Part shown: positions 1-64,000 of the stretch, one piece after another | How positions within the stretch are numbered: the stretch's first letter is position 1 | Layout of the letters: the number at the start of each line of letters is the position of its first letter | Source: Flavobacteriales bacterium CG_4_9_14_3_um_filter_40_17 | GTDB lineage: Bacteria; Bacteroidota; Bacteroidia; Flavobacteriales; Flavobacteriaceae | Reading direction: 5' to 3' | Length of the DNA stretch: 64,000 nucleotides | Assembly (NCBI GenBank): GCA_002790195.1 | Contig: PFUR01000058.1 | Coordinates: forward strand, 1-64,000 | The notes under the pieces: model-generated | Database searches by the model: none | What the model was told of the DNA's origin: nothing | The model's input: only the letters and a program-made list of their open reading frames with translations | Translations under genes and position numbers: made by a program

Positions 1-360
1 GCCGATTTTGTCATCACCCACCCGAAAGGCTATGAGTTGCATCCAGCTATTGTGAAAGATTCCAGGGTCGAATACAATCAGGAAAAAGCTTTTGAAAATG
101 CTGATTTTGTTTACGTCAAAAACTGGAGTGCCTACCACGATTACGGAAAAGTGCTTTCTACCGACCCGGCTTGGATGGTCACCGCCGAAAAGATGAAACT
201 GACCAACCACGCTTATTTTATGCATTGCCTGCCCGTGCGCCGCAATGTGATTGTGACAGACGAAGTGTTAAACAGCCCACAATCGGTTGTTATCCAACAA
301 GCCAATAACCGTACTTTTGCAGCACAGTTGGTGTTGAAGAAGATATTGGAAAATCTATAA
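1..360 (+). CDS. argF': N-acetylornithine carbamoyltransferase, C-terminal part (5' end outside window)
   Basis: The reading frame is open from base 1, so about 119 C-terminal residues are present and the start lies upstream. The C-terminal signature HCLPVRRNVIVTDEV is the form seen in acetylornithine/succinylornithine transcarbamylases, the Bacteroidota and Xanthomonas branch of the family, rather than in ordinary ornithine transcarbamylase. These enzymes carbamoylate N-acetylornithine (or the succinyl analogue) to N-acetylcitrulline. argB follows after 7 bases and argE and argH come next, which fits an arginine operon. The residue that separates acetyl- from succinyl-specific enzymes is in the missing N-terminal half, so the acyl group is inferred from the neighbourhood only. 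Confidence 0.88.
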   Translation, partial: ADFVITHPKGYELHPAIVKDSRVEYNQEKAFENADFVYVKNWSAYHDYGKVLSTDPAWMVTAEKMKLTNHAYFMHCLPVRRNVIVTDEVLNSPQSVVIQQANNRTFAAQLVLKKILENL

Positions 361-367
361 CTAAATC

Positions 368-1147
368 ATGAAACCCATCCTAAAAATCATCAAAATCGGA
401 GGAAATGTCATCGACGACGAGATGGCACTACAAAGTTTTTTAAAAGACTTTGCCGCCTTGCCGTCACCCAAAATCCTTGTGCACGGCGGCGGGAAAATAG
501 CGACTCAGATTGCGACTAAACTCGGTGTGGAAACCAATATGGTAGGTGGTCGCCGTATCACTGACCAAGCTTCGTTAGACGTAGTGGTGATGACGTACGC
601 GGGTTTGATTAACAAAAAAGTGGTCGCCCTGTTGCAAAAAAACCACTGCAACGCCATCGGGCTTTCGGGTGCCGATGCCGGGAGTATCTTGTCGCGCAAA
701 CGCACGCATCCGGAGATCAATTTTGGCTTTGTCGGCGATGTACAATCGGTTCATTCGGGCAATATCGACAAACTGCTTCAAGCGGGTTTTACACCCGTTT
801 TTTGCGCCATCACCCACGATGCTGCCGGACAGCTACTCAACACCAATGCCGACACCATCGCCTCGGAAGTGGCCATTGGCATGAGCGAAAGTTATCAGGC
901 AGAACTTATCTATTGTTTTGAGAAAAAGGGAGTTCTGACAGATATTAACGACGAAGATTCCGTCATAGAACACATTGACAGCCAGAAATATATCGAATTA
1001 AAAAACGATAAAATTATCGCGGACGGCATGCTTCCAAAAATGGAAAATTGTTTCCACGCCTTACAAAACAAAGTTTCGAAAGTCATCATCGGCCATCCGT
1101 CGATAATCGGCGATAAAAAAAAAATGTTTACAACCTTGGCGATTTAA
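368..1147 (+). CDS. argB: Acetylglutamate kinase
   Basis: This 259-residue cytoplasmic enzyme of the amino-acid kinase family phosphorylates N-acetylglutamate in the second step of arginine synthesis. Visible family motifs are IKIGGNVID at residues 8-16, the glycine-rich HGGGK at 39-43, NTNADTIASEVA near residue 158, and DGMLPKMENC near residue 218, whose lysine belongs to the ATP site. The length is normal for the family. The ATG lies 7 bases after the transcarbamylase stop, so the two are almost certainly co-transcribed. A strong stem-loop follows the gene before argE. Confidence 0.95.
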   Translation: MKPILKIIKIGGNVIDDEMALQSFLKDFAALPSPKILVHGGGKIATQIATKLGVETNMVGGRRITDQASLDVVVMTYAGLINKKVVALLQKNHCNAIGLSGADAGSILSRKRTHPEINFGFVGDVQSVHSGNIDKLLQAGFTPVFCAITHDAAGQLLNTNADTIASEVAIGMSESYQAELIYCFEKKGVLTDINDEDSVIEHIDSQKYIELKNDKIIADGMLPKMENCFHALQNKVSKVIIGHPSIIGDKKKMFTTLAI

Positions 1148-1157
1148 AATGAGACAA

Positions 1158-1188
1158 GACCCGAAAGGTTTTAAAAACCTTTCGGGTC
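1158..1188. repeat. Perfect 14-bp inverted repeat between argB and argE
   Basis: The arms GACCCGAAAGGTTT (1158-1171) and AAACCTTTCGGGTC (1175-1188) are perfectly complementary around a 3-base loop. Downstream on the plus strand comes an A-rich stretch, not a T-run, so it is not a standard intrinsic terminator for the arg operon. Palindromes of this composition (CCCGAAAGGTTTT plus complement) recur as intergenic elements in flavobacterial genomes as I recall them; only one copy is visible here. It may act as an RNA-stabilising or attenuating hairpin inside the operon. Confidence 0.6.
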
Positions 1189-1204
1189 TAAAAAAAGAAA
1201 ATAA

Positions 1205-2269
1205 ATGAACTTAACAGAATTAAAAAACGAAGCATTACAACTCTTGCAACACTTGATTGCAACCCCTTCGTTTTCGACCGAAGAAGATCAAACGGCCAAT
1301 CAAATTGAAAAATGGTTGAGCCGTTTTCACGTACCGTTTGAACGATTTGGAAACAATGTGGTTGTGAAAAATAAATTTTTTGACCCTGTCAAGCCCAACA
1401 TCCTTTTAAACTCACATCACGACACAGTCAAACCCAACGGCGGATACAGCAAAGACCCGTTCGCTCCCGAAATTTCAGACGGAAAACTCTTTGGATTGGG
1501 CAGCAATGATGCCGGTGGCGCTTTGGTTTCGCTATTGGCAACCTTTGTTTATTATTATTCGAAAGAAAATTTAAAATACAACCTTATACTTGTTGCTTCG
1601 GCGGAGGAAGAAAATTCCGGTAGCAACGGGTTGAATAGTGTTTTACCAAAGATTCCAGAGATTGATTTTGCTATCGTAGGCGAGCCAACGGAAATGCATC
1701 TGGCAATATCCGAAAAGGGGTTATTGGTACTCGATTGTGTCGCTCACGGGCAAGCGGGGCATGCCGCACACGGTTTGGGCGACAACGCAATTTACAAAGC
1801 GATGGAAGCCATTGAATGGTTTCGTACATTCGAATTCCTAAAAATTTCTGAAACCTTAGGCAAGATGAAAATGACCGTCACGCAAATCGATGCAGGCAGC
1901 CAGCACAATGTTGTCCCTTCTTCCTGCCATTTTGTGGTTGATGTGCGGGTGACCGATCAATACACCAACACGGAAGTTTTGGAAATTGTCAAATCACATC
2001 TTTCGATTGAGATCAATCCGCGGTCATTGCGGCTCAATTCGTCTTCCATTTCAAAGGAACACCCGATTGTGCAAGCGGGCATTAGGCTTGGGAGAAACAC
2101 CTATGGTTCCCCTACTCTATCCGACCAGTCGGTGTTGAGTTGCCAATCGCTGAAGTTGGGCCCGGGCGATTCGCACCGTTCGCACTCATCCGATGAATTT
2201 ATCTATGTACATGAAGTTGAAGAAGGAATCGATATTTATGTACAACTTATAGAAACTGTAATTTTATAA
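1205..2269 (+). CDS. argE: Acetylornithine/acetylcitrulline deacetylase, M20 family
   Basis: A 354-residue M20-family metallohydrolase. The di-zinc site is visible as H71-x-D73 in NSHHDTVKP, D102 in GLGSNDAGG, and the acidic cluster AEEENSG at 133-139 containing the general-base glutamate. In organisms with the acetylornithine transcarbamylase route, the ArgE-type enzyme removes acetate from N-acetylcitrulline to give citrulline. The upstream gene supports that role, but acetylornithine as substrate cannot be excluded from sequence. It sits 57 bases after argB, across the palindrome at 1158-1188, and 59 bases before argH. Confidence 0.88.
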   Translation: MNLTELKNEALQLLQHLIATPSFSTEEDQTANQIEKWLSRFHVPFERFGNNVVVKNKFFDPVKPNILLNSHHDTVKPNGGYSKDPFAPEISDGKLFGLGSNDAGGALVSLLATFVYYYSKENLKYNLILVASAEEENSGSNGLNSVLPKIPEIDFAIVGEPTEMHLAISEKGLLVLDCVAHGQAGHAAHGLGDNAIYKAMEAIEWFRTFEFLKISETLGKMKMTVTQIDAGSQHNVVPSSCHFVVDVRVTDQYTNTEVLEIVKSHLSIEINPRSLRLNSSSISKEHPIVQAGIRLGRNTYGSPTLSDQSVLSCQSLKLGPGDSHRSHSSDEFIYVHEVEEGIDIYVQLIETVIL

Positions 2270-2328
2270 CCGTTTAAAAAATAATCCTGCCTTTATAAAT
2301 AAAAAAGGTATTAAAACTCGATACAAAC

Positions 2329-3609
2329 ATGAAACTTTGGGACAAAGGCTTTTCAACCGATAAAAAGATAGATGCTTTCACCGTCGGAAATGACCGAGAA
2401 CTCGATTTGGTTTTGGCTAAATATGATGTGATAGGTTCGTTGGCGCATGCCAAAATGCTGGAAAAAATCGGTGTTTTGACGGAATCGGAATGTAACAATC
2501 TTGAACGCGAACTCCATCTGATTTTAGAAGATATTTTGGCCGATAAATTTGTGATTGAAAGCGAATTTGAAGATGTCCATTCGAAAATCGAACACCTGCT
2601 TACCGAAAAATTGGGTGATACCGGGAAAAAAATCCACACGGCTCGCTCCCGAAACGATCAGGTTTTAGTGGATATGCATTTGTATTTGAAAGATGAAATA
2701 AATGATATCAAACAGTCTGTGATGGATTTGTTTGATTTGCTCATGCACAAAGCTGATTTGCACAAAAATGTTATGCTGCCCGGCTACACCCATTTTCAAG
2801 TGGCGATGCCTTCTTCTTTCGGGCTGTGGTTTTCTGCCTATGCCGAAACGTTGATTGACGATGTGGTGATGCTCAACGCGGCTTTCTCGGTTGCCGACCA
2901 AAACCCGTTAGGCTCGGCGGCAGGATATGGAAGCTCATTTCCGGTTGACCGGAAATTCACAACAGATTTTCTTCATTTCAAAACACTGAAATACAATTCG
3001 GTTGCCGCGCAAATGAGTCGCGGGAAAGTGGAAAAAACAACTGCTTTCGCCATGAGCTCGGTCGCCGGGACTCTATCCAAACTCGCGATGGATGTTTGTT
3101 TGTACATGAGTCAGAATTTCGGATTTGTGGCTTTCCCCGATTCGTTGACCACCGGTTCGAGCATCATGCCACACAAGAAAAACCCAGATGTTTTTGAATT
3201 AATCCGCGGGAAATGCAACAAAATTCAATCACTTCCCTACGAACTTACCCTTTTGACAAACAACCTGCCCAGCGGGTATCACCGCGATTTACAGTTGCTC
3301 AAAGAAGGCTTAATCCCCGCCATTCAAAACCTGAAAGCCTGCTTGGAATTGGCTGTGTTTTCGTTGGAACAAATTCAGATTAATCCAAACATCTTGGAAG
3401 ATGACCGGTATGACTATTTGTTCAGCGTTGAAGAGGTCAACAAATTGGTCCAAAAAGGCATGCCTTTCCGCGATGCCTACAAAACGGTTGGGAAACAAAT
3501 ACAAGACAAAACATTTTCACCCCTAAAAAAAGTAAGCCACACCCACGAAGGTAGCATCGGGAATTTGTGTTTAAATGAAATTACCTCAAAAATGAAGGCT
3601 GTTATCTAA
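2329..3609 (+). CDS. argH: Argininosuccinate lyase
   Basis: A 426-residue member of the fumarase/aspartase superfamily that splits argininosuccinate into arginine and fumarate, the last step of the pathway. The superfamily signature GSSIMPHKKNPD lies near residues 274-285 with its catalytic serine loop. The early motif HTARSRNDQV near residue 103 is the substrate-binding HxxRSRNDQ of this family. Length is slightly below the common 450-470 residues. It closes the visible arginine operon; no terminator is evident in the 74 bases after it. Confidence 0.95.
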   Translation: MKLWDKGFSTDKKIDAFTVGNDRELDLVLAKYDVIGSLAHAKMLEKIGVLTESECNNLERELHLILEDILADKFVIESEFEDVHSKIEHLLTEKLGDTGKKIHTARSRNDQVLVDMHLYLKDEINDIKQSVMDLFDLLMHKADLHKNVMLPGYTHFQVAMPSSFGLWFSAYAETLIDDVVMLNAAFSVADQNPLGSAAGYGSSFPVDRKFTTDFLHFKTLKYNSVAAQMSRGKVEKTTAFAMSSVAGTLSKLAMDVCLYMSQNFGFVAFPDSLTTGSSIMPHKKNPDVFELIRGKCNKIQSLPYELTLLTNNLPSGYHRDLQLLKEGLIPAIQNLKACLELAVFSLEQIQINPNILEDDRYDYLFSVEEVNKLVQKGMPFRDAYKTVGKQIQDKTFSPLKKVSHTHEGSIGNLCLNEITSKMKAVI

Positions 3610-3683
3610 ACAGAAGTTTTAACTAAAATCTTGTAATGACTGCCTAATGATTTAGACTATAAAAATTGATAAATCATGAAGTT

Positions 3684-4823
3684 ATGCGAAATTTCAGGTA
3701 TTTTTTAGTTTGCTTGTTTCTACTCAATTGTGTAGTTGTTTTTTCGCAAATCAACAATCCGAATCGACTTCCACTCGACTGGAAAACAGACCTCAGCAAA
3801 ACCAATATTGACCTTTCTGAAGTAACCGTTGTAGTCCGGAAAGGGGCATTTCCTGTTTTGAAAAACCCGAAATTTATCAGACGGCAACAAGGCCTGTTGT
3901 CTTTCTTCAAAAACGAACCCGTTTTGGTGGTCATTTTGGGAAGCGAAGCAAGGGCTTATCCACTGAATATGCTGACCATACACGAAATCGCCAATGACCA
4001 AATCGGCAATAGAAAAATATTGGTTACTTACTGCCCGTTGTGCAATTCGGGAATGGTTTTCGATCGAAATATTGAAATTGACAATCAAACATTATCCCTT
4101 GATTTTGAAGTTTCCGGCATGTTGCGAAACAGCGATATGATCATGTTTGACACCCTAACCGAAACTTGGTGGCAACAACTCACGGGTGAGGGAATAGTCG
4201 GAAAGCTTAGCGGGATGGAATTGAAGATTGTTCCGTCGGTTGTACTTTCAGTATCTGATTTTTTTGATAGCTATCCACAGGGAAAAATCTTATCGAAGGA
4301 AGATACCGGAGTGAATCCAAAAAGTTACGGGCAAAATCCGTATGTCGGCTACGATGTGTTAAACGGGAATCCCTACGGCGGTTTTATCAAACCCGGAAAA
4401 CTGACCCGCAAACTGCCGAATATGGAGCGTGTGATTGGACTGACTATCAACGGTCGACAGATGATTTATCCGTTTACAGAATTAAAAAAATCCAAAGCCG
4501 TCAATGACGAGTTTGAAGGTCAAAAAATTGTTGTTTTCTTCAAAAGTGGAACGGTTTCCGTGTTGGACAGTTATAAGGTTTCCGAGAGCAAAGACGTGGG
4601 AACAGCCATTATTTACAAACCAATTATAGAAGGCCAAACACTTACTTTTAAACAAAAAAAGGATTATTTTTACGATGTGCAAACCAACAGTAAATGGGAC
4701 ATTACCGGCAAATGTTTGTCCGGAAAAAATGAGGGAAAACAACTCGAAATTCAACCTCATGGTATTCACTTAGCTTTTGCATGGCTTGCATTTTACCCGA
4801 AAAGTGAAATTTATTTTGAGTAG
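3684..4823 (+). CDS. DUF3179-domain exported protein
   Basis: A 379-residue protein with an N-terminal signal sequence (MRNFRYFLVCLFLLNC..., probable cleavage after VVVFSQ). I chose ATG 3684 over an in-frame TTG at 3666 because it puts the hydrophobic segment at the very start. The DUF3179 hallmark is present: an ARAYPL segment, then TYCPLCNSG with C117 and C120, then FEVSGMLRNSDMIMFD and ETWWQQLTGE. The function of DUF3179 is not established. The paired cysteines suggest metal or thiol chemistry outside the cytoplasm, which is inference. It stands alone between the arg operon and the DUF4159 gene. Confidence 0.85.
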   Translation: MRNFRYFLVCLFLLNCVVVFSQINNPNRLPLDWKTDLSKTNIDLSEVTVVVRKGAFPVLKNPKFIRRQQGLLSFFKNEPVLVVILGSEARAYPLNMLTIHEIANDQIGNRKILVTYCPLCNSGMVFDRNIEIDNQTLSLDFEVSGMLRNSDMIMFDTLTETWWQQLTGEGIVGKLSGMELKIVPSVVLSVSDFFDSYPQGKILSKEDTGVNPKSYGQNPYVGYDVLNGNPYGGFIKPGKLTRKLPNMERVIGLTINGRQMIYPFTELKKSKAVNDEFEGQKIVVFFKSGTVSVLDSYKVSESKDVGTAIIYKPIIEGQTLTFKQKKDYFYDVQTNSKWDITGKCLSGKNEGKQLEIQPHGIHLAFAWLAFYPKSEIYFE

Positions 4824-4970
4824 CTTAGCTTTCTTAACTAATTGTCAAATAGCACTTATTGGACACCCTTTAGATTGGTTTGAACAGATTTTAACGTCTT
4901 AAAATTCATCTATTTTTATCGACAGTAATTGATTCCGTCAATTCCGGTTTCAGGGTATCGATTTTTCAAA

Positions 4971-4978
4971 TATCTTTA
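4971..4978 (+). promoter_or_regulatory. Candidate -7 box before the DUF4159 gene
   Basis: TATCTTTA is one base from the flavobacterial -7 consensus TAnnTTTG and lies 21 bases before the ATG at 5000. No TTG was found at the expected -33 distance, so the call rests on the -7 box alone. Confidence 0.35.
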
Positions 4979-4999
4979 CCAAACAAATTTTTTCGGCGG

Positions 5000-5653
5000 A
5001 TGCAAAGTTTTTTAAAACCTACACTTTTTGTTTTATTACTGTTCATAGGTATTTTTGCCCACGCGCAACAAATTGCCTTACTCAAATACAAAGGGGGTGG
5101 CGATTGGTATGTCAACCCGACTTCACTACCCAACCTCATTCGTTTTTGCAATGAAAACATTCAAACCAGACTCGAAACTAAACCTGCAACTGTGGCGCCT
5201 TCAAGTTTAGATATTTTTCAATATCCTTTTGTCCACATGACCGGGCACGGCAATGTTTTTTTTAGTGACGAAGATTTGGAAAACCTGAGAAATTATTTGA
5301 TGTCCGGCGGTTTTTTGCACATCGACGACAACTATGGCATGGACGAATATGTGCGCAAAGAAATCAAAAAACTCTTTCCCGAGGAAGAATTGACAGAACT
5401 TCCGGCTTCCCACCCTATTTTCCATCAATCTTACGATTTTCCGGACGGAATACCTAAAATCCATCAACACGACGGCAAACGTCCACAGGCATTTGGCGTT
5501 TTTATTCACGCAAGATTGGTTTTGCTCTATACCTATGAGGTCGATTTGGGTGACGGTTGGGAAGATCCGGAAATAAACAACGACCCACAGGAGGTTAGAT
5601 TGAAAGCACTCAAAATGGGAGCTAATCTAATAGAATATGTTTTTGAAAATTAA
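5000..5653 (+). CDS. DUF4159-domain exported protein
   Basis: A 217-residue protein with a signal peptide ending near AHAQ (residues 1-22). The rest matches the DUF4159 pattern: KYKGGGDWYVNPTSLPNL, then FVHMTGHGNVFFSDEDLENLRNYL, then the GGFLHIDDNYGMDEYVRKEI block. The fold resembles a glutamine-amidotransferase-like/ThuA-like domain in related families, but no enzymatic activity is known. A DUF3820 gene begins 17 bases after the stop, followed by a permease and a methyltransferase, and the spacing suggests one transcript. Confidence 0.85.
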   Translation: MQSFLKPTLFVLLLFIGIFAHAQQIALLKYKGGGDWYVNPTSLPNLIRFCNENIQTRLETKPATVAPSSLDIFQYPFVHMTGHGNVFFSDEDLENLRNYLMSGGFLHIDDNYGMDEYVRKEIKKLFPEEELTELPASHPIFHQSYDFPDGIPKIHQHDGKRPQAFGVFIHARLVLLYTYEVDLGDGWEDPEINNDPQEVRLKALKMGANLIEYVFEN

Positions 5654-5670
5654 TACTTTAATTCATTATC

Positions 5671-5892
5671 TTGCCTGAAATTTCTGACAATCACAAAGAA
5701 CTGCTCAAGCTGGTACAAGCCAAGATGCCATTCGGTAAATATAAAAATCGTTTTTTGATTGACTTGCCCGAATATTACGTGGTTTGGTACAAAAACAAAG
5801 GTTGGCCTGCAGGAAAATTAGGTAAACAGTTGCAATTGGTTTATGAAATCAAGCTCAACGGTTTGGAAGACCTGATACGAAAACTTAGATAG
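5671..5892 (+). CDS. DUF3820 family small protein
   Basis: A 73-residue protein matching DUF3820: the core KMPFGKYKNRFLIDLPEYYVV at residues 19-39 and the C-terminal GKQLQLVYEIKLNGLEDLIR are typical. The start is TTG at 5671; the first in-frame ATG is at codon 19 and would remove the beginning of the conserved core, so the TTG start is preferred. It is a predicted cytoplasmic protein with no known activity. It sits between the DUF4159 gene and the permease. Confidence 0.8.
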   Translation: MPEISDNHKELLKLVQAKMPFGKYKNRFLIDLPEYYVVWYKNKGWPAGKLGKQLQLVYEIKLNGLEDLIRKLR

Positions 5893-5953
5893 ATTTTATT
5901 TGAAAGAAAATCAAGTTTATTCGTTATTTTGCCGTCAATCAATATTAATCGTT

Positions 5954-7042
5954 ATGAATCCAAAAATTATCAGCGGAGGTCTATTGAGAGCCATCGGCAT
6001 CCTTTTCGGGATTTTTTTGCTGCTTTATTTTTTGTACGCCGTCCGTTCGGTCATCCTGTATATCGGCATCGCGGCGGCTGTTTCTTTGATAGGTCGCCCG
6101 GTCGTAATATTTCTGAGAACGCGATTAAAATTTCGCAATACAATCGCGGTTTTAGTGGCCATCGCACTGATTATCGCCATCATCTTGGGTGTATTTTCGT
6201 TGTTGATTCCGGTTTTCATACAACAAAGCCACAACCTCTCCACCATCGATTTCAATTTACTGAGGCAAAACCTGAATGATTTATCGAGAGAAATTAGTCT
6301 TTATTTTGGCCAAAAAGAATTTGATTTGATGCAAAGTATCCAAGCCTCTCAATTCATACAAAAATTCGAGTTTAACATGATTCCAAACTCGTTGAATTAT
6401 CTTTTTAACAGCATCGGCAATTTTGGAGTGGGTTTGTTTTCCATACTTTTCATCACTTTTTTCTTACTCAAAGACAGTAATTTGATGGTAGAAAGTGTTT
6501 TGGTTTTTTCAAAAACCGGGAACGAAGATCGCTTTTTGGGTGTTTTCAACAAAATCAAAGATTTGCTATCACGGTATTTTATCGGCTTGGTTTTTCAGAT
6601 TTTAATTCTATTTATTTTATACAGTATTTTGCTGATGGTTTGTGAAGTCGATAATCCGTTGGCCGTAGCACTTATTTGCGCGTTTCTGAATATAGTCCCC
6701 TACATCGGGCCGATTATCGCGGGTTTTTTGATGCTGCTGCTCACGGTTTCTTCAAACCTCGGGGCCGATTTTCAATCCATCATCTTGCCAAAATTGATTT
6801 ACGTGCTTTCCGGTTATGTCTTCGCGCAACTGATTGACAACGTATTGAGCCAACCGCTTATTTTCTCTAAAAGCGTGCGATCGCATCCGTTGGAAATTTT
6901 TTTAGTGATTATTATTGCCGGTTTGCTTTTCGGGATAGGCGGCATGCTCGTGGCTGTGCCGGGCTATACGGCTATCAAAGTGGTTGCCAAAGAATTTTTA
7001 TCAGAGTACAAAATTGTGCAATCGCTCACCAAAAATCTTTAG
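5954..7042 (+). CDS. AI-2E family (PF01594/DUF20) permease
   Basis: A 362-residue integral membrane protein. ATG 5954 is preferred to an in-frame TTG at 5900 because it starts just before the first membrane segment (GGLLRAIGILFGIFLLLYFLY). Several further hydrophobic segments follow, including GVGLFSILFITFFLL and the C-terminal pair ending in GGMLVAVPGYTAIK, with the conserved NIVPYIGPIIAG loop typical of the family. Members include the AI-2 exporter TqsA and sodium/proton antiporters, so the substrate is open. The next gene starts 3 bases after its stop. Confidence 0.85.
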   Translation: MNPKIISGGLLRAIGILFGIFLLLYFLYAVRSVILYIGIAAAVSLIGRPVVIFLRTRLKFRNTIAVLVAIALIIAIILGVFSLLIPVFIQQSHNLSTIDFNLLRQNLNDLSREISLYFGQKEFDLMQSIQASQFIQKFEFNMIPNSLNYLFNSIGNFGVGLFSILFITFFLLKDSNLMVESVLVFSKTGNEDRFLGVFNKIKDLLSRYFIGLVFQILILFILYSILLMVCEVDNPLAVALICAFLNIVPYIGPIIAGFLMLLLTVSSNLGADFQSIILPKLIYVLSGYVFAQLIDNVLSQPLIFSKSVRSHPLEIFLVIIIAGLLFGIGGMLVAVPGYTAIKVVAKEFLSEYKIVQSLTKNL

Positions 7043-7045
7043 CTC

Positions 7046-8236
7046 ATGTTTCATGCAAGCCTTTTAGAGAAAGAGGTGCAAGCTTTTATTGAAGAACATT
7101 TGAACGATGATTTACAACAATTGGCACTCAAAGGGATTCCTTATAAAAACATTCCCGTTTCAAAAATTATCGACCAAATCACCGGCAGAAAAATTGCTAA
7201 AAATAAGTTCGCACCCGTTTTTGACAGGCCGGGAATTTTATTTCCACCCAAAATATATTTGGAGCAAACCTCCTCTTTTCAAACTGCCTGTTATAAGGCT
7301 TCTTTGGTTTCTGGAAAATCTTTGATTGACCTGACCGGTGGTTTAGGGATTGATACATTTTCATTTTCAACAAAAATGGAAAGTGTCATCCATTGTGAAA
7401 AAAACAGCGGATTATCTGAAATTGCCCGATACAATTTTTTTCAAATCCAACAGACAAAAATAAATTGTTTGACGGTGGACGGCATCCGTTTTTTAAAAGA
7501 AAACCAGCTTTTGTTCGATTGGATTTACATAGACCCTTCGCGGAGAGACACACAAAAAAAGAAAGTCTTTTTGTTGGAAGATTGCGAACCCGATGTATCA
7601 ACAAACCTCGATTTGTTTTTTTCAAAAACAAACCAAATACTGATAAAAACATCACCTTTATTAGACCTTTCGTCCGGAATCCGCTCGTTGCGGTATGTTT
7701 ATGAAATTCATGTGGTTGCTGTTGACAATGAAGTCAAAGAATTGCTATGGATACTCAAAAAAGATAAACTTGTTTCCCCAAAAATCATCACAGTTAATAT
7801 CAATAAGAGCCAAACGCAAACATTTTCTTTTGTTTGGGATGAAGAGATAAGGGTCAAAACAGAATTTTCACCCATCAAAAAATATCTCTTTGAACCCAAT
7901 GCGGCTATTATGAAAAGTGGTGGATTTAAGTCATTTGCCAAAGCATATTCATTGCTCAAATTGCATCCCAACACCCATTTATACACCTCGGATAAATTGA
8001 AAACCATGCCCGGAAGATCCTTTAAAGTGATAGAATCCATTCCTTTTGATAAAAAAATAATCAAGGTGAAATTGATGCATCAAAAGGCGAACATTACCAC
8101 ACGCAATTTCAAGATGTCAGTGGAAGATATTCGAAAAAAGTTTGATATTGCTGATGGAGGCAATTGGTTTGTTTTTTTTACCACCAATTGTTTGGGCAAA
8201 CCGGAAGTGCTTATTTGTGAAAAAATTACGAATTAG
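7046..8236 (+). CDS. Class I SAM-dependent methyltransferase with THUMP-like C-terminal domain
   Basis: A 396-residue cytoplasmic protein. The SAM-binding motif I is DLTGGLGIDT at 95-104 and the catalytic-loop-like DPSRRD is at 163-168, an arrangement seen in RNA and DNA N-methyltransferases of the RsmD/TrmN6 type. The C-terminal third fits the THUMP-like domain of the Bacteroidota family, which suggests an RNA substrate. The actual target is unknown. It is tightly coupled to the permease upstream (3-base gap), and the ATG at 7046 is the only good start. Confidence 0.82.
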   Translation: MFHASLLEKEVQAFIEEHLNDDLQQLALKGIPYKNIPVSKIIDQITGRKIAKNKFAPVFDRPGILFPPKIYLEQTSSFQTACYKASLVSGKSLIDLTGGLGIDTFSFSTKMESVIHCEKNSGLSEIARYNFFQIQQTKINCLTVDGIRFLKENQLLFDWIYIDPSRRDTQKKKVFLLEDCEPDVSTNLDLFFSKTNQILIKTSPLLDLSSGIRSLRYVYEIHVVAVDNEVKELLWILKKDKLVSPKIITVNINKSQTQTFSFVWDEEIRVKTEFSPIKKYLFEPNAAIMKSGGFKSFAKAYSLLKLHPNTHLYTSDKLKTMPGRSFKVIESIPFDKKIIKVKLMHQKANITTRNFKMSVEDIRKKFDIADGGNWFVFFTTNCLGKPEVLICEKITN

Positions 8237-8253
8237 TTTAACCTTCGTTTTTA

Positions 8254-8261
8254 TATATTTG
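8254..8261 (+). promoter_or_regulatory. Perfect -7 box TATATTTG before the lipoprotein gene
   Basis: TATATTTG matches TAnnTTTG exactly and ends 15 bases before the ATG at 8277. It argues that the lipoprotein gene has its own promoter although the methyltransferase stop is only 40 bases upstream. No convincing -33 TTG was seen. Confidence 0.4.
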
Positions 8262-8276
8262 TTCAAAATAATTTCC

Positions 8277-9224
8277 ATGAAAAACTTCAGAAAAATCAAT
8301 TTCTTTTTATTTGCAACTATTTCAATATTAATAGTTTCCTGCAAAGAACAACCCAAGATCGAAGAAGTTGCCGCCGACCCCGAAAAACCCCTTTCGAGCA
8401 TTGACAACGAAAAAGTAAAGCACTCAGATGAATTTAAGGCTTATTGGTATGCCGGCGAAGCCGAATTGGCCTCCTACAAGCTCGATCAGGCTCGTTACGG
8501 GGAAATGAGAGACGGGCACGCAGTATTGGTTTTCGTGACTGAAGATTTTTTACCGAAAGAGCAGGTGAAAGCCGATCAATTCAGCAAAGAAAACATTCCG
8601 GTTTTAAAAGTTAATTTTACCAAAAAATTCAACACCGGCATTTATCCGTATTCCATCATCAACAGCATATTTTATCCGGTAAACAACAAAAACCACGCAA
8701 TCAAATTGACTTTTGCTTCTCAGGAATGGTGCGGGCATGTTTACACCCAACTCAACAACCGGGGTGGTTTTAATCTTACTTCACATTCTTATTTTGAAGG
8801 AGAAGCCGATCAGGATTTTTCCTTGTCGCAGAACATCCTCGAAGATGAACTTTGGGCGCAGTTGCGCATCAACCCCAATTCACTTCCGCAAGGAGCCATC
8901 ACTTTGATTCCCGCCTTAGAATTCAGTAGATTGCATCACAAACCTGTTGAGGCACATCAAGCTGTGGCAGAATTGGCCATAAACGGAGATGAATCGGCCT
9001 ACACCATCGCTTATTCCGACATTGAGCGCATCTTGAAAATCAGGTTTCAGACGACTTTCCCACACCAAATTTTGGGTTGGGAAGAAACCGGAAAGAGTGG
9101 TTTTGGAGACAATGCCAAGACCTTAACCACCACAGCTACCCTGATTAAAACAATCAAATCGGCCTATTGGACAAAAAATCACAATGCTGATGCCGGATTG
9201 AGAAAGACTTTAGGCGTGGAATAG
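8277..9224 (+). CDS. Conserved flavobacterial lipoprotein of unknown function
   Basis: A 315-residue protein. I chose ATG 8277 because it yields a lipoprotein signal peptide (MKNFRKINFFLFATISILIVSC, lipobox cysteine at 22); the longer frame from 8142 would run through the end of the methyltransferase gene. The mature part has recurring phrases such as FKAYWYAGEAELASYKLDQARYG and TFASQEWCGHVYTQLN, which I recognise as conserved in Flavobacteriia but cannot tie to a characterised domain. Relatives are sometimes labelled as septum formation inhibitors; nothing here supports that. It probably sits in the periplasm, anchored to a membrane. Confidence 0.75.
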   Translation: MKNFRKINFFLFATISILIVSCKEQPKIEEVAADPEKPLSSIDNEKVKHSDEFKAYWYAGEAELASYKLDQARYGEMRDGHAVLVFVTEDFLPKEQVKADQFSKENIPVLKVNFTKKFNTGIYPYSIINSIFYPVNNKNHAIKLTFASQEWCGHVYTQLNNRGGFNLTSHSYFEGEADQDFSLSQNILEDELWAQLRINPNSLPQGAITLIPALEFSRLHHKPVEAHQAVAELAINGDESAYTIAYSDIERILKIRFQTTFPHQILGWEETGKSGFGDNAKTLTTTATLIKTIKSAYWTKNHNADAGLRKTLGVE

Positions 9225-9323
9225 ATCTTTTGGCAGTTGCTCTGTAAACCAAAACTATCATTTTTACAATAAATCTATACACTTGATTCTTAAATCATAA
9301 ATCTTAATTATAACCCCTCCATT

Positions 9324-10079
9324 TTGCTTACCAAAAGAATCATTCCTTGTCTCGATATCAAAAACGGGCGCACGGTAAAGGGCGTTAATTTTCTCGATTT
9401 GCGCGATGCCGGCGACCCGGTAGAATTGGCGGCAAAATATGCCCAAGAAGGTGCTGATGAACTCGTTTTTCTCGATATTTCCGCAACAGAAGAACGCAGA
9501 AAAACGTTGGCAAATTTGGTACTTCGCGTGGCCGAACAAGTTAACATCCCCTTTACGGTAGGCGGCGGCATTTCATCGGTAGAGGATGTGGACATTTTGT
9601 TGAAATCGGGTGCTGATAAGGTTTCGATCAATTCATCGGCAGTCAAAAACCCATCGTTGATTAACGAGCTGTCTGCCAAGTTCGGAAACCAATGCATTGT
9701 AGTTGCCATCGATGCCAAACAAATAGACGGTCAATGGAAAGTGCATTTGGTAGGTGGAAAAGTCCCCACAGAAATCGATTTGTTTGATTGGGCGAAGGAA
9801 GTTGAGCAACGTGGCGCAGGTGAAATTTTGTTTACTTCCATGGATCATGATGGCACCAAAAACGGTTTTGCCAACGAGGCTTTAGCTAAACTGGCCGAGC
9901 TTGTCAACATTCCTGTGATAGCTTCGGGCGGAGCCGGCAATACGCGGCATTTTATCGACACCTTCAAAATCGGAAAAGCTGATGCAGCCTTGGCAGCCAG
10001 TGTTTTTCACTTCAAAGAAATTGAAATTCACGCTTTGAAATCCGATTTACGGTCGGCGGGGGTTTTGGTGAGAATATAA
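9324..10079 (+). CDS. hisF: Imidazole glycerol phosphate synthase, cyclase subunit
   Basis: A 251-residue TIM-barrel enzyme that, with HisH, makes imidazole glycerol phosphate and AICAR from PRFAR and glutamine-derived ammonia. The start is TTG at 9324, fixed by the canonical N-terminus [21 protein letters not shown]. Catalytic aspartates D11 and D130 (VVAID) are both in place. No other his gene touches it: an antisense gene separates it from hisIE, and the upstream neighbour is an unrelated lipoprotein, so the histidine pathway is dispersed in this genome. Confidence 0.95.
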
Positions 10080-10099
10080 GTTCGATTGAAGATAAAACC

Positions 10100-11704
10100 T
10101 TAGTTTGTTTTCTCGTTTTTACCGTATAATTGATTTTCTAACATCATGATGTCGGCACCGCTCTCTTCCCATTTGTTAACTGATTCTTTCGGAATTTGAC
10201 GAAAAGATAAAGTGAGTGGGGTCAGGAAAATATCTTCATCGCCATCTTGGTCAAAATCACCGGAATCCATTAGCATCCAGCTACCCGAAGTAATTTTACT
10301 AAAAGTATAAGGTTTGAATAAGTATTTTGCAGGATTGGTATTCTCCAAATACACAAATGATTGTTCCGGATAATTTTCAAAATCACTGAAAGAGGCAATC
10401 ACCGCAATATCGATGTCATTGTCCTGGTCAAAATCTTTAGCAATTAGGCGAGTCGCACCATTGATGGGATGAAAATATTTTTGTTCGAAATGGTTTCGAC
10501 TGTCATTTATAAAAACTCGAATGCCATGGTATGGTTTTGGAATCACCGAATAGTCGGCATTGTCACCGCTGGCTATGATGATGTCTTTATACCCATCAAG
10601 ATTGTAATCAACCAATTCAAACCAACTTGAACCATAAACAGGACTAAGCCTAATCACCTGTTCCTGACTAAATCGCATGTCATCTTTTTGGTAAAAAATA
10701 AAAATACTTTCGTTGCCTTGGGCAAACAGGACAACCAAGTCCTTTTTGCCATCATCATTCATGTCCTCAGAGATAATTCTGATGGCTCCAGGAAGATTGA
10801 CCAGTGTTGTCTTGATTAATTGATTGCTTTTTTTGTCCATTTTTAGCATGGATAATTCACCCGTCAAATGGCCGAATTCGCTGATGATATACTCGGTTTC
10901 TCCATCGCCGTCTAAATCTTCTGCCAACAAATCGACTGGGCGGTGAAGCAAATCACCAATCTGAGAAAGGCGACCATCTCTTTCAACTTTGTAGAGCTTC
11001 CCAAGCACTTGTTGGGATGGATTTAGTTTTCCGATTTCCATTAAGTATTGTCTGCCATTGGCTTTTTTGTAGGTGGTAACTGCTGATTTCACCTTTTTTA
11101 AATAGCTGGTTTGATCGTCCTGAAAAGTGTGCTTGATGACATCTCCATTCATGTTGCCAATAATCAAACTATTTTCTTGGGTTTCATATCTAAAATAAGT
11201 AATCAGCATTGATTTATCATTTCTCTTGTGTAGCTTAAAGGGATTTTCAGAAAACTGAGTCAATTCTTGTGTGCTGTTTAAAGTACGGGCGTCAAATTTT
11301 AAACTATCCGGCGCTTCGGTCAGTACATAAGCTGAAATTTTATCCCAAACAGCTTGCTCAATAAGTGGTATCGTAGGATAGACACCTGTTATTCTCACAT
11401 TGGCTTCCATAAATGGAGTATATCCATTCGTACGGATACCTAATCTTGCCCCCATTTCCGGCAATACATTTTTCTCCCAAATATTTTTTGGCAAATCTTG
11501 AATTGAAGGTGTGATGTGGCAAATCGAACAATAAATCGTAAACAACTCGGCTCCGTTTTTATCGGCTACGGTTTCTTTTTGTGGTATGGCTTCTTCGAGT
11601 GGAGCAATTATATTTTTAGGTTTTTCATCGTTTTTGCAACTGATTAATAAACCGGTTATTACTAAAAATAATAAAAAGGGCTGGCTATGCTTTACTGAAA
11701 ACAT
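10100..11704 (-). CDS. Lipoprotein with c-type heme site and FG-GAP/VCBS repeats
   Basis: A 534-residue protein; ATG at 11704 gives a lipoprotein signal with C23 (GLLISC). A heme-binding CSICH at 59-63 sits in an N-terminal cytochrome-c-like region, with a methionine in VLPEMGARLG as a possible axial ligand. The rest (about residues 200-520) has calcium-binding FG-GAP/VCBS-type repeats such as DLDGDGETEYI, DMNDDGKKDLVV, NLDGYKDIII and DFDQDNDIDIAVI, expected to form a beta-propeller. Exported proteins pairing heme with a propeller are known in Bacteroidota; no substrate is known. It lies antisense between hisF and hisIE. Confidence 0.8.
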   Translation of the reverse strand: MFSVKHSQPFLLFLVITGLLISCKNDEKPKNIIAPLEEAIPQKETVADKNGAELFTIYCSICHITPSIQDLPKNIWEKNVLPEMGARLGIRTNGYTPFMEANVRITGVYPTIPLIEQAVWDKISAYVLTEAPDSLKFDARTLNSTQELTQFSENPFKLHKRNDKSMLITYFRYETQENSLIIGNMNGDVIKHTFQDDQTSYLKKVKSAVTTYKKANGRQYLMEIGKLNPSQQVLGKLYKVERDGRLSQIGDLLHRPVDLLAEDLDGDGETEYIISEFGHLTGELSMLKMDKKSNQLIKTTLVNLPGAIRIISEDMNDDGKKDLVVLFAQGNESIFIFYQKDDMRFSQEQVIRLSPVYGSSWFELVDYNLDGYKDIIIASGDNADYSVIPKPYHGIRVFINDSRNHFEQKYFHPINGATRLIAKDFDQDNDIDIAVIASFSDFENYPEQSFVYLENTNPAKYLFKPYTFSKITSGSWMLMDSGDFDQDGDEDIFLTPLTLSFRQIPKESVNKWEESGADIMMLENQLYGKNEKTN

Positions 11705-11735
11705 ATTGAAGGGTTTGTTGAATTTAATATTCCGA

Positions 11736-11743
11736 CAAATGTA
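11736..11743 (-). promoter_or_regulatory. Perfect -7 box TACATTTG for the heme/FG-GAP lipoprotein gene
   Basis: On the minus strand the sequence reads TACATTTG, an exact TAnnTTTG, 32 bases before the ATG at 11704. It lies in the 120-base divergent region shared with hisIE. No TTG sits at the usual -33 distance. Confidence 0.4.
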
Positions 11744-11773
11744 CTTTTTTAAAGCCAAAGAAAAAGTATTCAA

Positions 11774-11781
11774 TATCTTTG
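11774..11781 (+). promoter_or_regulatory. Perfect -7 box TATCTTTG for hisIE
   Basis: TATCTTTG, followed by CCCG, lies 43 bases upstream of the hisIE ATG at 11825. It faces the opposite way from the box at 11736-11743, so the two divergent genes have separate promoters about 30 bases apart. Confidence 0.45.
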
Positions 11782-11824
11782 CCCGATAAATAAGTTTAAA
11801 AAATCCACTGATCCTATTTTATTC

Positions 11825-12427
11825 ATGACTATTGATTTCTCAAAATCCCCCGATTATATGGTTCCTGCCATCGTACAAGATGCGCATACCAAAACTGTTT
11901 TGATGTTGGGTTATATGAACGAAGCAGCCTATCAAAAAACGATTGAAACCCAAAAAGTCACCTTTTTTAGCCGGAGCAAACAACGACTTTGGACAAAAGG
12001 AGAAGAGAGTGGTAATTTCCTTCAGTTGTGCTCAATCAAAACAGACTGTGACCAAGACACTTTGCTCGTTCAAGCGATTCCGATGGGACCGGTCTGTCAC
12101 ACGGGTACAGACACCTGTTGGTCGGAAGAGAACGTTTCCCATTTCGGTTTTCTGTCAGAATTAGAAGCCATCATCAAACAAAGAAAAGAAAATGCAACTT
12201 CCGACAAGAGCTATGTAGCTTCACTTTTTGAAAAAGGCATCAACAAAATAGCCCAAAAAGTAGGTGAAGAGGCTGTCGAAACTGTCATTGAAGCCAAAGA
12301 CAACAACGATGATTTGTTTCTCAACGAAAGTGCTGACCTCCTTTTTCATTACTTGATTTTGCTTCATGCAAAAGGCTATGGCTTGAAAGACATCGAGAAA
12401 GTACTGGTAGAAAGGCATCAAAAATAA
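11825..12427 (+). CDS. hisIE: Bifunctional phosphoribosyl-AMP cyclohydrolase / phosphoribosyl-ATP pyrophosphatase
   Basis: A 200-residue fusion enzyme for steps 2 and 3 of histidine synthesis. The HisI half (about 1-110) has the SRSKQRLWTKGEESGN block and the metal-binding DCDQDTLLVQ. The HisE half (about 115-200) has the helical motif KVGEEAVETVIEAKDN of the MazG-like pyrophosphohydrolases. The length is normal for HisIE. It has its own likely promoter and stands apart from hisF, with which it is usually contiguous in Bacteroidota. Confidence 0.95.
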   Translation: MTIDFSKSPDYMVPAIVQDAHTKTVLMLGYMNEAAYQKTIETQKVTFFSRSKQRLWTKGEESGNFLQLCSIKTDCDQDTLLVQAIPMGPVCHTGTDTCWSEENVSHFGFLSELEAIIKQRKENATSDKSYVASLFEKGINKIAQKVGEEAVETVIEAKDNNDDLFLNESADLLFHYLILLHAKGYGLKDIEKVLVERHQK

Positions 12428-12608
12428 TTCACATACAATTGTTTGCCATTTAATTTAATGTTCAGATTAGCTATAAGCCAAAACTACAAACCTCCTTTTA
12501 ATTAATATTTTCTACCGCTAATATCAAGATAGAAAAAGAAATATTATCTTCCTTCAAAATTGTAATTATCCAACTCCTTCAAAAAAAGTAAACTTTTAAA
12601 AAATTGTT

Positions 12609-12641
12609 ATGGTTGTAAAAACATTACACATAACTAATTGA
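12609..12641 (+). CDS. Candidate leader peptide rich in branched-chain residues
   Basis: The 10-residue frame MVVKTLHITN ends at TGA 12639-12641. Four of its ten residues are Val, Val, Leu and Ile, the products of the operon downstream. Its stop codon lies in the first arm of the stem-loop 12638-12671, the geometry expected of a ribosome-mediated attenuator. So short a frame can occur by chance, and no upstream -7 box with a proper -33 element was found. Confidence 0.25.
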   Translation: MVVKTLHITN

Positions 12642-12671
12642 ATTTCAATGCTTAGAAAGCATAAAATTCAA
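12638..12671 (+). promoter_or_regulatory. Long stem-loop in the ilv leader
   Basis: Outer arms TTGAATTT (12638-12645) and AAATTCAA (12664-12671) and inner arms ATGCTT (12648-12653) and AAGCAT (12657-12662) form a 14-bp stem with a small internal bulge and a 3-base loop. No T-run follows directly, so it is not an intrinsic terminator on its own. It may be the first hairpin of an attenuator. Confidence 0.45.
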
Positions 12672-12743
12672 CTTGGATATTGTAGAACAAACCTATATTT
12701 TTAACATCAAACCTGCGAATTACGTAATCTTGCATACGATTTT

Positions 12744-12763
12744 AAAAAGTACTTCTACTTTTT
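12744..12763 (+). promoter_or_regulatory. AT-rich hairpin with T-rich 3' arm just before ilvD
   Basis: AAAAAGTA (12744-12751) pairs with TACTTTTT (12756-12763) around a CTTC loop. The T-rich arm makes it weakly terminator-like. It ends 33 bases before the ilvD ATG, where it could affect transcription or translation start. Confidence 0.35.
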
Positions 12764-12796
12764 GGAGTAAAAACAGATAAAATTCTCAATAAAAAG

Positions 12797-14473
12797 ATGA
12801 TTTTAAACAAATATAGTAAAACCGTTACACAAGACGAAACACAACCTGCTGCTCAGGCCATGTTGCATGCCATCGGCCTGACCGATGATGATTTACAGAA
12901 ACCTATGATAGGCATCGCCAGCACCGGGTATGAGGGAAATCCTTGCAACATGCATTTGAATGATTTGGCCAAAGAAATAAAAACCGGCATCCAACACGCC
13001 GATATGATTGGTCTCATCTTCAACACCATTGGTGTTAGTGACGGCATTTCGATGGGAACACCCGGCATGCGGTTTTCCCTACCTTCAAGAGACATTATCG
13101 CCGACTCAATAGAAACCGTCGTTCAGGCGATGAGTTACGATGGTTTGGTAACCATAGTCGGGTGCGATAAAAATATGCCCGGCGCACTGATGGCCATGTT
13201 GCGGCTCAACCGGCCTTCCGTTTTGGTTTACGGCGGCACCATTGCCCCGGGTTGCCACAATGGAAAAAAATTAGATGTTGTTTCTGCCTTTGAAGCTTGG
13301 GGAGAAAAAGTTGCCGGAACCATTACCGAAAGAGAATTTAAAAATGTCATACACAAAGCTTGTCCAGGCCCAGGTGCCTGCGGTGGTATGTACACTGCCA
13401 ACACCATGGCTTCTGCTATCGAGGCGATGGGAATGACTCTGCCCTACAATGCATCCAATCCGGCAGTAGGCGGATACAAAGAACAAGAATGCCACAGTGT
13501 AGGTCATGCACTCAAAAACCTGATTAAAAAAGACCTCAAACCTTTAGACATCCTCACCAAAAAATCATTGGAAAATGCATTTAGATTGGTGACTGTTTTG
13601 GGTGGTTCTACCAATGCAGTTTTGCATTTTATGGCCATCGCAAAAGCCGCCGGCATTCCCTTTTCATTGGCAGATTTTCAGGCTATATCGGACACCACAC
13701 CTTTTTTGGCAGATCTTAAACCCAGTGGCAAATACTTGATGGAAGATTTGCACGAATTGGGCGGAATTCCGGTAGTTATGAAATATATGTTGAAGAACGG
13801 AATGCTTCACGGCGATTGTATGACCGTCACCGGAAAAACTTTGACAGAAAACATGGAAACGGTTCCCGATTTGCGTTTTGATCAAGAAATTATCCATCCT
13901 ATAGAAAATCCCATCAAAGAAACTGGGCACATCCGCATTCTTTTTGGCAACCTTGCCTTAGAAGGTGCCGTGGCAAAAATAACCGGTAAAGAAGGCTTGA
14001 TTTTTAAAGGCCCAGCGAAAGTTTTTAATAGTGAGTCCGATACAAACGAAGGAATACGAAAAGGTTTAGTAAAAAAAGGAGATGTCGTAGTCATTCGATA
14101 TGAAGGCCCAAAAGGAGGACCGGGTATGCCCGAAATGCTTAAACCAACCGCTGCTATCATAGGCGCAGGCTTGGGCAAAGATGTCGCCTTGATAACCGAT
14201 GGCAGATTCTCAGGAGGCACACACGGTTTTGTGGTTGGCCACATCACTCCCGAAGCACAAGATGGCGGTTTAATAGCACTTTTACAAGATGGTGACCCGA
14301 TTGTCATCAACGCAGAAAACAATACCATACATGCGGAAATAGACCCAAAAGAAATTGAATACCGAAGAAAAAAATGGAAACAACCCCCGTTGAAATTCGA
14401 CAAAGGTATCTTGTACAAATATGCCAAAACCGTTTCAACCGCCTCAGAAGGTTGTGTAACTGACACATTTTAA
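12797..14473 (+). CDS. ilvD: Dihydroxy-acid dehydratase
   Basis: A 558-residue iron-sulfur enzyme that dehydrates 2,3-dihydroxy-isovalerate and -methylvalerate to the 2-oxo acids, the third common step of valine and isoleucine synthesis. The three conserved cluster cysteines are C50 (GNPCNMH), C123 (GCDKNMPG) and C195 ([13 protein letters not shown]). The C-terminal [16 protein letters not shown] block is also intact. It heads the operon; ilvB begins 5 bases after its stop. Confidence 0.96.
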
Positions 14474-14478
14474 CTACC

Positions 14479-16212
14479 ATGGAAAAGACCCTTATCAAAG
14501 AAAAACCTACCCCTATCGAAACCACCCCACAAATATCAGGTTCTGAAGCCATCATGCGTTGCCTGATAGAAGAAAACGCCAAATTGATATACGGCTATCC
14601 GGGTGGAGCCATCATGCCGATTTACGATGAGTTATACAAATTTCAAAACCAGATTCAACATGTCTTGACACGCCACGAACAAGGAGCCATTCATGCCGCC
14701 CAAGGTTTTTCCCGTGTGACCAACGAAGTAGGTATCGTGTTTGCAACTTCCGGTCCCGGCGCAACCAATTTGGTAACCGGTATTGCCGATGCGCAGATCG
14801 ACTCCACCCCGCTTGTCTGTGTAACAGGGCAGGTTCCATCGCACTTATTAGGTTCGGATGCTTTTCAAGAAACTGACATCATCAGTATTTCTACGCCGGT
14901 GACCAAATGGAACTATCAAATCACCAAAGCCTCAGAAATACCTGAGATATTCGCCAAAGCCTTTTACATTGCGCGTTCCGGCAGACCCGGCCCTGTGTTG
15001 ATTGATGTTACCAAAGATGCGCAATTTGGTTTGCTCGATTTCGAATACAAAAAATGCCACGCCGTAAGGAGTTACAAACCGGTTTCAAAACCCATTGCGC
15101 ATCAATTGGAAAATGCGGCTGCCTTAATTAACCAATCCCAAAAGCCTTTGGTTGTCTTTGGGCAAGGTGTTATACTCGGAAACGCGGAAGAAGAACTTAC
15201 AGCATTGATTGAAAAAACGGGTATTCCATCCGCATGGACTATTTTGGGCCTTTCGGCTTTGCCAACCAATCATCCACTCAACGTCGGGATGGTCGGTATG
15301 CACGGGAATTACAGCCCCAATATGCTCACCAATCAATGCGATGCCCTGATTGCCATCGGTATGCGTTTTGACGACCGCGTGACCGGTAGCTTGAACACTT
15401 ATGCCAAACAAGCAAAAATCATCCACTTCGAGATAGATCCCGCCGAAGTCAACAAGAATGTAGCTGTTGACGTTGCTGTCATGGGAAACGTGAAACATAC
15501 CCTCAAAGAAATATTGCCACTTTTAAACGCCAATCAACATACAGATTGGCTACAAGAATTCAAAAAATTGGATCAAATCGAGTTTGAAAAAGTCATCAAA
15601 AACGATTTGAAACCCATCGGAGAAGGATTGAGCATGGGCGAAGTGATTTACCAAATCAATCAAGAAACAGATGGTGATGCAGTCATTGTAACCGATGTGG
15701 GACAACACCAAATGATTGCTTGCCGGTATGCTAAATTCTCCAAAAGCCGCAGCAATGTGACTTCAGGTGGGTTGGGCACCATGGGTTTTGCACTTCCAGC
15801 TGCACTTGGGGCAAAAATGGGTGTTCCGAACCGCGAAGTTATCGCTATCATTGGTGACGGTGGTTTTCAAATGACTATTCAGGAATTGGGGACTATTTTT
15901 CAAACCCAAGCAGCCGTCAAAATTGTGGTACTCAACAATAATTTTCTAGGAATGGTACGCCAATGGCAACAACTCTTTTTTGACAAGCGGTATTCTTCAA
16001 CCGAATTAGTCAACCCGGATTTTGTAACCATTGCAAAAGGCTATTATATCCCTGCAAAAAAAGTCACTCAACGAAGTGAACTTGCAGCTGCTGTCCGCGA
16101 AATGTTGACCACTAAAGGCCCTTATTTCCTCGAAGTTGTAGTCGAAAAAGAGGACAACGTTTTCCCGATGATACCTTCCGGCGCATCTGTCTCTGATATT
16201 CGTTTAAGCTGA
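14479..16212 (+). CDS. ilvB: Acetolactate synthase, large (catalytic) subunit
   Basis: A 577-residue thiamin-diphosphate enzyme that condenses pyruvate with pyruvate or 2-oxobutyrate. The catalytic glutamate is E67 in TRHEQGAIHAAQG. The ThDP/Mg motif GDGGF...NNNF begins near residue 459. The FAD-binding central domain is complete, as expected for the anabolic AHAS type rather than the catabolic FAD-free type. The regulatory subunit ilvN follows after 10 bases, which also points to the biosynthetic enzyme. Confidence 0.95.
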   Translation: MEKTLIKEKPTPIETTPQISGSEAIMRCLIEENAKLIYGYPGGAIMPIYDELYKFQNQIQHVLTRHEQGAIHAAQGFSRVTNEVGIVFATSGPGATNLVTGIADAQIDSTPLVCVTGQVPSHLLGSDAFQETDIISISTPVTKWNYQITKASEIPEIFAKAFYIARSGRPGPVLIDVTKDAQFGLLDFEYKKCHAVRSYKPVSKPIAHQLENAAALINQSQKPLVVFGQGVILGNAEEELTALIEKTGIPSAWTILGLSALPTNHPLNVGMVGMHGNYSPNMLTNQCDALIAIGMRFDDRVTGSLNTYAKQAKIIHFEIDPAEVNKNVAVDVAVMGNVKHTLKEILPLLNANQHTDWLQEFKKLDQIEFEKVIKNDLKPIGEGLSMGEVIYQINQETDGDAVIVTDVGQHQMIACRYAKFSKSRSNVTSGGLGTMGFALPAALGAKMGVPNREVIAIIGDGGFQMTIQELGTIFQTQAAVKIVVLNNNFLGMVRQWQQLFFDKRYSSTELVNPDFVTIAKGYYIPAKKVTQRSELAAAVREMLTTKGPYFLEVVVEKEDNVFPMIPSGASVSDIRLS

Positions 16213-16222
16213 TTTATATCCC

Positions 16223-16735
16223 ATGCAAATACAACCTTTCACCGTTTCTATCTATACAGAAAACAACCTTGGCTTACTCAACCGGGTAACTTCTATTTTT
16301 CTGAAAAGACACATCAATATAGAAAGCCTGACCGTTTCCGAATCTGAAATTCCGCATGTCCACCGTTTCACCATCGTTGTGAAAACAAACACAGCGCAGA
16401 TACAGAAAATAGTCTTGCAACTAGAAAAACAAGTAGAAGTCATTCGCGCTTATTACCACACGATTGAAGAAACTGTTTTTCAAGAAATCGCCTTATACAA
16501 AATTTCATCAGAAAGCCTGTACAAAGGTGAATTACAAAAGGTTATCAGGAAAAACTACGCAAGAATTGTGGAAATAGAGCCCGAATTTTTGGTAGTCGAG
16601 AAAAGCGGTACTTATCAAGAAACAAAAAAGTTATACGAAGAATTAACCCCTTTCGGATTGATGCAGTTTGTCCGTTCGGGCCGGATTGCAGTCACACGCC
16701 CTAAAATGCTCATTTCAGAAATCTTAAAACAATAA
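16223..16735 (+). CDS. ilvN: Acetolactate synthase, small regulatory subunit
   Basis: A 170-residue protein with an N-terminal ACT domain (VSIYTENNLGLLNRVTSIFLKRHINIESLTV, about residues 8-38) followed by the C-terminal ALS_ss_C domain. It activates the IlvB catalytic subunit and usually gives feedback control by valine. The ACT glycine/asparagine loop (NNLGLLNRV) is conserved, so feedback binding is plausible. ilvC begins 28 bases downstream. Confidence 0.92.
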   Translation: MQIQPFTVSIYTENNLGLLNRVTSIFLKRHINIESLTVSESEIPHVHRFTIVVKTNTAQIQKIVLQLEKQVEVIRAYYHTIEETVFQEIALYKISSESLYKGELQKVIRKNYARIVEIEPEFLVVEKSGTYQETKKLYEELTPFGLMQFVRSGRIAVTRPKMLISEILKQ

Positions 16736-16763
16736 ACATTAATTATCTCAAATTCATATTATT

Positions 16764-17810
16764 ATGGCAAAATTAAATTTTGGCGGTGTAGAAGAAAATG
16801 TAGTAACCCGCGAAGAATTTCCACTTTCTAAAGCCCGTGAAATTCTCAAAAACGAAGTAGTAGCCGTGATTGGTTACGGCGTGCAGGGCCCCGGCCAATC
16901 GCTCAATCTAAAAGATAATGGCATCAACGTGATAGTCGGACAAAGAAAAGGCTCCAAAACTTGGGATAAAGCAGTTGCTGACGGCTGGGTGCCGGGTAAA
17001 ACGCTTTTTGAGATTGAAGAAGCTGCACAAAAAGCAACTATTATTCAATATTTGCTATCCGATGCCGGTCAGATTGCCACTTGGCCAATCATTCAAAAAC
17101 ATTTAACCGCCGGTAAAGCTTTGTATTTTTCGCATGGCTTCGGGATAACCTTCCATGACAAAACGGGCATAGTCCCGCCAAAAGATGTGGATGTCATCTT
17201 GGTTGCTCCCAAAGGCTCTGGTACTTCACTCAGAAGATTATTTGTAGCCGGAAAAGGCCTAAATTCGAGTTATGCCATCTATCAGGATGCTACCGGAAAA
17301 GCCAAAGACCGTGTGTTGGCACTCGGTATAGCGGTAGGATCCGGCTATTTGTTTGAAACCGATTTCAAAAAAGAAGTATATTCCGATTTGACCGGCGAAC
17401 GCGGGGTACTTATGGGAGCCTTGGCAGGAATCTTCGAGGCTCAATACAATGTGCTTCGCAAAAACGGGCACTCACCTTCAGAGGCTTTCAACGAAACCGT
17501 GGAAGAGTTGACCGAAAGTTTGATGCCTTTGGTAGCCGAAAACGGGATGGACTGGATGTATGCCAACACTTCGGTAACCGCACAACGAGGTGCGCTCGAC
17601 TGGAGGCATAAATTCAGAGCCGCGACTGAACCAGTTTTTGACGAACTCTACAAAAGCGTGTCTTCCGGAAAAGAAGCCGAACGAGTAATCACCACGGCAT
17701 CCAAACCTGATTATCGCGAAAAATTGGATGCAGAACTCAAAGAAATCAGAGAATCTGAACTTTGGCAAGCCGGCGCAACTGTTAGAAAACTAAGGCCTCA
17801 AAACAATTGA
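16764..17810 (+). CDS. ilvC: Ketol-acid reductoisomerase
   Basis: A 348-residue NADPH enzyme that isomerises and reduces acetolactate. The Rossmann loop is GYGVQGPGQS (37-46) rather than the GYGSQGHAHA of many class I enzymes, and the cofactor loop is GQRKGSKTWDK. The metal-binding aspartate and glutamate are in DLTGERGVLMG near residue 207. The APKGSGTSLRRLFV segment also differs from the usual APKGPGHLVR and resembles the plant-like form. This is a divergent subtype that I associate with Bacteroidota. ilvA overlaps its stop codon. Confidence 0.93.
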   Translation: MAKLNFGGVEENVVTREEFPLSKAREILKNEVVAVIGYGVQGPGQSLNLKDNGINVIVGQRKGSKTWDKAVADGWVPGKTLFEIEEAAQKATIIQYLLSDAGQIATWPIIQKHLTAGKALYFSHGFGITFHDKTGIVPPKDVDVILVAPKGSGTSLRRLFVAGKGLNSSYAIYQDATGKAKDRVLALGIAVGSGYLFETDFKKEVYSDLTGERGVLMGALAGIFEAQYNVLRKNGHSPSEAFNETVEELTESLMPLVAENGMDWMYANTSVTAQRGALDWRHKFRAATEPVFDELYKSVSSGKEAERVITTASKPDYREKLDAELKEIRESELWQAGATVRKLRPQNN

Positions 17811-19072
17811 AATCATTAGTGAATCAATATTTCCCGTCCCTTGAAAACGTAACGGAAGCAGCCAAAACGCTCAGGGGAGTTTCGCAAGAGACTCCTTTGA
17901 TGCTCAATTTGTATTTGTCCGAGAAGTTTGGATCCAACATCTTTCTCAAGCGTGAAGACCTTCAGGTAGTCCGTTCCTACAAAATCAGAGGAGCTTACAA
18001 CAAAATAAGTTCGTTGAATGAGGAAGAAAAAAAGCGTGGTGTTGTCTGTGCCAGTGCCGGAAACCACGCGCAAGGCGTAGCTTTTTCATGTTGCAAATTG
18101 GGAATCCACGGCCACATTTTTATGCCTACTACCACCCCCAAACAAAAAATCCAACAGGTAAAAATGTTTGGGAAAAATTTTGTGGAAGTAGTTTTGGAAG
18201 GCGATACCTATGATGATGCCTCCCACCTTGCCCATCTATTCTGTAGTGCGCAAAACAAAGTTTACGTCCACCCGTTTGACGATGAAAAAATCATAGAAGG
18301 CCAAGCAACGGTAGGTTTGGAAATTATAGCGCAAGCCCAACAACCGATTGATTACTTGTTTATTCCCATTGGTGGAGGCGGACTTGCCGCCGGCGTATCA
18401 ACCGTGTTTAAAAGGTTGTCCCCAAATACGAAAATAATCGGTGTAGAACCAGAAGGTGCCCCATCAATGAAAACCTCTCTAGACAATGGTCAGAACACTA
18501 CTTTGGAATGCATCGACAAGTTTGTGGATGGAGCCTCCGTCAAAAGAGTTGGAGACAAAACCTTTGCAATCTGCCGGGAAAACCTTGATGCAATGATTAC
18601 CGTACCGGAAGGTAAAGTCTGTAAAGTATTGCTCAATTTGTACAACAAAAGTGCGATGGTTGTTGAACCCGCGGGAGCTTTATCTGTAGCAGCATTGAAA
18701 TTATTCGAAAACGAAATCAAAGAGAAAAATATAGTATGCATATTAAGTGGTGGCAACAGCGACATTTCCCGTACGGAAGAAATTCGTGAACGTGCCCTGC
18801 TCTACTCCGGATTGAAACACTATTTTATCATTCGTTTTCCTCAACGTTCGGGTGCGCTGAAAGAATTTGTGGAAGATATCCTCGGTCCTGATGATGACAT
18901 CACCCATTTCGAATATACCAAAAAACACAACAGAGAAAAAGGACCCGCTTTGATTGGTATCGAAATCAAGCATAAATCTGATTTTGAACCCCTAATCAAG
19001 AGAATGAAAGACAAGGACTTCTTTGGTGAATACCTCAATGAAAAACCCGATTTGTTTCAGTTTTTGATTTAA
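17807..19072 (+). CDS. ilvA: Threonine ammonia-lyase (threonine dehydratase), biosynthetic
   Basis: A 421-residue PLP enzyme that makes 2-oxobutyrate from threonine for isoleucine. The start is TTG in the overlap TTGA with the ilvC stop, fixed by the lack of any other start before the conserved core and suggesting translational coupling. The PLP lysine is K59 in RSYKIRGAYN, and the phosphate-binding loop GGGGLAAG is near residue 190. The C-terminal portion (about 335-421) is a single ACT-like domain, the short form rather than the two-domain E. coli form. It ends the operon; no leu genes follow. Confidence 0.93.
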   Translation: MKSLVNQYFPSLENVTEAAKTLRGVSQETPLMLNLYLSEKFGSNIFLKREDLQVVRSYKIRGAYNKISSLNEEEKKRGVVCASAGNHAQGVAFSCCKLGIHGHIFMPTTTPKQKIQQVKMFGKNFVEVVLEGDTYDDASHLAHLFCSAQNKVYVHPFDDEKIIEGQATVGLEIIAQAQQPIDYLFIPIGGGGLAAGVSTVFKRLSPNTKIIGVEPEGAPSMKTSLDNGQNTTLECIDKFVDGASVKRVGDKTFAICRENLDAMITVPEGKVCKVLLNLYNKSAMVVEPAGALSVAALKLFENEIKEKNIVCILSGGNSDISRTEEIRERALLYSGLKHYFIIRFPQRSGALKEFVEDILGPDDDITHFEYTKKHNREKGPALIGIEIKHKSDFEPLIKRMKDKDFFGEYLNEKPDLFQFLI

Positions 19073-19293
19073 CGAAAGTTTATCGTTGCATACTTGAAAA
19101 TCATTTTATTTCTCGTCGAACAAGTTGGAATTATGCCACAATGAATTTTATAAAACAAACGCACTTCAATGTAAATTGATCTGTTTAAAATTATTCAAAA
19201 CTGTGTTTTATTTGCTCTTAAAAATTACCAAAAAGCCAAAACATTAATAAAAAACACAACCAATCCGGCTGATTCAAACCTAAAATTTAAAAT

Positions 19294-20907
19294 ATGCCTT
19301 TACGAGAACTCTTTAAAGACAAAACCATACCCGAAACTTTTCAGATTAAAAAACACCTCTGTCAAGATACCTACTTGATAAATGGTGAGTTGCGGCCATG
19401 GAAAGGTCTCACGACTGAAATTTATTCACCCATTTTGGTAGCCGAAGAAAATGGTGAATTCAAAAAAAAATTACTAGGAACCGTTCCTGAATTAGGACAA
19501 AAAGAGGCACTTGAAGCACTCGAAGCAGCCAAGAAAGCCTATAATTTAGGTAGAGGCTCATGGCCAACTATGCGAGTTTCTGATCGGATTGATTGTATGC
19601 TGCGTTTCGTAGAAATCATGAAAACCAAACGGGAAGAAGTAGTCAACTTACTTATGTGGGAAATCGGAAAACCATTAGGCGATTCCCGCAAAGAATTTGA
19701 CCGTACTATCCAATACATCTACGACACCATAGAAGAATATAAAGAAATTGACCGCAGTTCGGCACGTATTCAACTATCAGAAGGTGTCTATGCACAAATT
19801 CGACGCGGGCCTTTGGGAGTAGTTCTTTGTATGGGTCCTTACAATTACCCGCTCAACGAAACTTTTTGTTTGTTAATACCGGCCTTAATCATGGGCAATA
19901 CCGCCATCTTTAAACCTGCCAAGCACGGGATTTTACTGATGCATCCCTTGTTGGAAGCCTTTCAGGAAGCATTTCCGAAGGGTGTTGTCAACATCTTGTA
20001 TGGCCGTGGCAGGGTCGTTTCGACTCCTATCATGAAAACCGGCGATATCGATGTGCTGTCGCTCATCGGTACGAGTACAGCGGCCAATGCCCTTCAAAAC
20101 TTACATCCCAAACAAAACCGTTTGCGCTTGGTCTTGGGCTTGGAAGCCAAAAACCCCGCGATTGTTATGCCCGATGCCGATCTTGACTTAGCAGTAAGTG
20201 AATGTGTCTTGGGTAGTTTATCATTCAACGGGCAACGCTGTACGGCACTCAAACTACTTTTTGTACATGAAGCCGTCGTAGAAGAATTCAACAAGCGTTT
20301 TGTGGCAAAAATTGCGCAACTCAAATACGGCTTGCCTTGGGAAGAAGGTGTTGCGCTTACGCCGCTACCCGAACCCGGCAAACCCGAATACTGTCAGGCG
20401 TTGATTGCCGATGCAGTCGCAAAAGGGGCAAAAATAATCAACGAAAACGGTGGCACAAGAAACGAAACTTTTATGTTTCCAGCAGTTTTGTACCCGGTAA
20501 ACAATGCAATGAACATCTACAAGGAAGAACAATTTGGTCCGGTAGTGCCCGTGATTCCCTTCAAAGATATCGAAGAACCGATTCGTGCCATTTCCGAATC
20601 CAATTACGGACAACAAGTAAGTTTGTTTAGTACCAACCCGGAGATTTTAGCACAGCTAATTGATCCGCTGGTCAACCAAGTGTGCCGGGTGAACATCAAC
20701 AGCCAATGCCAACGCGGGCCTGATGTATATCCTTTTGTAGGCAGGAAAGATTCAGCGGTAAGCACACTCAGTGTGAACGATGCCTTGCGTTCTTTTTCGA
20801 TTCGAACATTGGTGGCAGCAAAGGACAATTCTTTAAACAAGGAGATACTCAATGAGTTATTGGACAAACAAACATCCAATTTTTTAAACACTCATTATAT
20901 CCTGTGA
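19294..20907 (+). CDS. gapN: NADP-dependent (non-phosphorylating) glyceraldehyde-3-phosphate dehydrogenase
   Basis: A 537-residue aldehyde dehydrogenase superfamily protein. The nucleophilic cysteine is C316 in [10 protein letters not shown] and the general-base glutamate is E284 in [11 protein letters not shown], an unusual version of the common ELGGK motif. [11 protein letters not shown] and the C-terminal [15 protein letters not shown] resemble the GapN branch. GapN oxidises glyceraldehyde-3-phosphate directly to 3-phosphoglycerate with NADP, giving NADPH at the expense of ATP. Other ALDH substrates are possible; the name rests on overall resemblance. It stands alone, 221 bases after ilvA. 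Confidence 0.82.
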
Positions 20908-21351
20908 TTTATAATTAGTGCATATCAAAGGTTGGAAAATGTCTCATAATCGAATCCTTTTTGTCTGATAAAAAACAAAAACTATTAGGTGAATCCTCGT
21001 ATTCTCGTGATTTATACACCAAATCACCTCGATGGATTTGCCTTTTTGATGATTAATTTTTCTCTAAAAATCACTGAACCGACCATTTTAAAACTATTCC
21101 CGTCAAGGGTGAAATATCAACCCAACAAAGATTTTTATTGAGTTGAAAATACTTGGGGGCGGCCTTATTTTAGTGTGAGCAAATGCAATCAGTCCTTTGA
21201 TGGCTTCTTTCAATTTCAAGAGGCAAAAGAAAATTGTTCAACTGTCTGTTTTATCCAAATTAACGACTAAAAATTTAATTTCTTTATCGAGCATTGTAAT
21301 TTCTATTTTTTTTATAAATTTAGAACTGCGAAGCTCCAAAAACAAAAAGCT
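20908..21351. other. 444-base intergenic stretch without a recognisable gene
   Basis: I see no convincing gene. It contains a small stem-loop, GTGATTT/AAATCAC with a 7-base loop, at 21007-21027, and a likely promoter near 21294-21322 for the next gene. A minus-strand open stretch around 21120-21240 has no start codon and no recognisable similarity. Confidence 0.6.
21294..21322 (+). promoter_or_regulatory. Candidate flavobacterial promoter before the carboxypeptidase-regulatory-domain gene
   Basis: TTG at 21294-21296 and TAAATTTA at 21315-21322 are separated by 18 bases, close to the TTG-N17-23-TAnnTTTG arrangement. The -7 box ends 29 bases before the ATG at 21352. Confidence 0.45.
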
Positions 21352-22143
21352 ATGAAACCACTGACGTTATTGATTGCCCTATTTTTCTCCCTGTTTGTGC
21401 TTGGGCAAAAAAGCAATCGCGTACTCATCGCCGGTAATGTTGAAAACAAAGAAAATGAAGTAGAAGGAATTTCTATTTTTAACGAATCTTCCGGCTTAGG
21501 AGCCATCACCAATGAAGAAGGGAAATTCACCATTGATGTTCAAGAAAATGATATCTTACTGTTCTCCGCTGTTCAGTTTCAAAAATTTAAAGTAGTCATT
21601 GACAGAGGAATCATCAAAGAAAAAAAAATGCGTGTGTTTATGAATGAAGTTGTGACCATACTTGAAGAAGTTATTGTCAGGCCTTATGACCTCACTGGAA
21701 ATGTCAGAGTTGATGTGGCTCGAATCAAAGTACAGCTACCAAAAATAGACCCAAATAAAGCAAGTGAAAAAACCTATGTAGCCTTCGACTTTAAGCCTGA
21801 CTTTTTATCGCCCGTAGTCAATACAGCTACCGATGTACCAAATTATTCGAATGGAATAGACATGGCAAACATTTTTCGAATGGTCTTTCTCAAACGCAAA
21901 GATGACAAAAAAAACCAACCCAAAACGATTGACACAGAAATCCGAAAAATTTACAGCAACGAATTTTTTCAACAAAATTTAGATATCCCTGAAGAAGAAA
22001 TCACGCCATTTATTTCCTATTGTGAAAATCAAGGATTGACCTATGACTTGATTGAAGATAAAAACCAACTCAAACTTATTGACTTTTTATTAGTCAAATG
22101 TGCCAATTATAAGGCTGAAATACATACGGAAAAGAAAGAATAA
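21352..22143 (+). CDS. Exported protein with carboxypeptidase-like regulatory domain
   Basis: A 263-residue protein with a signal peptide (MKPLTLLIALFFSLFVLGQ). Residues 25-100 form a CarboxypepD_reg-like beta-sandwich (AGNVENKENEVEGISIFNESSGLGAITNEEGKFTI split over its strands), the module often found at the N-terminus of TonB-dependent transporters. Here it is followed by about 160 residues of unassigned sequence instead of a plug and barrel. Its function is unknown and it is probably periplasmic. It converges on the TlpA-like gene with one base between stops. Confidence 0.7.
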   Translation: MKPLTLLIALFFSLFVLGQKSNRVLIAGNVENKENEVEGISIFNESSGLGAITNEEGKFTIDVQENDILLFSAVQFQKFKVVIDRGIIKEKKMRVFMNEVVTILEEVIVRPYDLTGNVRVDVARIKVQLPKIDPNKASEKTYVAFDFKPDFLSPVVNTATDVPNYSNGIDMANIFRMVFLKRKDDKKNQPKTIDTEIRKIYSNEFFQQNLDIPEEEITPFISYCENQGLTYDLIEDKNQLKLIDFLLVKCANYKAEIHTEKKE

Positions 22144-22154
22144 TTTATTCTTTC
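22134..22154. terminator. Palindrome covering both stop codons of convergent genes
   Basis: GAAAGAATAA (22134-22143) and TTATTCTTTC (22145-22154) are perfect inverted arms with one base between. The plus-strand stop TAA (22141-22143) and the minus-strand stop (22145-22147) both lie in the stem. It can act in both directions; the arms are AT-rich and no separate T-run follows, so efficiency is uncertain. Confidence 0.45.
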
Positions 22155-22711
22155 AAAGCCAATAATTCATCCAACATTTTCCGGGTATTTTCACTATTCC
22201 AATCGGCTGATCCGGTTTTTTTGATAACAATCCAGCCCTTTTTATCAATCAGATATGTTGTTGGAAGTGAGTTGGTTTCCAACAATTTTGGAGGAGGGCT
22301 GACCGGCCTTGTTGAAGTAAGTTCATATCCTTTTTTGTTTAAAAAGGCCCGGGTTATTGAAGCATCTTCATTGGAGATAAACAAAAAAATGACTTTGTCT
22401 TTATAATCTTTGTACAATCCATCCAAATAATGCATTTCGGCGATGCACGGCGGACACCAAGTTGCCCAGTAGTTTATCAGTATAACCTTTCCTTTGGCCT
22501 GTTTCAAATCAAATCTTTGCCCATCTTGCCCGACAAGTTGCCAGTTGTAATCAGTTAGGGCTTCGCGTTTGGAAGCCTGAATCTCACTCGGGCTAAAAGC
22601 AATCAACCGATTGAACTGAACTTTTAAAAATGTCCCAATCGGTGTGAATACAAAAATCAGGATTATTCCCAGAAAAATCAAGTCGGAACGATTGGGTTTG
22701 GGTATTTTCAT
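22145..22711 (-). CDS. TlpA-like thioredoxin-fold protein, membrane anchored
   Basis: A 188-residue protein with one N-terminal transmembrane segment (DLIFLGIILIFVFTPIGTFL, 10-29) and a thioredoxin-like domain facing the periplasm. The redox motif is WCPPC with C86 and C89, preceded by GKVILINYWAT, typical of TlpA/ResA family reductases. The cis-proline segment SLPTTYLID is present near 150. Such proteins reduce disulfides in cytochrome c maturation or in other exported proteins; the partner here is unknown. Its end converges with the preceding plus-strand gene. Confidence 0.85.
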   Translation of the reverse strand: MKIPKPNRSDLIFLGIILIFVFTPIGTFLKVQFNRLIAFSPSEIQASKREALTDYNWQLVGQDGQRFDLKQAKGKVILINYWATWCPPCIAEMHYLDGLYKDYKDKVIFLFISNEDASITRAFLNKKGYELTSTRPVSPPPKLLETNSLPTTYLIDKKGWIVIKKTGSADWNSENTRKMLDELLALKE

Positions 22712-22721
22712 TTTATTTAAT

Positions 22722-22754
22722 TTAAAAAAAAAGCTGCCTTAGAAGACAGCTTTA
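22722..22754 (-). terminator. Intrinsic terminator of the aconitase gene
   Basis: On the minus strand, AAAGCTG and CAGCTTT arms (22747-22753 and 22730-22736) with an inner AAG/CTT pairing are followed by a T-run (22724-22731 as A's on the plus strand). It lies 17 bases after the aconitase stop, a standard Rho-independent layout. Confidence 0.8.
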
Positions 22755-22770
22755 TGTAAATCCAAGTATC

Positions 22771-25035
22771 TTATTGATTCTGAGCTTTGATTAAATTGAG
22801 TGCCGATCCGGCTCTAAACCAGCCTATTTGTCCGGCGTTGTATGAATGATTGACAGAAATCACCTCTTTGGAGCCATCGGCGTGCACAAGCTCGATGCTT
22901 AGGGGCTTATCCGGTGCAATTTGTTTTAAATCCAAGAAATTGATGGTGTCATCTTCCTTAAATTTGTCGTAATCGCTTTCGTTTTTGAAAGTCAGAGCCA
23001 ACACACCTTGTTTTTTCAAATTGGTTTCATGTATTCTGGCAAACGATTTCACCAAAACTACTTTCACACCCAAATGCCTCGGTTCCATGGCGGCATGTTC
23101 TCTTGAAGAACCTTCTCCGTAGTTGTGATCCCCTACTACGATGGTTCCGACATTTGCTTTCTTGTAGGCACGTTGCGTATCGGGCACACTACCGTATCCA
23201 CCAGTTAATTGGTTTTTGACAAGGTTAGTTTTCTGGTTGAATGCATTGACAGCACCAATCAGCATGTTGTTGGAAATATTATCCAAATGGCCTCTAAAAC
23301 GAAGCCATGGCCCTGCCATCGAAATATGGTCGGTGGTACATTTGCCATAAGCTTTAATTAGTAATTTCAATCCTGTAAAATTTTTGCTATCCCAAGGATT
23401 GAAAGGTTCTAAAAGTTGCAAACGCTCAGAAGTAGGGCTTACTTTTATCTCGACAAAACTGCCGTCTTCCACCGGCGCAATAAAACCGGGATCTTTTACG
23501 TCAAATCCTTTTGGTGGTAGTTCCCAACCGGTCGGTTCATCGAGTCTCACTTCTTGTCCATCTTCATTGATGAGCGTGTCTGTCATTGGGTTGAAGCTTA
23601 AATTTCCGGCAATTGCAAGGGCTGTGACAATTTCAGGTGACCCAACAAAGGCCAAGGTATTGGGATTGCCGTCTGCCCTTTTAGAAAAGTTTCGGTTAAA
23701 TGAATGAACGATGGTATTCCGCTCTTGTTTTTCTGCACCTTCTCTGTCCCACATCCCGATACAAGGGCCGCAAGCATTGGCGAAAACGGTAGCGCCAATT
23801 TTGTTAAATGTATCGATAAACCCATCTCTTTCAATGGTATAACGGACTTGTTCGGAGCCGGGTGTGATGGTAAACTTCGATTTTATTTTTAGTTTTTTAT
23901 CCGTTACTTGCTTGGCTAATGAGGCCGCTCTCGAGATATCTTCATAAGAAGAATTTGTGCAAGACCCTATCAAACCAAACTCAACTTTCAACGGCCAATC
24001 GTTTTTTAACGCTTCTTCTTTCATTTTAGAAATAGGCGTAGCCAAATCCGGCGTAAAAGGTCCATTGAGGTAAGGTTCTAGTTCCGAAAGATTGATTTCG
24101 ATGATTTGGTCAAAATATTTTTCAGGTTGCGCATACACTTCGGCATCTGCGGTTAGGTAATCTTTGATTTCATTAGCCGCATCGGCCACATCGGCTCTTT
24201 TAGTTGATCGAAGGTAACGATCCATCGAATCGTCATACCCGAAGGTAGAAGTTGTTGCCCCGATTTCAGCTCCCATGTTGCAAATAGTCCCTTTCCCTGT
24301 GCAGGAAATTGACTTTGCTCCTTCGCCAAAGTATTCAACAATGGCTCCGGTTCCTCCTTTTACGGTCAAAATTCCGGCTACTTTTAAAATGATATCTTTG
24401 GGGGTTGCCCATCCGGAAAGTTTTCCGGTGAGTTTTACGCCAATTAATTTAGGAAATTTAAGTTCCCAAGCCATACCGGACATCACATCAACCGCGTCGG
24501 CGCCGCCAACTCCAATGGCGAGCATGCCCAATCCACCGGCATTTACAGTATGTGAATCAGTCCCAATCATCATCCCGCCCGGGAAGGCATAGTTTTCTAA
24601 AACTACTTGGTGGATAATTCCCGCTCCAGGACCCCAAAATCCAATGCCGTATTTTTTGGAAACGGATTCGAGGAAGTCAAATACTTCGCTGCTCGAATTT
24701 TTGGCTGTTTTCAAATCGGTTGCAGCATCTATTTTGGCTTGAATCAAGTGGTCACAATGAACGGTTGTGGGAACTGCCACTTTTGGCTTTCCGGCGTGCA
24801 TAAACTGAAGCAAGGCCATTTGAGCAGTCGCATCTTGACAAGCAATGCGGTCTGGTGCGAAGTCCACGTAATCTTTTCCTCTGCCATAGGCTTTTTCAGC
24901 AGGATTGTCCCAAAGATGCGCGTATAATATTTTTTCTGATAGTGTCAAAGGACGACCTACCAATTTTCGTGCGTGGTCAACGCGTTCAGTCATGCGGGCA
25001 TATACGCCTTTAATCATGTCTATGTCAAATGCCAT
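22771..25035 (-). CDS. acn: Aconitate hydratase, mitochondrial type
   Basis: A 754-residue TCA-cycle enzyme that interconverts citrate and isocitrate through aconitate. The iron-sulfur cysteines are in [14 protein letters not shown] and [11 protein letters not shown]. The swivel domain carries [22 protein letters not shown]. The length and start ([15 protein letters not shown]) match the mitochondrial-type aconitase found in many Bacteroidota, not the roughly 890-residue AcnA or AcnB of enterobacteria. A clear terminator follows. The upstream MoxR gene is 146 bases away, so it probably has its own promoter. Confidence 0.95.
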
Positions 25036-25181
25036 GGAAATGTGGTTTTTAGGTTTATTAAGATTAAGAAGTATGGAGTGCTAAGGTACAAAATAAATAA
25101 GTTAGATAAAAACAACCGGGCGACACCTTAGTAGTTTTTTTAAAAGTATAATTACAGCATCTGCCAAATAATATCTGAAAA

Positions 25182-26135
25182 TCACAACAGTTGTTGTATG
25201 ATGGCTGATTCTGTAATTCCTTCGGCGTCGGCCTTGTAGTTTTTAATTATGCGATGCCTCAAGATCCCCTCTGCAACTGCCTTTACATCTTCAATATCAG
25301 GAGAAAATTTACCCTTAGTGGCTGCATGGGTTTTTGCACCCAAAATCAAGTTTTGTGAAGCCCGCGGGCCTGCTCCCCAATCAATGTATTTTTTAACTAT
25401 CTCTGCGGCTAGAGGCTCGTTTGGGCGTGTCTTGCTCACTAAACCGACCGCATAATTGATGACATTGTCAGCTACGGGGATTCTGCGAATCAAATGTTGG
25501 TATTGGAGAATTTCATCAGCTGTGAAAAGCGACTGGATGGTTTGTGAAACTTCGGCAGTCGTATTTTTAACTACTTGTACTTCTTCTTCAAAACTCGGAT
25601 ATTTCAATTCGATAGCAAACATAAAGCGATCCAATTGCGCTTCCGGCAAGGGATAAGTTCCCTCCTGCTCAATCGGGTTTTGTGTTGCCAACACAAAATA
25701 AGGTTTTCCCAATGGATAGGTATGCCCGGCAACCGTCACGGATCTTTCTTGCATTGCTTCAAGCAAAGCTGCCTGTGTTTTGGGCGGTGTACGGTTGATT
25801 TCATCTGCCAAAATGATATTGGCAAAAACGGGGCCTTTGATGAATTTAAACTTGCGGTTTTCGTCTAAGATTTCGCTTCCCAATATATCTGAGGGCATCA
25901 AATCGGGTGTGAATTGAATCCGTTTGAAATCGAGTCCCAATGCATCAGCCAAGGTACGAACCATGAGTGTTTTGGCCAACCCGGGAACACCAATCAGCAG
26001 GGCGTGGCCTCCGGAGAAAACGGCGTTTAAAAGTAAATTAACCACTTCGCTTTGCCCTACTATTTTCTTAGAAATTTCTTGCAGCAGCAACTCGTGTTTG
26101 GCAACTAATTTTTTGATAGCGTCAACGTCAGACAT
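25182..26135 (-). CDS. MoxR family AAA+ ATPase
   Basis: A 317-residue MoxR-type ATPase. Walker A is GVPGLAKT (49-56), Walker B is IILADEINRTPPKTQAALLEA with the MoxR-specific helix insert, and sensor 1 is VLATQNPIEQEGTYPLPEAQ. MoxR proteins act as chaperones for complexes with von Willebrand A domains, often with DUF58 and BatA-like partners. None of those lie in this window. Instead it ends a tight operon with SurA-type periplasmic chaperones, 3 bases after surA, suggesting a link to envelope protein maturation that is inference. Confidence 0.92.
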   Translation of the reverse strand: MSDVDAIKKLVAKHELLLQEISKKIVGQSEVVNLLLNAVFSGGHALLIGVPGLAKTLMVRTLADALGLDFKRIQFTPDLMPSDILGSEILDENRKFKFIKGPVFANIILADEINRTPPKTQAALLEAMQERSVTVAGHTYPLGKPYFVLATQNPIEQEGTYPLPEAQLDRFMFAIELKYPSFEEEVQVVKNTTAEVSQTIQSLFTADEILQYQHLIRRIPVADNVINYAVGLVSKTRPNEPLAAEIVKKYIDWGAGPRASQNLILGAKTHAATKGKFSPDIEDVKAVAEGILRHRIIKNYKADAEGITESAIIQQLL

Positions 26136-26138
26136 AGT

Positions 26139-27551
26139 TTATTTCTTTAACCAATTGGCTGCAAATTCGCAGTCTTTATAGTCCGCTCCTATGCTGATGT
26201 AATTGTCTTTAATTTTCTCTTCAGTCCATTTTCCAATGGCATTGATTTGCTTCTCTCTAAGTGCTAATTCTTTGATTCGGCTGTAGTCTTTAACAAAATC
26301 AGCCACGTGTTCGTCATAGCGGTTGGTAACCATGATAGTTTTGTAGCTTTTTCTTTCAGTCCGAGGCTCTTCTTCCATAAAAGGCTCTGAAACTTCATTG
26401 TTTTTAAGATTGACAACGCGCTCATAGACGGTTGGGTCAAGCCGGGTGATTTCAAGACGTGTTTCCATATTCTGCGGATTATAAAGCTTTCCTCCGTTGG
26501 CTCTTGTCTCTTTTTCATCTGAATATAGCTTGGCCGCATCGGCAAAAGTAATTTCGTTTTTAACAATTTTGGCACGAATAGAATCTATCCTAACTTTGGC
26601 ATCTTCAATATCTTTTTTGGATACTTCAGGAATCAAGAGTATATGCCTCAACTCACGGTCTTGACCTCTAATTTTATCTAATTGGATAATATGCCAACCA
26701 AATTCTGTTTCAAAAGGTTCCGATATTTCTCCTTCCTGCAGTGTAAAAGCAGCATCCTTAAACTCCTTGGCAAAACCTGTTTTTTTGTTAATTATATACA
26801 AGCCTCCTTTTGAACGGGAACCCGGGTCTTGTGAATACAGAATAGCTTTTGAGGCAAAACTCGAACTGTTTTCAATCACATCTCGACGAATAGTATTCAA
26901 TCGATCGACAACGGCTTGGGTCTGTTTTGGATCAACCAAAGGTTTGATGACTATCTGCGAAATCTCTACTTCCGCACCAAAAACCGGGCGTTCGTTTTCC
27001 GGAATTCTGTTAAAAAATTGCCGAACCTCATCGGGTGTAACTTCTATGGGATCTATAATCTTGTTTTGCATTTCTTGGGAAAGCTTTTGTCCTCTGTCTA
27101 TCTCAAAAAGTTCTTGACGCAACTCTTCGATGGTGGTTTTTTGATAAAATTCAATTGCCTTTTTTTCGCTACCCAATTGTTCTATGATATTGGCTAATTG
27201 TTGTTCGACCATTCCATTGATATCGGCATCTTTGACATCGATGCTGTCTTGAATTGCTTGGTGAGCGTAGAGTTTGTCTTCGAGCAGTTTCCCCAAAAGT
27301 TGGCACCTGTTGACATCGGTGGCTATTATGCCTTGGTTTTTTAAATCGATCAACGCTTTGTCAATATCCGACTCGAGTATCACAAAACTACCGACAACGG
27401 CTGCAACTCCATCAATCTTTACCCTTCCATTTTGCGATTTTTCGATTTTCGCATCAGCTTTTACTTCCTCGATTACTTCATACTGTTGTGCGGTTGACAT
27501 TTGCCCGGCAAGCAAAACGATTAATAGTAAGAAGTTAATTTTTATTCTCAT
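26139..27551 (-). CDS. surA: SurA-type periplasmic peptidylprolyl isomerase/chaperone
   Basis: A 470-residue protein; ATG at 27551 gives a signal peptide ending near MSTAQQ and avoids a longer overlap with the upstream gene. Order: SurA N-terminal helical chaperone domain (about 45-160, with SFVILESDIDKALIDL), then two parvulin-type rotamase domains (about 170-270 and 275-375), recognised by KGGLYIINKKTGFAKEF and FGWHIIQLDK. It should escort outer-membrane barrels and other exported proteins. Its start overlaps the preceding lipoprotein gene by 17 bases, indicating translational coupling. Confidence 0.88.
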   Translation of the reverse strand: MRIKINFLLLIVLLAGQMSTAQQYEVIEEVKADAKIEKSQNGRVKIDGVAAVVGSFVILESDIDKALIDLKNQGIIATDVNRCQLLGKLLEDKLYAHQAIQDSIDVKDADINGMVEQQLANIIEQLGSEKKAIEFYQKTTIEELRQELFEIDRGQKLSQEMQNKIIDPIEVTPDEVRQFFNRIPENERPVFGAEVEISQIVIKPLVDPKQTQAVVDRLNTIRRDVIENSSSFASKAILYSQDPGSRSKGGLYIINKKTGFAKEFKDAAFTLQEGEISEPFETEFGWHIIQLDKIRGQDRELRHILLIPEVSKKDIEDAKVRIDSIRAKIVKNEITFADAAKLYSDEKETRANGGKLYNPQNMETRLEITRLDPTVYERVVNLKNNEVSEPFMEEEPRTERKSYKTIMVTNRYDEHVADFVKDYSRIKELALREKQINAIGKWTEEKIKDNYISIGADYKDCEFAANWLKK

Positions 27552-28401
27552 GGTTATAAATTTCAAATTGTTTGTTCTTGATAGCATCTCTGGTTATATC
27601 TGTTTCCAATTTTTTATTGAGTTCGGAAATTCGTTTGTTCAGGACAATCTGCCTGATGGTTTCTCTGATGAAACTCAAGGGGGAAGCATCGTTGCGAATG
27701 CGTTTATCTTTAACAAAAATCAAATATACACTTAAAGAATCTTCAAGTTGTGAAAATTGTGATTTTTTTAGAATTTGATCTTTGTTTTCGACAGTTACAG
27801 GCGTTATCACATTGATGACATCAACTGCCTTTACCCAAATCGAATCATTAAAATTGTATTTGATAAACTGAATAGATAGTGAATCCAATAGTTTGGAATC
27901 ATTCTTGTCGTATCTTCGGAATTTCTCAGTCAAAGGCTTGAGTGCAGAGTGGCTTTTGGGTAATTGAATGAAGCGGATTTGAAGGATTTCTTCATTCAGC
28001 CGAAAATTATTGATGTTTTTCTGGTAGAAAGAATCCAACGTATTTTCTGAGACGACCGTATCCAATGACTGGCTGATGACTGCCTCTTTATATGCTTTGG
28101 TGTACAAATCTTGCCGGTATTGGTTGATGAGATTGTCTAACTCCTGTTGTTTTTCTGTACTTAAATTAATCATGGCAAGATCTATCAACAACTTTTCGGT
28201 AGCCCAAAGATTGATGTAGGTTTGCGCCAACTGGGCACTGTCCTCTTTTTTGGTGTCAATGGGAATCAAATTTTTTAAATACGTTGCAGGCAAATACTCA
28301 TCGTTGACCCGGGCAACAGCATCAAGCGGCTGCTCTTTTTTAAAGTATTGGCAACCAACAGTAAAAATTAAAACCAGAATAAATATATACGCCTTTTTCA
28401 A
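27535..28401 (-). CDS. SurA-like lipoprotein lacking a recognisable parvulin domain
   Basis: A 288-residue protein with a lipoprotein signal (MKKAYIFILVLIFTVGC, C17). The N-terminal part resembles the chaperone domain of SurA/PpiD proteins: VARVNDEYLPATYLKNLIP, then helices around INLWATEKLLIDLAM. The region where a rotamase domain would be lacks the conserved FG-x-H and GG motifs, so no isomerase activity is expected. It lies between two true PPIases with 2-base and overlapping junctions and is therefore likely a dedicated holdase partner; that role is inferred. Confidence 0.72.
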   Translation of the reverse strand: MKKAYIFILVLIFTVGCQYFKKEQPLDAVARVNDEYLPATYLKNLIPIDTKKEDSAQLAQTYINLWATEKLLIDLAMINLSTEKQQELDNLINQYRQDLYTKAYKEAVISQSLDTVVSENTLDSFYQKNINNFRLNEEILQIRFIQLPKSHSALKPLTEKFRRYDKNDSKLLDSLSIQFIKYNFNDSIWVKAVDVINVITPVTVENKDQILKKSQFSQLEDSLSVYLIFVKDKRIRNDASPLSFIRETIRQIVLNKRISELNKKLETDITRDAIKNKQFEIYNHENKN

Positions 28402-28403
28402 TG

Positions 28404-30311
28404 CTATTTTGTTATTGCTTCTATTGCCTGAACGGCTTTGGGATGTACTTCAACTTCATATTTTACGAAAAGTGCTTTCAACCATTTTTTCTCTACAAAT
28501 TCTTGATAATCATTGAATACGGTCGAATCGGATGGGTTGAATTCCATTTTCACCGCAGGGATTTCAACAAATTTTACCAGCGCGTAGTTCGAACTTTCGG
28601 TGGGGATAATTTCGCCTTCACTAAACTTTGACGCAATCTGTCCGGAATATTTAACTTTACTTCTTAATTCATCTTCTGAAACAGTGGCAAAATTAACCTT
28701 TTTAAACAACTTTTTCGATTCTTCGAGATTGGATAACCCTGATATATCTGAATTTTGATAATATTTTAACACTTTTTCCAAGACACTTTTTTTACTACTC
28801 TCGGCAACCCAATATCCATATACTTTTTTGGGCAAATATTTTGATTGGTATTTCTCATAAAATTGCTTCATGCCGATGGTATCCTTTTGCGATTTTTTCC
28901 ATACTTCATTATCCATGATATTGTAAACCAGCAAGCCATCATGGTATTTCTGAACAATGTCTCTGAATTCGGTATTATATTGCTCCAAATGGGTTTCGTG
29001 GTATCGCTCGAGTTGAATTTTTAAGTAGTCGGTAAATAATTTATCGAAAGCTAAGTTGTTGGGTTTTTTTAAACTCTCAAAAAAATCTTTGGCAAAATAA
29101 CTTTTGTCTGCTATTTGAAAAAGGATTTTTTCTTTCAATACTGCATCGGGTTGTATTTGCTCGTTTAACAAATGATTCACTGCAGCCTGTATGACTGTTT
29201 TGTTTTTTTCGTAAATCTTGGTTTTATAGTTTGTTTTAAGCCAATCCAAACGGGCATTTTCTATCAATTCGGAGCGATCATCCCGTCTAACATTCGTTTC
29301 CAACATGGATTTTTGATCTTCAAACGAAGCAATGGGTTCTCGGTGTATCAATTGAACAATGTGCCAGCCAAACTGCGTCTGAAAAGGTTTTGAATATTTC
29401 CCTTCTTTGAGCGCAAAAGCTTCCTCTTCAAACACTTTGGTCTGCAATGTCCCAATGCCAAAAGGTCTCAAAACACCTCCCGACGAAGTAGTCGATTTAT
29501 CTTCGGAATACTCTTTAGCTAACGAATCAAACGCTACACCTGCCTGAAGTTGTCCGTATATTTTTTGGATTAAATCGGATTTTACTTTGTAAAGCGAATC
29601 GTTTTCAGCGGGAACTAACTGTATGTGTTTGACCGTCACCTTTCCATTCGCAGGCCGCCTGTCGGTGACTTGAAGCAAATGATACCCGTATCGAGAGCGA
29701 AAAGGTCTTGAAACTTCGCCGACCTTGGTTTTGTAAGCCATTGACTCAAAAGGATAAACCATTTGAAAAACCGTAAAAAAACCTAAGTCTATCTGGCTTT
29801 CCGCTATTTGTGGCTCACTGTATTCCATTGCTATGTTGTCAAAATCAGCTCCATTTTGCAGTTTTGTATAGGCTTGCATCAGCCGGTTGTATGCTTTCAA
29901 TGTGTCTTGCGGACTCGCGTCAACGGGCAATGCAATCAAGATATTTTTTGCACGAATCTCTTCATTAGATCGAATGTAGGCTTCTTCCACCAAACGATTT
30001 TCCATTTCCGGGTTTTTAGTGAACGAAGAAATCAGCTGTTTCCGGTAACCTTCATATTCGTTTTTGAAAGCTTGCAATGTGTCATAACCCAAGGCTTTTG
30101 CCTCGAGAATCTTCAGTTTATAATTGACAAATAAATCCAAATATTCTTGAACGGAATAGGCTTGGCCTTCTTCCATGTTACTAAGAAACAAGCTTTTAAA
30201 CTCGTCCAACAAAATCGGCTCTCCTTGGATGGTAAACAAAATATCTTTTTGTTGTGCATTTGCTTGGATGACAATAGAAATCAATAAAAATATTTGAAAA
30301 ACTTTTTTCAT
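28404..30311 (-). CDS. Exported peptidylprolyl isomerase with two parvulin domains
   Basis: A 635-residue protein with a signal peptide (MKKVFQIFLLISIVIQANAQ). A short SurA/PpiD-type N-terminal region is followed by two parvulin domains, about 120-225 (IDLGFFTVFQMVYPFESMAY, RYGYHLLQVTD) and 230-330 (GGVLRPFGIGTL, FGWHIVQLIH). The remaining 300 residues are helical and unassigned. It is predicted to fold or escort secreted and outer-membrane proteins. It is the first gene of the operon that continues into the SurA-like lipoprotein, surA and MoxR. Confidence 0.87.
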   Translation of the reverse strand: MKKVFQIFLLISIVIQANAQQKDILFTIQGEPILLDEFKSLFLSNMEEGQAYSVQEYLDLFVNYKLKILEAKALGYDTLQAFKNEYEGYRKQLISSFTKNPEMENRLVEEAYIRSNEEIRAKNILIALPVDASPQDTLKAYNRLMQAYTKLQNGADFDNIAMEYSEPQIAESQIDLGFFTVFQMVYPFESMAYKTKVGEVSRPFRSRYGYHLLQVTDRRPANGKVTVKHIQLVPAENDSLYKVKSDLIQKIYGQLQAGVAFDSLAKEYSEDKSTTSSGGVLRPFGIGTLQTKVFEEEAFALKEGKYSKPFQTQFGWHIVQLIHREPIASFEDQKSMLETNVRRDDRSELIENARLDWLKTNYKTKIYEKNKTVIQAAVNHLLNEQIQPDAVLKEKILFQIADKSYFAKDFFESLKKPNNLAFDKLFTDYLKIQLERYHETHLEQYNTEFRDIVQKYHDGLLVYNIMDNEVWKKSQKDTIGMKQFYEKYQSKYLPKKVYGYWVAESSKKSVLEKVLKYYQNSDISGLSNLEESKKLFKKVNFATVSEDELRSKVKYSGQIASKFSEGEIIPTESSNYALVKFVEIPAVKMEFNPSDSTVFNDYQEFVEKKWLKALFVKYEVEVHPKAVQAIEAITK

Positions 30312-30397
30312 GGTTTTGATAAAATTAAAACTAATAAACGAAAGAATAGCTGGGTTATTTTAAACTTAATAATTTAACAAATTAGGTAAAATGATTG

Positions 30398-30432
30398 CAA
30401 ATTTACCCCAATCCTATTTTTTTTTTACCAAC
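30398..30432 (-). promoter_or_regulatory. Candidate promoter of the PPIase/surA/MoxR operon
   Basis: On the minus strand TAAATTTG (30398-30405) is an exact TAnnTTTG, with TTG (30430-30432) 24 bases upstream, one base beyond the usual spacing. It lies 86 bases before the ATG at 30311, in the divergent region shared with the T9SS-cargo gene. Confidence 0.4.
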
Positions 30433-30495
30433 TAACCTTTTTTTTTTAATTTAGCTTTTAATAAAAATCATTGTTTCATTTTAAAAAATCCAATT

Positions 30496-31413
30496 ATGAA
30501 AAAAATTTATTTTTTTATTGCTTTAATGCTCTCCCTCTCCTCTTATTCGCAAAGCGTTGGAATACTTGGGGACGGTGTTCCCGGACACGGTTTTGCTGAT
30601 GCCGATTTAAACCTCAACCCCGTAGGAGATGGTGTCAATTTTGTCTTAATGAATGTGACACTAACCACCGCAGCAAACGGCTTAAAATTCAGGCAGGACG
30701 ATGCTTGGACAACCAATTGGGCAAACACACAATTCCCCAATGGAAGAGGTTTTCTGAGTGGGGTAAATATACCTACAACCGCAGGGACGTATGATATTTA
30801 TTTCCATATCGACACGTTCAATGGTGGCAACAGCACTTACAGCTTCCAACCTGCGGGAACAATGCCTTCGGTAGGGATTTTAGGTGATGCGGTTGTCGGG
30901 CATTCCTTTGCCGGGCCAGACTTGGTTATGACAACCACAGACGGTATCAATTACACTTTGGATGCTGTTGATTTAATAAGCGGTGGAATGAAATTCAGAC
31001 AAGACGGCAACTGGAACATCAATTGGGGAGGTTCGTCCTTTCCTAATGGAACAGGAGAAATAGATAGTGCAAACAACATCCCTGTCACAACAGCTGGTAC
31101 TTCCGGAAAATTTGATATCACTTTCAACAGGAACACAAATGAGTTTACTTTTACAGAGTCAACACTTTCTCTTGGTGATTTCACCAACGCCGGCATTCAA
31201 GCCCAATTCATAGGCAGCAACTTGGTGGTAAAAGGGCTGAACGAAGAGGCAACAATTTCGGGCTATGATTTACTCGGGCGAAAGTTGTTTAGTTTCAAAA
31301 GGGATATGAAAAGTAATTTTCAAGAAAACTTACCTTTGCCGAAGAATCAAATCGGGCTTGTCAGGATAGAAAGCTCTTCTTTCCAAAAGACACTCAAAGT
31401 GGTTCCGCAATAA
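30496..31413 (+). CDS. SusE/SusF-like repeat protein with T9SS C-terminal sorting domain
   Basis: A 305-residue protein with a signal peptide (cleavage near SSYSQ). Two homologous repeats, about residues 21-118 and 125-222, share VGILGD-hydrophobic-GH, LKFRQD/MKFRQD, W-x-x-NW and FPNG motifs, the pattern of SusE/SusF carbohydrate-binding beta-sandwiches. The last 80 residues look like a type A T9SS sorting domain (ISGYDLLGRKLFSF ... KTLKVV). It is therefore a likely secreted or cell-surface glycan-binding protein; the ligand is unknown and no susC/susD genes accompany it. Confidence 0.75.
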   Translation: MKKIYFFIALMLSLSSYSQSVGILGDGVPGHGFADADLNLNPVGDGVNFVLMNVTLTTAANGLKFRQDDAWTTNWANTQFPNGRGFLSGVNIPTTAGTYDIYFHIDTFNGGNSTYSFQPAGTMPSVGILGDAVVGHSFAGPDLVMTTTDGINYTLDAVDLISGGMKFRQDGNWNINWGGSSFPNGTGEIDSANNIPVTTAGTSGKFDITFNRNTNEFTFTESTLSLGDFTNAGIQAQFIGSNLVVKGLNEEATISGYDLLGRKLFSFKRDMKSNFQENLPLPKNQIGLVRIESSSFQKTLKVVPQ

Positions 31414-31417
31414 TGTG

Positions 31418-31663
31418 ATGCAAACAGAAACGATAAAACTCATTTGGGATTTCAAAGGCGAGGACGCGGCTAAAATCGCCGAGCATCACGCCATTCATCT
31501 CAAAGAATTTGCGGAAAAAGAAAATTTAACACTTCAAATAGCCGGAAGCAAAACGATAGATTCGCTTTCGGCTATTGCGTTTTTAGCAGTCACCCGCGAA
31601 GAAATGCCACACGTACGTGATTTACTCAAACCCCATCGCGGCGAGTTGTTTATGGACAATTAG
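31418..31663 (+). CDS. Small conserved protein of unknown function
   Basis: An 81-residue cytoplasmic protein. ATG 31418 is preferred to the adjacent GTG at 31415; both lie within 5 bases of the upstream stop. The sequence (IKLIWDFKGEDAAKIAEHHAIHL ... LLKPHRGEL) is of a type I have seen conserved in Flavobacteriia. I recognise no domain or activity. It follows the T9SS cargo gene immediately and ends before a strong bidirectional terminator, so the two may be co-transcribed without being functionally linked. Confidence 0.65.
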   Translation: MQTETIKLIWDFKGEDAAKIAEHHAIHLKEFAEKENLTLQIAGSKTIDSLSAIAFLAVTREEMPHVRDLLKPHRGELFMDN

Positions 31664-31675
31664 TTATTTGCTGAT

Positions 31676-31714
31676 AAAAAATGCTCCCGTCAAAAACCGA
31701 CGGAAGCATTTTTT
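31676..31714. terminator. Bidirectional intrinsic terminator between convergent genes
   Basis: AAAAATGCT-C-CCGTC (31676-31691) pairs with GACGG-A-AGCATTTTT (31699-31713) around a 7-base loop, with one mismatch. T-runs result on either strand. It serves the small plus-strand gene ending at 31663 and trxB ending at 31736. Confidence 0.85.
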
Positions 31715-31735
31715 ATGCAAATAGCCCACTCCTTG

Positions 31736-32701
31736 TTAAGCGACTTCTGACACTTTCACTACGGATTGCAAATAGCGTTCGGCATCCAACGCTGCCATAC
31801 ATCCGGTGCCGGCAGCTGTGACCGCTTGTCGGTATTCTTTATCTTGAACGTCGCCGGCTGCAAAAACACCAGGTTTGTTGGTGCGAGTCGTTTTCCCGAT
31901 AGTTTTCAGATAACCGGTTTCGTCCATATCCAATTGCCCTTTGAATATATCGGTATTGGGTTTGTGGCCAATAGCGATGAAAAGCCCGGTGATGCTTATT
32001 TCTTCTTTCACTCCGGTTTGGTTGTTCAGAATACGAAGTCCTTCGACAACACTATCTCCCAAAACTTCATCCACTTGAGAATTGAATTTGACAATCAAAT
32101 TGTGCGTATTCATCACCCGGTGTTGCATCGCTTTGGAAGCTTTTAAAAAGTCTTTTCTGACAAGCATGGTGACGGTTTTGCAAATTTTAGCTAGGTAAGT
32201 AGCTTCTTCTCCGGCTGTGTCTCCTCCGCCTACGATGGCTACATCCTGCCCTTTATAAAAGAATCCGTCACAAACAGCACAAGCTGAAACCCCACCACCC
32301 CGCAATCTTTGTTCACTTGGCAAGTTGAGATATTTGGCCGTTGCACCCGTGGTAATGATAACACTCTCAGCTTCGATTGTTTTGTTTCCGTCGATGGTGA
32401 CCTGGTGAATACCGCCTTCTTCACTGCTGAATTTGACCGCTGTCGCCATTCCGATTCGGACATCGGTACCAAAACGCTCGGCTTGTTTTTGGAAGTCAAC
32501 CATCATGGCCGGCCCGTCGATACCTTCAGGATAACCCGGGAAATTATCAACTTCCGTTGTCGTGGTAAGTTGCCCGCCCGGCTCCATTCCCGTGTACATA
32601 ACAGGTTTTAAATCAGCTCTTGCCGCGTATATAGCGGCTGTATATCCGGCAGGCCCGGAGCCTAAAATGAGGCATTTAACTCGTTCGATGGATGATGACA
32701 T
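31736..32701 (-). CDS. trxB: Thioredoxin-disulfide reductase
   Basis: A 321-residue flavoprotein that transfers electrons from NADPH to thioredoxin. The FAD site is LILGSGPAGYTAAIYAARA (11-29), the redox pair is C141/C144 in CAVCDG (most relatives have CATC), the NADPH site is VAIVGGGDTAGEEA, and the C-terminal FAD motif is GVFAAGDVQDKEYRQAVTAAG. The length is typical of low-molecular-weight TrxB. It is transcribed alone, with a perfect -7 box upstream and a shared terminator downstream. Confidence 0.95.
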   Translation of the reverse strand: MSSSIERVKCLILGSGPAGYTAAIYAARADLKPVMYTGMEPGGQLTTTTEVDNFPGYPEGIDGPAMMVDFQKQAERFGTDVRIGMATAVKFSSEEGGIHQVTIDGNKTIEAESVIITTGATAKYLNLPSEQRLRGGGVSACAVCDGFFYKGQDVAIVGGGDTAGEEATYLAKICKTVTMLVRKDFLKASKAMQHRVMNTHNLIVKFNSQVDEVLGDSVVEGLRILNNQTGVKEEISITGLFIAIGHKPNTDIFKGQLDMDETGYLKTIGKTTRTNKPGVFAAGDVQDKEYRQAVTAAGTGCMAALDAERYLQSVVKVSEVA

Positions 32702-32723
32702 TTTGTTTTAATTTAATGGGTTT

Positions 32724-32731
32724 CAAAGATA
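32724..32731 (-). promoter_or_regulatory. Perfect -7 box TATCTTTG for trxB
   Basis: The minus strand reads TATCTTTG, an exact TAnnTTTG, 22 bases before the trxB ATG at 32701. No TTG lies at the normal -33 distance. Confidence 0.45.
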
Positions 32732-32906
32732 AAATTTTTAAATCACATAAATCCTTAAAATTTGATTTGTTCTGTCGAAACTTGCATTTACACATTTGAT
32801 TTATCACAATGCATTGAGGGTTCTATTTAACAAATAATTGTGCTGTTTAAAACTCAAATTTAATATTTTTATCAAAATTTGTGTTAACAATCTCAACCGG
32901 CTGAAT

Positions 32907-34034
32907 ATGTATTCTTCTAAAACTTTTTCGATTCTGATTTATTTTATGGTTTTCTCGATTTCGAGTTCTTGCCAATCAAAACTTGCCCAATCTTTTGAAA
33001 GTGAAAAACTTGCTTACACACTCGAACCCGTCATCACCAATATGGAAATCCCGTGGGGGATGGCGTTTCTTCCGGACGGAAGCATATTGGCTACTGAAAA
33101 GAAAGGCGAGCTGATACACTTCAAAAACGGCAAAAAGATATTCGTAAAAAATGTCCCAAAAGTTTACGCAAAAGGCCAAGGCGGTTTGTTAGATATTGAA
33201 TTACACCCAAACTACAACAAAAACGGTTGGATTTATATAGGCTATGCATCCTCTGAAGGACAAGGTGAAGGTGGCAACACAGCCATCATTCGTGCAAAAC
33301 TCAAGGATGACGCACTGATCGATATCCAAAAACTTTACAAAGCTGAGCCCAACACAACCAAAGGACAGCATTTTGGTTCGAGAATAGAATTTGACAATGC
33401 CGGATATCTCTATTTCTCGATTGGTGAACGCGGAAATCATCAGCAAAACCCACAAGACCTCACCCGTGACGGCGGCAAAATTTACAGGCTTTATGACGAC
33501 GGGCGCGTTCCCGAAGACAATCCGTTCGTAGGCGTTGCTAATGCCAAAACCGCCATTTATTCTTATGGGCACCGCAACCCGCAAGGCATTCTCAAACATT
33601 ACAAAACCGGGAAAATATGGGTACACGAGCACGGCCCGATGGGCGGTGATGAAATTAACATCATCCAAAATGGGAAAAACTACGGTTGGCCACTTGTCAC
33701 CTATGGAATTGACTATGATGGTAAAAAAATTTCCGATAAAACTTCTGCACCCGGTATTGTTGAACCCATCCACTATTGGTTGCCTTCCATCGCACCCAGC
33801 GGGATGACCTTTGTCACCTCCGACAAATACCCGGAGTGGAAAGGAAACCTGTTGGTTGGCTCATTAAAATTTCAGTATTTAGAACGATTGACTATGGAAG
33901 GCGAAAAAGTCACCGACCGTGAAAATTTGATAGTAGGTGTCGGCAGACTGCGCAGTGTACGCCAAGCTCCGGATGGCTATTTGTACGTAGGTGTCGAAGG
34001 CAAAGGGATTTTTAAGATTGTCCCCAAAAGATAG
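32907..34034 (+). CDS. PQQ-dependent aldose sugar dehydrogenase (YliI-type), lipoprotein
   Basis: A 375-residue protein; ATG 32907 (rather than TTG 32838) gives a lipoprotein signal with the cysteine in SSSCQS. The mature part is a six-bladed propeller of the soluble glucose dehydrogenase/YliI family: PWGMAFLPDGSILATEK, GQGGLLDIELHPNY, YSYGHRNPQGI and VHEHGPMGGDEINI are family landmarks that include PQQ and calcium ligands. It oxidises aldose sugars in the periplasm if PQQ is available; no PQQ synthesis genes are in this window. Confidence 0.87.
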   Translation: MYSSKTFSILIYFMVFSISSSCQSKLAQSFESEKLAYTLEPVITNMEIPWGMAFLPDGSILATEKKGELIHFKNGKKIFVKNVPKVYAKGQGGLLDIELHPNYNKNGWIYIGYASSEGQGEGGNTAIIRAKLKDDALIDIQKLYKAEPNTTKGQHFGSRIEFDNAGYLYFSIGERGNHQQNPQDLTRDGGKIYRLYDDGRVPEDNPFVGVANAKTAIYSYGHRNPQGILKHYKTGKIWVHEHGPMGGDEINIIQNGKNYGWPLVTYGIDYDGKKISDKTSAPGIVEPIHYWLPSIAPSGMTFVTSDKYPEWKGNLLVGSLKFQYLERLTMEGEKVTDRENLIVGVGRLRSVRQAPDGYLYVGVEGKGIFKIVPKR

Positions 34035-34531
34035 ACGTCAATCTAACTAAATCTATGCTCGATTAATCCTAAATACTTCATTTTGTCTGATTTTAGAATA
34101 GGTTTTTGTGTCAAAAACCAGCATTTAGGATTCTAAAACCAATTCTTGTCTTACTGTTTTCTAAATCATTGAAACCACAGCACCCGTTTCGATTTATATC
34201 GAGTTAACCGTTTTTACATTCCTTTATAAAAATCTTAATTATATTACCTTGAATTATCGTTTACCCTAATTTTTCGGCCATTTACGATTGAATTTAGGTT
34301 TCACTGTTTGCGAAGCACTTTCGGTTTGTTAAGTTGGAAAAAACAAAAACCTGTATTGCCAGCAATCCTGTGTATAAACCAATTTCTTTCCTATTTTGGA
34401 CTAGTACAATCAATTTAGTTACTCATACCAATTGTTGTGATTTATTAAAAAAATAAAGGCTATTCAACGAAGCTCCTCCACGTCAATAAACCAGCTAAAT
34501 TGATCCTACTTTTTTCATCCATCCCATAAAA
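34035..34531. other. 497-base intergenic stretch with nested inverted repeats
   Basis: No gene is recognisable here, and both flanking genes read rightwards. The notable content is a set of inverted repeats at 34065-34138 (listed separately). The rest is AT-rich sequence without a good TAnnTTTG box or other feature that I can support. Confidence 0.6.
34065..34138. repeat. Nested and overlapping inverted repeats
   Basis: Three pairs of perfect arms lie within 74 bases: GGTTTTTG/CAAAAACC (34101-34108, 34112-34119), TTTTAGAAT/ATTCTAAAA (34091-34099, 34130-34138), and AATCCTAAAT/ATTTAGGATT (34065-34074, 34123-34132). The last two are alternatives because their right arms overlap. No T-run follows the innermost hairpin. 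Confidence 0.5.
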
Positions 34532-35647
34532 ATGTTAACTTTGGAAAGTAAACCACTACTGCCCATGAAACCCAAAAAGAAACCCAATCCAAAGAAAAAC
34601 ACCTTTCGACTCAAAAAAATCGGATTGGCACCTGGCACTTTGCTTTACATGGGTAAAAAACACCATATCCCATTGAATGTAGAAATTTTCCACTACGATT
34701 CGGAAAGCTACGAAAGGCAAGCTTCCGCATCGATTGATGATTGCATCCCCTGCAAGACCAAAATGGGTGTCACTTGGCTGAATGTTAATGGTTTGAGTGA
34801 CTTGGCATCCATCCAAAAAATTGGCAATTTCTACCAATTGCATCCCCTACTCCTCGAAGACTTGGTCAACACCGGACAACGTCCCAAACTCGATGAATAT
34901 GAAAATTGCATATTTGTTGTTATTAAAATGTTGTCCTATCCGGAAGAAGGCGATATCGTCACGGAACATCTGAGTTTTGTTTTAGGCGACAATTATGTGT
35001 TGTCTTTTCAAGAAAATGAAGGCGATGTTTTTGACAGCGTGCGCGATCGGATTGAAACAAAAAAAGGACGTGTTCGCAATTCCGGCGCAGATTATTTGTT
35101 GATGGTTTTGATGGATACCCTGATTGATCACTATTTTTTGGTCATCGAGACATTGGGCGAAAAAGTTGAAACACTCGAAAACAGTTTAATCGAAAATCCA
35201 TCTGAAGATTTGGTGTTTGAAATTCAACATCTCAAAAAAGAAGCGTTGACCATTCGCAGGGCAATTTATCCACTCAGAGAGGTGGTCAATCAGGTTGAAA
35301 AATCGGAACTGAAATTCATCCAAAAAGAAACGCTTCATTATTTCAGGGACTTATATGACCACACCATTCAAATCATCGAATCGATTGAGCTCTACCGCGA
35401 TATGCTCTTCGGGCTAACCGATTTGTACATGTCCGGGCTGAGCAATAAAATGAACAGCGTGATGAAAGTACTCACCATCATCTCTACCATTTTCATCCCC
35501 TTGACTTTCATCGTAGGCGTTTACGGCATGAATTTTAAAAACATGCCTGAACTTACTTTTCACAATGGGTATTATGTAGTTCTGGGTGTGATGTTTCTTA
35601 TTTTTGTACTGATGATCCTGTATTTCAAAAAAAGGAAATGGCTGTAA
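34532..35647 (+). CDS. corA: CorA-type magnesium/cobalt transporter
   Basis: A 371-residue divalent-cation channel. The long N-terminal cytoplasmic domain is followed by two C-terminal transmembrane segments, with the family selectivity motif YGMN (G332 M333 N334) at the end of the first (STIFIPLTFIVGVYGMNF). The extended helix before the membrane (EHLSFV ... LVFEIQHLKKEALTIRRAIYPLREV) is typical. ATG 34532 is used; an in-frame ATG at 34565 would only remove a variable lysine-rich tail. It is transcribed alone. Confidence 0.93.
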   Translation: MLTLESKPLLPMKPKKKPNPKKNTFRLKKIGLAPGTLLYMGKKHHIPLNVEIFHYDSESYERQASASIDDCIPCKTKMGVTWLNVNGLSDLASIQKIGNFYQLHPLLLEDLVNTGQRPKLDEYENCIFVVIKMLSYPEEGDIVTEHLSFVLGDNYVLSFQENEGDVFDSVRDRIETKKGRVRNSGADYLLMVLMDTLIDHYFLVIETLGEKVETLENSLIENPSEDLVFEIQHLKKEALTIRRAIYPLREVVNQVEKSELKFIQKETLHYFRDLYDHTIQIIESIELYRDMLFGLTDLYMSGLSNKMNSVMKVLTIISTIFIPLTFIVGVYGMNFKNMPELTFHNGYYVVLGVMFLIFVLMILYFKKRKWL

Positions 35648-35813
35648 AATTGATTTATGGTTATTTTTTAAAATCAGTTGGCCGTAAGCTATTGTCTGTT
35701 AGCATGTTGGTTTTAAATGATTTAATGTTAAAATAAGTGCTAAAAGCTCCCAAGTCATCGAGTTTAATTTTTCAATTTCTAAAAATTCACGGTAAAACAA
35801 AAAATAAAAATAT

Positions 35814-36476
35814 ATGCTTTCCGAAGAAATATTTAATTTCCTATCCGATCTCAAGAAAAACAATGTCCGCGAATGGTTTGACGCGCACAAAAACGAATTT
35901 AAAACCCACGAAAAAGAAGTTAAAAGTTTTTATCAATCCATTTTCTCAAATCTTCAAAAGCACGATCATTTAGACAGCGTAAAGGTCTATCGCATTTATA
36001 GGGATGTGCGGTTTTCTCCGGATAAGACTCCTTTCAAAACTCATTTCGGTGGCGTTTTCAGCCGGGTAAAACCGGATTATCGCGGTGGCTATTACCTACA
36101 TCTCGAACCAGGAAATACTTTTGTCGGCGGCGGATTTTGGGAACCGTCCAAAGAAGATTTACTCCGCATACGCAAAGAGTTTGAAGCCGACGACACCGAA
36201 ATTAGAGCCATCCTTTCAAATCCCGTTTTCAAAAAAACCTATGGTACTTTTGAAGGCGAATCGATCAAAACAGCACCCAAAGGATTTGACAAAAACCATC
36301 CGGCTATCGATTTGATTCGGTTCAAACAATTTGTTGTCTTCCACAAATTTGACAACAAGGAGGTGTTCTCGGAAGGTTTTGCAGACAAAGTAGCCAATCA
36401 TTTCATGACACTCCGTCCATTTTTCGACTACATGAGTGAGGTGCTGACTACCGATTTGAATGGAGAGCCTATCTAA
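35814..36476 (+). CDS. DUF2461 family protein
   Basis: A 220-residue cytoplasmic protein of the DUF2461/TIGR02453 family: FNFLSDLKKNNVREWFDAHK at the N-terminus, the YRIYRDVRFSPDKTPFKTHFG block near residues 60-80, and GGYYLHLEPGNTFVGGGFW near 93-111. The family has no established biochemical function. It converges with the next gene, 12 bases separating the stops, with no evident terminator. Confidence 0.85.
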   Translation: MLSEEIFNFLSDLKKNNVREWFDAHKNEFKTHEKEVKSFYQSIFSNLQKHDHLDSVKVYRIYRDVRFSPDKTPFKTHFGGVFSRVKPDYRGGYYLHLEPGNTFVGGGFWEPSKEDLLRIRKEFEADDTEIRAILSNPVFKKTYGTFEGESIKTAPKGFDKNHPAIDLIRFKQFVVFHKFDNKEVFSEGFADKVANHFMTLRPFFDYMSEVLTTDLNGEPI

Positions 36477-36488
36477 AAAATAAGTAAA

Positions 36489-37379
36489 CTACACATCACA
36501 AATCAAAACACCTTCTCTTAAAGCGAAAATTTTATCTTCATAAGCCGGGATAAATTCCTGCGCTACATAGCCTTTAAAACCAGTTTCGAGTATGGCACGC
36601 ATGATAGCCGGATAATTCAATTCCTGAGAGCCGTTGATTTCGTTTCTGCCCGGCACGCCGCCCGTGTGGTAATGCGCGATATAGGAATGATATTTCCGAA
36701 TGGTTGCAATCACATCGCCTTCCATGATTTGCATGTGGTAGATGTCATACAGCAATTTAAAATTCGGAGAGCCTATTTTGTCAACCAGTGCTACACCCCA
36801 TTCGGTGTGATCACACTGATAATCAGGGTGATTTACCTTGCTGTTGAGCAACTCCATGATTAATGTGACTCCATGTTTCTCGGCCAATTTCACCAATTTA
36901 TCTATACCTCGGGCACAGTTTTCTAATCCAAAAGCATCGTTCATCTGACCTCGGTTACCTGAAAAACAAATCACATTTGGCAAGCCATTTTCTGCTGCCT
37001 GAATAATGAGCTTTTCATAAGCTTGTTGCAGCCTGAGATGATTAGCGGGATTGTTAAACCCATCCGTGATACTGGCAAAAGTATCTGTGGCTACCGCGCA
37101 GGTGAGACCATGTTTTACAGCCGTTTTCCATTGGTCCGGACGCAATAATTCTATCGATGATATGCCCGTATTTTTGGCCTTTTCAGCAAATTCATCGAGT
37201 GGTATCGACTCATAACACCAATAGCAAACCGATTGGCGGATGTTGCCTTTCAATTCAAAATTTGGCTTGATTGCATCCAAATTATTTGCCGATAATTTGA
37301 CCAATGGGCCTACTCCAACCAATCCGGCTCCAAGTACAATGTTTTTAATGGCCTTGCGCCTGCTATTTGAATAATTCAT
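36489..37379 (-). CDS. Hydroxypyruvate isomerase-like TIM-barrel protein, exported
   Basis: A 296-residue sugar phosphate isomerase/epimerase-family protein. A twin-arginine-like N-terminus (SRRKAIKNIVLGAG) suggests Tat export, although the motif is not perfect. The barrel has the metal-binding residues of the family in VTLIMELLNSK, LLYDIYHMQIMEGD and YHTGGVPGRNEI, which most resemble hydroxypyruvate isomerase. The actual substrate is uncertain; exported homologues in Bacteroidota belong to sugar and cyclitol catabolism. It is transcribed alone, apparently. Confidence 0.78.
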   Translation of the reverse strand: MNYSNSRRKAIKNIVLGAGLVGVGPLVKLSANNLDAIKPNFELKGNIRQSVCYWCYESIPLDEFAEKAKNTGISSIELLRPDQWKTAVKHGLTCAVATDTFASITDGFNNPANHLRLQQAYEKLIIQAAENGLPNVICFSGNRGQMNDAFGLENCARGIDKLVKLAEKHGVTLIMELLNSKVNHPDYQCDHTEWGVALVDKIGSPNFKLLYDIYHMQIMEGDVIATIRKYHSYIAHYHTGGVPGRNEINGSQELNYPAIMRAILETGFKGYVAQEFIPAYEDKIFALREGVLICDV

Positions 37380-37462
37380 GGTTGCTCTATTTTATCATTA
37401 TGTAAATTAAATCAATTATTGCCGTAAGTTCGTTAAGATACCTACCTGTTTTGTAGCTTGGC

Positions 37463-38440
37463 CTACTTCTTTCGGTCAATTACATAATTGACCATCAACA
37501 ACAACGAATCTCGGTGAGGCGAACTCGGGTAAGTATTGAGAATTTCGAGGGCTTCGTCCCGATACTTCAGCATTTGTGCTACGGCATAATCCAAGCCTCC
37601 TTTTTCTATGACAAAATGAATCACTTCCTGCACACGTTTTTTATTTTTGTTTTGATTTTTGATTGAATTTATCAACCACCGTTTATCTTCTAAACTGCTA
37701 TGGATGAGCACATATATCAGAGGCAGGGTCATTTTTTGTTCTTTGATATCAATTCCGGTTGGTTTCCCAATTTCTTCTTGTCCATAATCGAATAAATCAT
37801 CTTTGATTTGAAAAGCAATCCCGATTAGTTCGCCAAACTTGCGCATTTTTTCAACATCCTCCGATTCGGGCTTTACCGAACAGGCTCCTAAACTGCAACA
37901 AGCTGCTATGAGCGTGGCGGTTTTCTGACGAATAATATTGTAATAAACCGCTTCCGTAATGTCCAAATCTCGTGCTTTTTCGATTTGAAGCAATTCACCT
38001 TCGCTCATTTCTCGAACAGCTACGGAAATGATTCGCAACAGGTCGAAATCACCGTTGTCAATCGACAACAACAAGCCTTTTGACAACAAATAATCGCCAA
38101 CCAACACGGCTATCTTGTTTTTCCAAAGTGCATTGATGGAAAAAAAACCACGCCGCATATTGCTGTCATCAACCACGTCGTCGTGTACCAAAGTGGCCGT
38201 ATGAATAAGCTCAATCACCGCCGCTCCGCGATAAGTCCGCTCGTTAACTTCTCCTCCCGAAACCATTTTAGAAACCAAAAAAACAAACATCGGACGCATC
38301 TGCTTGCCTTTCCGATTTACAATATAATAGGTAATCCGGTTGAGTAAAGCTACTTTTGAAGTCATCGAATCAAAGAACTTCTTCTCGAAAAGTTCCATTT
38401 CAGCGACAATCGGCAATTTAATTTGTTCGACTATTTTCAT
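37463..38440 (-). CDS. Polyprenyl (octaprenyl-type) diphosphate synthase
   Basis: A 325-residue trans-isoprenyl diphosphate synthase. The first aspartate-rich motif is HDDVVDD (86-92) and the second is IKDDLFD near residue 216; RKGKQMRPM (43-51) binds isopentenyl diphosphate. It builds the long side chain of menaquinone, the usual quinone in Bacteroidota; the chain length cannot be read safely. The gene has a well-placed flavobacterial promoter upstream. Confidence 0.9.
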   Translation of the reverse strand: MKIVEQIKLPIVAEMELFEKKFFDSMTSKVALLNRITYYIVNRKGKQMRPMFVFLVSKMVSGGEVNERTYRGAAVIELIHTATLVHDDVVDDSNMRRGFFSINALWKNKIAVLVGDYLLSKGLLLSIDNGDFDLLRIISVAVREMSEGELLQIEKARDLDITEAVYYNIIRQKTATLIAACCSLGACSVKPESEDVEKMRKFGELIGIAFQIKDDLFDYGQEEIGKPTGIDIKEQKMTLPLIYVLIHSSLEDKRWLINSIKNQNKNKKRVQEVIHFVIEKGGLDYAVAQMLKYRDEALEILNTYPSSPHRDSLLLMVNYVIDRKK

Positions 38441-38447
38441 TCCATGT

Positions 38448-38481
38448 CAAAGATAATTGTAATAATTTGAAAATTTGTCAA
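38448..38481 (-). promoter_or_regulatory. Promoter of the polyprenyl diphosphate synthase gene
   Basis: On the minus strand TATCTTTG (38448-38455) has TTG (38479-38481) 23 bases upstream, matching TTG-N17-23-TAnnTTTG at its upper spacing limit. The -7 box is 7 bases from the ATG at 38440, so the mRNA would be nearly leaderless. Confidence 0.5.
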
Positions 38482-38533
38482 TTTGCCTATGTGAAAATAG
38501 AAAAACAGGTTCAATGATTATTCGGGCAGTAGG

Positions 38534-39523
38534 TTATTTCAAAATTGATTCAATTTGGCTTAATTCATCCGATGAAAAATGCTTGTTTTCCAATGCGCCT
38601 CGTGAATCGTGTAGTTGAGAAACTTTGCTTGCACCAATCAATACCGTGGTGACACGCTCGTCTTTCAGCAACCAAGCCAAGGCCATTTGCGCCAAAGATT
38701 GTCCGCGTTTTTGTGCCAATTCGTTGAGTTGTTTTATTTTGTTTACGACTGCTTCACTTACTTCTTCTTTTTTGAGATACCCGTGTTCTAAGGCGGCTCT
38801 TGAACCTTCCGGAATACCATGTAGATATTTGTCTGTGAGCAATCCTTGCGCAAGGGGCGAAAATGGAATACATCCCACACCGTTTTTCCCGAGTACGTCC
38901 AAAAGCCCGTTTTCGGAATCGCGGACAAACATCGAATATTTAGGTTGATGAATCAAGCAAGGAGTTCCTAAATCCTTGAGTATAATCAATGCGCGTGCGG
39001 TTTGCTCGGCGTTGTAATTACTCAATCCGGCATAGAGTGCTTTGCCCGAACGCACAAGGTAGTCAAGCGCACCCATGGTTTCTTCCAGCGGAGTTTCTGG
39101 ATCCGGCCGATGCGAATAGAAGATGTCGAAATAGTCCAATCCGGTGCGTTTGAGGCTCTGTTCACAACTGGCAATCAAGTATTTGCGCGAACCCCATTCG
39201 CCGTAAGGCCCAGACCACATAAGGTAGCCGGCTTTGGAGGAAATAATAAGCTCATCGCGGTATGGCAAAAGATCTTTTTTGAGAATTATGCCGAAATTTT
39301 CTTCGGCAGAGCCGGGCGGCGGGCCATAATTGTTGGCTAAATCAAAGTGGGTTATCCCCACGTCAAAAGCAGCCCGGAGAATGGCTCGGTAGTTTTCGAA
39401 GGTGTCGACTCCACCGAAATTATGCCACAAGCCCAAAGAGATTTCCGGCAAACGGATTCCACTCTTGCCACAACGGCGATAGGACATTTTTTCGTAACGC
39501 GAAGGGTTAGGTGTATAATTCAT
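38534..39523 (-). CDS. Aldo/keto reductase, L-glyceraldehyde 3-phosphate reductase type (YghZ/MgrA-like)
   Basis: A 329-residue AKR-superfamily enzyme with the catalytic tyrosine in FDLANNYGPPPGSAEENFG and lysine in ISSKAGYLMWSGPYGEWGSR. That insertion, and the start YTPNPSRYEKMSYRRCG, match the YghZ (AKR14) type that reduces L-glyceraldehyde 3-phosphate and methylglyoxal with NADPH. The C-terminal VLIGASKVSQL cofactor segment is intact. It stands alone on the minus strand. Confidence 0.88.
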   Translation of the reverse strand: MNYTPNPSRYEKMSYRRCGKSGIRLPEISLGLWHNFGGVDTFENYRAILRAAFDVGITHFDLANNYGPPPGSAEENFGIILKKDLLPYRDELIISSKAGYLMWSGPYGEWGSRKYLIASCEQSLKRTGLDYFDIFYSHRPDPETPLEETMGALDYLVRSGKALYAGLSNYNAEQTARALIILKDLGTPCLIHQPKYSMFVRDSENGLLDVLGKNGVGCIPFSPLAQGLLTDKYLHGIPEGSRAALEHGYLKKEEVSEAVVNKIKQLNELAQKRGQSLAQMALAWLLKDERVTTVLIGASKVSQLHDSRGALENKHFSSDELSQIESILK

Positions 39524-39626
39524 GGCATCTTAAAAAGTAGGTTTCATTTATATCTTCCTTAAAAGTAATGATTTTTATATCAAAAAAATTGAAATCTAAA
39601 AAGCAGATTATAACCACATTATAAAT

Positions 39627-40553
39627 TTAATTTTTTCCAATAAAACCAACGACCATTTCTATCAATTTTTCAGATACGGGCAACTCTTTTTTGTTGTACG
39701 ACATTTGGTTTTCCATCACATCAGCTTCAATGTTTTTCAAGATATGATTCATATTGTCGATGATTGCCAACTGCGCATCGGTTTTAGCTGCCGCGAGCAA
39801 TTCGGCATCTTGCACAGAAACTTGTAAATCCTTGTTGCCGTTGACGATTAAAACGGGAATGTTGAGTTTTGCTATCTCGACAGCCGGATTGTATTTGACC
39901 CACGAACGCATATACGGCTGAACAGTAGGGCGAAAAAGGGATGCCAAAATTGGGTTTACCGTTTTGATTTCTTTTTTTTCTTTGAGCAAAGTGAAGTTTT
40001 GATCTAACTCTGCAACCAAATTGGGTGCTTGCTTGCCGATTTGTTCTTTTAAAATATCGTCAATCGGCCTACCGGCTCCCGAAAGAGAAATAAAACCAAC
40101 TGCATTTTCTTGGGCTGCCACCATCCCGATGAGTGAACCTTCGCTGTGCCCAATTATAAAAACGCGGGTGAAATCGGGGTGGAAATAGTTTATAACCGCT
40201 TGGGCATCGTCTATAAAATCTTCGAAAAGCAAGTCTTCTTCTTTGATGGTATTCAGTTTGATTTGTTTAATAATCCGCTTGTCGTAGCGGAAGGTTGCCA
40301 TGCCCTTTTTGGATAATCCTTCTGCCAAATATTTCAAAGAATTGTTTTGCAACATCGGTTGATTGCCGTTGCGATCGGTCGGTCCTGAACCTGCAATAAG
40401 AATGGCTAAAGGCGGGTTTTGGATTCCATCGGGCAACAACAACGTGCCGTCTATCAGTTCGTTTATGTGTATTTCAACCGTTTGATAAGCCGGATTTTGA
40501 GCACGACTCAACGGACAGAAAATCAGAAAAGCAAGAACGACATTTTTTTTCAT
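39627..40553 (-). CDS. Exported alpha/beta hydrolase
   Basis: A 308-residue protein with a signal peptide (MKKNVVLAFLIFCPLSRAQ). The nucleophile is S137 in GHSEGS, the oxyanion segment is GSGPTDRNGNQ near 55-64, and the histidine is in DNMNHILK near 270; an acidic member is expected in VNGNKDLQVSV. This is the serine-hydrolase pattern of periplasmic acyl-peptidase or esterase relatives. The substrate cannot be inferred. Confidence 0.85.
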   Translation of the reverse strand: MKKNVVLAFLIFCPLSRAQNPAYQTVEIHINELIDGTLLLPDGIQNPPLAILIAGSGPTDRNGNQPMLQNNSLKYLAEGLSKKGMATFRYDKRIIKQIKLNTIKEEDLLFEDFIDDAQAVINYFHPDFTRVFIIGHSEGSLIGMVAAQENAVGFISLSGAGRPIDDILKEQIGKQAPNLVAELDQNFTLLKEKKEIKTVNPILASLFRPTVQPYMRSWVKYNPAVEIAKLNIPVLIVNGNKDLQVSVQDAELLAAAKTDAQLAIIDNMNHILKNIEADVMENQMSYNKKELPVSEKLIEMVVGFIGKN

Positions 40554-40573
40554 GATGAGATGTTAGGTTGACT

Positions 40574-40581
40574 CAAAGATA
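40574..40581 (-). promoter_or_regulatory. Perfect -7 box TATCTTTG for the hydrolase gene
   Basis: The minus strand reads TATCTTTG 20 bases before the ATG at 40553. It implies a promoter separate from the RidA gene ending at 40604. No TTG was found at -33. Confidence 0.4.
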
Positions 40582-40603
40582 AGCCAATTTACTGAACATA
40601 AAA

Positions 40604-41062
40604 TCAGTTTACCACCGCGATTGCGTCTATTTCTATCTTGACATCGGGGCGGAAAAATGACGAAACGCCAACCAAAGTTGTGGCAGGAGGTTGTTCATTA
40701 TCTATGAATCGTGACCGTGTTTTCTGGATGATTTCCAATTTTTTGGGCGTGAAGCCAACAACAAATATTTGCATTTTGACCACATCTGCAAAAGTTGCGC
40801 CAGCCGTTGCCAATGCCTTTTGGATGTTTTCGTAAACCTGTACGGTTTGCTGTTCGAAATCAGGGCTGATTTTTCCCAAACCATCGATTGGCACTTGCCC
40901 CGACAGAAAAATGGTTTTGCCTGGATTGGCCACAACCACTTGAGAAAAACCCACGGGTTTTGTTCCTTCCTTATTTAGGTGTAGTTTTTGGGTTTGGCTC
41001 AAAACAGTCGAAACTGTGAGGTTGCAACAAAAGAAGAAGAATATCGATTTTCTGAATTTCAT
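40604..41062 (-). CDS. Exported RidA/YjgF-family protein without the catalytic arginine
   Basis: A 152-residue protein: an N-terminal signal-like segment (KSIFFFFCCNLTVSTVLSQ, residues 5-23) followed by a complete RidA trimer fold (IFLSGQVPIDGLG, VVKMQIFVVG, DVKIEIDAIAVV). The arginine that binds the substrate carboxylate in deaminating RidA (R105 of E. coli, in PARS) is T128 here (PATT). Enamine/imine deaminase activity is thus unlikely; a binding or other role is possible. Export also sets it apart from the cytoplasmic RidA. Confidence 0.82.
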   Translation of the reverse strand: MKFRKSIFFFFCCNLTVSTVLSQTQKLHLNKEGTKPVGFSQVVVANPGKTIFLSGQVPIDGLGKISPDFEQQTVQVYENIQKALATAGATFADVVKMQIFVVGFTPKKLEIIQKTRSRFIDNEQPPATTLVGVSSFFRPDVKIEIDAIAVVN

Positions 41063-41122
41063 GGTTTTGGTGTTTGAGGTAATAGATAAATCAGGTTATT
41101 AAGGGGGACATCATTTAGTACT

Positions 41123-41208
41123 TTAACCACAATTTTACTAAAAAGAACAAAATATAAAAGTCTCTCTTTGTATTCATTGCGTAATTTCTTCGTGTCCTTT
41201 GTGGTTAA
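41123..41208. repeat. 86-bp element bounded by 10-bp inverted repeats
   Basis: TTAACCACAA (41123-41132) and TTGTGGTTAA (41199-41208) are perfect inverted ends in the intergenic region before the RidA gene. The right end (CTTCGTGTCCTTTGTGGTTAA) resembles a family of short intergenic repeats (AACCACAAAGGACACGAAG type) that I know from flavobacterial genomes. It may be a MITE-like remnant; only one copy is in this window. Confidence 0.5.
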
Positions 41209-41291
41209 TGGAAGTAAGAACTAACCAATAGATTGTTAACTTAACATCGTCCTCAAAATCGCCAATAATCAGTCATTGCATCATCAAATCA

Positions 41292-42188
41292 TCACTCCCA
41301 CAAACTCTTCGGATATACTTGACGGTCGATGAGTTGGTTGATTTGCTGTTGCACCCAAGGTTTGTCTTCCACATAAGTCACGCCAAACCATTCGCTCTCT
41401 GTCGGGATGACTTTGAAAGTGGCTTTGTGTTTCTGGATAAGCGATTCCACAAAAAGCGCGATAAAAAACTCGGCTTTGGAGTCGGGTTCAAGTTGCGATA
41501 AAAACAGTTTGAATTGCTGCTCAATGTAATCAAAAACATCGGGAGTGAATCCCCAGAAATTCATCGAAACCAAAGTATTTTCCGCAAGCGAAAGCTTTTG
41601 TTCATTTTCCTCAAAAACGATATTGCCGTCTTGACTGTATATTTTAGTCCGCTCTTTAAATCCTGCGATGTTGTTGTGAGAGTCAAATTCGCAAATACCT
41701 CTGGAAACATAGCCAAATTCGGACAGGGTTTTCCCCAAACGAAACCCAACCAAATTGAAGAAATCTGGCCGTGCTTCTCGAATCAAGAATTCCGCCATGA
41801 CTTCAAAGGTTTCTTTCCCGTAAAAATCATCCGCATTAATGACACAAAAGGGCTCATGAACAACTTCTTTCCCAGCAAGTATCGCGTGAGCTGTACCCCA
41901 AGGTTTTTTTCTATCGGGAAAATCAAAACCATATTGCGATACATTCATCGACTGATAGGCATAGTCAAATTCTATTTTCCCTTGGATTTTCGGTTCGATA
42001 AAGGCTTTAAATTCGTTTGAAAAATCTTCGCGTATCACGAAAACGACTTTGCCAAATCCAGATCTAACAGCGTCAAAAATACTGTATTCCATGATGGTTT
42101 CGCCATTCGGTCCAAAACCGTCCATTTGTTTCAATCCGCCGTATCGACTTCCCATTCCGGCAGCCATAATCAAGAGTGTAGGTTTCAT
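41292..42188 (-). CDS. Sugar-phosphate nucleotidyltransferase family protein
   Basis: A 298-residue nucleotidyltransferase. The N-terminal motif LIMAAGMGSRYGGLKQMDGFGPNGET corresponds to the G-x-G-x-R nucleotide loop and the P-K-x lysine region; INADDFYG (about 118-125) carries the metal-binding aspartate. Close relatives in Bacteroidota are simply named NTP transferases; the sugar is not known. It is the last gene of a four-gene operon (lipoprotein, DUF486, cupin, this gene) with gaps of 12, 1 and 6 bases. Confidence 0.82.
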   Translation of the reverse strand: MKPTLLIMAAGMGSRYGGLKQMDGFGPNGETIMEYSIFDAVRSGFGKVVFVIREDFSNEFKAFIEPKIQGKIEFDYAYQSMNVSQYGFDFPDRKKPWGTAHAILAGKEVVHEPFCVINADDFYGKETFEVMAEFLIREARPDFFNLVGFRLGKTLSEFGYVSRGICEFDSHNNIAGFKERTKIYSQDGNIVFEENEQKLSLAENTLVSMNFWGFTPDVFDYIEQQFKLFLSQLEPDSKAEFFIALFVESLIQKHKATFKVIPTESEWFGVTYVEDKPWVQQQINQLIDRQVYPKSLWE

Positions 42189-42194
42189 TTTTTT

Positions 42195-42569
42195 TTAAAT
42201 TTGGGATTCGCGGTGTACAGCATCTATCGAAAAAGCAGGTTTGCAGATGGCAACATATTTCACGGGTTGGTCAAACGGGTTGGCATATTGTACACGGGTA
42301 TTTTTGGGAATATAAATCGACTCACCGGCATGCAAAACAATGGTTTCACCATTGATGATAAATTGTTTTTTACCTTCTAAAATTATCGTATATTCATCAA
42401 AATCAGGCATTTGAAAAGGTTCGCTCCAGCCCGGAGGTGCTTCCATATAAGCGATGCTCAGGTTTGAATTGCCATCGGAGGCCAAACCGAAATGCTCGGC
42501 TATCAATTTGCCGTCATCTGTTGGGACTATGAAGGGTTTTCTTTGGATAAAAGGTTTGTTGACAGACAT
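42195..42569 (-). CDS. Cupin-domain protein
   Basis: A 124-residue single cupin. The two cupin motifs are degenerate: PFQMPDFDEYTIILEGKKQFI and HAGESIYIPKNTRVQYANP (glycine-proline pattern retained, few histidines). It may bind a metal weakly or simply bind a small molecule. The gene lies 6 bases before the nucleotidyltransferase and 1 base after DUF486 in the operon, which hints at a shared sugar-related role without proving it. Confidence 0.78.
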   Translation of the reverse strand: MSVNKPFIQRKPFIVPTDDGKLIAEHFGLASDGNSNLSIAYMEAPPGWSEPFQMPDFDEYTIILEGKKQFIINGETIVLHAGESIYIPKNTRVQYANPFDQPVKYVAICKPAFSIDAVHRESQI

Positions 42570-42570
42570 T

Positions 42571-42948
42571 TTAATTTTTTTTAAATATGAAATAAACAGC
42601 CAAAATCAAAAAAATCATACCGATGAAATGAGTCAACTTAAAGGTTTGGGTTTTGAAAAAAATCATCGAAAAAACCACAAAAACAAGCAGGGTGATAACT
42701 TCCTGAATGATTTTCAATTGAAGTAAGGTAAACGGGCCACCGTTTTCTTTAAACCCGATGCGGTTGGCGGGTACTTGAAAAAAATACTCAAACAAAGCAA
42801 GCCCCCAACTGATGAATATAATAGCTATCAAACCGAGGTTTTCAAACCACTTTAGTTCCTTAAATTTCAAGTGCCCATACCATGCCAATGTCATAAAGAT
42901 ATTGGACAAAACAAGAAGTAATATGGTGACGAGTCCACGAATTGGCAT
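42571..42948 (-). CDS. DMT-family membrane protein (DUF486)
   Basis: A 125-residue protein with four predicted transmembrane segments (LVTILLLVLSNIFMTLAWYG, GLIAIIFISWGLALFEYFF, LKIIQEVITLLVFVVFSMIF, FIGMIFLILAVYFIF) and the DUF486 signature PANRIGF between segments 2 and 3. DUF486 proteins are four-helix relatives of small multidrug-type transporters; no substrate is established. It starts 12 bases after the lipoprotein gene. Confidence 0.85.
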   Translation of the reverse strand: MPIRGLVTILLLVLSNIFMTLAWYGHLKFKELKWFENLGLIAIIFISWGLALFEYFFQVPANRIGFKENGGPFTLLQLKIIQEVITLLVFVVFSMIFFKTQTFKLTHFIGMIFLILAVYFIFKKN

Positions 42949-42960
42949 ATTTTAATCGGT

Positions 42961-43515
42961 TTACCAACTCACATTAAAATATTTGACTTTTGCATTGTCA
43001 GGAATTTGTAGTTTGTCGATTTTTGATTTGTTGTCAAATCGCAATTCGTTCGGCAATTCATCCTTGCTGATGACAATGTAAAAATCATATCCCTGAAAGG
43101 AAACCATCACATTGTTTATCATGTTTTCGATGCTTGAGATGGTGTATTTTTTTTCAAAATCTTTAAATGTGCTTTTTGATGAAAGCCCTTTTTCGGTTTT
43201 GTAACGCTCATCTAAAATTTGAATATAACTAATCCCTTGTCCGTCATCAGCATATTTTGAAGGGGTTATTTCGAGTAATTTTTTTCCGCCCTTTTCATAA
43301 ATCTGTACCACACCCGGAACATTGGTATTGCTTGCCGCAAACAAATTAACGATAGAATCATTCGGAAACAACGAACCCAACTGTTTGATTTTTGTGTATT
43401 TAGTTATTTTCCCAACTTGCCCATTGCGGATGACAAATGTTTCATCTTTTTGGCAAGCAACCAACAGCAACAAGATTGAAAAAAATGGAATAAAAATCTT
43501 TTTTAGAGCCCTCAT
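42961..43515 (-). CDS. Lipoprotein of unknown function
   Basis: A 184-residue protein with a lipoprotein signal (ALKKIFIPFFSILLLLVAC, cysteine at about residue 21). The mature part resembles no family I recognise. It begins a tight operon of four genes that ends with a nucleotidyltransferase. It probably sits on the periplasmic face of a membrane. Confidence 0.6.
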   Translation of the reverse strand: MRALKKIFIPFFSILLLLVACQKDETFVIRNGQVGKITKYTKIKQLGSLFPNDSIVNLFAASNTNVPGVVQIYEKGGKKLLEITPSKYADDGQGISYIQILDERYKTEKGLSSKSTFKDFEKKYTISSIENMINNVMVSFQGYDFYIVISKDELPNELRFDNKSKIDKLQIPDNAKVKYFNVSW

Positions 43516-43595
43516 AACTGTTTTTCAGTAATTGTTAAATAAATTGTTTGGCAAACATAGTTAAAATTTAAAACTCAACAGTCCGGTTTTTAGTA

Positions 43596-45134
43596 TTACT
43601 TCCGCAAGACTTTTGACAATACCCCAAAAACACCTCTGATAAAGGTTGCACTAGTCAGCAATTTGGTAATGGGGTTTGCTGCGGTCGATCGTCGCCTTGT
43701 ACCACCGGTTTCATAAGGAAAGGTTGTTCTCCGGTTGTTGGTTTCTTCGCGTCTATTTTCTTCCTCTGCTATTTGCCTTGCCCGGTCTATTTTATCGTTT
43801 AAGATTTCGTAAGCGCTTTCCCTGTCGATGGTTTCGTTGTATTTAGCTACCAACTTGGATTGAGCAATCAACCGGCTGATTTCATCCGAAGCCAACACGT
43901 CCATCCGGCTTTGAGGAGCTCTGAGCATGGTGGCGGCAAGTGGAGTCGGTATCCCCTTTTCGTTGAGCGCAGATACCAAAGCTTCCCCGATGCCCAACGA
44001 GGTGAGTACCTCGTCGGTTTTGTAAAACTCAGAAATCGGATAGTTTTCTGCGGTCAGCTTGATGGCTTTTCGGTCTTTGGCGGTAAACGCTCTGAGCGCG
44101 TGCTGAATTTTCAATCCCAATTGGCTCAAAACCGCATCCGGCACATCGGTCGGGTTTTGGGTGACAAAATATAAACCAACTCCTTTGGAGCGGATGAGTT
44201 TGACAATATTTTCGATTTGATTGAGCAACGCCCCTGAAGCTTCATTAAAAATCAAATGCGCCTCGTCCAAGAAAATCACCAATTCCGGCCTGCCCGAATC
44301 GCCTTGCTCCGGAAAAGTATTGTAAATCTCTGCTAGCAAACTCAACATGAAGGTTGAAAACAACTGTGGGCGGTCTTGGATGTCGGTCAAACGAATGATG
44401 TTGACATACCCCCTGCCTTGGTCGTCGATGCGCAACAAATCGTTTACATCAAAAGAACGTTCCCCAAAAAACAAATCTGCTTCCTGTTGTTCAAGTGCAA
44501 CAATTTCCCGTAAAATAGCACCCGTAGAGGCAGTGGATATCCGCCCGTATTCGCGTTCCAGTTCTGTCTTTCCTTCTTCGGTGGCATATTGCAATACTTT
44601 GCGAAGGTCTTTTAGATCGAGTAAAGGCAATTTGTTGTCATCACAATATTTAAAAATTATTGAAATGATTCCGGACTGTGCATCGCTCAAACCCAGTATT
44701 TTAGAAAATAACACTGGGCCGAATTCGGAAATTGTGGCGCGCAACCGCACACCAGGTTGTTTGGACAAAGAAAGCAGTTCAACAGGATAACTACTCGCCC
44801 GATACGGTATATTGATCGTTTTATGGCGTTCTTCAATTTTTGGATTCGATTCGGCGGCTTGTGCAATTCCGCTCAAATCACCTTTGATATCCATCATCAG
44901 GACAGGAATCCCTTTTTCAGACAATTGCTCCGACAAAATCTGTAATGTTTTCGTCTTGCCGGTTCCGGTAGCTCCGGCTATCAAACCGTGCCTGTTTAAC
45001 GTTTTAAGTGGAACAGAAACCGTAGCTTCCGGATTTGTAACTCCGTCGAGCATCGCTTTTCCCAACACGATGCAATCGCCTTTAAAAAGATATCCACTTT
45101 GGATGGTTTGGATAAATTGTTCTTGTCGGTTCAT
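43596..45134 (-). CDS. HerA-like ATPase (DUF853/YjgR type)
   Basis: A 512-residue ATPase. Walker A is GATGTGKT (54-61), Walker B is LVIFLDEAHLIF near residue 282, and the arginine-finger region includes KLIRSKGVGLYFVTQNPTDVPDAVLSQLG. This is the HerA/FtsK-type helicase fold of the DUF853 family. Unlike archaeal HerA it has no NurA nuclease next to it. Function in bacteria is not well defined. It is divergent from the second RidA gene. Confidence 0.88.
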   Translation of the reverse strand: MNRQEQFIQTIQSGYLFKGDCIVLGKAMLDGVTNPEATVSVPLKTLNRHGLIAGATGTGKTKTLQILSEQLSEKGIPVLMMDIKGDLSGIAQAAESNPKIEERHKTINIPYRASSYPVELLSLSKQPGVRLRATISEFGPVLFSKILGLSDAQSGIISIIFKYCDDNKLPLLDLKDLRKVLQYATEEGKTELEREYGRISTASTGAILREIVALEQQEADLFFGERSFDVNDLLRIDDQGRGYVNIIRLTDIQDRPQLFSTFMLSLLAEIYNTFPEQGDSGRPELVIFLDEAHLIFNEASGALLNQIENIVKLIRSKGVGLYFVTQNPTDVPDAVLSQLGLKIQHALRAFTAKDRKAIKLTAENYPISEFYKTDEVLTSLGIGEALVSALNEKGIPTPLAATMLRAPQSRMDVLASDEISRLIAQSKLVAKYNETIDRESAYEILNDKIDRARQIAEEENRREETNNRRTTFPYETGGTRRRSTAANPITKLLTSATFIRGVFGVLSKVLRK

Positions 45135-45288
45135 AAAAAAAATTTGCTAAATTTATGTATTATTTTGTGTATATAAAATAAACCTAAAAATTAAACATAT
45201 GAAATGAGCCATAACAATTTTGGATACCAACCGAAATGTTGATTAGCGAATTACATCTGACCTTTTAAAAAGAAATAAATATCAACAG

Positions 45289-45744
45289 ATGAAATATACA
45301 TTAATTTTTCTAATTTCGTTTTTATTAAGCTTGATAGTAATCAATTCCATTGCGCATCAATCGGCTACTGTCAATTTTATAAAATCACAGGAACCCAATC
45401 GTCAAAACACGCCATATTCAGAGGTGGTCCGAGTCGATAATTTGTTGTTTTTGTCGGGTCAAATCGGACGTAATCAAAACAAAGGCGAATGGGTGGTGGG
45501 CGGAATTCAGGTACAAACGCGCCAAACCATAGAAAATATCAAGGCTGTTTTGGAACAAAATCAATCCGGCTTAAGCCATGTCGTTAAATGCACCGTTATA
45601 CTTTCTGATATTCAAGATTTTGAAGCGTTTAACGAAATTTACAAACAATATTTCCCTAACAAACCCGCAAGGACTACCTTTGTTGCATCCGCGCTCGTTG
45701 CCGGAGCACTCATCGAAATAGAGGTTGTCGCTGTGCAACCTTAG
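45289..45744 (+). CDS. Exported RidA/YjgF-family protein retaining the catalytic arginine
   Basis: A 151-residue protein with an N-terminal hydrophobic segment (LIFLISFLLSLIVINSIA, residues 5-22) and a RidA domain (NLLFLSGQIGRNQN, HVVKCTVILSD, LIEIEVVAV). The key arginine is kept as R128 in KPARTTF, and the C-terminal glutamate of IEIE is present, so imine/enamine deaminase activity is plausible in the periplasm. It is the second exported RidA within 5 kb; the other has lost this arginine. Confidence 0.84.
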   Translation: MKYTLIFLISFLLSLIVINSIAHQSATVNFIKSQEPNRQNTPYSEVVRVDNLLFLSGQIGRNQNKGEWVVGGIQVQTRQTIENIKAVLEQNQSGLSHVVKCTVILSDIQDFEAFNEIYKQYFPNKPARTTFVASALVAGALIEIEVVAVQP

Positions 45745-45789
45745 CATATTTTTCGATGTATAATTAAAAATTTATTGTGTCTTTTTACC

Positions 45790-47181
45790 ATGAACAAAAA
45801 AATAACCATCTTAGGTGCAGGCATTTCGGGATTGACCACCGCCTATTTACTTCAAAAAAAAGGCTTTGATGTGACTGTCATCGAAAAAAACAACCAACCG
45901 GGCGGTGCCATGGAATCGGTACACGAGCAAGGCTTTTTGTTTGACCGCGGGCCCAACAGCCTGCTCGAAACCGTTCCGCTCATCGGGCAATTGGTCACTG
46001 AACTCGGACTGGAATCGGAGATGATTTATGCCAATGAAGAAGGCAACAAACGATATATATTGCGGAACAATCAATTGCATGCATTGCCGACTTCACTCAA
46101 AGGATTTTTGCAAACCAAGCTCTTTTCGGTCGCTGCCAAATTCAGATTGCTCAAAGAACCATTTGTAGGCAGGTCAAATGACGGATACTACCAAAGCATC
46201 GCCGATTTTGTCAAACGCAGATTGGGGCAAGAGTTTTTGGACTACGCCATCAATCCCTTTGTAGCAGGTGTCTATGCAGGTAGGCCAGAAAAACTAAGTG
46301 TCGCTTCAGCCTTTCCCAAACTGTATGCCTTAGAAGAAAAATACGGTGGCCTGATGATTGGTGCATTCAAGAGTGCCAAAGAACGAAAAAAAAGAGCTGA
46401 AGTATCCAAACAAAGTGCCAAGATGTTGTCTTTCAGAAATGGAATGCAAACCTTGCCATTGGCATTGGCAAAGTATCTAGGTAATCATGTGTTGACTGAT
46501 AGTGAAATCATCTCGGTAGAGAAATCGTCAGATGATAAATTTATTGTGACTTATATGACGGATGGAAAAAAATATACTCTTGTATCGGATGCGGTACTTT
46601 CGACCATCCCACCTTATGGCATCAACAAACTACTGTCAAAATTTGATGCAAGCATCGATGCAGTTTTCAGTAAAATCGAATATCCGCCAGTCTTGGTTTG
46701 TTATTTGGTTTATCCAAAGGAAGTGATTGGGCAGCCCCTCGACGGTTTTGGTTTTTTGATACCCGAAAAAGAAAAAAAATCTTTCCTCGGTGCAGTTTGG
46801 AGTTCGGTTATTTTCACCAATCGATCGGATACCCAACACGCGGCTTTCACGCTTTTTGTCGGAGGCATGCGCAATCCGGAAATCATCAAGGAAGACCGAG
46901 AGAAACTCTTTGCCCGTGTTCAGGAAGAATTTGAAAGTATTATGAAAATAAGTGGAAAACCGGTTTTCAAAACAACTCGGTTTTGGGCAAAAGCCATCCC
47001 ACAATACAATCTTGGTTATGTCGAAACCGAAAAATACTTTGATACGTTTGAAGCCAACAATCCCGGAATTTTCCTTAGCGGCAACTACCGTGGCGGTGTA
47101 TCGGTAGGTGATTGCATCAAAAATGCCGAACCAACAGCGGAAAAAATTGAAAAGTATTTTGATGATTTGATGATGCAATGA
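45790..47181 (+). CDS. hemG: Protoporphyrinogen/coproporphyrinogen oxidase, HemY type
   Basis: A 463-residue FAD-dependent oxidase for a late step of heme synthesis. ATG 45790 is chosen over TTG 45775 because the FAD-binding motif ITILGAGISGLTTAYLLQKKG then begins at residue 4. The acidic end of that fold (VTVIEKNNQPGGAMES) and the C-terminal NNPGIFLSGNYRGGVSVGDC are typical. The symbol follows common annotation; the protein is of the HemY type, so whether it uses proto- or coproporphyrinogen is open. msrA follows 36 bases later. Confidence 0.9.
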   Translation: MNKKITILGAGISGLTTAYLLQKKGFDVTVIEKNNQPGGAMESVHEQGFLFDRGPNSLLETVPLIGQLVTELGLESEMIYANEEGNKRYILRNNQLHALPTSLKGFLQTKLFSVAAKFRLLKEPFVGRSNDGYYQSIADFVKRRLGQEFLDYAINPFVAGVYAGRPEKLSVASAFPKLYALEEKYGGLMIGAFKSAKERKKRAEVSKQSAKMLSFRNGMQTLPLALAKYLGNHVLTDSEIISVEKSSDDKFIVTYMTDGKKYTLVSDAVLSTIPPYGINKLLSKFDASIDAVFSKIEYPPVLVCYLVYPKEVIGQPLDGFGFLIPEKEKKSFLGAVWSSVIFTNRSDTQHAAFTLFVGGMRNPEIIKEDREKLFARVQEEFESIMKISGKPVFKTTRFWAKAIPQYNLGYVETEKYFDTFEANNPGIFLSGNYRGGVSVGDCIKNAEPTAEKIEKYFDDLMMQ

Positions 47182-47217
47182 TTTGCTCCGATAGCTATCT
47201 GAATAGATATTTTTAAA

Positions 47218-47787
47218 ATGATTAAGATGAATAATACCCATTCCATCGCTACTTTTGCAGGAGGTTGTTTTTGGTGTACGGAGGCCGTTTTAAAACGGGT
47301 AACAGGCGTGCTTTCGGTAGTGCCGGGATACACGGGCGGGCACATCAAAAACCCTTGTTATCGAGAAGTTTGCAGTGGCCGAACCGGACATGCGGAAGCC
47401 GTACAAATAACTTTCGATCCATCTTTGGTTGTCTTTGAATACTTGTTGCAAATCTTTTTTGCCACCCACGACCCAACTGCTCTCAACCGGCAGGGACACG
47501 ATATCGGGACACAATATCGCTCAGGGGTATTTTATCACGACGAAACACAAAGAAACACAACTTTGGAATATATTCGTCAACTCGAAGAAAACCATGTGTT
47601 TAGCCTGCCTATCGTGACTGAAATAACACCTTTTGAGGTTTTTTATCAAGCAGAAAAAGAGCATTTCAACTATTTTGATTTAAACACCGAACAGCCTTAT
47701 TGCCAATATGTGATCGTGCCTAAAATTGAAAAATTGAATCGGTTGGTGGGAGAAAAACGGAAAAGAGGAGAAGAATCAAATTCATGA
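47218..47787 (+). CDS. msrA: Peptide-methionine (S)-S-oxide reductase
   Basis: A 189-residue repair enzyme. The catalytic cysteine is C17 in the family motif GGCFWC (15-20); the downstream VVPGYTGGHIKNPCYREVCSGRTGHAEAVQI is also canonical. It reduces the S-epimer of methionine sulfoxide. The start may instead be ATG 47227, three codons in. No MsrB domain is fused, and there is no signal peptide, so it is cytoplasmic. Confidence 0.93.
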   Translation: MIKMNNTHSIATFAGGCFWCTEAVLKRVTGVLSVVPGYTGGHIKNPCYREVCSGRTGHAEAVQITFDPSLVVFEYLLQIFFATHDPTALNRQGHDIGTQYRSGVFYHDETQRNTTLEYIRQLEENHVFSLPIVTEITPFEVFYQAEKEHFNYFDLNTEQPYCQYVIVPKIEKLNRLVGEKRKRGEESNS

Positions 47788-47871
47788 ATAGACTTTTGAA
47801 AAGATTTAAAATGAAACTCAGTTTTTTTTATTTAAAATATTTCACAACAAAATAAAATACATTTCACCGAT

Positions 47872-48426
47872 TTATTCTTTTACTTTCAGCGGATTTTGCT
47901 TTACAAAAGCCTCCCACCCGGTATATTTTGCGCCCACATTTTCGTTACCTGAATTGTAAAAATGACAAACCGCAGCAGCCAAACCATCGGTGGAATCCAA
48001 ATTTTTAGGAAGAGAAGTTAAGGCCAATAAACTTTGCAACATTTTGGCAACTTGCTCTTTGCTCGCGTTTCCATTACCGGTGATTGCCATTTTTATTTTT
48101 TTTGGTGAATATTCTGTGATGGGGATTTGCCTTGATAGCCCGGCTGCCATGGCGACCCCTTGGGCACGACCCAACTTGAGCATCGACTGCACGTTTTTTC
48201 CAAAAAAAGGAGCTTCTATGGCTATTTCATCCGGGTGATATTGATCGATTAAAGCAATAGTCCGCTCAAAAATTATTTTGAGTTTCAGGTAATGATCATC
48301 GTATTTTTTGAGCTGTAACTCGTTCAACTGTAAAAACTTCATTGTCTTTCCGGTCACGGAAATCAATCCGAATCCCATGATGGTTGTTCCCGGGTCTATG
48401 CCTAAAATGATGCGTTCGCTTTTCAA
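47872..48426 (-). CDS. ruvC: Crossover junction endodeoxyribonuclease RuvC
   Basis: A 184-residue Holliday-junction resolvase. The four acidic catalytic residues are D11 (GIDPGTT), E71 ([10 protein letters not shown]), and D144 and D147 (LDSTDG). The length is normal. It follows nadE after 3 bases on the same strand, so the two are probably co-transcribed. No ruvA or ruvB gene is in the window. Confidence 0.94.
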
Positions 48427-48429
48427 AAT

Positions 48430-49218
48430 TTATTTGTATTCAGATGGAATTACACAAACCGGTATCGGATTCATTTTGTGCCGGTTGGCACGGTTGTACT
48501 GTTGATAAATCTTAAAAACTTCTTGTTTCCTACCCGAAAATTCTTCCTTCGTTCGGCCATTTTCATCCTGCGCCATTGCCCATTCGAGCTCGTCATAACT
48601 TGCCCCGATTTGGTCTTCATCGCTTCGGTCATCGGCAAAAAGCCCGTCGGAGGGCTTGGCTTTCAGAATGGATTCGGGCACGTTGAGATATTTGCCCAAG
48701 GCATAGACTTCAGATTTGAGCAAATCTGCAATCGGGCTCACATCCACCCCTCCATCGCCATATTTGGTGTAGAATCCGATACCGAAGTCTTCCACTTTAT
48801 TGCCCGTTCCGACTACCAAACAGCGGTTCATCCCCGCCAATTGATAAAGCGTCATCATCCGCAAGCGTGAACGGGTGTTAGCCAAGGTATGTTCGTGCAA
48901 AGGGTCGTATTCTGAGTGCGAAAAAAGCCCTTTGAATGCTTCAAAAACCGGGGTCAATTCCGCCTTAAAATCACTCACATTCGGATATCTTTCTTTCAGT
49001 TGGTTGATGTGTTCCCTTGCTCTGCTCACGTGGCTTTCCGGTTGGTGAATGGGCATTTCCACACAAATTGTAGGTAGGCCTGTTGCCACACAAAGCGAAG
49101 AGGTAACTGCCGAATCTATACCGCCGGAAATGCCAATAACAAAACCTTCCACACCCGATTTTTTCACATAATCGATTAACCAATTTTTTATGTATTCTGT
49201 AATCTTTTGGGCATTCAT
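48430..49218 (-). CDS. nadE: NAD+ synthase (ammonia-dependent)
   Basis: A 262-residue enzyme that amidates NaAD to NAD+. ATG at 49218 gives the usual start; the longer frame to 49287 runs into the divergent promoter region. The pyrophosphatase loop is SGGIDS (31-36), and GTGNKVEDFGIGFYTKYGDGG is the NaAD-binding segment. There is no N-terminal nitrilase domain, so it uses ammonia and not glutamine. The gene is divergent from gldB, an arrangement I recall from Flavobacterium johnsoniae. Confidence 0.94.
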   Translation of the reverse strand: MNAQKITEYIKNWLIDYVKKSGVEGFVIGISGGIDSAVTSSLCVATGLPTICVEMPIHQPESHVSRAREHINQLKERYPNVSDFKAELTPVFEAFKGLFSHSEYDPLHEHTLANTRSRLRMMTLYQLAGMNRCLVVGTGNKVEDFGIGFYTKYGDGGVDVSPIADLLKSEVYALGKYLNVPESILKAKPSDGLFADDRSDEDQIGASYDELEWAMAQDENGRTKEEFSGRKQEVFKIYQQYNRANRHKMNPIPVCVIPSEYK

Positions 49219-49253
49219 GAAAACTTCCGATTTGAGTGGATTATATTTGCATC

Positions 49254-49261
49254 CAAAGATA
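49254..49261 (-). promoter_or_regulatory. -7 box TATCTTTG (minus strand) for nadE-ruvC
   Basis: The minus strand reads TATCTTTG, an exact TAnnTTTG, 35 bases before the nadE ATG at 49218. It lies in the 101-base divergent region shared with gldB. No TTG at -33 was found. Confidence 0.4.
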
Positions 49262-49319
49262 CGGATTTGTAAAATGAACTTCGGCATTTGGAGTTAACAG
49301 TATATTCAATTTTATCAAA

Positions 49320-50282
49320 ATGAAAAAAATTGCACTTTGTTTTTTAATTTTTGCTTGTTTAATTTCCTGCAAAAATGAAGATTCAAACCGGAAAGCCATC
49401 GATGCTATCCCCATCGAGCTTCAAATCCATCGATTTGACAGGGAGTTTGCCACTGCAAAGCCTTCTGATATACCTTTCCTCAAAACAAAATATCCGTATT
49501 TGTTTCCCAAACAATATCCGGACAGCGTTTGGACAAACAAAATAAAAGACACTCTTTTTCAATCTTTATACAAAAATGTGGACAGTGTTTTTGGGGATTT
49601 TGAAATGCAAAAAAAAGAATTGGCCGACTTATACAAACATCGAAAGTTTTATTTTTCTGAAGTAAAAACCCCACAAATTGTCACCGTGATTTCTGAGGTC
49701 GATTATACAAACAAAGTCATCCTTACTGACAGCCTTTTGCTCCTATCACTCGACACTTATTTGGGCTCAAAACATCCGTTTTACGAAGGGATTCCAAGGT
49801 ATTTAAGTTACAACCTGAAGAAAGAAAACCTCTCGGTAGATGTGGCTGCTGAAAACGCACAACGGCTTATCAAACAAAAACCCGATCGTACTTTTCTGTC
49901 GCAAATGATTTATTGGGGAAAAGTTTATTATTTAGTTGATTTGTTTTTGCCTGACAAACCGGATGCAACAAAATTGGGTTATCGCAAAGAAGAATTGGAG
50001 TGGGCAAAGGAAAATGAAACTTACATTTGGCTGTATTTTATCGATAGGGAAATGTTGTACAGCACAGACAGCACAATAACTGAACGCTTTATAAATCCTG
50101 CGCCATTTTCTAAGTTTTATTTGGAAATAGATCAAGATTCGCCCGGGCGGATTGGGCAATACCTCGGTTGGCGGATTGTCGATTCGTTTATGAAAAATAA
50201 TCCGGTATCTTTGCAGGAATTATTAGACCTCGACGCACAAACCTTGTTTGAAAAATCGAAATTCAAGCCCTTAAAACCATGA
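49320..50282 (+). CDS. gldB: Gliding motility lipoprotein GldB
   Basis: A 320-residue lipoprotein (MKKIALCFLIFACLISC, lipidated C17). The mature sequence has features typical of GldB: IHRFDREFA near residue 38, KHPFYEGIPRYLSYNL, LVDLFLPDKPDATKLGY and the C-terminal PGRIGQYLGWRIVDSFMKNNP. GldB is required for gliding in F. johnsoniae, though its exact role is unresolved. It is coupled to gldC by an ATGA overlap. Presence of gldB and gldC does not prove that the organism glides; non-gliding relatives keep them. Confidence 0.92.
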   Translation: MKKIALCFLIFACLISCKNEDSNRKAIDAIPIELQIHRFDREFATAKPSDIPFLKTKYPYLFPKQYPDSVWTNKIKDTLFQSLYKNVDSVFGDFEMQKKELADLYKHRKFYFSEVKTPQIVTVISEVDYTNKVILTDSLLLLSLDTYLGSKHPFYEGIPRYLSYNLKKENLSVDVAAENAQRLIKQKPDRTFLSQMIYWGKVYYLVDLFLPDKPDATKLGYRKEELEWAKENETYIWLYFIDREMLYSTDSTITERFINPAPFSKFYLEIDQDSPGRIGQYLGWRIVDSFMKNNPVSLQELLDLDAQTLFEKSKFKPLKP

Positions 50283-50614
50283 ACAACACATCCGACATCA
50301 CCTTATCGATTATTTTGGACGAAAACAAAGTTCCTGACGACATCCGTTGGTCTGCCACAGATGGCGGCATTTATGACCAATCGGCCAAAGCTTTTATCCT
50401 GTCTGTTTGGGAACCTAAAGAAAAACAAACCATGCGCATCGATCTTTGGACCAAAGATATGCCCGTCACGGACATGAATATTTTTATTCACCAAACCCTG
50501 TTATCGTTAGCAGACACCATACACCGAGCTACTGACAACCACGAAATGTCTGAAAGCCTGAAAGATTTTTCTGAATATTTTGCCGAAAAAGTGGAGATTA
50601 AAAAGAAATCGTAG
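50279..50614 (+). CDS. gldC: Gliding motility protein GldC
   Basis: A 111-residue cytoplasmic or periplasm-free small protein with no signal peptide. ITLSIILDENKVPDDIRWSA and WTKDMPVTDMNIFIHQTLLS are characteristic. Its ATG overlaps the gldB stop (ATGA), so translation is probably coupled. Loss of GldC in F. johnsoniae reduces but does not abolish spreading, as I recall. The next gene is convergent. Confidence 0.92.
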   Translation: MNNTSDITLSIILDENKVPDDIRWSATDGGIYDQSAKAFILSVWEPKEKQTMRIDLWTKDMPVTDMNIFIHQTLLSLADTIHRATDNHEMSESLKDFSEYFAEKVEIKKKS

Positions 50615-50641
50615 TGTTTTGGGTAATTGCATTGTCAAAGT

Positions 50642-51778
50642 TTATTCCCATGCATCCAAATACCGTTGTGCGATAATCAAATAGTGGTGTTCTTTTTCGA
50701 TAAAAGCACGTGCCCGCTTTCCCATCGAGATTATTTCCTCTGGGTTTTCAATCAAGAATGAAAGTTCTTTTACCAATGAACCCACATCCGGAACCGCGTT
50801 AACCGCTACTCGCTCCGAGAGCCTATAGTGTTCCATAAACTCCGTTTCTGCACCGGTGAAAACCACTTTCCCCTTTGCCATGGCTTCAAGCGCGTTATAA
50901 CCTTGATCGTAAGCGTACACTTGATCTAAAACCAGGTGCGCCAAGTTGTATGCATGAATGTAACAGGCATAAGGCAGGCTTTCGGCAACAATAATTTCGA
51001 TTTGATTGATATATTTTTTCAGAATGATATCGAGTGCTTCTTCAAAATATGAGTTGCCTTTTTTGAGATAGTTTATTCGATTGATTCCGTGAAAAATAAC
51101 GATTTTACCTTCCATTTTTAAGGTCTCATGCTTTATAACATCCACGTTGACGGGATTCGGAATTAAAAAAGTTTCATAGGCCGTTTGTTTCATTGGAAGC
51201 AAATAATCTAAATCAGAAACTATCATCTTATTGACGCTTTTCTGAACAAAAGTGAACAAGTCGCGATAAGGTTTGGTTACATATTTGAGGCTGTATTTGA
51301 ATTTATTTTTTATTTCAGGATTTTCCAAAACAGGTGTCAATGCAGAACGTTTCAGTTTGTTTTGCAGTTGTATTTCCACCACGGGCGTTTCGTCTCCACA
51401 GATGAGCAAGAAGATTTTTTTATTTTGCTTAAATAGTCTTTTATAAAGCTTGATTTGCCAACCGGGGAATGTTTCAATGGCGTTTGAATTGACGAGTTGC
51501 ACACAGTCAAAATCTTTGAGTTTGGGCAACAACAACCAAAAACGAATCGCAGTTTCGAGCATGGACAAATCGATTCCCGTCAATCTGAAAACCACTTTTT
51601 TCAAAACCACAAAAAAAATATTTTGGGAAAACAACACCGGCGCATACGAAAAGTCGGATGGATAATTCTTAAAGTTGTCACCCGCCGAAACAAGCACCAC
51701 TTCCTGTCCCAATCGAAGCAATCCCTCTTTGAGTGAGTTGTGCAACCTGCTGTATTCGCCGACCAAGAGTATCCGCAT
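50642..51778 (-). CDS. Glycosyltransferase, GT-B fold
   Basis: A 378-residue protein; ATG at 51778 begins at MRILLVGEYS, the typical start of a GT-B N-terminal domain (an upstream ATG at 51817 would add 13 unrelated residues). The C-terminal donor domain has IFHGINRINYLKKG and the acidic stretch AYDQGYNALEAMAKGKVVFTGAETEFME, similar to the E-x7-E region of GT4 enzymes. Donor and acceptor are unknown. It is a soluble cytoplasmic protein, head-to-head with a GT2 gene whose start is only about 20 bases away. Confidence 0.8.
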   Translation of the reverse strand: MRILLVGEYSRLHNSLKEGLLRLGQEVVLVSAGDNFKNYPSDFSYAPVLFSQNIFFVVLKKVVFRLTGIDLSMLETAIRFWLLLPKLKDFDCVQLVNSNAIETFPGWQIKLYKRLFKQNKKIFLLICGDETPVVEIQLQNKLKRSALTPVLENPEIKNKFKYSLKYVTKPYRDLFTFVQKSVNKMIVSDLDYLLPMKQTAYETFLIPNPVNVDVIKHETLKMEGKIVIFHGINRINYLKKGNSYFEEALDIILKKYINQIEIIVAESLPYACYIHAYNLAHLVLDQVYAYDQGYNALEAMAKGKVVFTGAETEFMEHYRLSERVAVNAVPDVGSLVKELSFLIENPEEIISMGKRARAFIEKEHHYLIIAQRYLDAWE

Positions 51779-51792
51779 TACGCCTTGTTTAG

Positions 51793-51800
51793 TATCTTTG
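51793..51800 (+). promoter_or_regulatory. Perfect -7 box TATCTTTG at the start of the GT2 gene
   Basis: TATCTTTG overlaps the proposed TTG start at 51798. If this box is used, transcription would begin near 51807 and the gene would start at TTG 51816 or later. It has no -33 TTG at proper distance. The box and the divergent ATG at 51778 are 15 bases apart. Confidence 0.3.
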
Positions 51801-52664
51801 ACCAAATATACAGACAAATTGGCTGACCGTTATCAAACATCCGATTTAGAAATTTTGGTTTCCACCCAAAACCAAACCGATTTTTCGTTTTTGGAACGGA
51901 TGTTTCCGTTTGCGCCCTATCAACAATTTAATATTTTGATAATCAACCAAACATCCGTAAAGCAGGATTTAATTTCGGGCTTCTCAACTATCCGCGTCAT
52001 CAATTCGGCAGAAAAAGGCTTGTCGAAAAGCAGGAACTTGGCCCTGAAAAACGCCGTCAAAAAAATTGTCCTGATTGCTGATGATGATGTGGTTTACAAA
52101 GCAGGTTTTGATGCGAAAATTGTGGAGACGTTCAATAAAAACCCTGATGCTTCCGTGCTGAATTTCCGAACAGAAACTACCGAAGGCAAATTGTTTTGGG
52201 ACTATCCAAAGACACAAAATAAACTAAACATCAAACAATTAACAAAAGTGCTATCCATCGAAGTTGCTTTCAAAACAGCCGATATCAGAAAATCTCAATT
52301 GTGCTACAACGAACATTTTGGCTTGGGTGCGCAATTTGAAGATTCAGAGACATTTTTCTTTTTGCGCGCGGCTTTTCACAAGAAATTGAGTGTACTTTTC
52401 CATCCGGAAACCATCGTGATCCACGCATCGGTTACTTCAAGCGATGAACTAGAATCTGACCGCAAAATTTATGCAAAAATGGCTGGCCATCAAAAGCGGT
52501 TTGGTATTTTTTCCTATGTTTTATTAGTTAAATATATTTTCTTTTTGAGTCGGAAGAAATTTATCTCATTGAAAGAAATAAAACCTAAATTTATCATCGG
52601 ATTGAATGGAATCAGAGACTATCAAACCATTTCAAATGAATTTTCAGACCAAAAATATGACTGA
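51798..52664 (+). CDS. Family 2 glycosyltransferase
   Basis: The GT2 nucleotide-binding start LEILVSTQNQTDFSFLERMF lies a short way into this frame. The DxD motif is in IVLIADDDVVYKAGFD, preceded by GLSKSRNLALKNA. The open frame extends back to 51675, antisense to the preceding gene, but no ATG fits; TTG 51798 gives 288 residues and TTG 51816 is the alternative. The start is therefore uncertain. It overlaps the FdtA-like gene by 8 bases, so the two form an operon. Acceptor and donor are unknown. Confidence 0.72.
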   Translation: MTKYTDKLADRYQTSDLEILVSTQNQTDFSFLERMFPFAPYQQFNILIINQTSVKQDLISGFSTIRVINSAEKGLSKSRNLALKNAVKKIVLIADDDVVYKAGFDAKIVETFNKNPDASVLNFRTETTEGKLFWDYPKTQNKLNIKQLTKVLSIEVAFKTADIRKSQLCYNEHFGLGAQFEDSETFFFLRAAFHKKLSVLFHPETIVIHASVTSSDELESDRKIYAKMAGHQKRFGIFSYVLLVKYIFFLSRKKFISLKEIKPKFIIGLNGIRDYQTISNEFSDQKYD

Positions 52665-53079
52665 AACTTATCTCAACGGACTTGTTAAAAGCATCGAACT
52701 TCCCAAAATACATGACCCGCGAGGAAATATTTCTGTCGTGGAAAAAAACATCATCCCCTTTGACTGCAAAAGGGTCTATTACCTCTACGATGTGCCAAGC
52801 GGAGCTACCCGAGGTGGCCATGCACATCAAGAACAACTCGAAATTTTAATTGCCGTATCCGGGAGTTTTGATGTGGTCTTGAACGATGGACAAGAACAAG
52901 TGAAAATTCATCTGAACCGTCCCAATTTCGGTTTGTTGATCCGACAAGGGGTTTGGCGCGAATTGGAAAACTTTTCTTCCGGCTCGGTTTGCTTAGTTTT
53001 GGCTTCCGAAATTTTTGAGGAAGCTGATTACATACGTGATTTCGAATCGTTTAAATCATTTAAAAACCGAGTTTCCTAA
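52657..53079 (+). CDS. FdtA/WxcM-like sugar 3,4-ketoisomerase cupin
   Basis: A 140-residue cupin. ATG 52657 overlaps the GT2 stop by 8 bases and starts close to the conserved SIELPKIHDPRGNISVVEK. The core RVYYLYDVPSGATRGGHAHQEQLEILIAVSGSF and the NFGLLIRQGVWREL block match dTDP-6-deoxy-hex-4-ulose 3,4-ketoisomerases. These supply dTDP-3-keto-6-deoxysugars for aminotransferases. No rmlA/rmlB or aminotransferase gene lies nearby, so either those are elsewhere or the protein has a different substrate. It ends 24 bases inside the convergent GT gene. Confidence 0.8.
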   Translation: MTETYLNGLVKSIELPKIHDPRGNISVVEKNIIPFDCKRVYYLYDVPSGATRGGHAHQEQLEILIAVSGSFDVVLNDGQEQVKIHLNRPNFGLLIRQGVWRELENFSSGSVCLVLASEIFEEADYIRDFESFKSFKNRVS

Positions 53080-53982
53080 ACCAAACTGAGCTGCTGCATT
53101 TTTCAATAGAACAAACAGGCTTAACACCGTAACCGGCAATTTTAAAATGATTTTTCTTTTTAAACTCAAATTTTCAACATCAATTTTTTCTATGGTCTTC
53201 GCGAAGGCTTCATTGTCTCCGATAAGCCTCTGTTTAACTGCCATCGAAAAGCGGTTGTAATCCAAGAATTTATTCAGCAAACGATTTGACTTTTCATCTG
53301 CTTCAAACTTTTTAAAATCGGTCAGCAAATGATAGTTTTTGGACTGATGAGACAAACTTTGAGAGTCGAGAACATAAGTTGCCAATGGCATATTCAAAAA
53401 AACAACTTTATTTTCTAAGCCGATGCGTATCCACATATCGGTATCCTCTGCGTTTTTTATTGTCTCATCAAAAACACCCACTTTTTTAAACACTTTTTGA
53501 TGAAAAACTGCCGATGAGCTACTCAAGACAGTATGTTTCATACTGGCTTTGAAATAGTTAACCACAGTTAATTTATCCTTGTTATCAATCGAATACCGGG
53601 CTGTAAAAACACGTCGCGGAGTTTTTAATTTAATCGCCGATGCAAAAACATTTTGATCTGGAAAAGATTCAATAAGCTGTTTCATCTGATTCAGAAAATC
53701 TGCATCCCAAAAATCGTCAGCATCGATAAAGGCGATATAGCATGTTTTGGATTGATTAATTCCAAAATTCCTTGCTGCTGAAACGCCCTCATTTTTTTTT
53801 AAAAAATAACGTATTCTTTGGTCTGAAAAAGATTGGACAATCGCTTCGCTCCGGTCTGTAGAACCATCGTTGATAATCAGCAACTCAAAATCACCAAAAG
53901 ACTGGTTCAGGACACTTTCTATTGTTCTTTTGATAAACTTTTCTTTGTTGTACAGCGGAATGATGACTGAAAAAAAAGGCAT
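53056..53982 (-). CDS. Family 2 glycosyltransferase
   Basis: A 308-residue GT-A enzyme with FFSVIIPLYNKEKFIKRTIESV at the N-terminus, ELLIINDGSTDRSE, the DxD motif in YIAFIDADDFWDADF (about 88-102), and NAEDTDMWIRIG in the acceptor region. The C-terminal 40 residues include a hydrophobic stretch (LPVTVLSLFVLLKN) that may tether it to the membrane. It lies 5 bases downstream of another GT2 gene. The last 24 bases overlap the FdtA-like gene tail-to-tail. Confidence 0.88.
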   Translation of the reverse strand: MPFFSVIIPLYNKEKFIKRTIESVLNQSFGDFELLIINDGSTDRSEAIVQSFSDQRIRYFLKKNEGVSAARNFGINQSKTCYIAFIDADDFWDADFLNQMKQLIESFPDQNVFASAIKLKTPRRVFTARYSIDNKDKLTVVNYFKASMKHTVLSSSSAVFHQKVFKKVGVFDETIKNAEDTDMWIRIGLENKVVFLNMPLATYVLDSQSLSHQSKNYHLLTDFKKFEADEKSNRLLNKFLDYNRFSMAVKQRLIGDNEAFAKTIEKIDVENLSLKRKIILKLPVTVLSLFVLLKNAAAQFGLGNSVFK

Positions 53983-53987
53983 AGGTT

Positions 53988-54875
53988 TTAATAATATATA
54001 TTACAAAAATATCCCAACCGGTATAAATCAAACAGTAGCAAGGATGGGTTTTTTCCCAATAGATTCTTTTCCAATTGTTTTCGATTGATACAAAACACAA
54101 AGTCAACCCACTTGATCATTCTTAACTTTTTAACTGTCAGAAAAGTGTGGTATAATTTATTTTGAGATTTAAAATCCGGGTTGTTTTGGTAAAACAGTAA
54201 AAGCGATTCAATGGCTTCCCTGCTTTTCTTGAGAAAAACTTTGTTGTTTTCTAAGCCTAAATGAATCGCCGGATTGTCAATGTGCAAAATTGGGGTTTTA
54301 TGTTTTAAAAATTCAGAAGCTATCAAATTATCCGAGCCGTAAGACGGTGTTTTTAGTTGTGACAACAAATCAATGTAAACCGCTTTCCGGATAAGATAAT
54401 TGGCCGAAATAAAAACCCGGTACGGAAACCGGTTTCGTTCACGCGCCGAGACAGATTCGCGCTTTCTGCCAAATTCCCAACGCAGCGAAAATTGACTCTC
54501 CGGTTTAGCTTGCGGATATGAAAATCCACCCATTACCACATCAAAAAATTGACTGAAATAAATCAGGTAACGGTTTAAAAAATGTTCACCAGCCGGAAGC
54601 ACATCTGCATCTAAAAACAGTAGCCACGGGTATTGAGCCGAGGCGGCCAAACGATTTCGGGTAGCGAGCCGGCCACTGTTTTCGGAGTTTTCCAAATAAA
54701 CAACCTTTTCCAAATTTGCCACATTCCGATTCAAACTTAAAAGTTTTTCATCCGTTGAGCCATCATCGCAAACGATGATTTCGAAATCTACAGCAAGCAA
54801 TTTTGCCTGTTTGTGCAATAGCTGGACAAGGGGTAAAACATCGACATTATAGACCGGGATCAAGACGGAAAACAT
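53988..54875 (-). CDS. Family 2 glycosyltransferase
   Basis: A 295-residue GT-A enzyme; ATG 54875 puts the fold at once (MFSVLIPVYNVDVLPLVQLL), while ATG 54926 would add 17 residues. Motifs are EIIVCDDGSTDEKLL, the DxD in WLLFLDADVLPAGEHFL (about 83-99), and the acceptor-side YGSDNLIASEFLKHK. No membrane segment is seen. It starts 88 bases after the outer-membrane barrel gene and precedes the next GT2 by 5 bases, suggesting co-transcription of the pair. Confidence 0.86.
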   Translation of the reverse strand: MFSVLIPVYNVDVLPLVQLLHKQAKLLAVDFEIIVCDDGSTDEKLLSLNRNVANLEKVVYLENSENSGRLATRNRLAASAQYPWLLFLDADVLPAGEHFLNRYLIYFSQFFDVVMGGFSYPQAKPESQFSLRWEFGRKRESVSARERNRFPYRVFISANYLIRKAVYIDLLSQLKTPSYGSDNLIASEFLKHKTPILHIDNPAIHLGLENNKVFLKKSREAIESLLLFYQNNPDFKSQNKLYHTFLTVKKLRMIKWVDFVFCINRKQLEKNLLGKNPSLLLFDLYRLGYFCNIYY

Positions 54876-54963
54876 AGGTTGCGGATTGTGATACCTCAAA
54901 AGTAAGAAAGTCGATGCAGAGAACAACTACGCTTTACAAAATCTAATAAAACTGAGCCTTGGC

Positions 54964-56691
54964 TTAAAAATCAAATTTATAGGCCGCACCGGCCATCACC
55001 TGAATTCCCTGCACTTCAAAATTGGTGAATCGTTCGTAATCTTGCCCGGTTAAGTTATTGATCTTCCCGAAAAAAGAAAGTTGCGAGCTGTATTGATAAT
55101 TGCCTCGAAGATTGATATCTAAGTAGCTGTCTAAGGTGATTTTTTGAGTCGGAAAGTTTACGTCTTTGGATTGAAACAAATCAAATCGTTCACCCACGTA
55201 AAATATTTCCGCGCCAAATTTCCATTTGGTGTCAAACTGATAATCTCCTTTGAAAGTGATTTTTACATCGGGTAAATTCCATGCTTCTTGTTCTCTATCG
55301 GTCGAATAATCGAGAAATTCAGCTTGCAAAAGCAAATTAAACGGTTTCCAATCGGCTTGCAAAGCTCCCGAGAAAGTAAAAGTTTCAATATTATCATAAA
55401 CCACCTCAAACGAATTGCCGTATTGGTAGCCTTCGGTTGGGTCGATAGAGTTCAGTTGATTGAGCCTATACAAAGCTTTGTCGTGGTCTTTTCGGTAAGC
55501 TGCTTTGACGTTATACGAAATTTGCGAGGTAACTTTTCCTTTCAATCCCGCGTATAAATCATACCGATTGTCGGTCGGTTTGATAATCAGGGTTGGAGAA
55601 ACGAAGAAATTGTTTTGCACGAATTGATAATAACTGTTTTGATGCAATCCGCCTTCCAAACCGCCATAAAGCCAGATAATATCACCGGCAGGGCGGTAAG
55701 ATGCCCTGATTTTCGGGTAAATGTAAAAACTGTTGTCGTTGTTGTCGGTATCGGTACTATAGAAAAGGGACAGACCCAATTCGGCTGAAACATTGCCAAA
55801 ATCGTATTGATAAGTTGGTGTGTACCCAATGTTAACGATGTTGTAAGAAAGCTCGGTGGTATTGTCGAAATTGCGGTCGAAACTTCCGTTCAAATAATCC
55901 AAAACCACCCGGTGATGCAAAAGATAATCGGACACATGCAGGTTAAAATCAATGGAGCCTTTCAGGTTGTGTTCCGAACTGCTAAAATCGTCAAAAAAAC
56001 CTTGGTAAGCGGCATTGATTTTTTCAATAGGAGATTCGCTGTAAAGTAATTCACCTCCGGCAGCGATGCCAAAATAGGTATGCGATTCGTCAATCGTGTC
56101 GATGGCTTCGGAAGGCAAAGTCAGATTTGGCAATCCATACCAATTGTAGTTTTGGTGTTGCACTTTGAAATAAGCCGATTGCATACGGTCGCGTTCTTCA
56201 TTGATAAAATCGGCTCCAATTTGGGTATCATAAAATTTATCATCCAATTTGATACCGCTGATGCCTCCCTGCGAAGAAAGATGGTTTAGGTAATAAGACA
56301 AACTCTGTTGCCTGCTCAAATCCCAATTTCCGTAGAAATTGCCATCCACATTGCCAAAACTCCCGATGCCCAACGAGGCAAAATGGCTGTAAAGTTTCTC
56401 GCGTTTGGGCCTGGGCGGAGCGGTCGGTTTGGCTTTGGCAGGAACAAAAGTAGAAGCCACAGGAAAGTTTAGGAATTGGTATAAAATCTTTCTTTTTTCG
56501 ATTTTCATCGAGTCAGAAACAGGCAACTCGCGAAGTTTGGTGACTTCCTGAAGCGTGGGTACATAGGGTTTTTCTACCCGGATGATTTCGGTTTCCATGT
56601 TCTTTTTCTCTTCCGGTTTGACTTGTGCAAAAGTCAACGTCGTGCAAAAAATGAATATAATCAGGCCGTAAAAAACGTGTCGGGTCATCAT
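54964..56691 (-). CDS. Outer-membrane beta-barrel protein without a TonB plug domain
   Basis: A 575-residue protein; MM at 56691/56688 starts a signal peptide (MTRHVFYGLIIFIFCTTLTFAQ). Residues about 25-110 are a proline-rich periplasmic stretch (EKPYVPTLQEVTKLREL, PAKAKPTAPPRPKRE). From about 115 to the C-terminus are alternating amphipathic strands ending in the aromatic GAAYKFDF, a standard barrel C-terminus. No plug domain or TonB box is present, so the common label TonB-dependent receptor for such proteins is doubtful. The TPR gene ends 10 bases upstream. Confidence 0.75.
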   Translation of the reverse strand: MMTRHVFYGLIIFIFCTTLTFAQVKPEEKKNMETEIIRVEKPYVPTLQEVTKLRELPVSDSMKIEKRKILYQFLNFPVASTFVPAKAKPTAPPRPKREKLYSHFASLGIGSFGNVDGNFYGNWDLSRQQSLSYYLNHLSSQGGISGIKLDDKFYDTQIGADFINEERDRMQSAYFKVQHQNYNWYGLPNLTLPSEAIDTIDESHTYFGIAAGGELLYSESPIEKINAAYQGFFDDFSSSEHNLKGSIDFNLHVSDYLLHHRVVLDYLNGSFDRNFDNTTELSYNIVNIGYTPTYQYDFGNVSAELGLSLFYSTDTDNNDNSFYIYPKIRASYRPAGDIIWLYGGLEGGLHQNSYYQFVQNNFFVSPTLIIKPTDNRYDLYAGLKGKVTSQISYNVKAAYRKDHDKALYRLNQLNSIDPTEGYQYGNSFEVVYDNIETFTFSGALQADWKPFNLLLQAEFLDYSTDREQEAWNLPDVKITFKGDYQFDTKWKFGAEIFYVGERFDLFQSKDVNFPTQKITLDSYLDINLRGNYQYSSQLSFFGKINNLTGQDYERFTNFEVQGIQVMAGAAYKFDF

Positions 56692-56701
56692 GGATAGTCT
56701 G

Positions 56702-59700
56702 TTAGTTTTTTTCGTTTTCGATAGAGGAATTCCTTTCTTCTTCTTTTTTCTTGATGGAATCGAGCAAGGATTTTGCTTCATTGACCGCAACAGGATAATC
56801 AGCAAAATTTTGAATCACATTTTCGAGTATGAAAGTTGCCTGAAAAGCATCGTTGAGTGCATCAAAATTTTTTGCCATCAAGATCAATCCTTTCACACCG
56901 GTTTCTTTATATCCGGCATAGTCTTTCGCCAACTTTTGGATAAGTTTGTTGGATGCCTCATATTGCTTGTCTTTATTTTTATAGAAAGCGGCTACATACA
57001 AAGCTTCCGATGCCACCGAGCCCGATTTGGAATTTTCCAATTCTGTAAAATATTTTTTTGCCAAATCATCCTTTCCGGTTGCAAAAGCGTTTCTGGCCAG
57101 CAAAATTTTTGCATCGGTTTTGGCGTTTGCATCTGCTTTGCTGTTTTCTAATACTTTGTTTGCATAGTTTAGTGCTTCCTGCGTATTGCCTAAGGACATT
57201 GCCGCTTTCATGATGTTTGCTTGGGCAAAAATAATATTGTCAGAAGTTTGCGCCGAAGTCTCTAATTTTTTAAGGTTTTCGAGAGCCTTGCTCCAATCTG
57301 ATTGTTCTAAATATCCCTTTGAGAGTTTGGCCAGCGCATCTTCTGTAAATTCATTTTGCCCTTTGTTGATTATGTTTTGAAAAAACGGGACAGATTTAAG
57401 AAACTCCTTTTTCTCGTAAAAATAATCAGCCAAACGCGCGTTGGCTCTCAGAGCGTGGATTCCATTCGGAAAACGGCTCAAATAGGACGCATACGCATCC
57501 ATCGCCTTTGGATAATTTTGATCTGCAAATCGTTTTTCAGCCGATTCGAACAGCGTGTTTTCGATTTCCATATCAGACAGATTGACAAAATTGAGTGTCT
57601 TGGCCCAATCGGTGTATTCGGCACCTCTTCCCAACTCAACATAAGCCAATCTGGCACCGGAAACCGCTTGTTGTGCTTCGGGCGTATTTGGAAAATCGGT
57701 TGCTATCTTTTTATAAACTGCGATTGCTTTTTCATTCTGTTGATTATTGAAATAAATCAAAGCTTTTTTGAGCATGGCTTTTGGGACATAACTGCTCATC
57801 CGGTAACCAGAAATCAACAAATCGTAAGTTTCGATGGCGGAATCAGTTTGTTTGGTATTCAAATATATATTGCCGAGTTCGTACATCGCATCATCTCGCA
57901 AAACGGATTTGGGGTATGAATTGATGATTTTTAGCAAGGATTCTATTTTGCTGTCATTCCTATCGAGCAATCCGTAACTCAGTGCTTTGTGAAATTCAGC
58001 CACATCAGTATCCGGTATGTTAAGCGCGATGGCTTGGTTGTATTGCTCCAAAGCCAACCAATATTTGGTAAGCGCGTAGTAGCTGTCGCCCAAACGAAGG
58101 TGCGCATCGCCCTTTTTGTCAGCATCCAAACCGCTTTGCGACAGGTATTTCAAGAGATTTTCTGCGGCATTCTCATAGTTTTTTAATTGAAAATAAGCAT
58201 ACCCGATTTGGTAATAGATATTATTAAATTCGGGGGTTAGATTGGCCTGCGGAAGTACTGAAAATTTGAGATAACCGTCCAAAGCGGCATCCCATTTGCG
58301 GTTCAGGTAGTCAGATTCGGCTTTCCAAAAAACAGCTCTGGCCAGATAAACCGGGTCGCGCGACTCGCCGATGGATTGATTGAAAAGTTCGTAGGCTTGT
58401 GGCAACTTATTTTCATTAAATAATTCAACTCCGTGCAAAAAAGTAACTTTCTGATACACCACGCGGGTTTCTGCTTTGTTGTTTTTCTTTAAAAAATTGA
58501 GTGCATCCACATAATTCTTCGAAGTAACGTACGAATCCAAAAGCAACAATTCCATTTCTTTGGTTTCGGGATGTTTGGGATATTGATTGATAAAATCTGC
58601 CAAAACCTGTTGTACATTTTGGTAAATATTTCCGATATCATAACTCAATTTAGCGTAATTTAAGGTAGACTCTTCACGGATTTTCGGATTAAAATTCATG
58701 TTGCTTGCCGACTGGAATGCGTTACGTGCTTCTTGCTTTTTATCGAGTTTCAGATAGGCTTGCGCCAAGTGATAATAGGCATTTTGTGCGACCGCGTTTT
58801 TGCCTTCTATGATTTTATTAAACTGATTGATGGCATTTTCATAATCGTTTTGCTTGAAATAGGCAAAACCCAATTGATACCAATCGGTGTTGCTGAACTT
58901 GCGGTTTTTCCCCTTGTAGCCATTCAAATAGGGAATAGCTTGTCCATATTGTTTCAGATTGAAGTAGCTTTCTCCAATGATTTTAGAAAGCTCCGATTTC
59001 TCGACCGGAGTTGAACGTGGCAATTGACTGACTGCCAGATCAATCGCTTTTTGAAAATTGCCCAACTTAAAGTTCATATCCGCTTCAAAATAGTTGAGCT
59101 TTTGCTTGTAATTAGGGTCATTTTCAATTTTAGAAAATTGAGAAGAAGCCTCGGCATAATTTTCATTTTCGTATGCGATGTAACCCACATAATACGAAGC
59201 TTGGTTGCCATACTCGGACGATTGCATAATCTTTTTGAAAGCACTCTCAGCTTGGCTGTATTTTTTTGCAGCAAAATTCGTGTATCCTACTTTGAAGAAA
59301 TAGATATCCCGATCATTGGGATTGACCATGCTTGGGTCTGTTTTGTTAAACCATTTGAGCGCATACGAAAAACGTGCGTTGTCGAAATAATAATTTGCCG
59401 CATCTAAATAGGCTTGGTCACGTTTGACACTCGAAGGATGTTTGGCTACAAATGCCTCAATTAATTCCCCTGCATTCTGCCTGTCAAGACGAACAGCACA
59501 ATTGGCGATGTAATAATCACATTCGGCAGCGATTTCTTCTGGTGGATCTGTTCGTATTATACTTCTAAACAAAGATTGAGCAGCCGCATATTGTGAATGT
59601 CCATACAAAGCCTTGGCTCTTTCAAATCGAAACAATTCATCGGTGTAGGAAATAGATTGTTGAGCAGAAAGTGCCAAAAAAAACAACAGAAGCAATGGCA

Positions 59701-59728
59701 GGAAAATCTGTACTTTAGATAATTTCAT
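56702..59728 (-). CDS. Large exported TPR-repeat protein
   Basis: A 1008-residue protein; ATG 59728 gives a signal peptide (MKLSKVQIFLPLLLLFFLALSAQQ). Nearly all the rest is tetratricopeptide repeats, recognisable as alternating helices such as AYFKQNDYENAINQFNKII, AYYHLAQAYLKLDKKQEARNAF and YELGNIYLNTKQTDSAIETYDLLI. It ends in a charged lysine/glutamate tail. It likely scaffolds proteins in the periplasm; its partner is probably the barrel gene 10 bases downstream. A candidate promoter is present upstream. Function is unknown. Confidence 0.88.
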   Translation of the reverse strand: MKLSKVQIFLPLLLLFFLALSAQQSISYTDELFRFERAKALYGHSQYAAAQSLFRSIIRTDPPEEIAAECDYYIANCAVRLDRQNAGELIEAFVAKHPSSVKRDQAYLDAANYYFDNARFSYALKWFNKTDPSMVNPNDRDIYFFKVGYTNFAAKKYSQAESAFKKIMQSSEYGNQASYYVGYIAYENENYAEASSQFSKIENDPNYKQKLNYFEADMNFKLGNFQKAIDLAVSQLPRSTPVEKSELSKIIGESYFNLKQYGQAIPYLNGYKGKNRKFSNTDWYQLGFAYFKQNDYENAINQFNKIIEGKNAVAQNAYYHLAQAYLKLDKKQEARNAFQSASNMNFNPKIREESTLNYAKLSYDIGNIYQNVQQVLADFINQYPKHPETKEMELLLLDSYVTSKNYVDALNFLKKNNKAETRVVYQKVTFLHGVELFNENKLPQAYELFNQSIGESRDPVYLARAVFWKAESDYLNRKWDAALDGYLKFSVLPQANLTPEFNNIYYQIGYAYFQLKNYENAAENLLKYLSQSGLDADKKGDAHLRLGDSYYALTKYWLALEQYNQAIALNIPDTDVAEFHKALSYGLLDRNDSKIESLLKIINSYPKSVLRDDAMYELGNIYLNTKQTDSAIETYDLLISGYRMSSYVPKAMLKKALIYFNNQQNEKAIAVYKKIATDFPNTPEAQQAVSGARLAYVELGRGAEYTDWAKTLNFVNLSDMEIENTLFESAEKRFADQNYPKAMDAYASYLSRFPNGIHALRANARLADYFYEKKEFLKSVPFFQNIINKGQNEFTEDALAKLSKGYLEQSDWSKALENLKKLETSAQTSDNIIFAQANIMKAAMSLGNTQEALNYANKVLENSKADANAKTDAKILLARNAFATGKDDLAKKYFTELENSKSGSVASEALYVAAFYKNKDKQYEASNKLIQKLAKDYAGYKETGVKGLILMAKNFDALNDAFQATFILENVIQNFADYPVAVNEAKSLLDSIKKKEEERNSSIENEKN

Positions 59729-59746
59729 AGTGTCGTTTAGTATGTC

Positions 59747-59781
59747 CAAAGATAAATAGATGCACCTACCTATAACGACAA
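59747..59781 (-). promoter_or_regulatory. Candidate promoter of the TPR/barrel operon
   Basis: On the minus strand TATCTTTG (59747-59754) is an exact -7 box, with TTG (59779-59781) 24 bases upstream, one base beyond the usual spacing. The box is 18 bases from the TPR gene ATG at 59728. Confidence 0.45.
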
Positions 59782-59838
59782 AGATTTGCTATAATTATGT
59801 TAAAGAATGATAAAATATGAAGTTTTGAGTTTTGAAAC

Positions 59839-59871
59839 TTGAAACTTGTTAATCGAAATCTTTTATCTTTA
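59839..59871 (+). promoter_or_regulatory. Candidate promoter of the DASS/SLC13 transporter
   Basis: TTG (59839-59841) and TATCTTTA (59864-59871) are separated by 22 bases. The -7 box ends 19 bases before the ATG at 59891. A second TTG at 59846 gives a spacing of 15. Confidence 0.45.
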
Positions 59872-59890
59872 GCCTGAAAATTTATCCGAT

Positions 59891-61336
59891 ATGTTGCAAC
59901 TCCTCCGAAAAAAATCCGGGCTTATACTCGGTCCGTTGGTATTTATTCTCATTCAACTTTTTTTCAAACCCGAAGGATTGAGCCCGCAAGGCATAGCCGT
60001 GTTGGCTTGCACATTATGGATTGCGGTTTGGTGGATAACAGAAGCCATCCCGATTGCAGTTACTTCTATGTTGCCCGTAATTCTATTTCCGCTTACCGGG
60101 GCAATGAATATCCAAGACACAACTTCCTCCTTTGGGGATAAATACATTTTCTTGTACATCGGCGGATTTATCTTATCAATTGCCATCGAAAAATGGAGTT
60201 TACACAAACGCATCGCGCTAAACATCATCAATACCATCGGAACCAACAGCAGCAGCATCGTCTTGGGCTTTATGATTGCCACCGGATTTTTGTCAATGTG
60301 GATTTCAAACACGGCAACCGCCGTGATGATGATGCCCATCGGTTTGGCCATCGTCAAGCAGTTTGAAGATCATCCGGACACCAGGGAAAACGAAAACCTG
60401 ATTTTCGGAAAAGCTTTGATGCTTGCCATTGCATACAGCGCTTCGATTGGCGGAATCTGCACATTGATTGGGACACCGCCCAATGTAATCTTTGCTGGCG
60501 TAATCCAAAAATTTTATCATGTGGAAATTTCTTTTATGCAGTGGTTCAAAATCGGATTTCCGGTAGCCGTCGTGTTGATGGCTTTTTGTTGGTTCTATTT
60601 GGTCAAAATCGCATTCAAGTTAAACAAACAAAGTTTTCCCGGTGGAAAAGCTGAGATTCAAAGGCAATTACACCATTTGGGGGCAATAAAATTCGAAGAA
60701 AAAGTAATTTTTATTGTGTTTATTTTGACTGCTTTGGCATGGATTACGCGGGGTTTTGTCTTGTCTAAACTTATTCCCGGCATCGATGACACCATCATAG
60801 CCATGGTGGCTGCCATTGTCTTGTTTTTGATTCCTTCCAACAAAGAAAAAGGGCAAAGGTTGTTGACTTGGAAAGAAGCCGAGCGGCTTCCATGGGGGAT
60901 TTTGTTGCTGTTCGGTGGCGGGCTTGCTATAGCCGGTGGTTTCGAATCGTCCGGATTGGCAAGTTGGATTGGCAACCAGATTACCATATTTCATGGAGTC
61001 ACCCTGTTGGTATTGCTGATAATCATTGTCACCATGGTCAATTTTTTGACTGAAATCACGTCCAACTTGGCCACTACCGCCATGTTGCTTCCCGTGTTGG
61101 TGCCGGTGGCTGCGGTGCTCAACGAAAGCCCATATGTGTTGATGGTTGGTGCAACGCTGGCTGCTTCTTGTGCTTTTATGCTTCCGGTTGCTACACCGCC
61201 CAATGCCGTAGTTTTCGGTTCGGGCTATCTGCATATTCCCGACATGATCCGCAAAGGCTTTGTGATGAATCTCTTCTCTATCATTGTCATCGTTTTTTTT
61301 GTTTATTTTATCGTTCCATATCTTTGGAAGGGATAA
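59891..61336 (+). CDS. DASS/SLC13 family anion (dicarboxylate) symporter
   Basis: A 481-residue membrane protein with about 11-12 hydrophobic segments. The two SNT-type substrate motifs are visible as MWISNTATAVMMMPI in the first half and EITSNLATTAMLLPVL in the second, and SIGGICTLIGTPPNVIF and FMLPVATPPNAVVFGSGY are the paired re-entrant loops. This family carries sulfate, citrate, succinate or similar anions with sodium; the exact substrate is not readable. It is divergent from the TPR gene and has its own likely promoter. Confidence 0.9.
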   Translation: MLQLLRKKSGLILGPLVFILIQLFFKPEGLSPQGIAVLACTLWIAVWWITEAIPIAVTSMLPVILFPLTGAMNIQDTTSSFGDKYIFLYIGGFILSIAIEKWSLHKRIALNIINTIGTNSSSIVLGFMIATGFLSMWISNTATAVMMMPIGLAIVKQFEDHPDTRENENLIFGKALMLAIAYSASIGGICTLIGTPPNVIFAGVIQKFYHVEISFMQWFKIGFPVAVVLMAFCWFYLVKIAFKLNKQSFPGGKAEIQRQLHHLGAIKFEEKVIFIVFILTALAWITRGFVLSKLIPGIDDTIIAMVAAIVLFLIPSNKEKGQRLLTWKEAERLPWGILLLFGGGLAIAGGFESSGLASWIGNQITIFHGVTLLVLLIIIVTMVNFLTEITSNLATTAMLLPVLVPVAAVLNESPYVLMVGATLAASCAFMLPVATPPNAVVFGSGYLHIPDMIRKGFVMNLFSIIVIVFFVYFIVPYLWKG

Positions 61337-61495
61337 GTTTTAGAAACTATGGATTCTTTTAGAATATGAAAAAATATTGAAGTCAAAATACAAAATATCA
61401 ATCTTTTGGGAAATATTTGTTAGGCTTTGACCATTCATTAAACTGTTTTGTTAAAAATTTTTACTAAACTTGTTCGATTTTTAAAAAATCATCTT

Positions 61496-63667
61496 ATGCA
61501 GCCAAATCTCTTTAAACTTGTTCTCTTTTTATTGTTTCCGGCTCTACTCTTTTCCCAACAGAAAGATTTCTCTCTCGAAGAAATATGGTCGGGTGCGTTT
61601 CGAACCCAATCCATGCAGTCGCTCAACTCGCTCAACGATGGTCAGCACTACTCCGTTTTGGAATACAATCGGGCATCTCGTGCCTCCAAAATTGTCGTTT
61701 TTGATTATTTGACGGGTAGTCAAACAAGGGTTTTGATTGACGGGAAAGACTATCCCGAAGTGAAAGCTTTCGAGGATTACACTTTTAGTAAAGACGAAAA
61801 AAAATTGTTGCTCAGCACCGATTCCGAGCCCATTTTCAGAAGATCTTCAAAAGGCATTTATTGGGTATTTGATACCGATTTGCGAAAATTGTTTCCCGTA
61901 TCGGACAAACCCATTCAAGAACCTACTTTTTCGCCCGACGGAACCCAAGTTGCTTATGTGTATGAAAACAACCTATTTGTAAAAGAAATCGCTACAGGAA
62001 AAGTAACGCAAATCACTTTTGACGGCAAAAAAAACAGAATCATCAACGGTCTGACAGATTGGGTATATGAAGAAGAATTATCATTTGTGCGTGCTTTCGA
62101 TTGGAACCAAACCGGCGATAAAATTGCCTTTATCCGCTTTGACGAATCGGAAGTACCCGAGTTTTCGATGAGTGTTTTTGGGAAAGAATTGTACCCACAG
62201 GTGGAAACTTTCAAATATCCGAAAGCCGGGGAAAGAAACGCAACTGTTTCACTTCATATTTATGACCGCAACAACCAAAAAACATCTCAAGTCGATTTGA
62301 TCGATTACCACGATTTTTATATCGCGCGAATTGGCTGGACCAAAGAAGATAACACCTTGGCAGCCTTGATACTAAACCGCCACCAAAACCAAATCGATTT
62401 GCTTTTTGTGGATGGCAATACGGCACAGAAAAAACTTATTTTGAGCGAAACCGATAAGGCTTATATAGAGCAACCCGAAATGCCACCTTTTTTGGACGAT
62501 AACAGCTTTATCTGGAAGAGTGAACGCGACGGATTTAACCATTTGTATCACTTCGACAAAACCGGAAAACTTCTCAACAAAATCACCGAAGGCAATTGGG
62601 ACGAGACTTCCTTTTATGGTTTCGACCCAAAATCTAAACGAGTTTTTTATCAATCAGTGGAAAATGGGAGTATCAACAGAGATATTTATTCCATAAAACT
62701 CAACGGCAAAAACAAACTGCGGTTGTCATCCGAAACAGGAAGCAGCGATGCTGATTTTAGTGCGGATTTTTCGTATTTCATTCAAACCTTCACCAACAGC
62801 ACCACACCGCCCCGATACTCGCTTCACAGTGGTAAAGACGGCAAAAAACTGAAAGACATCAAAAACAATCAGGCTTTAGCGGACAAACTCAAAAACTACA
62901 ACTTACCCACCAAAGAATTTTCTACCCTCAAAGTGGACGATTACGATTTGAATATGTGGATGATCAAACCCGTGGATTTTGACCCCAAAAAAAAATATCC
63001 GGTATTCATGTACCAATATTCCGGACCGGGCTCGCAGATGGTTTCAAACGTTTGGAACAGCACGAATGACTATTGGTATTTCATGCTTGCACAACAAGGT
63101 TATATCGTGGCTTGTGTGGATGGCAGGGGAACGGGTATGCGCGGCGCGGACTTCAAAAAAATGACGTACAAAGAACTCGGAAAATACGAATTGGATGACC
63201 AAATCAACTCCGCTATCGAGCTGGGAAAAAGACCTTATATTGATGCATCCCGCATGGGTATTTGGGGCTGGAGTTTCGGCGGTTTTATGGCTTCAAACGC
63301 GATTTTTCAGGGTGCAGATGTATTCAAAATGGCCATTGCAGTAGCCCCGGTCACCAGTTGGCGGTTTTACGATACTATCTATACGGAGCGCTACATGCAA
63401 ACCCCACAGGAAAACCCCGGAGGCTACGACAACAATTCGCCCATCAACCATGTGGACAAGTTGAAAGGTGCGTTTTTGCTCGTTCACGGCTCGGCAGACG
63501 ACAATGTGCATGTGCAAAACTCCATGCAGATGATAGAAGCGCTCATTCAGGCAAACAAACAATTTGACTGGGCGATATATCCGGATAAAAATCATGGGAT
63601 TTTCGGCGGAAACACCCGGCTTCAGCTCTATCAAAAAATGACCCATTTTATCAAAGATAATTTGTAG
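61496..63667 (+). CDS. Dipeptidyl peptidase IV (S9B family), exported
   Basis: A 723-residue exported peptidase; ATG 61496 (not TTG 61448) gives a signal peptide ending near LLFSQQ. An eight-bladed propeller comes first, including the DWVYEEELSF motif whose paired glutamates bind the substrate N-terminus in DPP IV. The catalytic triad is S593 (GWSFGG), D668 (HGSADDNVH) and H700 (DKNHGIF). It removes Xaa-Pro dipeptides and should be periplasmic or surface-located. Nothing suggests an operon; an ORF6N-domain gene starts 4 bases after the stop. Confidence 0.93.
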   Translation: MQPNLFKLVLFLLFPALLFSQQKDFSLEEIWSGAFRTQSMQSLNSLNDGQHYSVLEYNRASRASKIVVFDYLTGSQTRVLIDGKDYPEVKAFEDYTFSKDEKKLLLSTDSEPIFRRSSKGIYWVFDTDLRKLFPVSDKPIQEPTFSPDGTQVAYVYENNLFVKEIATGKVTQITFDGKKNRIINGLTDWVYEEELSFVRAFDWNQTGDKIAFIRFDESEVPEFSMSVFGKELYPQVETFKYPKAGERNATVSLHIYDRNNQKTSQVDLIDYHDFYIARIGWTKEDNTLAALILNRHQNQIDLLFVDGNTAQKKLILSETDKAYIEQPEMPPFLDDNSFIWKSERDGFNHLYHFDKTGKLLNKITEGNWDETSFYGFDPKSKRVFYQSVENGSINRDIYSIKLNGKNKLRLSSETGSSDADFSADFSYFIQTFTNSTTPPRYSLHSGKDGKKLKDIKNNQALADKLKNYNLPTKEFSTLKVDDYDLNMWMIKPVDFDPKKKYPVFMYQYSGPGSQMVSNVWNSTNDYWYFMLAQQGYIVACVDGRGTGMRGADFKKMTYKELGKYELDDQINSAIELGKRPYIDASRMGIWGWSFGGFMASNAIFQGADVFKMAIAVAPVTSWRFYDTIYTERYMQTPQENPGGYDNNSPINHVDKLKGAFLLVHGSADDNVHVQNSMQMIEALIQANKQFDWAIYPDKNHGIFGGNTRLQLYQKMTHFIKDNL

Positions 63668-63671
63668 CATT

Positions 63672-64000
63672 ATGCATTTGGTTTCCATTCAAAATAAAAC
63701 ATACGAAATCAATGGAATCAGTGTGATGCTCGATTTTGATTTGGCAGAACTTTATGAAGTCGAAACCAGAGTTTTAAATCAAGCCATAAAAAGAAACATA
63801 GACAGCTTCCCCGAAGATTTTATGTTTAGGTTGACCAAGGAACAATGGAATGAAATCATGTCATCACAAATTGTGATGACATCTAAAAGACCCAAAAGTG
63901 CTTTGCCTTACGCGTTTACCGAACATGGCGTAACCATGTTGGCGAGTGTCTTGAAAAGCCCAAAAGCCCGAAAAATGAATATCGCCATTGTCAGAGCATT
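63672..64000 (+). CDS. ORF6N-domain protein, 3' end outside window
   Basis: An open frame from ATG 63672 to the window end (109 codons). It encodes an ORF6N domain: VMLDFDLAELYEVETRVLNQAIKRN, then FPEDFMFRLTKEQW, then ALPYAFTEHGVTMLASVLKS. ORF6N is a DNA-binding domain found in phage antirepressor-like proteins and in many chromosomal Bacteroidota genes. It starts 4 bases after DPP IV, which is likely chance adjacency or insertion. Being cut at the window edge, its C-terminal domain is not seen. Confidence 0.85.
   Translation, partial: MHLVSIQNKTYEINGISVMLDFDLAELYEVETRVLNQAIKRNIDSFPEDFMFRLTKEQWNEIMSSQIVMTSKRPKSALPYAFTEHGVTMLASVLKSPKARKMNIAIVRA

Follow-up and report, generated by a model that had tools for sequence, protein, structure and literature searches.

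The Tol-Pal system (TolQ-TolR-TolA-TolB-Pal-CpoB) tethers the outer membrane and draws it inward at division. TPR proteins also serve BAM (as BamD) and Slam, the latter combining a TPR_Slam domain and a 14-strand barrel within one protein, and a TPR scaffold with an open barrel is the plan of AlgK/AlgE; the AlgE and BcsC barrels have 16 to 18 strands. The Glt set of the Agl-Glt and Nfs machines of Myxococcus brings TPR proteins together with an outer-membrane barrel, a motor of TolQR type, and a protein bearing TonB-C (PMC3169522). PorE, for which the role of a compact Tol-Pal has been proposed in Bacteroidetes, is described as one lipoprotein with CpoB-, TolB-, carboxypeptidase-, and Pal-like subdomains (PMC12204202).

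The window analyzed here, a 64,000-nucleotide stretch of DNA from a member of the Flavobacteriales, encodes a TPR protein and an outer-membrane barrel as two separate proteins. This locus resembles Tol-Pal in having a periplasmic TPR protein and, in other lineages, a TolQ/TolR/TolA-type motor (35/49 loci); the window's genome carries a matching motor cluster on another contig, and SPOR- and FtsE-type neighbors hint at division. Unlike in Tol-Pal, the outer-membrane partner is an integral barrel, predicted to have 22 strands, and the TPR protein has about 1,000 residues versus 263 positions in the CpoB model. By prediction, the barrel has the 22 strands of TonB-dependent transporters such as BtuB and FhuA, and linked operons carry a TonB-type motor, but the barrel lacks the plug and no nutrient genes were noticed adjoining it. 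Slam also differs from the pair, which has a predicted 22 strands and splits TPR and barrel between proteins, as does AlgK/AlgE export, since the window barrel is not of the Alginate_exp type. In contrast to the single PorE lipoprotein, the pair consists of a separate barrel and TPR protein and shares an operon with motor genes in many lineages; PorE and the pair could act together. The features, all on the minus strand, are as follows.

59747 to 59754, minus strand: candidate -7 promoter element TATCTTTG (TAnnTTTG), 18 bases before the TPR ATG; a single motif match
56702 to 59728, minus strand: exported TPR protein, open reading frame from ATG to stop, 1008 aa; predicted all-helical TPR solenoid
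54964 to 56691, minus strand: plugless outer-membrane barrel of predicted TonB-dependent transporter type, open reading frame from ATG to stop, 575 aa
56626 to 56691, minus strand: predicted barrel signal peptide, residues 1 to 22, read from the sequence; Q23 is invariant in 27 homologues
56512 to 56589, minus strand: conserved N-terminal peptide 1 of the mature barrel, residues 35 to 60; predicted disordered, a candidate partner-binding box
56422 to 56481, minus strand: conserved N-terminal peptide 2, residues 71 to 90, ..PVASTF.PAK.., ahead of strand 1
54973 to 56385, minus strand: barrel domain, strands 1 to 22, residues 103 to 573, from the AF2 model

The earlier note on this DNA had described a 1008-residue exported TPR protein and a 575-residue barrel lying 10 bases apart behind a candidate promoter. 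Both are complete open reading frames and the counted gap between their coding sequences is 10 bases. The candidate promoter is one match to TAnnTTTG, the -7 type element of Bacteroidota, and a sigma-70-type scan of the region returned sites at chance level (21 versus 19.3 +/- 3.8 in shuffles). The two genes would be read on one transcript.

Against Pfam, the barrel protein matched no family at E<=1. Its match to a phage sheath in another search (E 0.41) was set aside as chance. Its AF2 model has 22 strands by count (24 DSSP elements, with two broken strands merged), and the best structural matches are BtuB and FhuA (Z about 22, 390 to 428 residues aligned), with values for BtuB of E 1.7e-19 in Foldseek and Z 22.3, rmsd 3.0, over 390 aligned residues. 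A profile of the barrel also matches the C-terminal strands of BtuB (E 1.1e-6). Residues 20 to 97 of the model have pLDDT under 50 and form no folded plug, and the plug domain (PF07715) was found in 0/27 and 0/45 barrel proteins (0/72, the window protein counted); the Plug model matched at 21 places elsewhere in the window's genome. By its model, the protein is a TonB-transporter-type barrel without a plug. The signal peptide and aromatic C terminus claimed earlier are also borne out, the former as a signal-peptide-like stretch ending in A followed by the invariant Q23 and the latter as YKFDF. The earlier statement that a TonB-transporter label does not fit stands for the missing plug and fails for the barrel itself, which is predicted to be BtuB-like with 22 strands.

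Conservation reaches into the tail ahead of the barrel. Residues 35 to 60 are predicted to be disordered, yet their mean information exceeds that of the strands (3.51 versus 2.90 bits in alignment A3; 2.27 versus 1.81 bits in the wide alignment A1, five rows of which, L022 to L026, were picked by gene position). Residues 71 to 90 reach 1.94 bits in A1 and 3.99 bits in A3, the latter figure carrying a bias, as the pattern used to scan the collection came from the same stretch. Unlike in TonB-dependent transporters, the N-terminal box is no clear TonB box in the window's lineage. A TonB-box PSSM built from 21 boxes of the window genome's own transporters, chosen by eye, scored at p<0.05 in 0/80 named loci of that lineage (4 expected by chance), in 2/19 other Flavobacteriales loci, and in 12/49 deeper loci (2 to 3 expected), where some of the best-scoring segments lie off the box; this deep group excludes the Flavobacteriaceae loci L121 to L123, none of which was significant. 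The score had been expected to favor motor coupling, and in the window's lineage it did not. The earlier note's flat statement that the barrel has no TonB box nonetheless needs softening.

TPR repeats are strong in the 1008-residue protein (TPR_6, E 7.5e-32 in a Pfam scan), and its AF2 model has a pLDDT of 88.2 with 53 helices listed. The N terminus is a signal-peptide-like stretch, also ending in A followed by Q, and Q23 is invariant across 51 TPR homologues; because the predicted mature N terminus carries no Cys, the protein is probably not a lipoprotein. The CpoB-type model TIGR02795 scores 169.7 bits (cut-off, 90.1) over 7 stretches of generic repeat, which many TPR models match, and the BamD (88.7 bits over 11 stretches; cut-off, 81.4) and YfiO (33.2 bits; cut-off, 25) profiles also match above their cut-offs, whereas TPR_Slam, at 22.8 bits, falls below its cut-off of 35.2. 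The type IX secretion TPR protein SprE/PorW was rejected as an identity (79.5 bits, far under the cut-off of 250), as was any identity from the fold search, where the structural matches were generic solenoids.

The two genes mostly travel together. Among 60 Flavobacteriales genomes, the window's own included, the barrel was found in 49 and the TPR protein in 55, and wherever both were found they are adjacent, TPR first, on one strand (49/49; gap under 300 b in 48). Five of the six genomes with only the TPR gene have an adjoining frame of 562 to 588 aa; these frames have no phmmer match to the window barrel, and we take them for diverged barrels by place, size, and N-terminal motif. In the sixth, the contig ends beside the TPR gene. 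Among 575 confirmed loci, the best 80 named ones have gaps under 300 b in 76 cases and of 493 to 672 b in 3, with a contig end in 1, and the pair also occurs in loci labeled Flavobacterium (L070, L080, L086, and L096). Across the phylum, the genes are adjacent in 79 of 88 genomes with both and apart in 9, which is not an unbiased rate: the rows, entered by hand, cover 101 of at least 249 genomes matching the barrel and 93 of at least 235 matching the TPR protein. They omit the genomes of the first set and the bulk of the short barrel matches at the C terminus, probably ordinary transporters. Gaps in the 79 adjacent pairs are under 300 b in 41 and 305 to 1,908 b in 38, the latter due in part to partial matches or an inserted gene. 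Seven of the separated pairs belong to one family (f37), where the TPR gene lies elsewhere (L139, L140) and the barrel gene lies with HU-tolQ-tolR-tolA (L159, L160); the others are one from f56 and one from Flavobacteriaceae (G111). Conserved adjacency gives good support for a unit shared by the TPR protein and the plugless barrel; the earlier proposal of a joint envelope complex is supported in part. PG1027/PG1028 of Porphyromonas gingivalis were considered as orthologues and dismissed, PG1028 being described in one paper as a principal component of a band of about 60 kDa, with a domain like that of OmpA.

A larger system, which the earlier note had missed, appears in many other lineages, where the operon also encodes a TolQ/TolR/TolA-type motor and a SPOR-type protein. 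Outside the Flavobacteriales, 35 of 49 barrel loci carry tolQ, tolR, or tolA on the barrel strand, no more than 7 kb downstream (17/23 families), often behind an HU-CCDC81/SPOR-type gene. The HU/SPOR-type gene occurs in 38 of the 49 and all four genes in 19; since the same loci supplied part of the material for the tolQ, tolR, tolA, and HU profiles, the HU count is the softest. The 56 loci had been fetched by barrel or TPR match, not by motor genes; 7 of them have a TPR gene without a recognized barrel, and 2 of these (L176, L177) keep HU, tolQ, and tolR. Motor genes are absent from 14/49 barrel loci (f18, f19, f20, f21, f25, part of f24, and f40, whose locus stops at a contig end). Example linked proteins match the Pfam families HU-CCDC81_bac_1/2, SPOR, MotA_ExbB, ExbD, and TonB_C, and the best PDB matches of the transducer profile are TonB (E 1.1e-8) and then TolA (E 4.7e-6). 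Reading the operon gene lists by eye showed no TolB propeller or Pal.

The only plain sample, a draw of 119 class genomes in which the two proteins had different thresholds (1e-12 and 1e-8), has the barrel in 107, nearly always as one full-length copy (two each in G359, G398, and G413). Barrel and TolA/TonB-type transducer occur together in 103, with 4 genomes having the barrel alone and 8 the transducer alone (Fisher p 0.0035, uncorrected for kinship). In 12/103, tolA lies under 3 kb from the barrel gene, on the same strand in 12/12, where about 0.3 would be expected; 5 of these supplied rows to the transducer profile, and therefore 7 are independent. Among the Flavobacteriales loci read, none has pair and motor in a single operon. 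The window's genome has a TolQ-TolR-TolA cluster on contig C82, one gene before a FolC-like gene; a FolC-like gene likewise follows TolA in L132, and one Flavobacteriaceae genome (G009, locus L195) has tolQ 3.7 kb downstream of the barrel gene on the same strand. An ATPase of the FtsE-type cluster occurs upstream, on the opposite strand, in 69/79 loci at a median distance of 304 b (one cluster member scanned), a linkage that may be plain synteny. The neighbor names FolC, gyrB, aroA, and PhzF were assigned by eye.

We narrowly favor reading the pair as part of a trans-envelope machine of Bacteroidota, of Tol/Ton type, in which it would be the arm in the periplasm and outer membrane. Because the two genes are kept together and beside motor genes in many relatives, they may supply the outer-membrane end that a Tol-like machine has been missing. 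An inner-membrane TolQ-TolR-type proton channel, encoded here on another contig, would drive a TolA/TonB-type transducer, whose C-terminal domain would reach the outer membrane and pull on the barrel by its conserved, flexible N-terminal peptide. Being plugless, the barrel would be a membrane anchor or force receiver and not a transporter, and the TPR solenoid of 1,000 residues, from the same transcript, would bind barrel and/or transducer and organize periplasmic contact, in the place held by TolB/CpoB in Tol-Pal. The assembly might work at the division site in outer-membrane constriction or stabilization, as suggested by the SPOR-type protein in many longer operons and the FtsE-type gene near the pair in Flavobacteriaceae. 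We infer energy coupling of the pair to the motor and physical contact among the parts, and a role in division or tethering more indirectly than motor coupling. The full scheme of a Bacteroidota Tol-type machine, with a plugless barrel for Pal, a TPR scaffold for TolB/CpoB, SPOR septal targeting, constriction or stabilization of the outer membrane at division, and loss of the plug as a transporter became a force receiver, is a tentative proposal that we hold at somewhat less than even chance.

Several observations were counted against the favored reading: the lack of a TonB-box score in the lineage, the 14/49 loci without a motor, the separate operons of pair and motor in the Flavobacteriales loci read, the 7/56 loci with a TPR gene but no recognized barrel, the 9/88 pairs apart, imperfect co-occurrence, double barrels, the possible synteny behind the FtsE linkage, and the generic TPR fold matches. 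In a Cytophaga hutchinsonii study, deletions of genes annotated as tolB and tolA (chu_0135, possibly the TolA described here) had cellulose use and PY6 growth like the wild type (PMC5891637), a result also counted against it. Since that study annotates tolA and tolB, tol genes have been named in Bacteroidota before. No paper in the open-licence library searched contains Bacteroidota, TolA, and TolQ together as whole words.

The same fold and linkage could mean that the barrel is an importer or exporter energized by a Ton-like motor, its plug replaced by a separate gate that could be either the TPR protein or the N-terminal tail. Its nearness to BtuB and FhuA, the linked ExbB/ExbD/TonB-type motor, and the TonB-box-like start of some deeper relatives are in keeping with this; however, a housekeeping role fits better than a nutrient one because the barrel is present in 107/119 class genomes, in nearly all as a single full-length copy. 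Reading the gene lists by eye also turned up no SusD-like or substrate-binding partner. We regard a transporter as unlikely. A machine like Agl-Glt/Nfs, in which a TolQR-like motor would act through TPR proteins on barrels to move or export surface material, shares the parts list of the Glt set, and the linked proteins weakly match the NCBIfam tails of GltJ and AgmX/PglI (E about 1e-3 and 6e-4). Myxococcus, though, has its own smaller outer-membrane proteins (predicted, GltH of 209 aa and GltA of 256 aa), an FHA-domain protein, and a different gene set (PMC3169522). No FHA domain was found by Pfam in the ten linked proteins scanned, and no Glt TPR family appears among the profile matches of the TPR protein, from a library that may hold none, so that we consider a Glt-type machine improbable.

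A BAM- or Slam-like accessory of outer-membrane protein or surface-lipoprotein assembly would account for the BamD and YfiO profiles above their cut-offs and the weak TPR_Slam match, but the Slam score is under its cut-off, generic TPR models match equally, and the linkage is to a Tol motor. The Flavobacterium johnsoniae BAM paper lists BamA, D, G, H, M, and P, and its text contains neither "TPR" nor "tetratricopeptide" (PMC12611786); we give such an accessory very little credence. Finally, the pair might export a glycan in the manner of AlgK/AlgE or BcsC, serving the adjoining GT2 genes. As noted earlier, the barrel gene is followed on its own strand by two GT2 genes (first ATG at 54875, 88 bases past the barrel gene), and their relatives lie within 10 kb of the pair in 41/79 and 35/79 loci (window excluded). 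However, these relatives are mostly upstream on the other strand, and the genes lie downstream of the barrel in the window and G001 but not in G002, of the same genus, where a different gene follows. The flanking GT2 genes are outside the TPR-barrel unit. With a predicted 22 strands instead of 16 to 18, and with Alginate_exp matching not the window barrel and only 1/27 homologues (E 0.046), glycan export seems to us highly implausible.

A widespread operon in which TolQ-TolR-TolA-type genes stand with those for a plugless transporter barrel, a SPOR-type protein, and a TPR protein of giant size offers a concrete, testable alternative. If this is true, a transporter barrel would have been reused in Bacteroidota as a mechanical anchor.

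The two reading frames and the 10-base spacing that the earlier note had described are borne out by their coordinates and lengths, and they lie in the window among the following features.

50642-54875: glycosyltransferase block with an FdtA-like gene (recognized by eye)
54964-56691, (-) strand: barrel gene, reading frame of 575 aa
56702-59728, (-) strand: TPR gene, reading frame of 1008 aa
59891-63667: genes of the SLC13 symporter and DPP IV peptidase types, running divergently from the TPR gene on its upstream side

Both proteins carry a signal-peptide-like N-terminus that ends between A22 and Q23, and Q23 is invariant among 27 barrels and 51 TPR homologues. TPR families matched the 1008-aa protein in a Pfam scan, and its AF2 model is a continuous helical solenoid (mean pLDDT, 88.2; pTM, 0.52) that returned generic TPR proteins in a fold search; conservation is highest at residues 251-400 and 901-1000. 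No Pfam family matched the barrel, and its sole NCBIfam match, far below the cut-off, was to the final strands of the vitamin B12 receptor. The window's own genome gave one match to the barrel. Three other genomes (G359, G398, and G413) have two full-length barrel homologues each.

The TPR-barrel pair is real, old, and widespread. A search of 60 Flavobacteriales genomes, counting that of the window, found the barrel in 49 and the TPR protein in 55; in each of the 49, the two genes adjoin with TPR first. A frame of 562 to 588 aa adjoins the TPR gene in five of the six TPR-only genomes, and the contig stops there in the sixth; these frames have no significant phmmer match, and we take them to be diverged barrels by their place, size, and N-terminal motif. 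In a public scan, the genes are <300 b apart in 76 of the best 80 of 575 loci, with a longer gap in three and a contig end in one. Across 88 phylum genomes entered by hand, among the matches listed, the genes are adjacent in 79 and apart in nine, namely, seven genomes of one family (f37), one of family f56, and one Flavobacteriaceae genome (G111) in which they lie 188 kb apart. Three loci of genus group g55 (L121 to L123) have a same-strand extra gene of 287 to 288 aa, PhzF-like by eye, between TPR and barrel, and a gap of that size occurs in ten g55 genomes among the matches listed. At the thresholds used, barrel, TPR, and linked TolA were not found in G006, a 1.9-Mb genome of the window's family, nor were barrel and linked TolA found in three genomes of family f98 (G384, G418, and G448), and co-loss of barrel and linked TolA is possible in all four. 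Family f31 genomes in the phylum sample matched the TPR protein only weakly (listed values, about 1e-11 to 1e-16) and the barrel weakly as well, which raises the question of whether classical Tol-Pal is present there instead.

Upstream of the TPR gene, on the opposite strand, 69 of 79 named loci (from the best 80 of 575) have an ATPase of an FtsE-type cluster, at a median distance of 304 b. The one cluster member scanned had TIGR02673 (FtsE) as its best match, at 245.2 bits and under the cut-off of 264.85, and no member was found in the window between 44000 and 64000. Relatives of the two GT2 genes that follow the barrel in the window occur in 41/79 and 35/79 of these loci, for the most part upstream and on the opposite strand. 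Two genomes of one genus (G001 and G002) have different genes after the barrel; in five loci (L022 to L026), a gyrB-like gene follows it. The GT2 genes stand beside the pair by rearrangement. In L070 and similar loci, relatives of the glycosyltransferase block adjoin the FtsE-type gene; the window's own block abuts the barrel gene instead, as though the pair were inverted.

Elsewhere in the phylum, many families have, after the pair and on its strand, first a gene of the HU-CCDC81/SPOR type and then genes of the TolQ/ExbB, TolR/ExbD, and TolA/TonB types. Pfam scans of individual loci gave HU-CCDC81_bac_1, HU-CCDC81_bac_2, and SPOR above the cut-off with MotA_ExbB and ExbD in L132; MotA_ExbB, ExbD, and TonB_C in L129; and HU and SPOR scores under the cut-off in L127. 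The L132 transducer had no Pfam match, and a profile of 25 transducers had TonB (E, 1.1e-8) and TolA (E, 4.7e-6) as its top PDB matches. A barrel was recognized in 49 of the 56 loci fetched from outside the Flavobacteriales. At least one motor gene follows within 7 kb downstream in 35 of these 49 and none in the other 14, and the 49 include an HU/SPOR-type gene in 38, tolQ together with tolR in 24, and all four genes in 19; by family, 17/23 have a motor gene. Family f37 has the barrel alongside the motor genes and the TPR gene at a separate site, close to an aroA-like gene (L139, L140, L159, and L160). In L176 (f43) and L177 (f49), HU, tolQ, and tolR lie about 2 kb after the TPR gene with no recognized barrel between, a gap that an unrecognized barrel may fill. 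A class sample of 119 genomes had the barrel in 107 and the transducer in 111 (both, 103; barrel only, 4; transducer only, 8; neither, 4). The two were <3 kb apart in 12 of the 103, on one strand in all 12 (about 0.3 expected); five of the 12 had supplied rows to the transducer profile and seven had not. The earlier note had proposed an undescribed envelope complex of the two proteins; conserved adjacency supports the pair, and the complex itself is probably bigger than TPR plus barrel, larger than that note thought.

The window's genome has TolQ, TolR, and TolA together on another contig (C82), one gene before a FolC-like gene. L132, which retains the longer operon unbroken, likewise has a FolC-like gene after TolA. 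We therefore take the C82 cluster to be the same motor, detached from the pair in Flavobacteriales. An HU-type gene is on contig C55, and contig C41 carries another ExbB gene along with two ExbD genes, presumably those of the ordinary Ton motor. G009, a genome of the window's family, has tolQ on the barrel's strand, 3.7 kb downstream of it (L195).

The barrel model, built with 52 homologues (AF2; mean pLDDT, 79), has 22 strands by our count, and residues 20-97 are without order. Its closest structures are the TonB-dependent transporters BtuB and FhuA, and a 27-homologue profile matched BtuB, enterobactin-receptor, and FpvA chains over the last strands. A profile scan found no plug domain in 27 homologues or 45 deeper relatives, and the same plug model matched 21 places elsewhere in the window's genome; given this absence and the BtuB/FhuA-like fold, the protein is a transporter-type barrel minus the plug. 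Within the disordered tail, residues 35-60 hold more information per site than the strands (3.51 versus 2.90 bits; 2.27 versus 1.81 bits in a wider alignment), and this conservation makes the tail a probable binding site. Tails were scored for a TonB box against shuffles, taking the best window within the first 75 mature residues and a position matrix of 21 boxes chosen by eye from the genome's own transporters. At p<0.05, the score picked out 0/80 named loci (best 80 of 575), 2/19 other Flavobacteriales loci, which hardly beats shuffles, and 12/49 deeper loci, versus 2 to 3 expected. In the deeper loci, several of these windows read like ELPEVIVTGRE, and some best-scoring windows fall elsewhere in the tail.

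Searches of an open-licence library found no description of the pair-motor operon; subscription papers or preprints may hold one. According to PMC5891637, cellulose use by C. hutchinsonii was unaffected by deletion of its annotated tolA and tolB genes, which, if that tolA corresponds to the TolA here, counts against an indispensable role and the full novelty of the motor. Both the set of parts (a motor, a transducer, a SPOR-type protein, a periplasmic TPR protein, and a partner in the outer membrane) and their linkage match a Tol/Ton-type machine; the Glt machines of Myxococcus have a comparable parts list (PMC3169522). This barrel cannot carry out gated transport of the usual kind. From its fold and linkage, the barrel would instead be an outer-membrane anchor pulled by the transducer, the SPOR-type protein would serve the septum, and the TPR protein would organize the contact between barrel and transducer.
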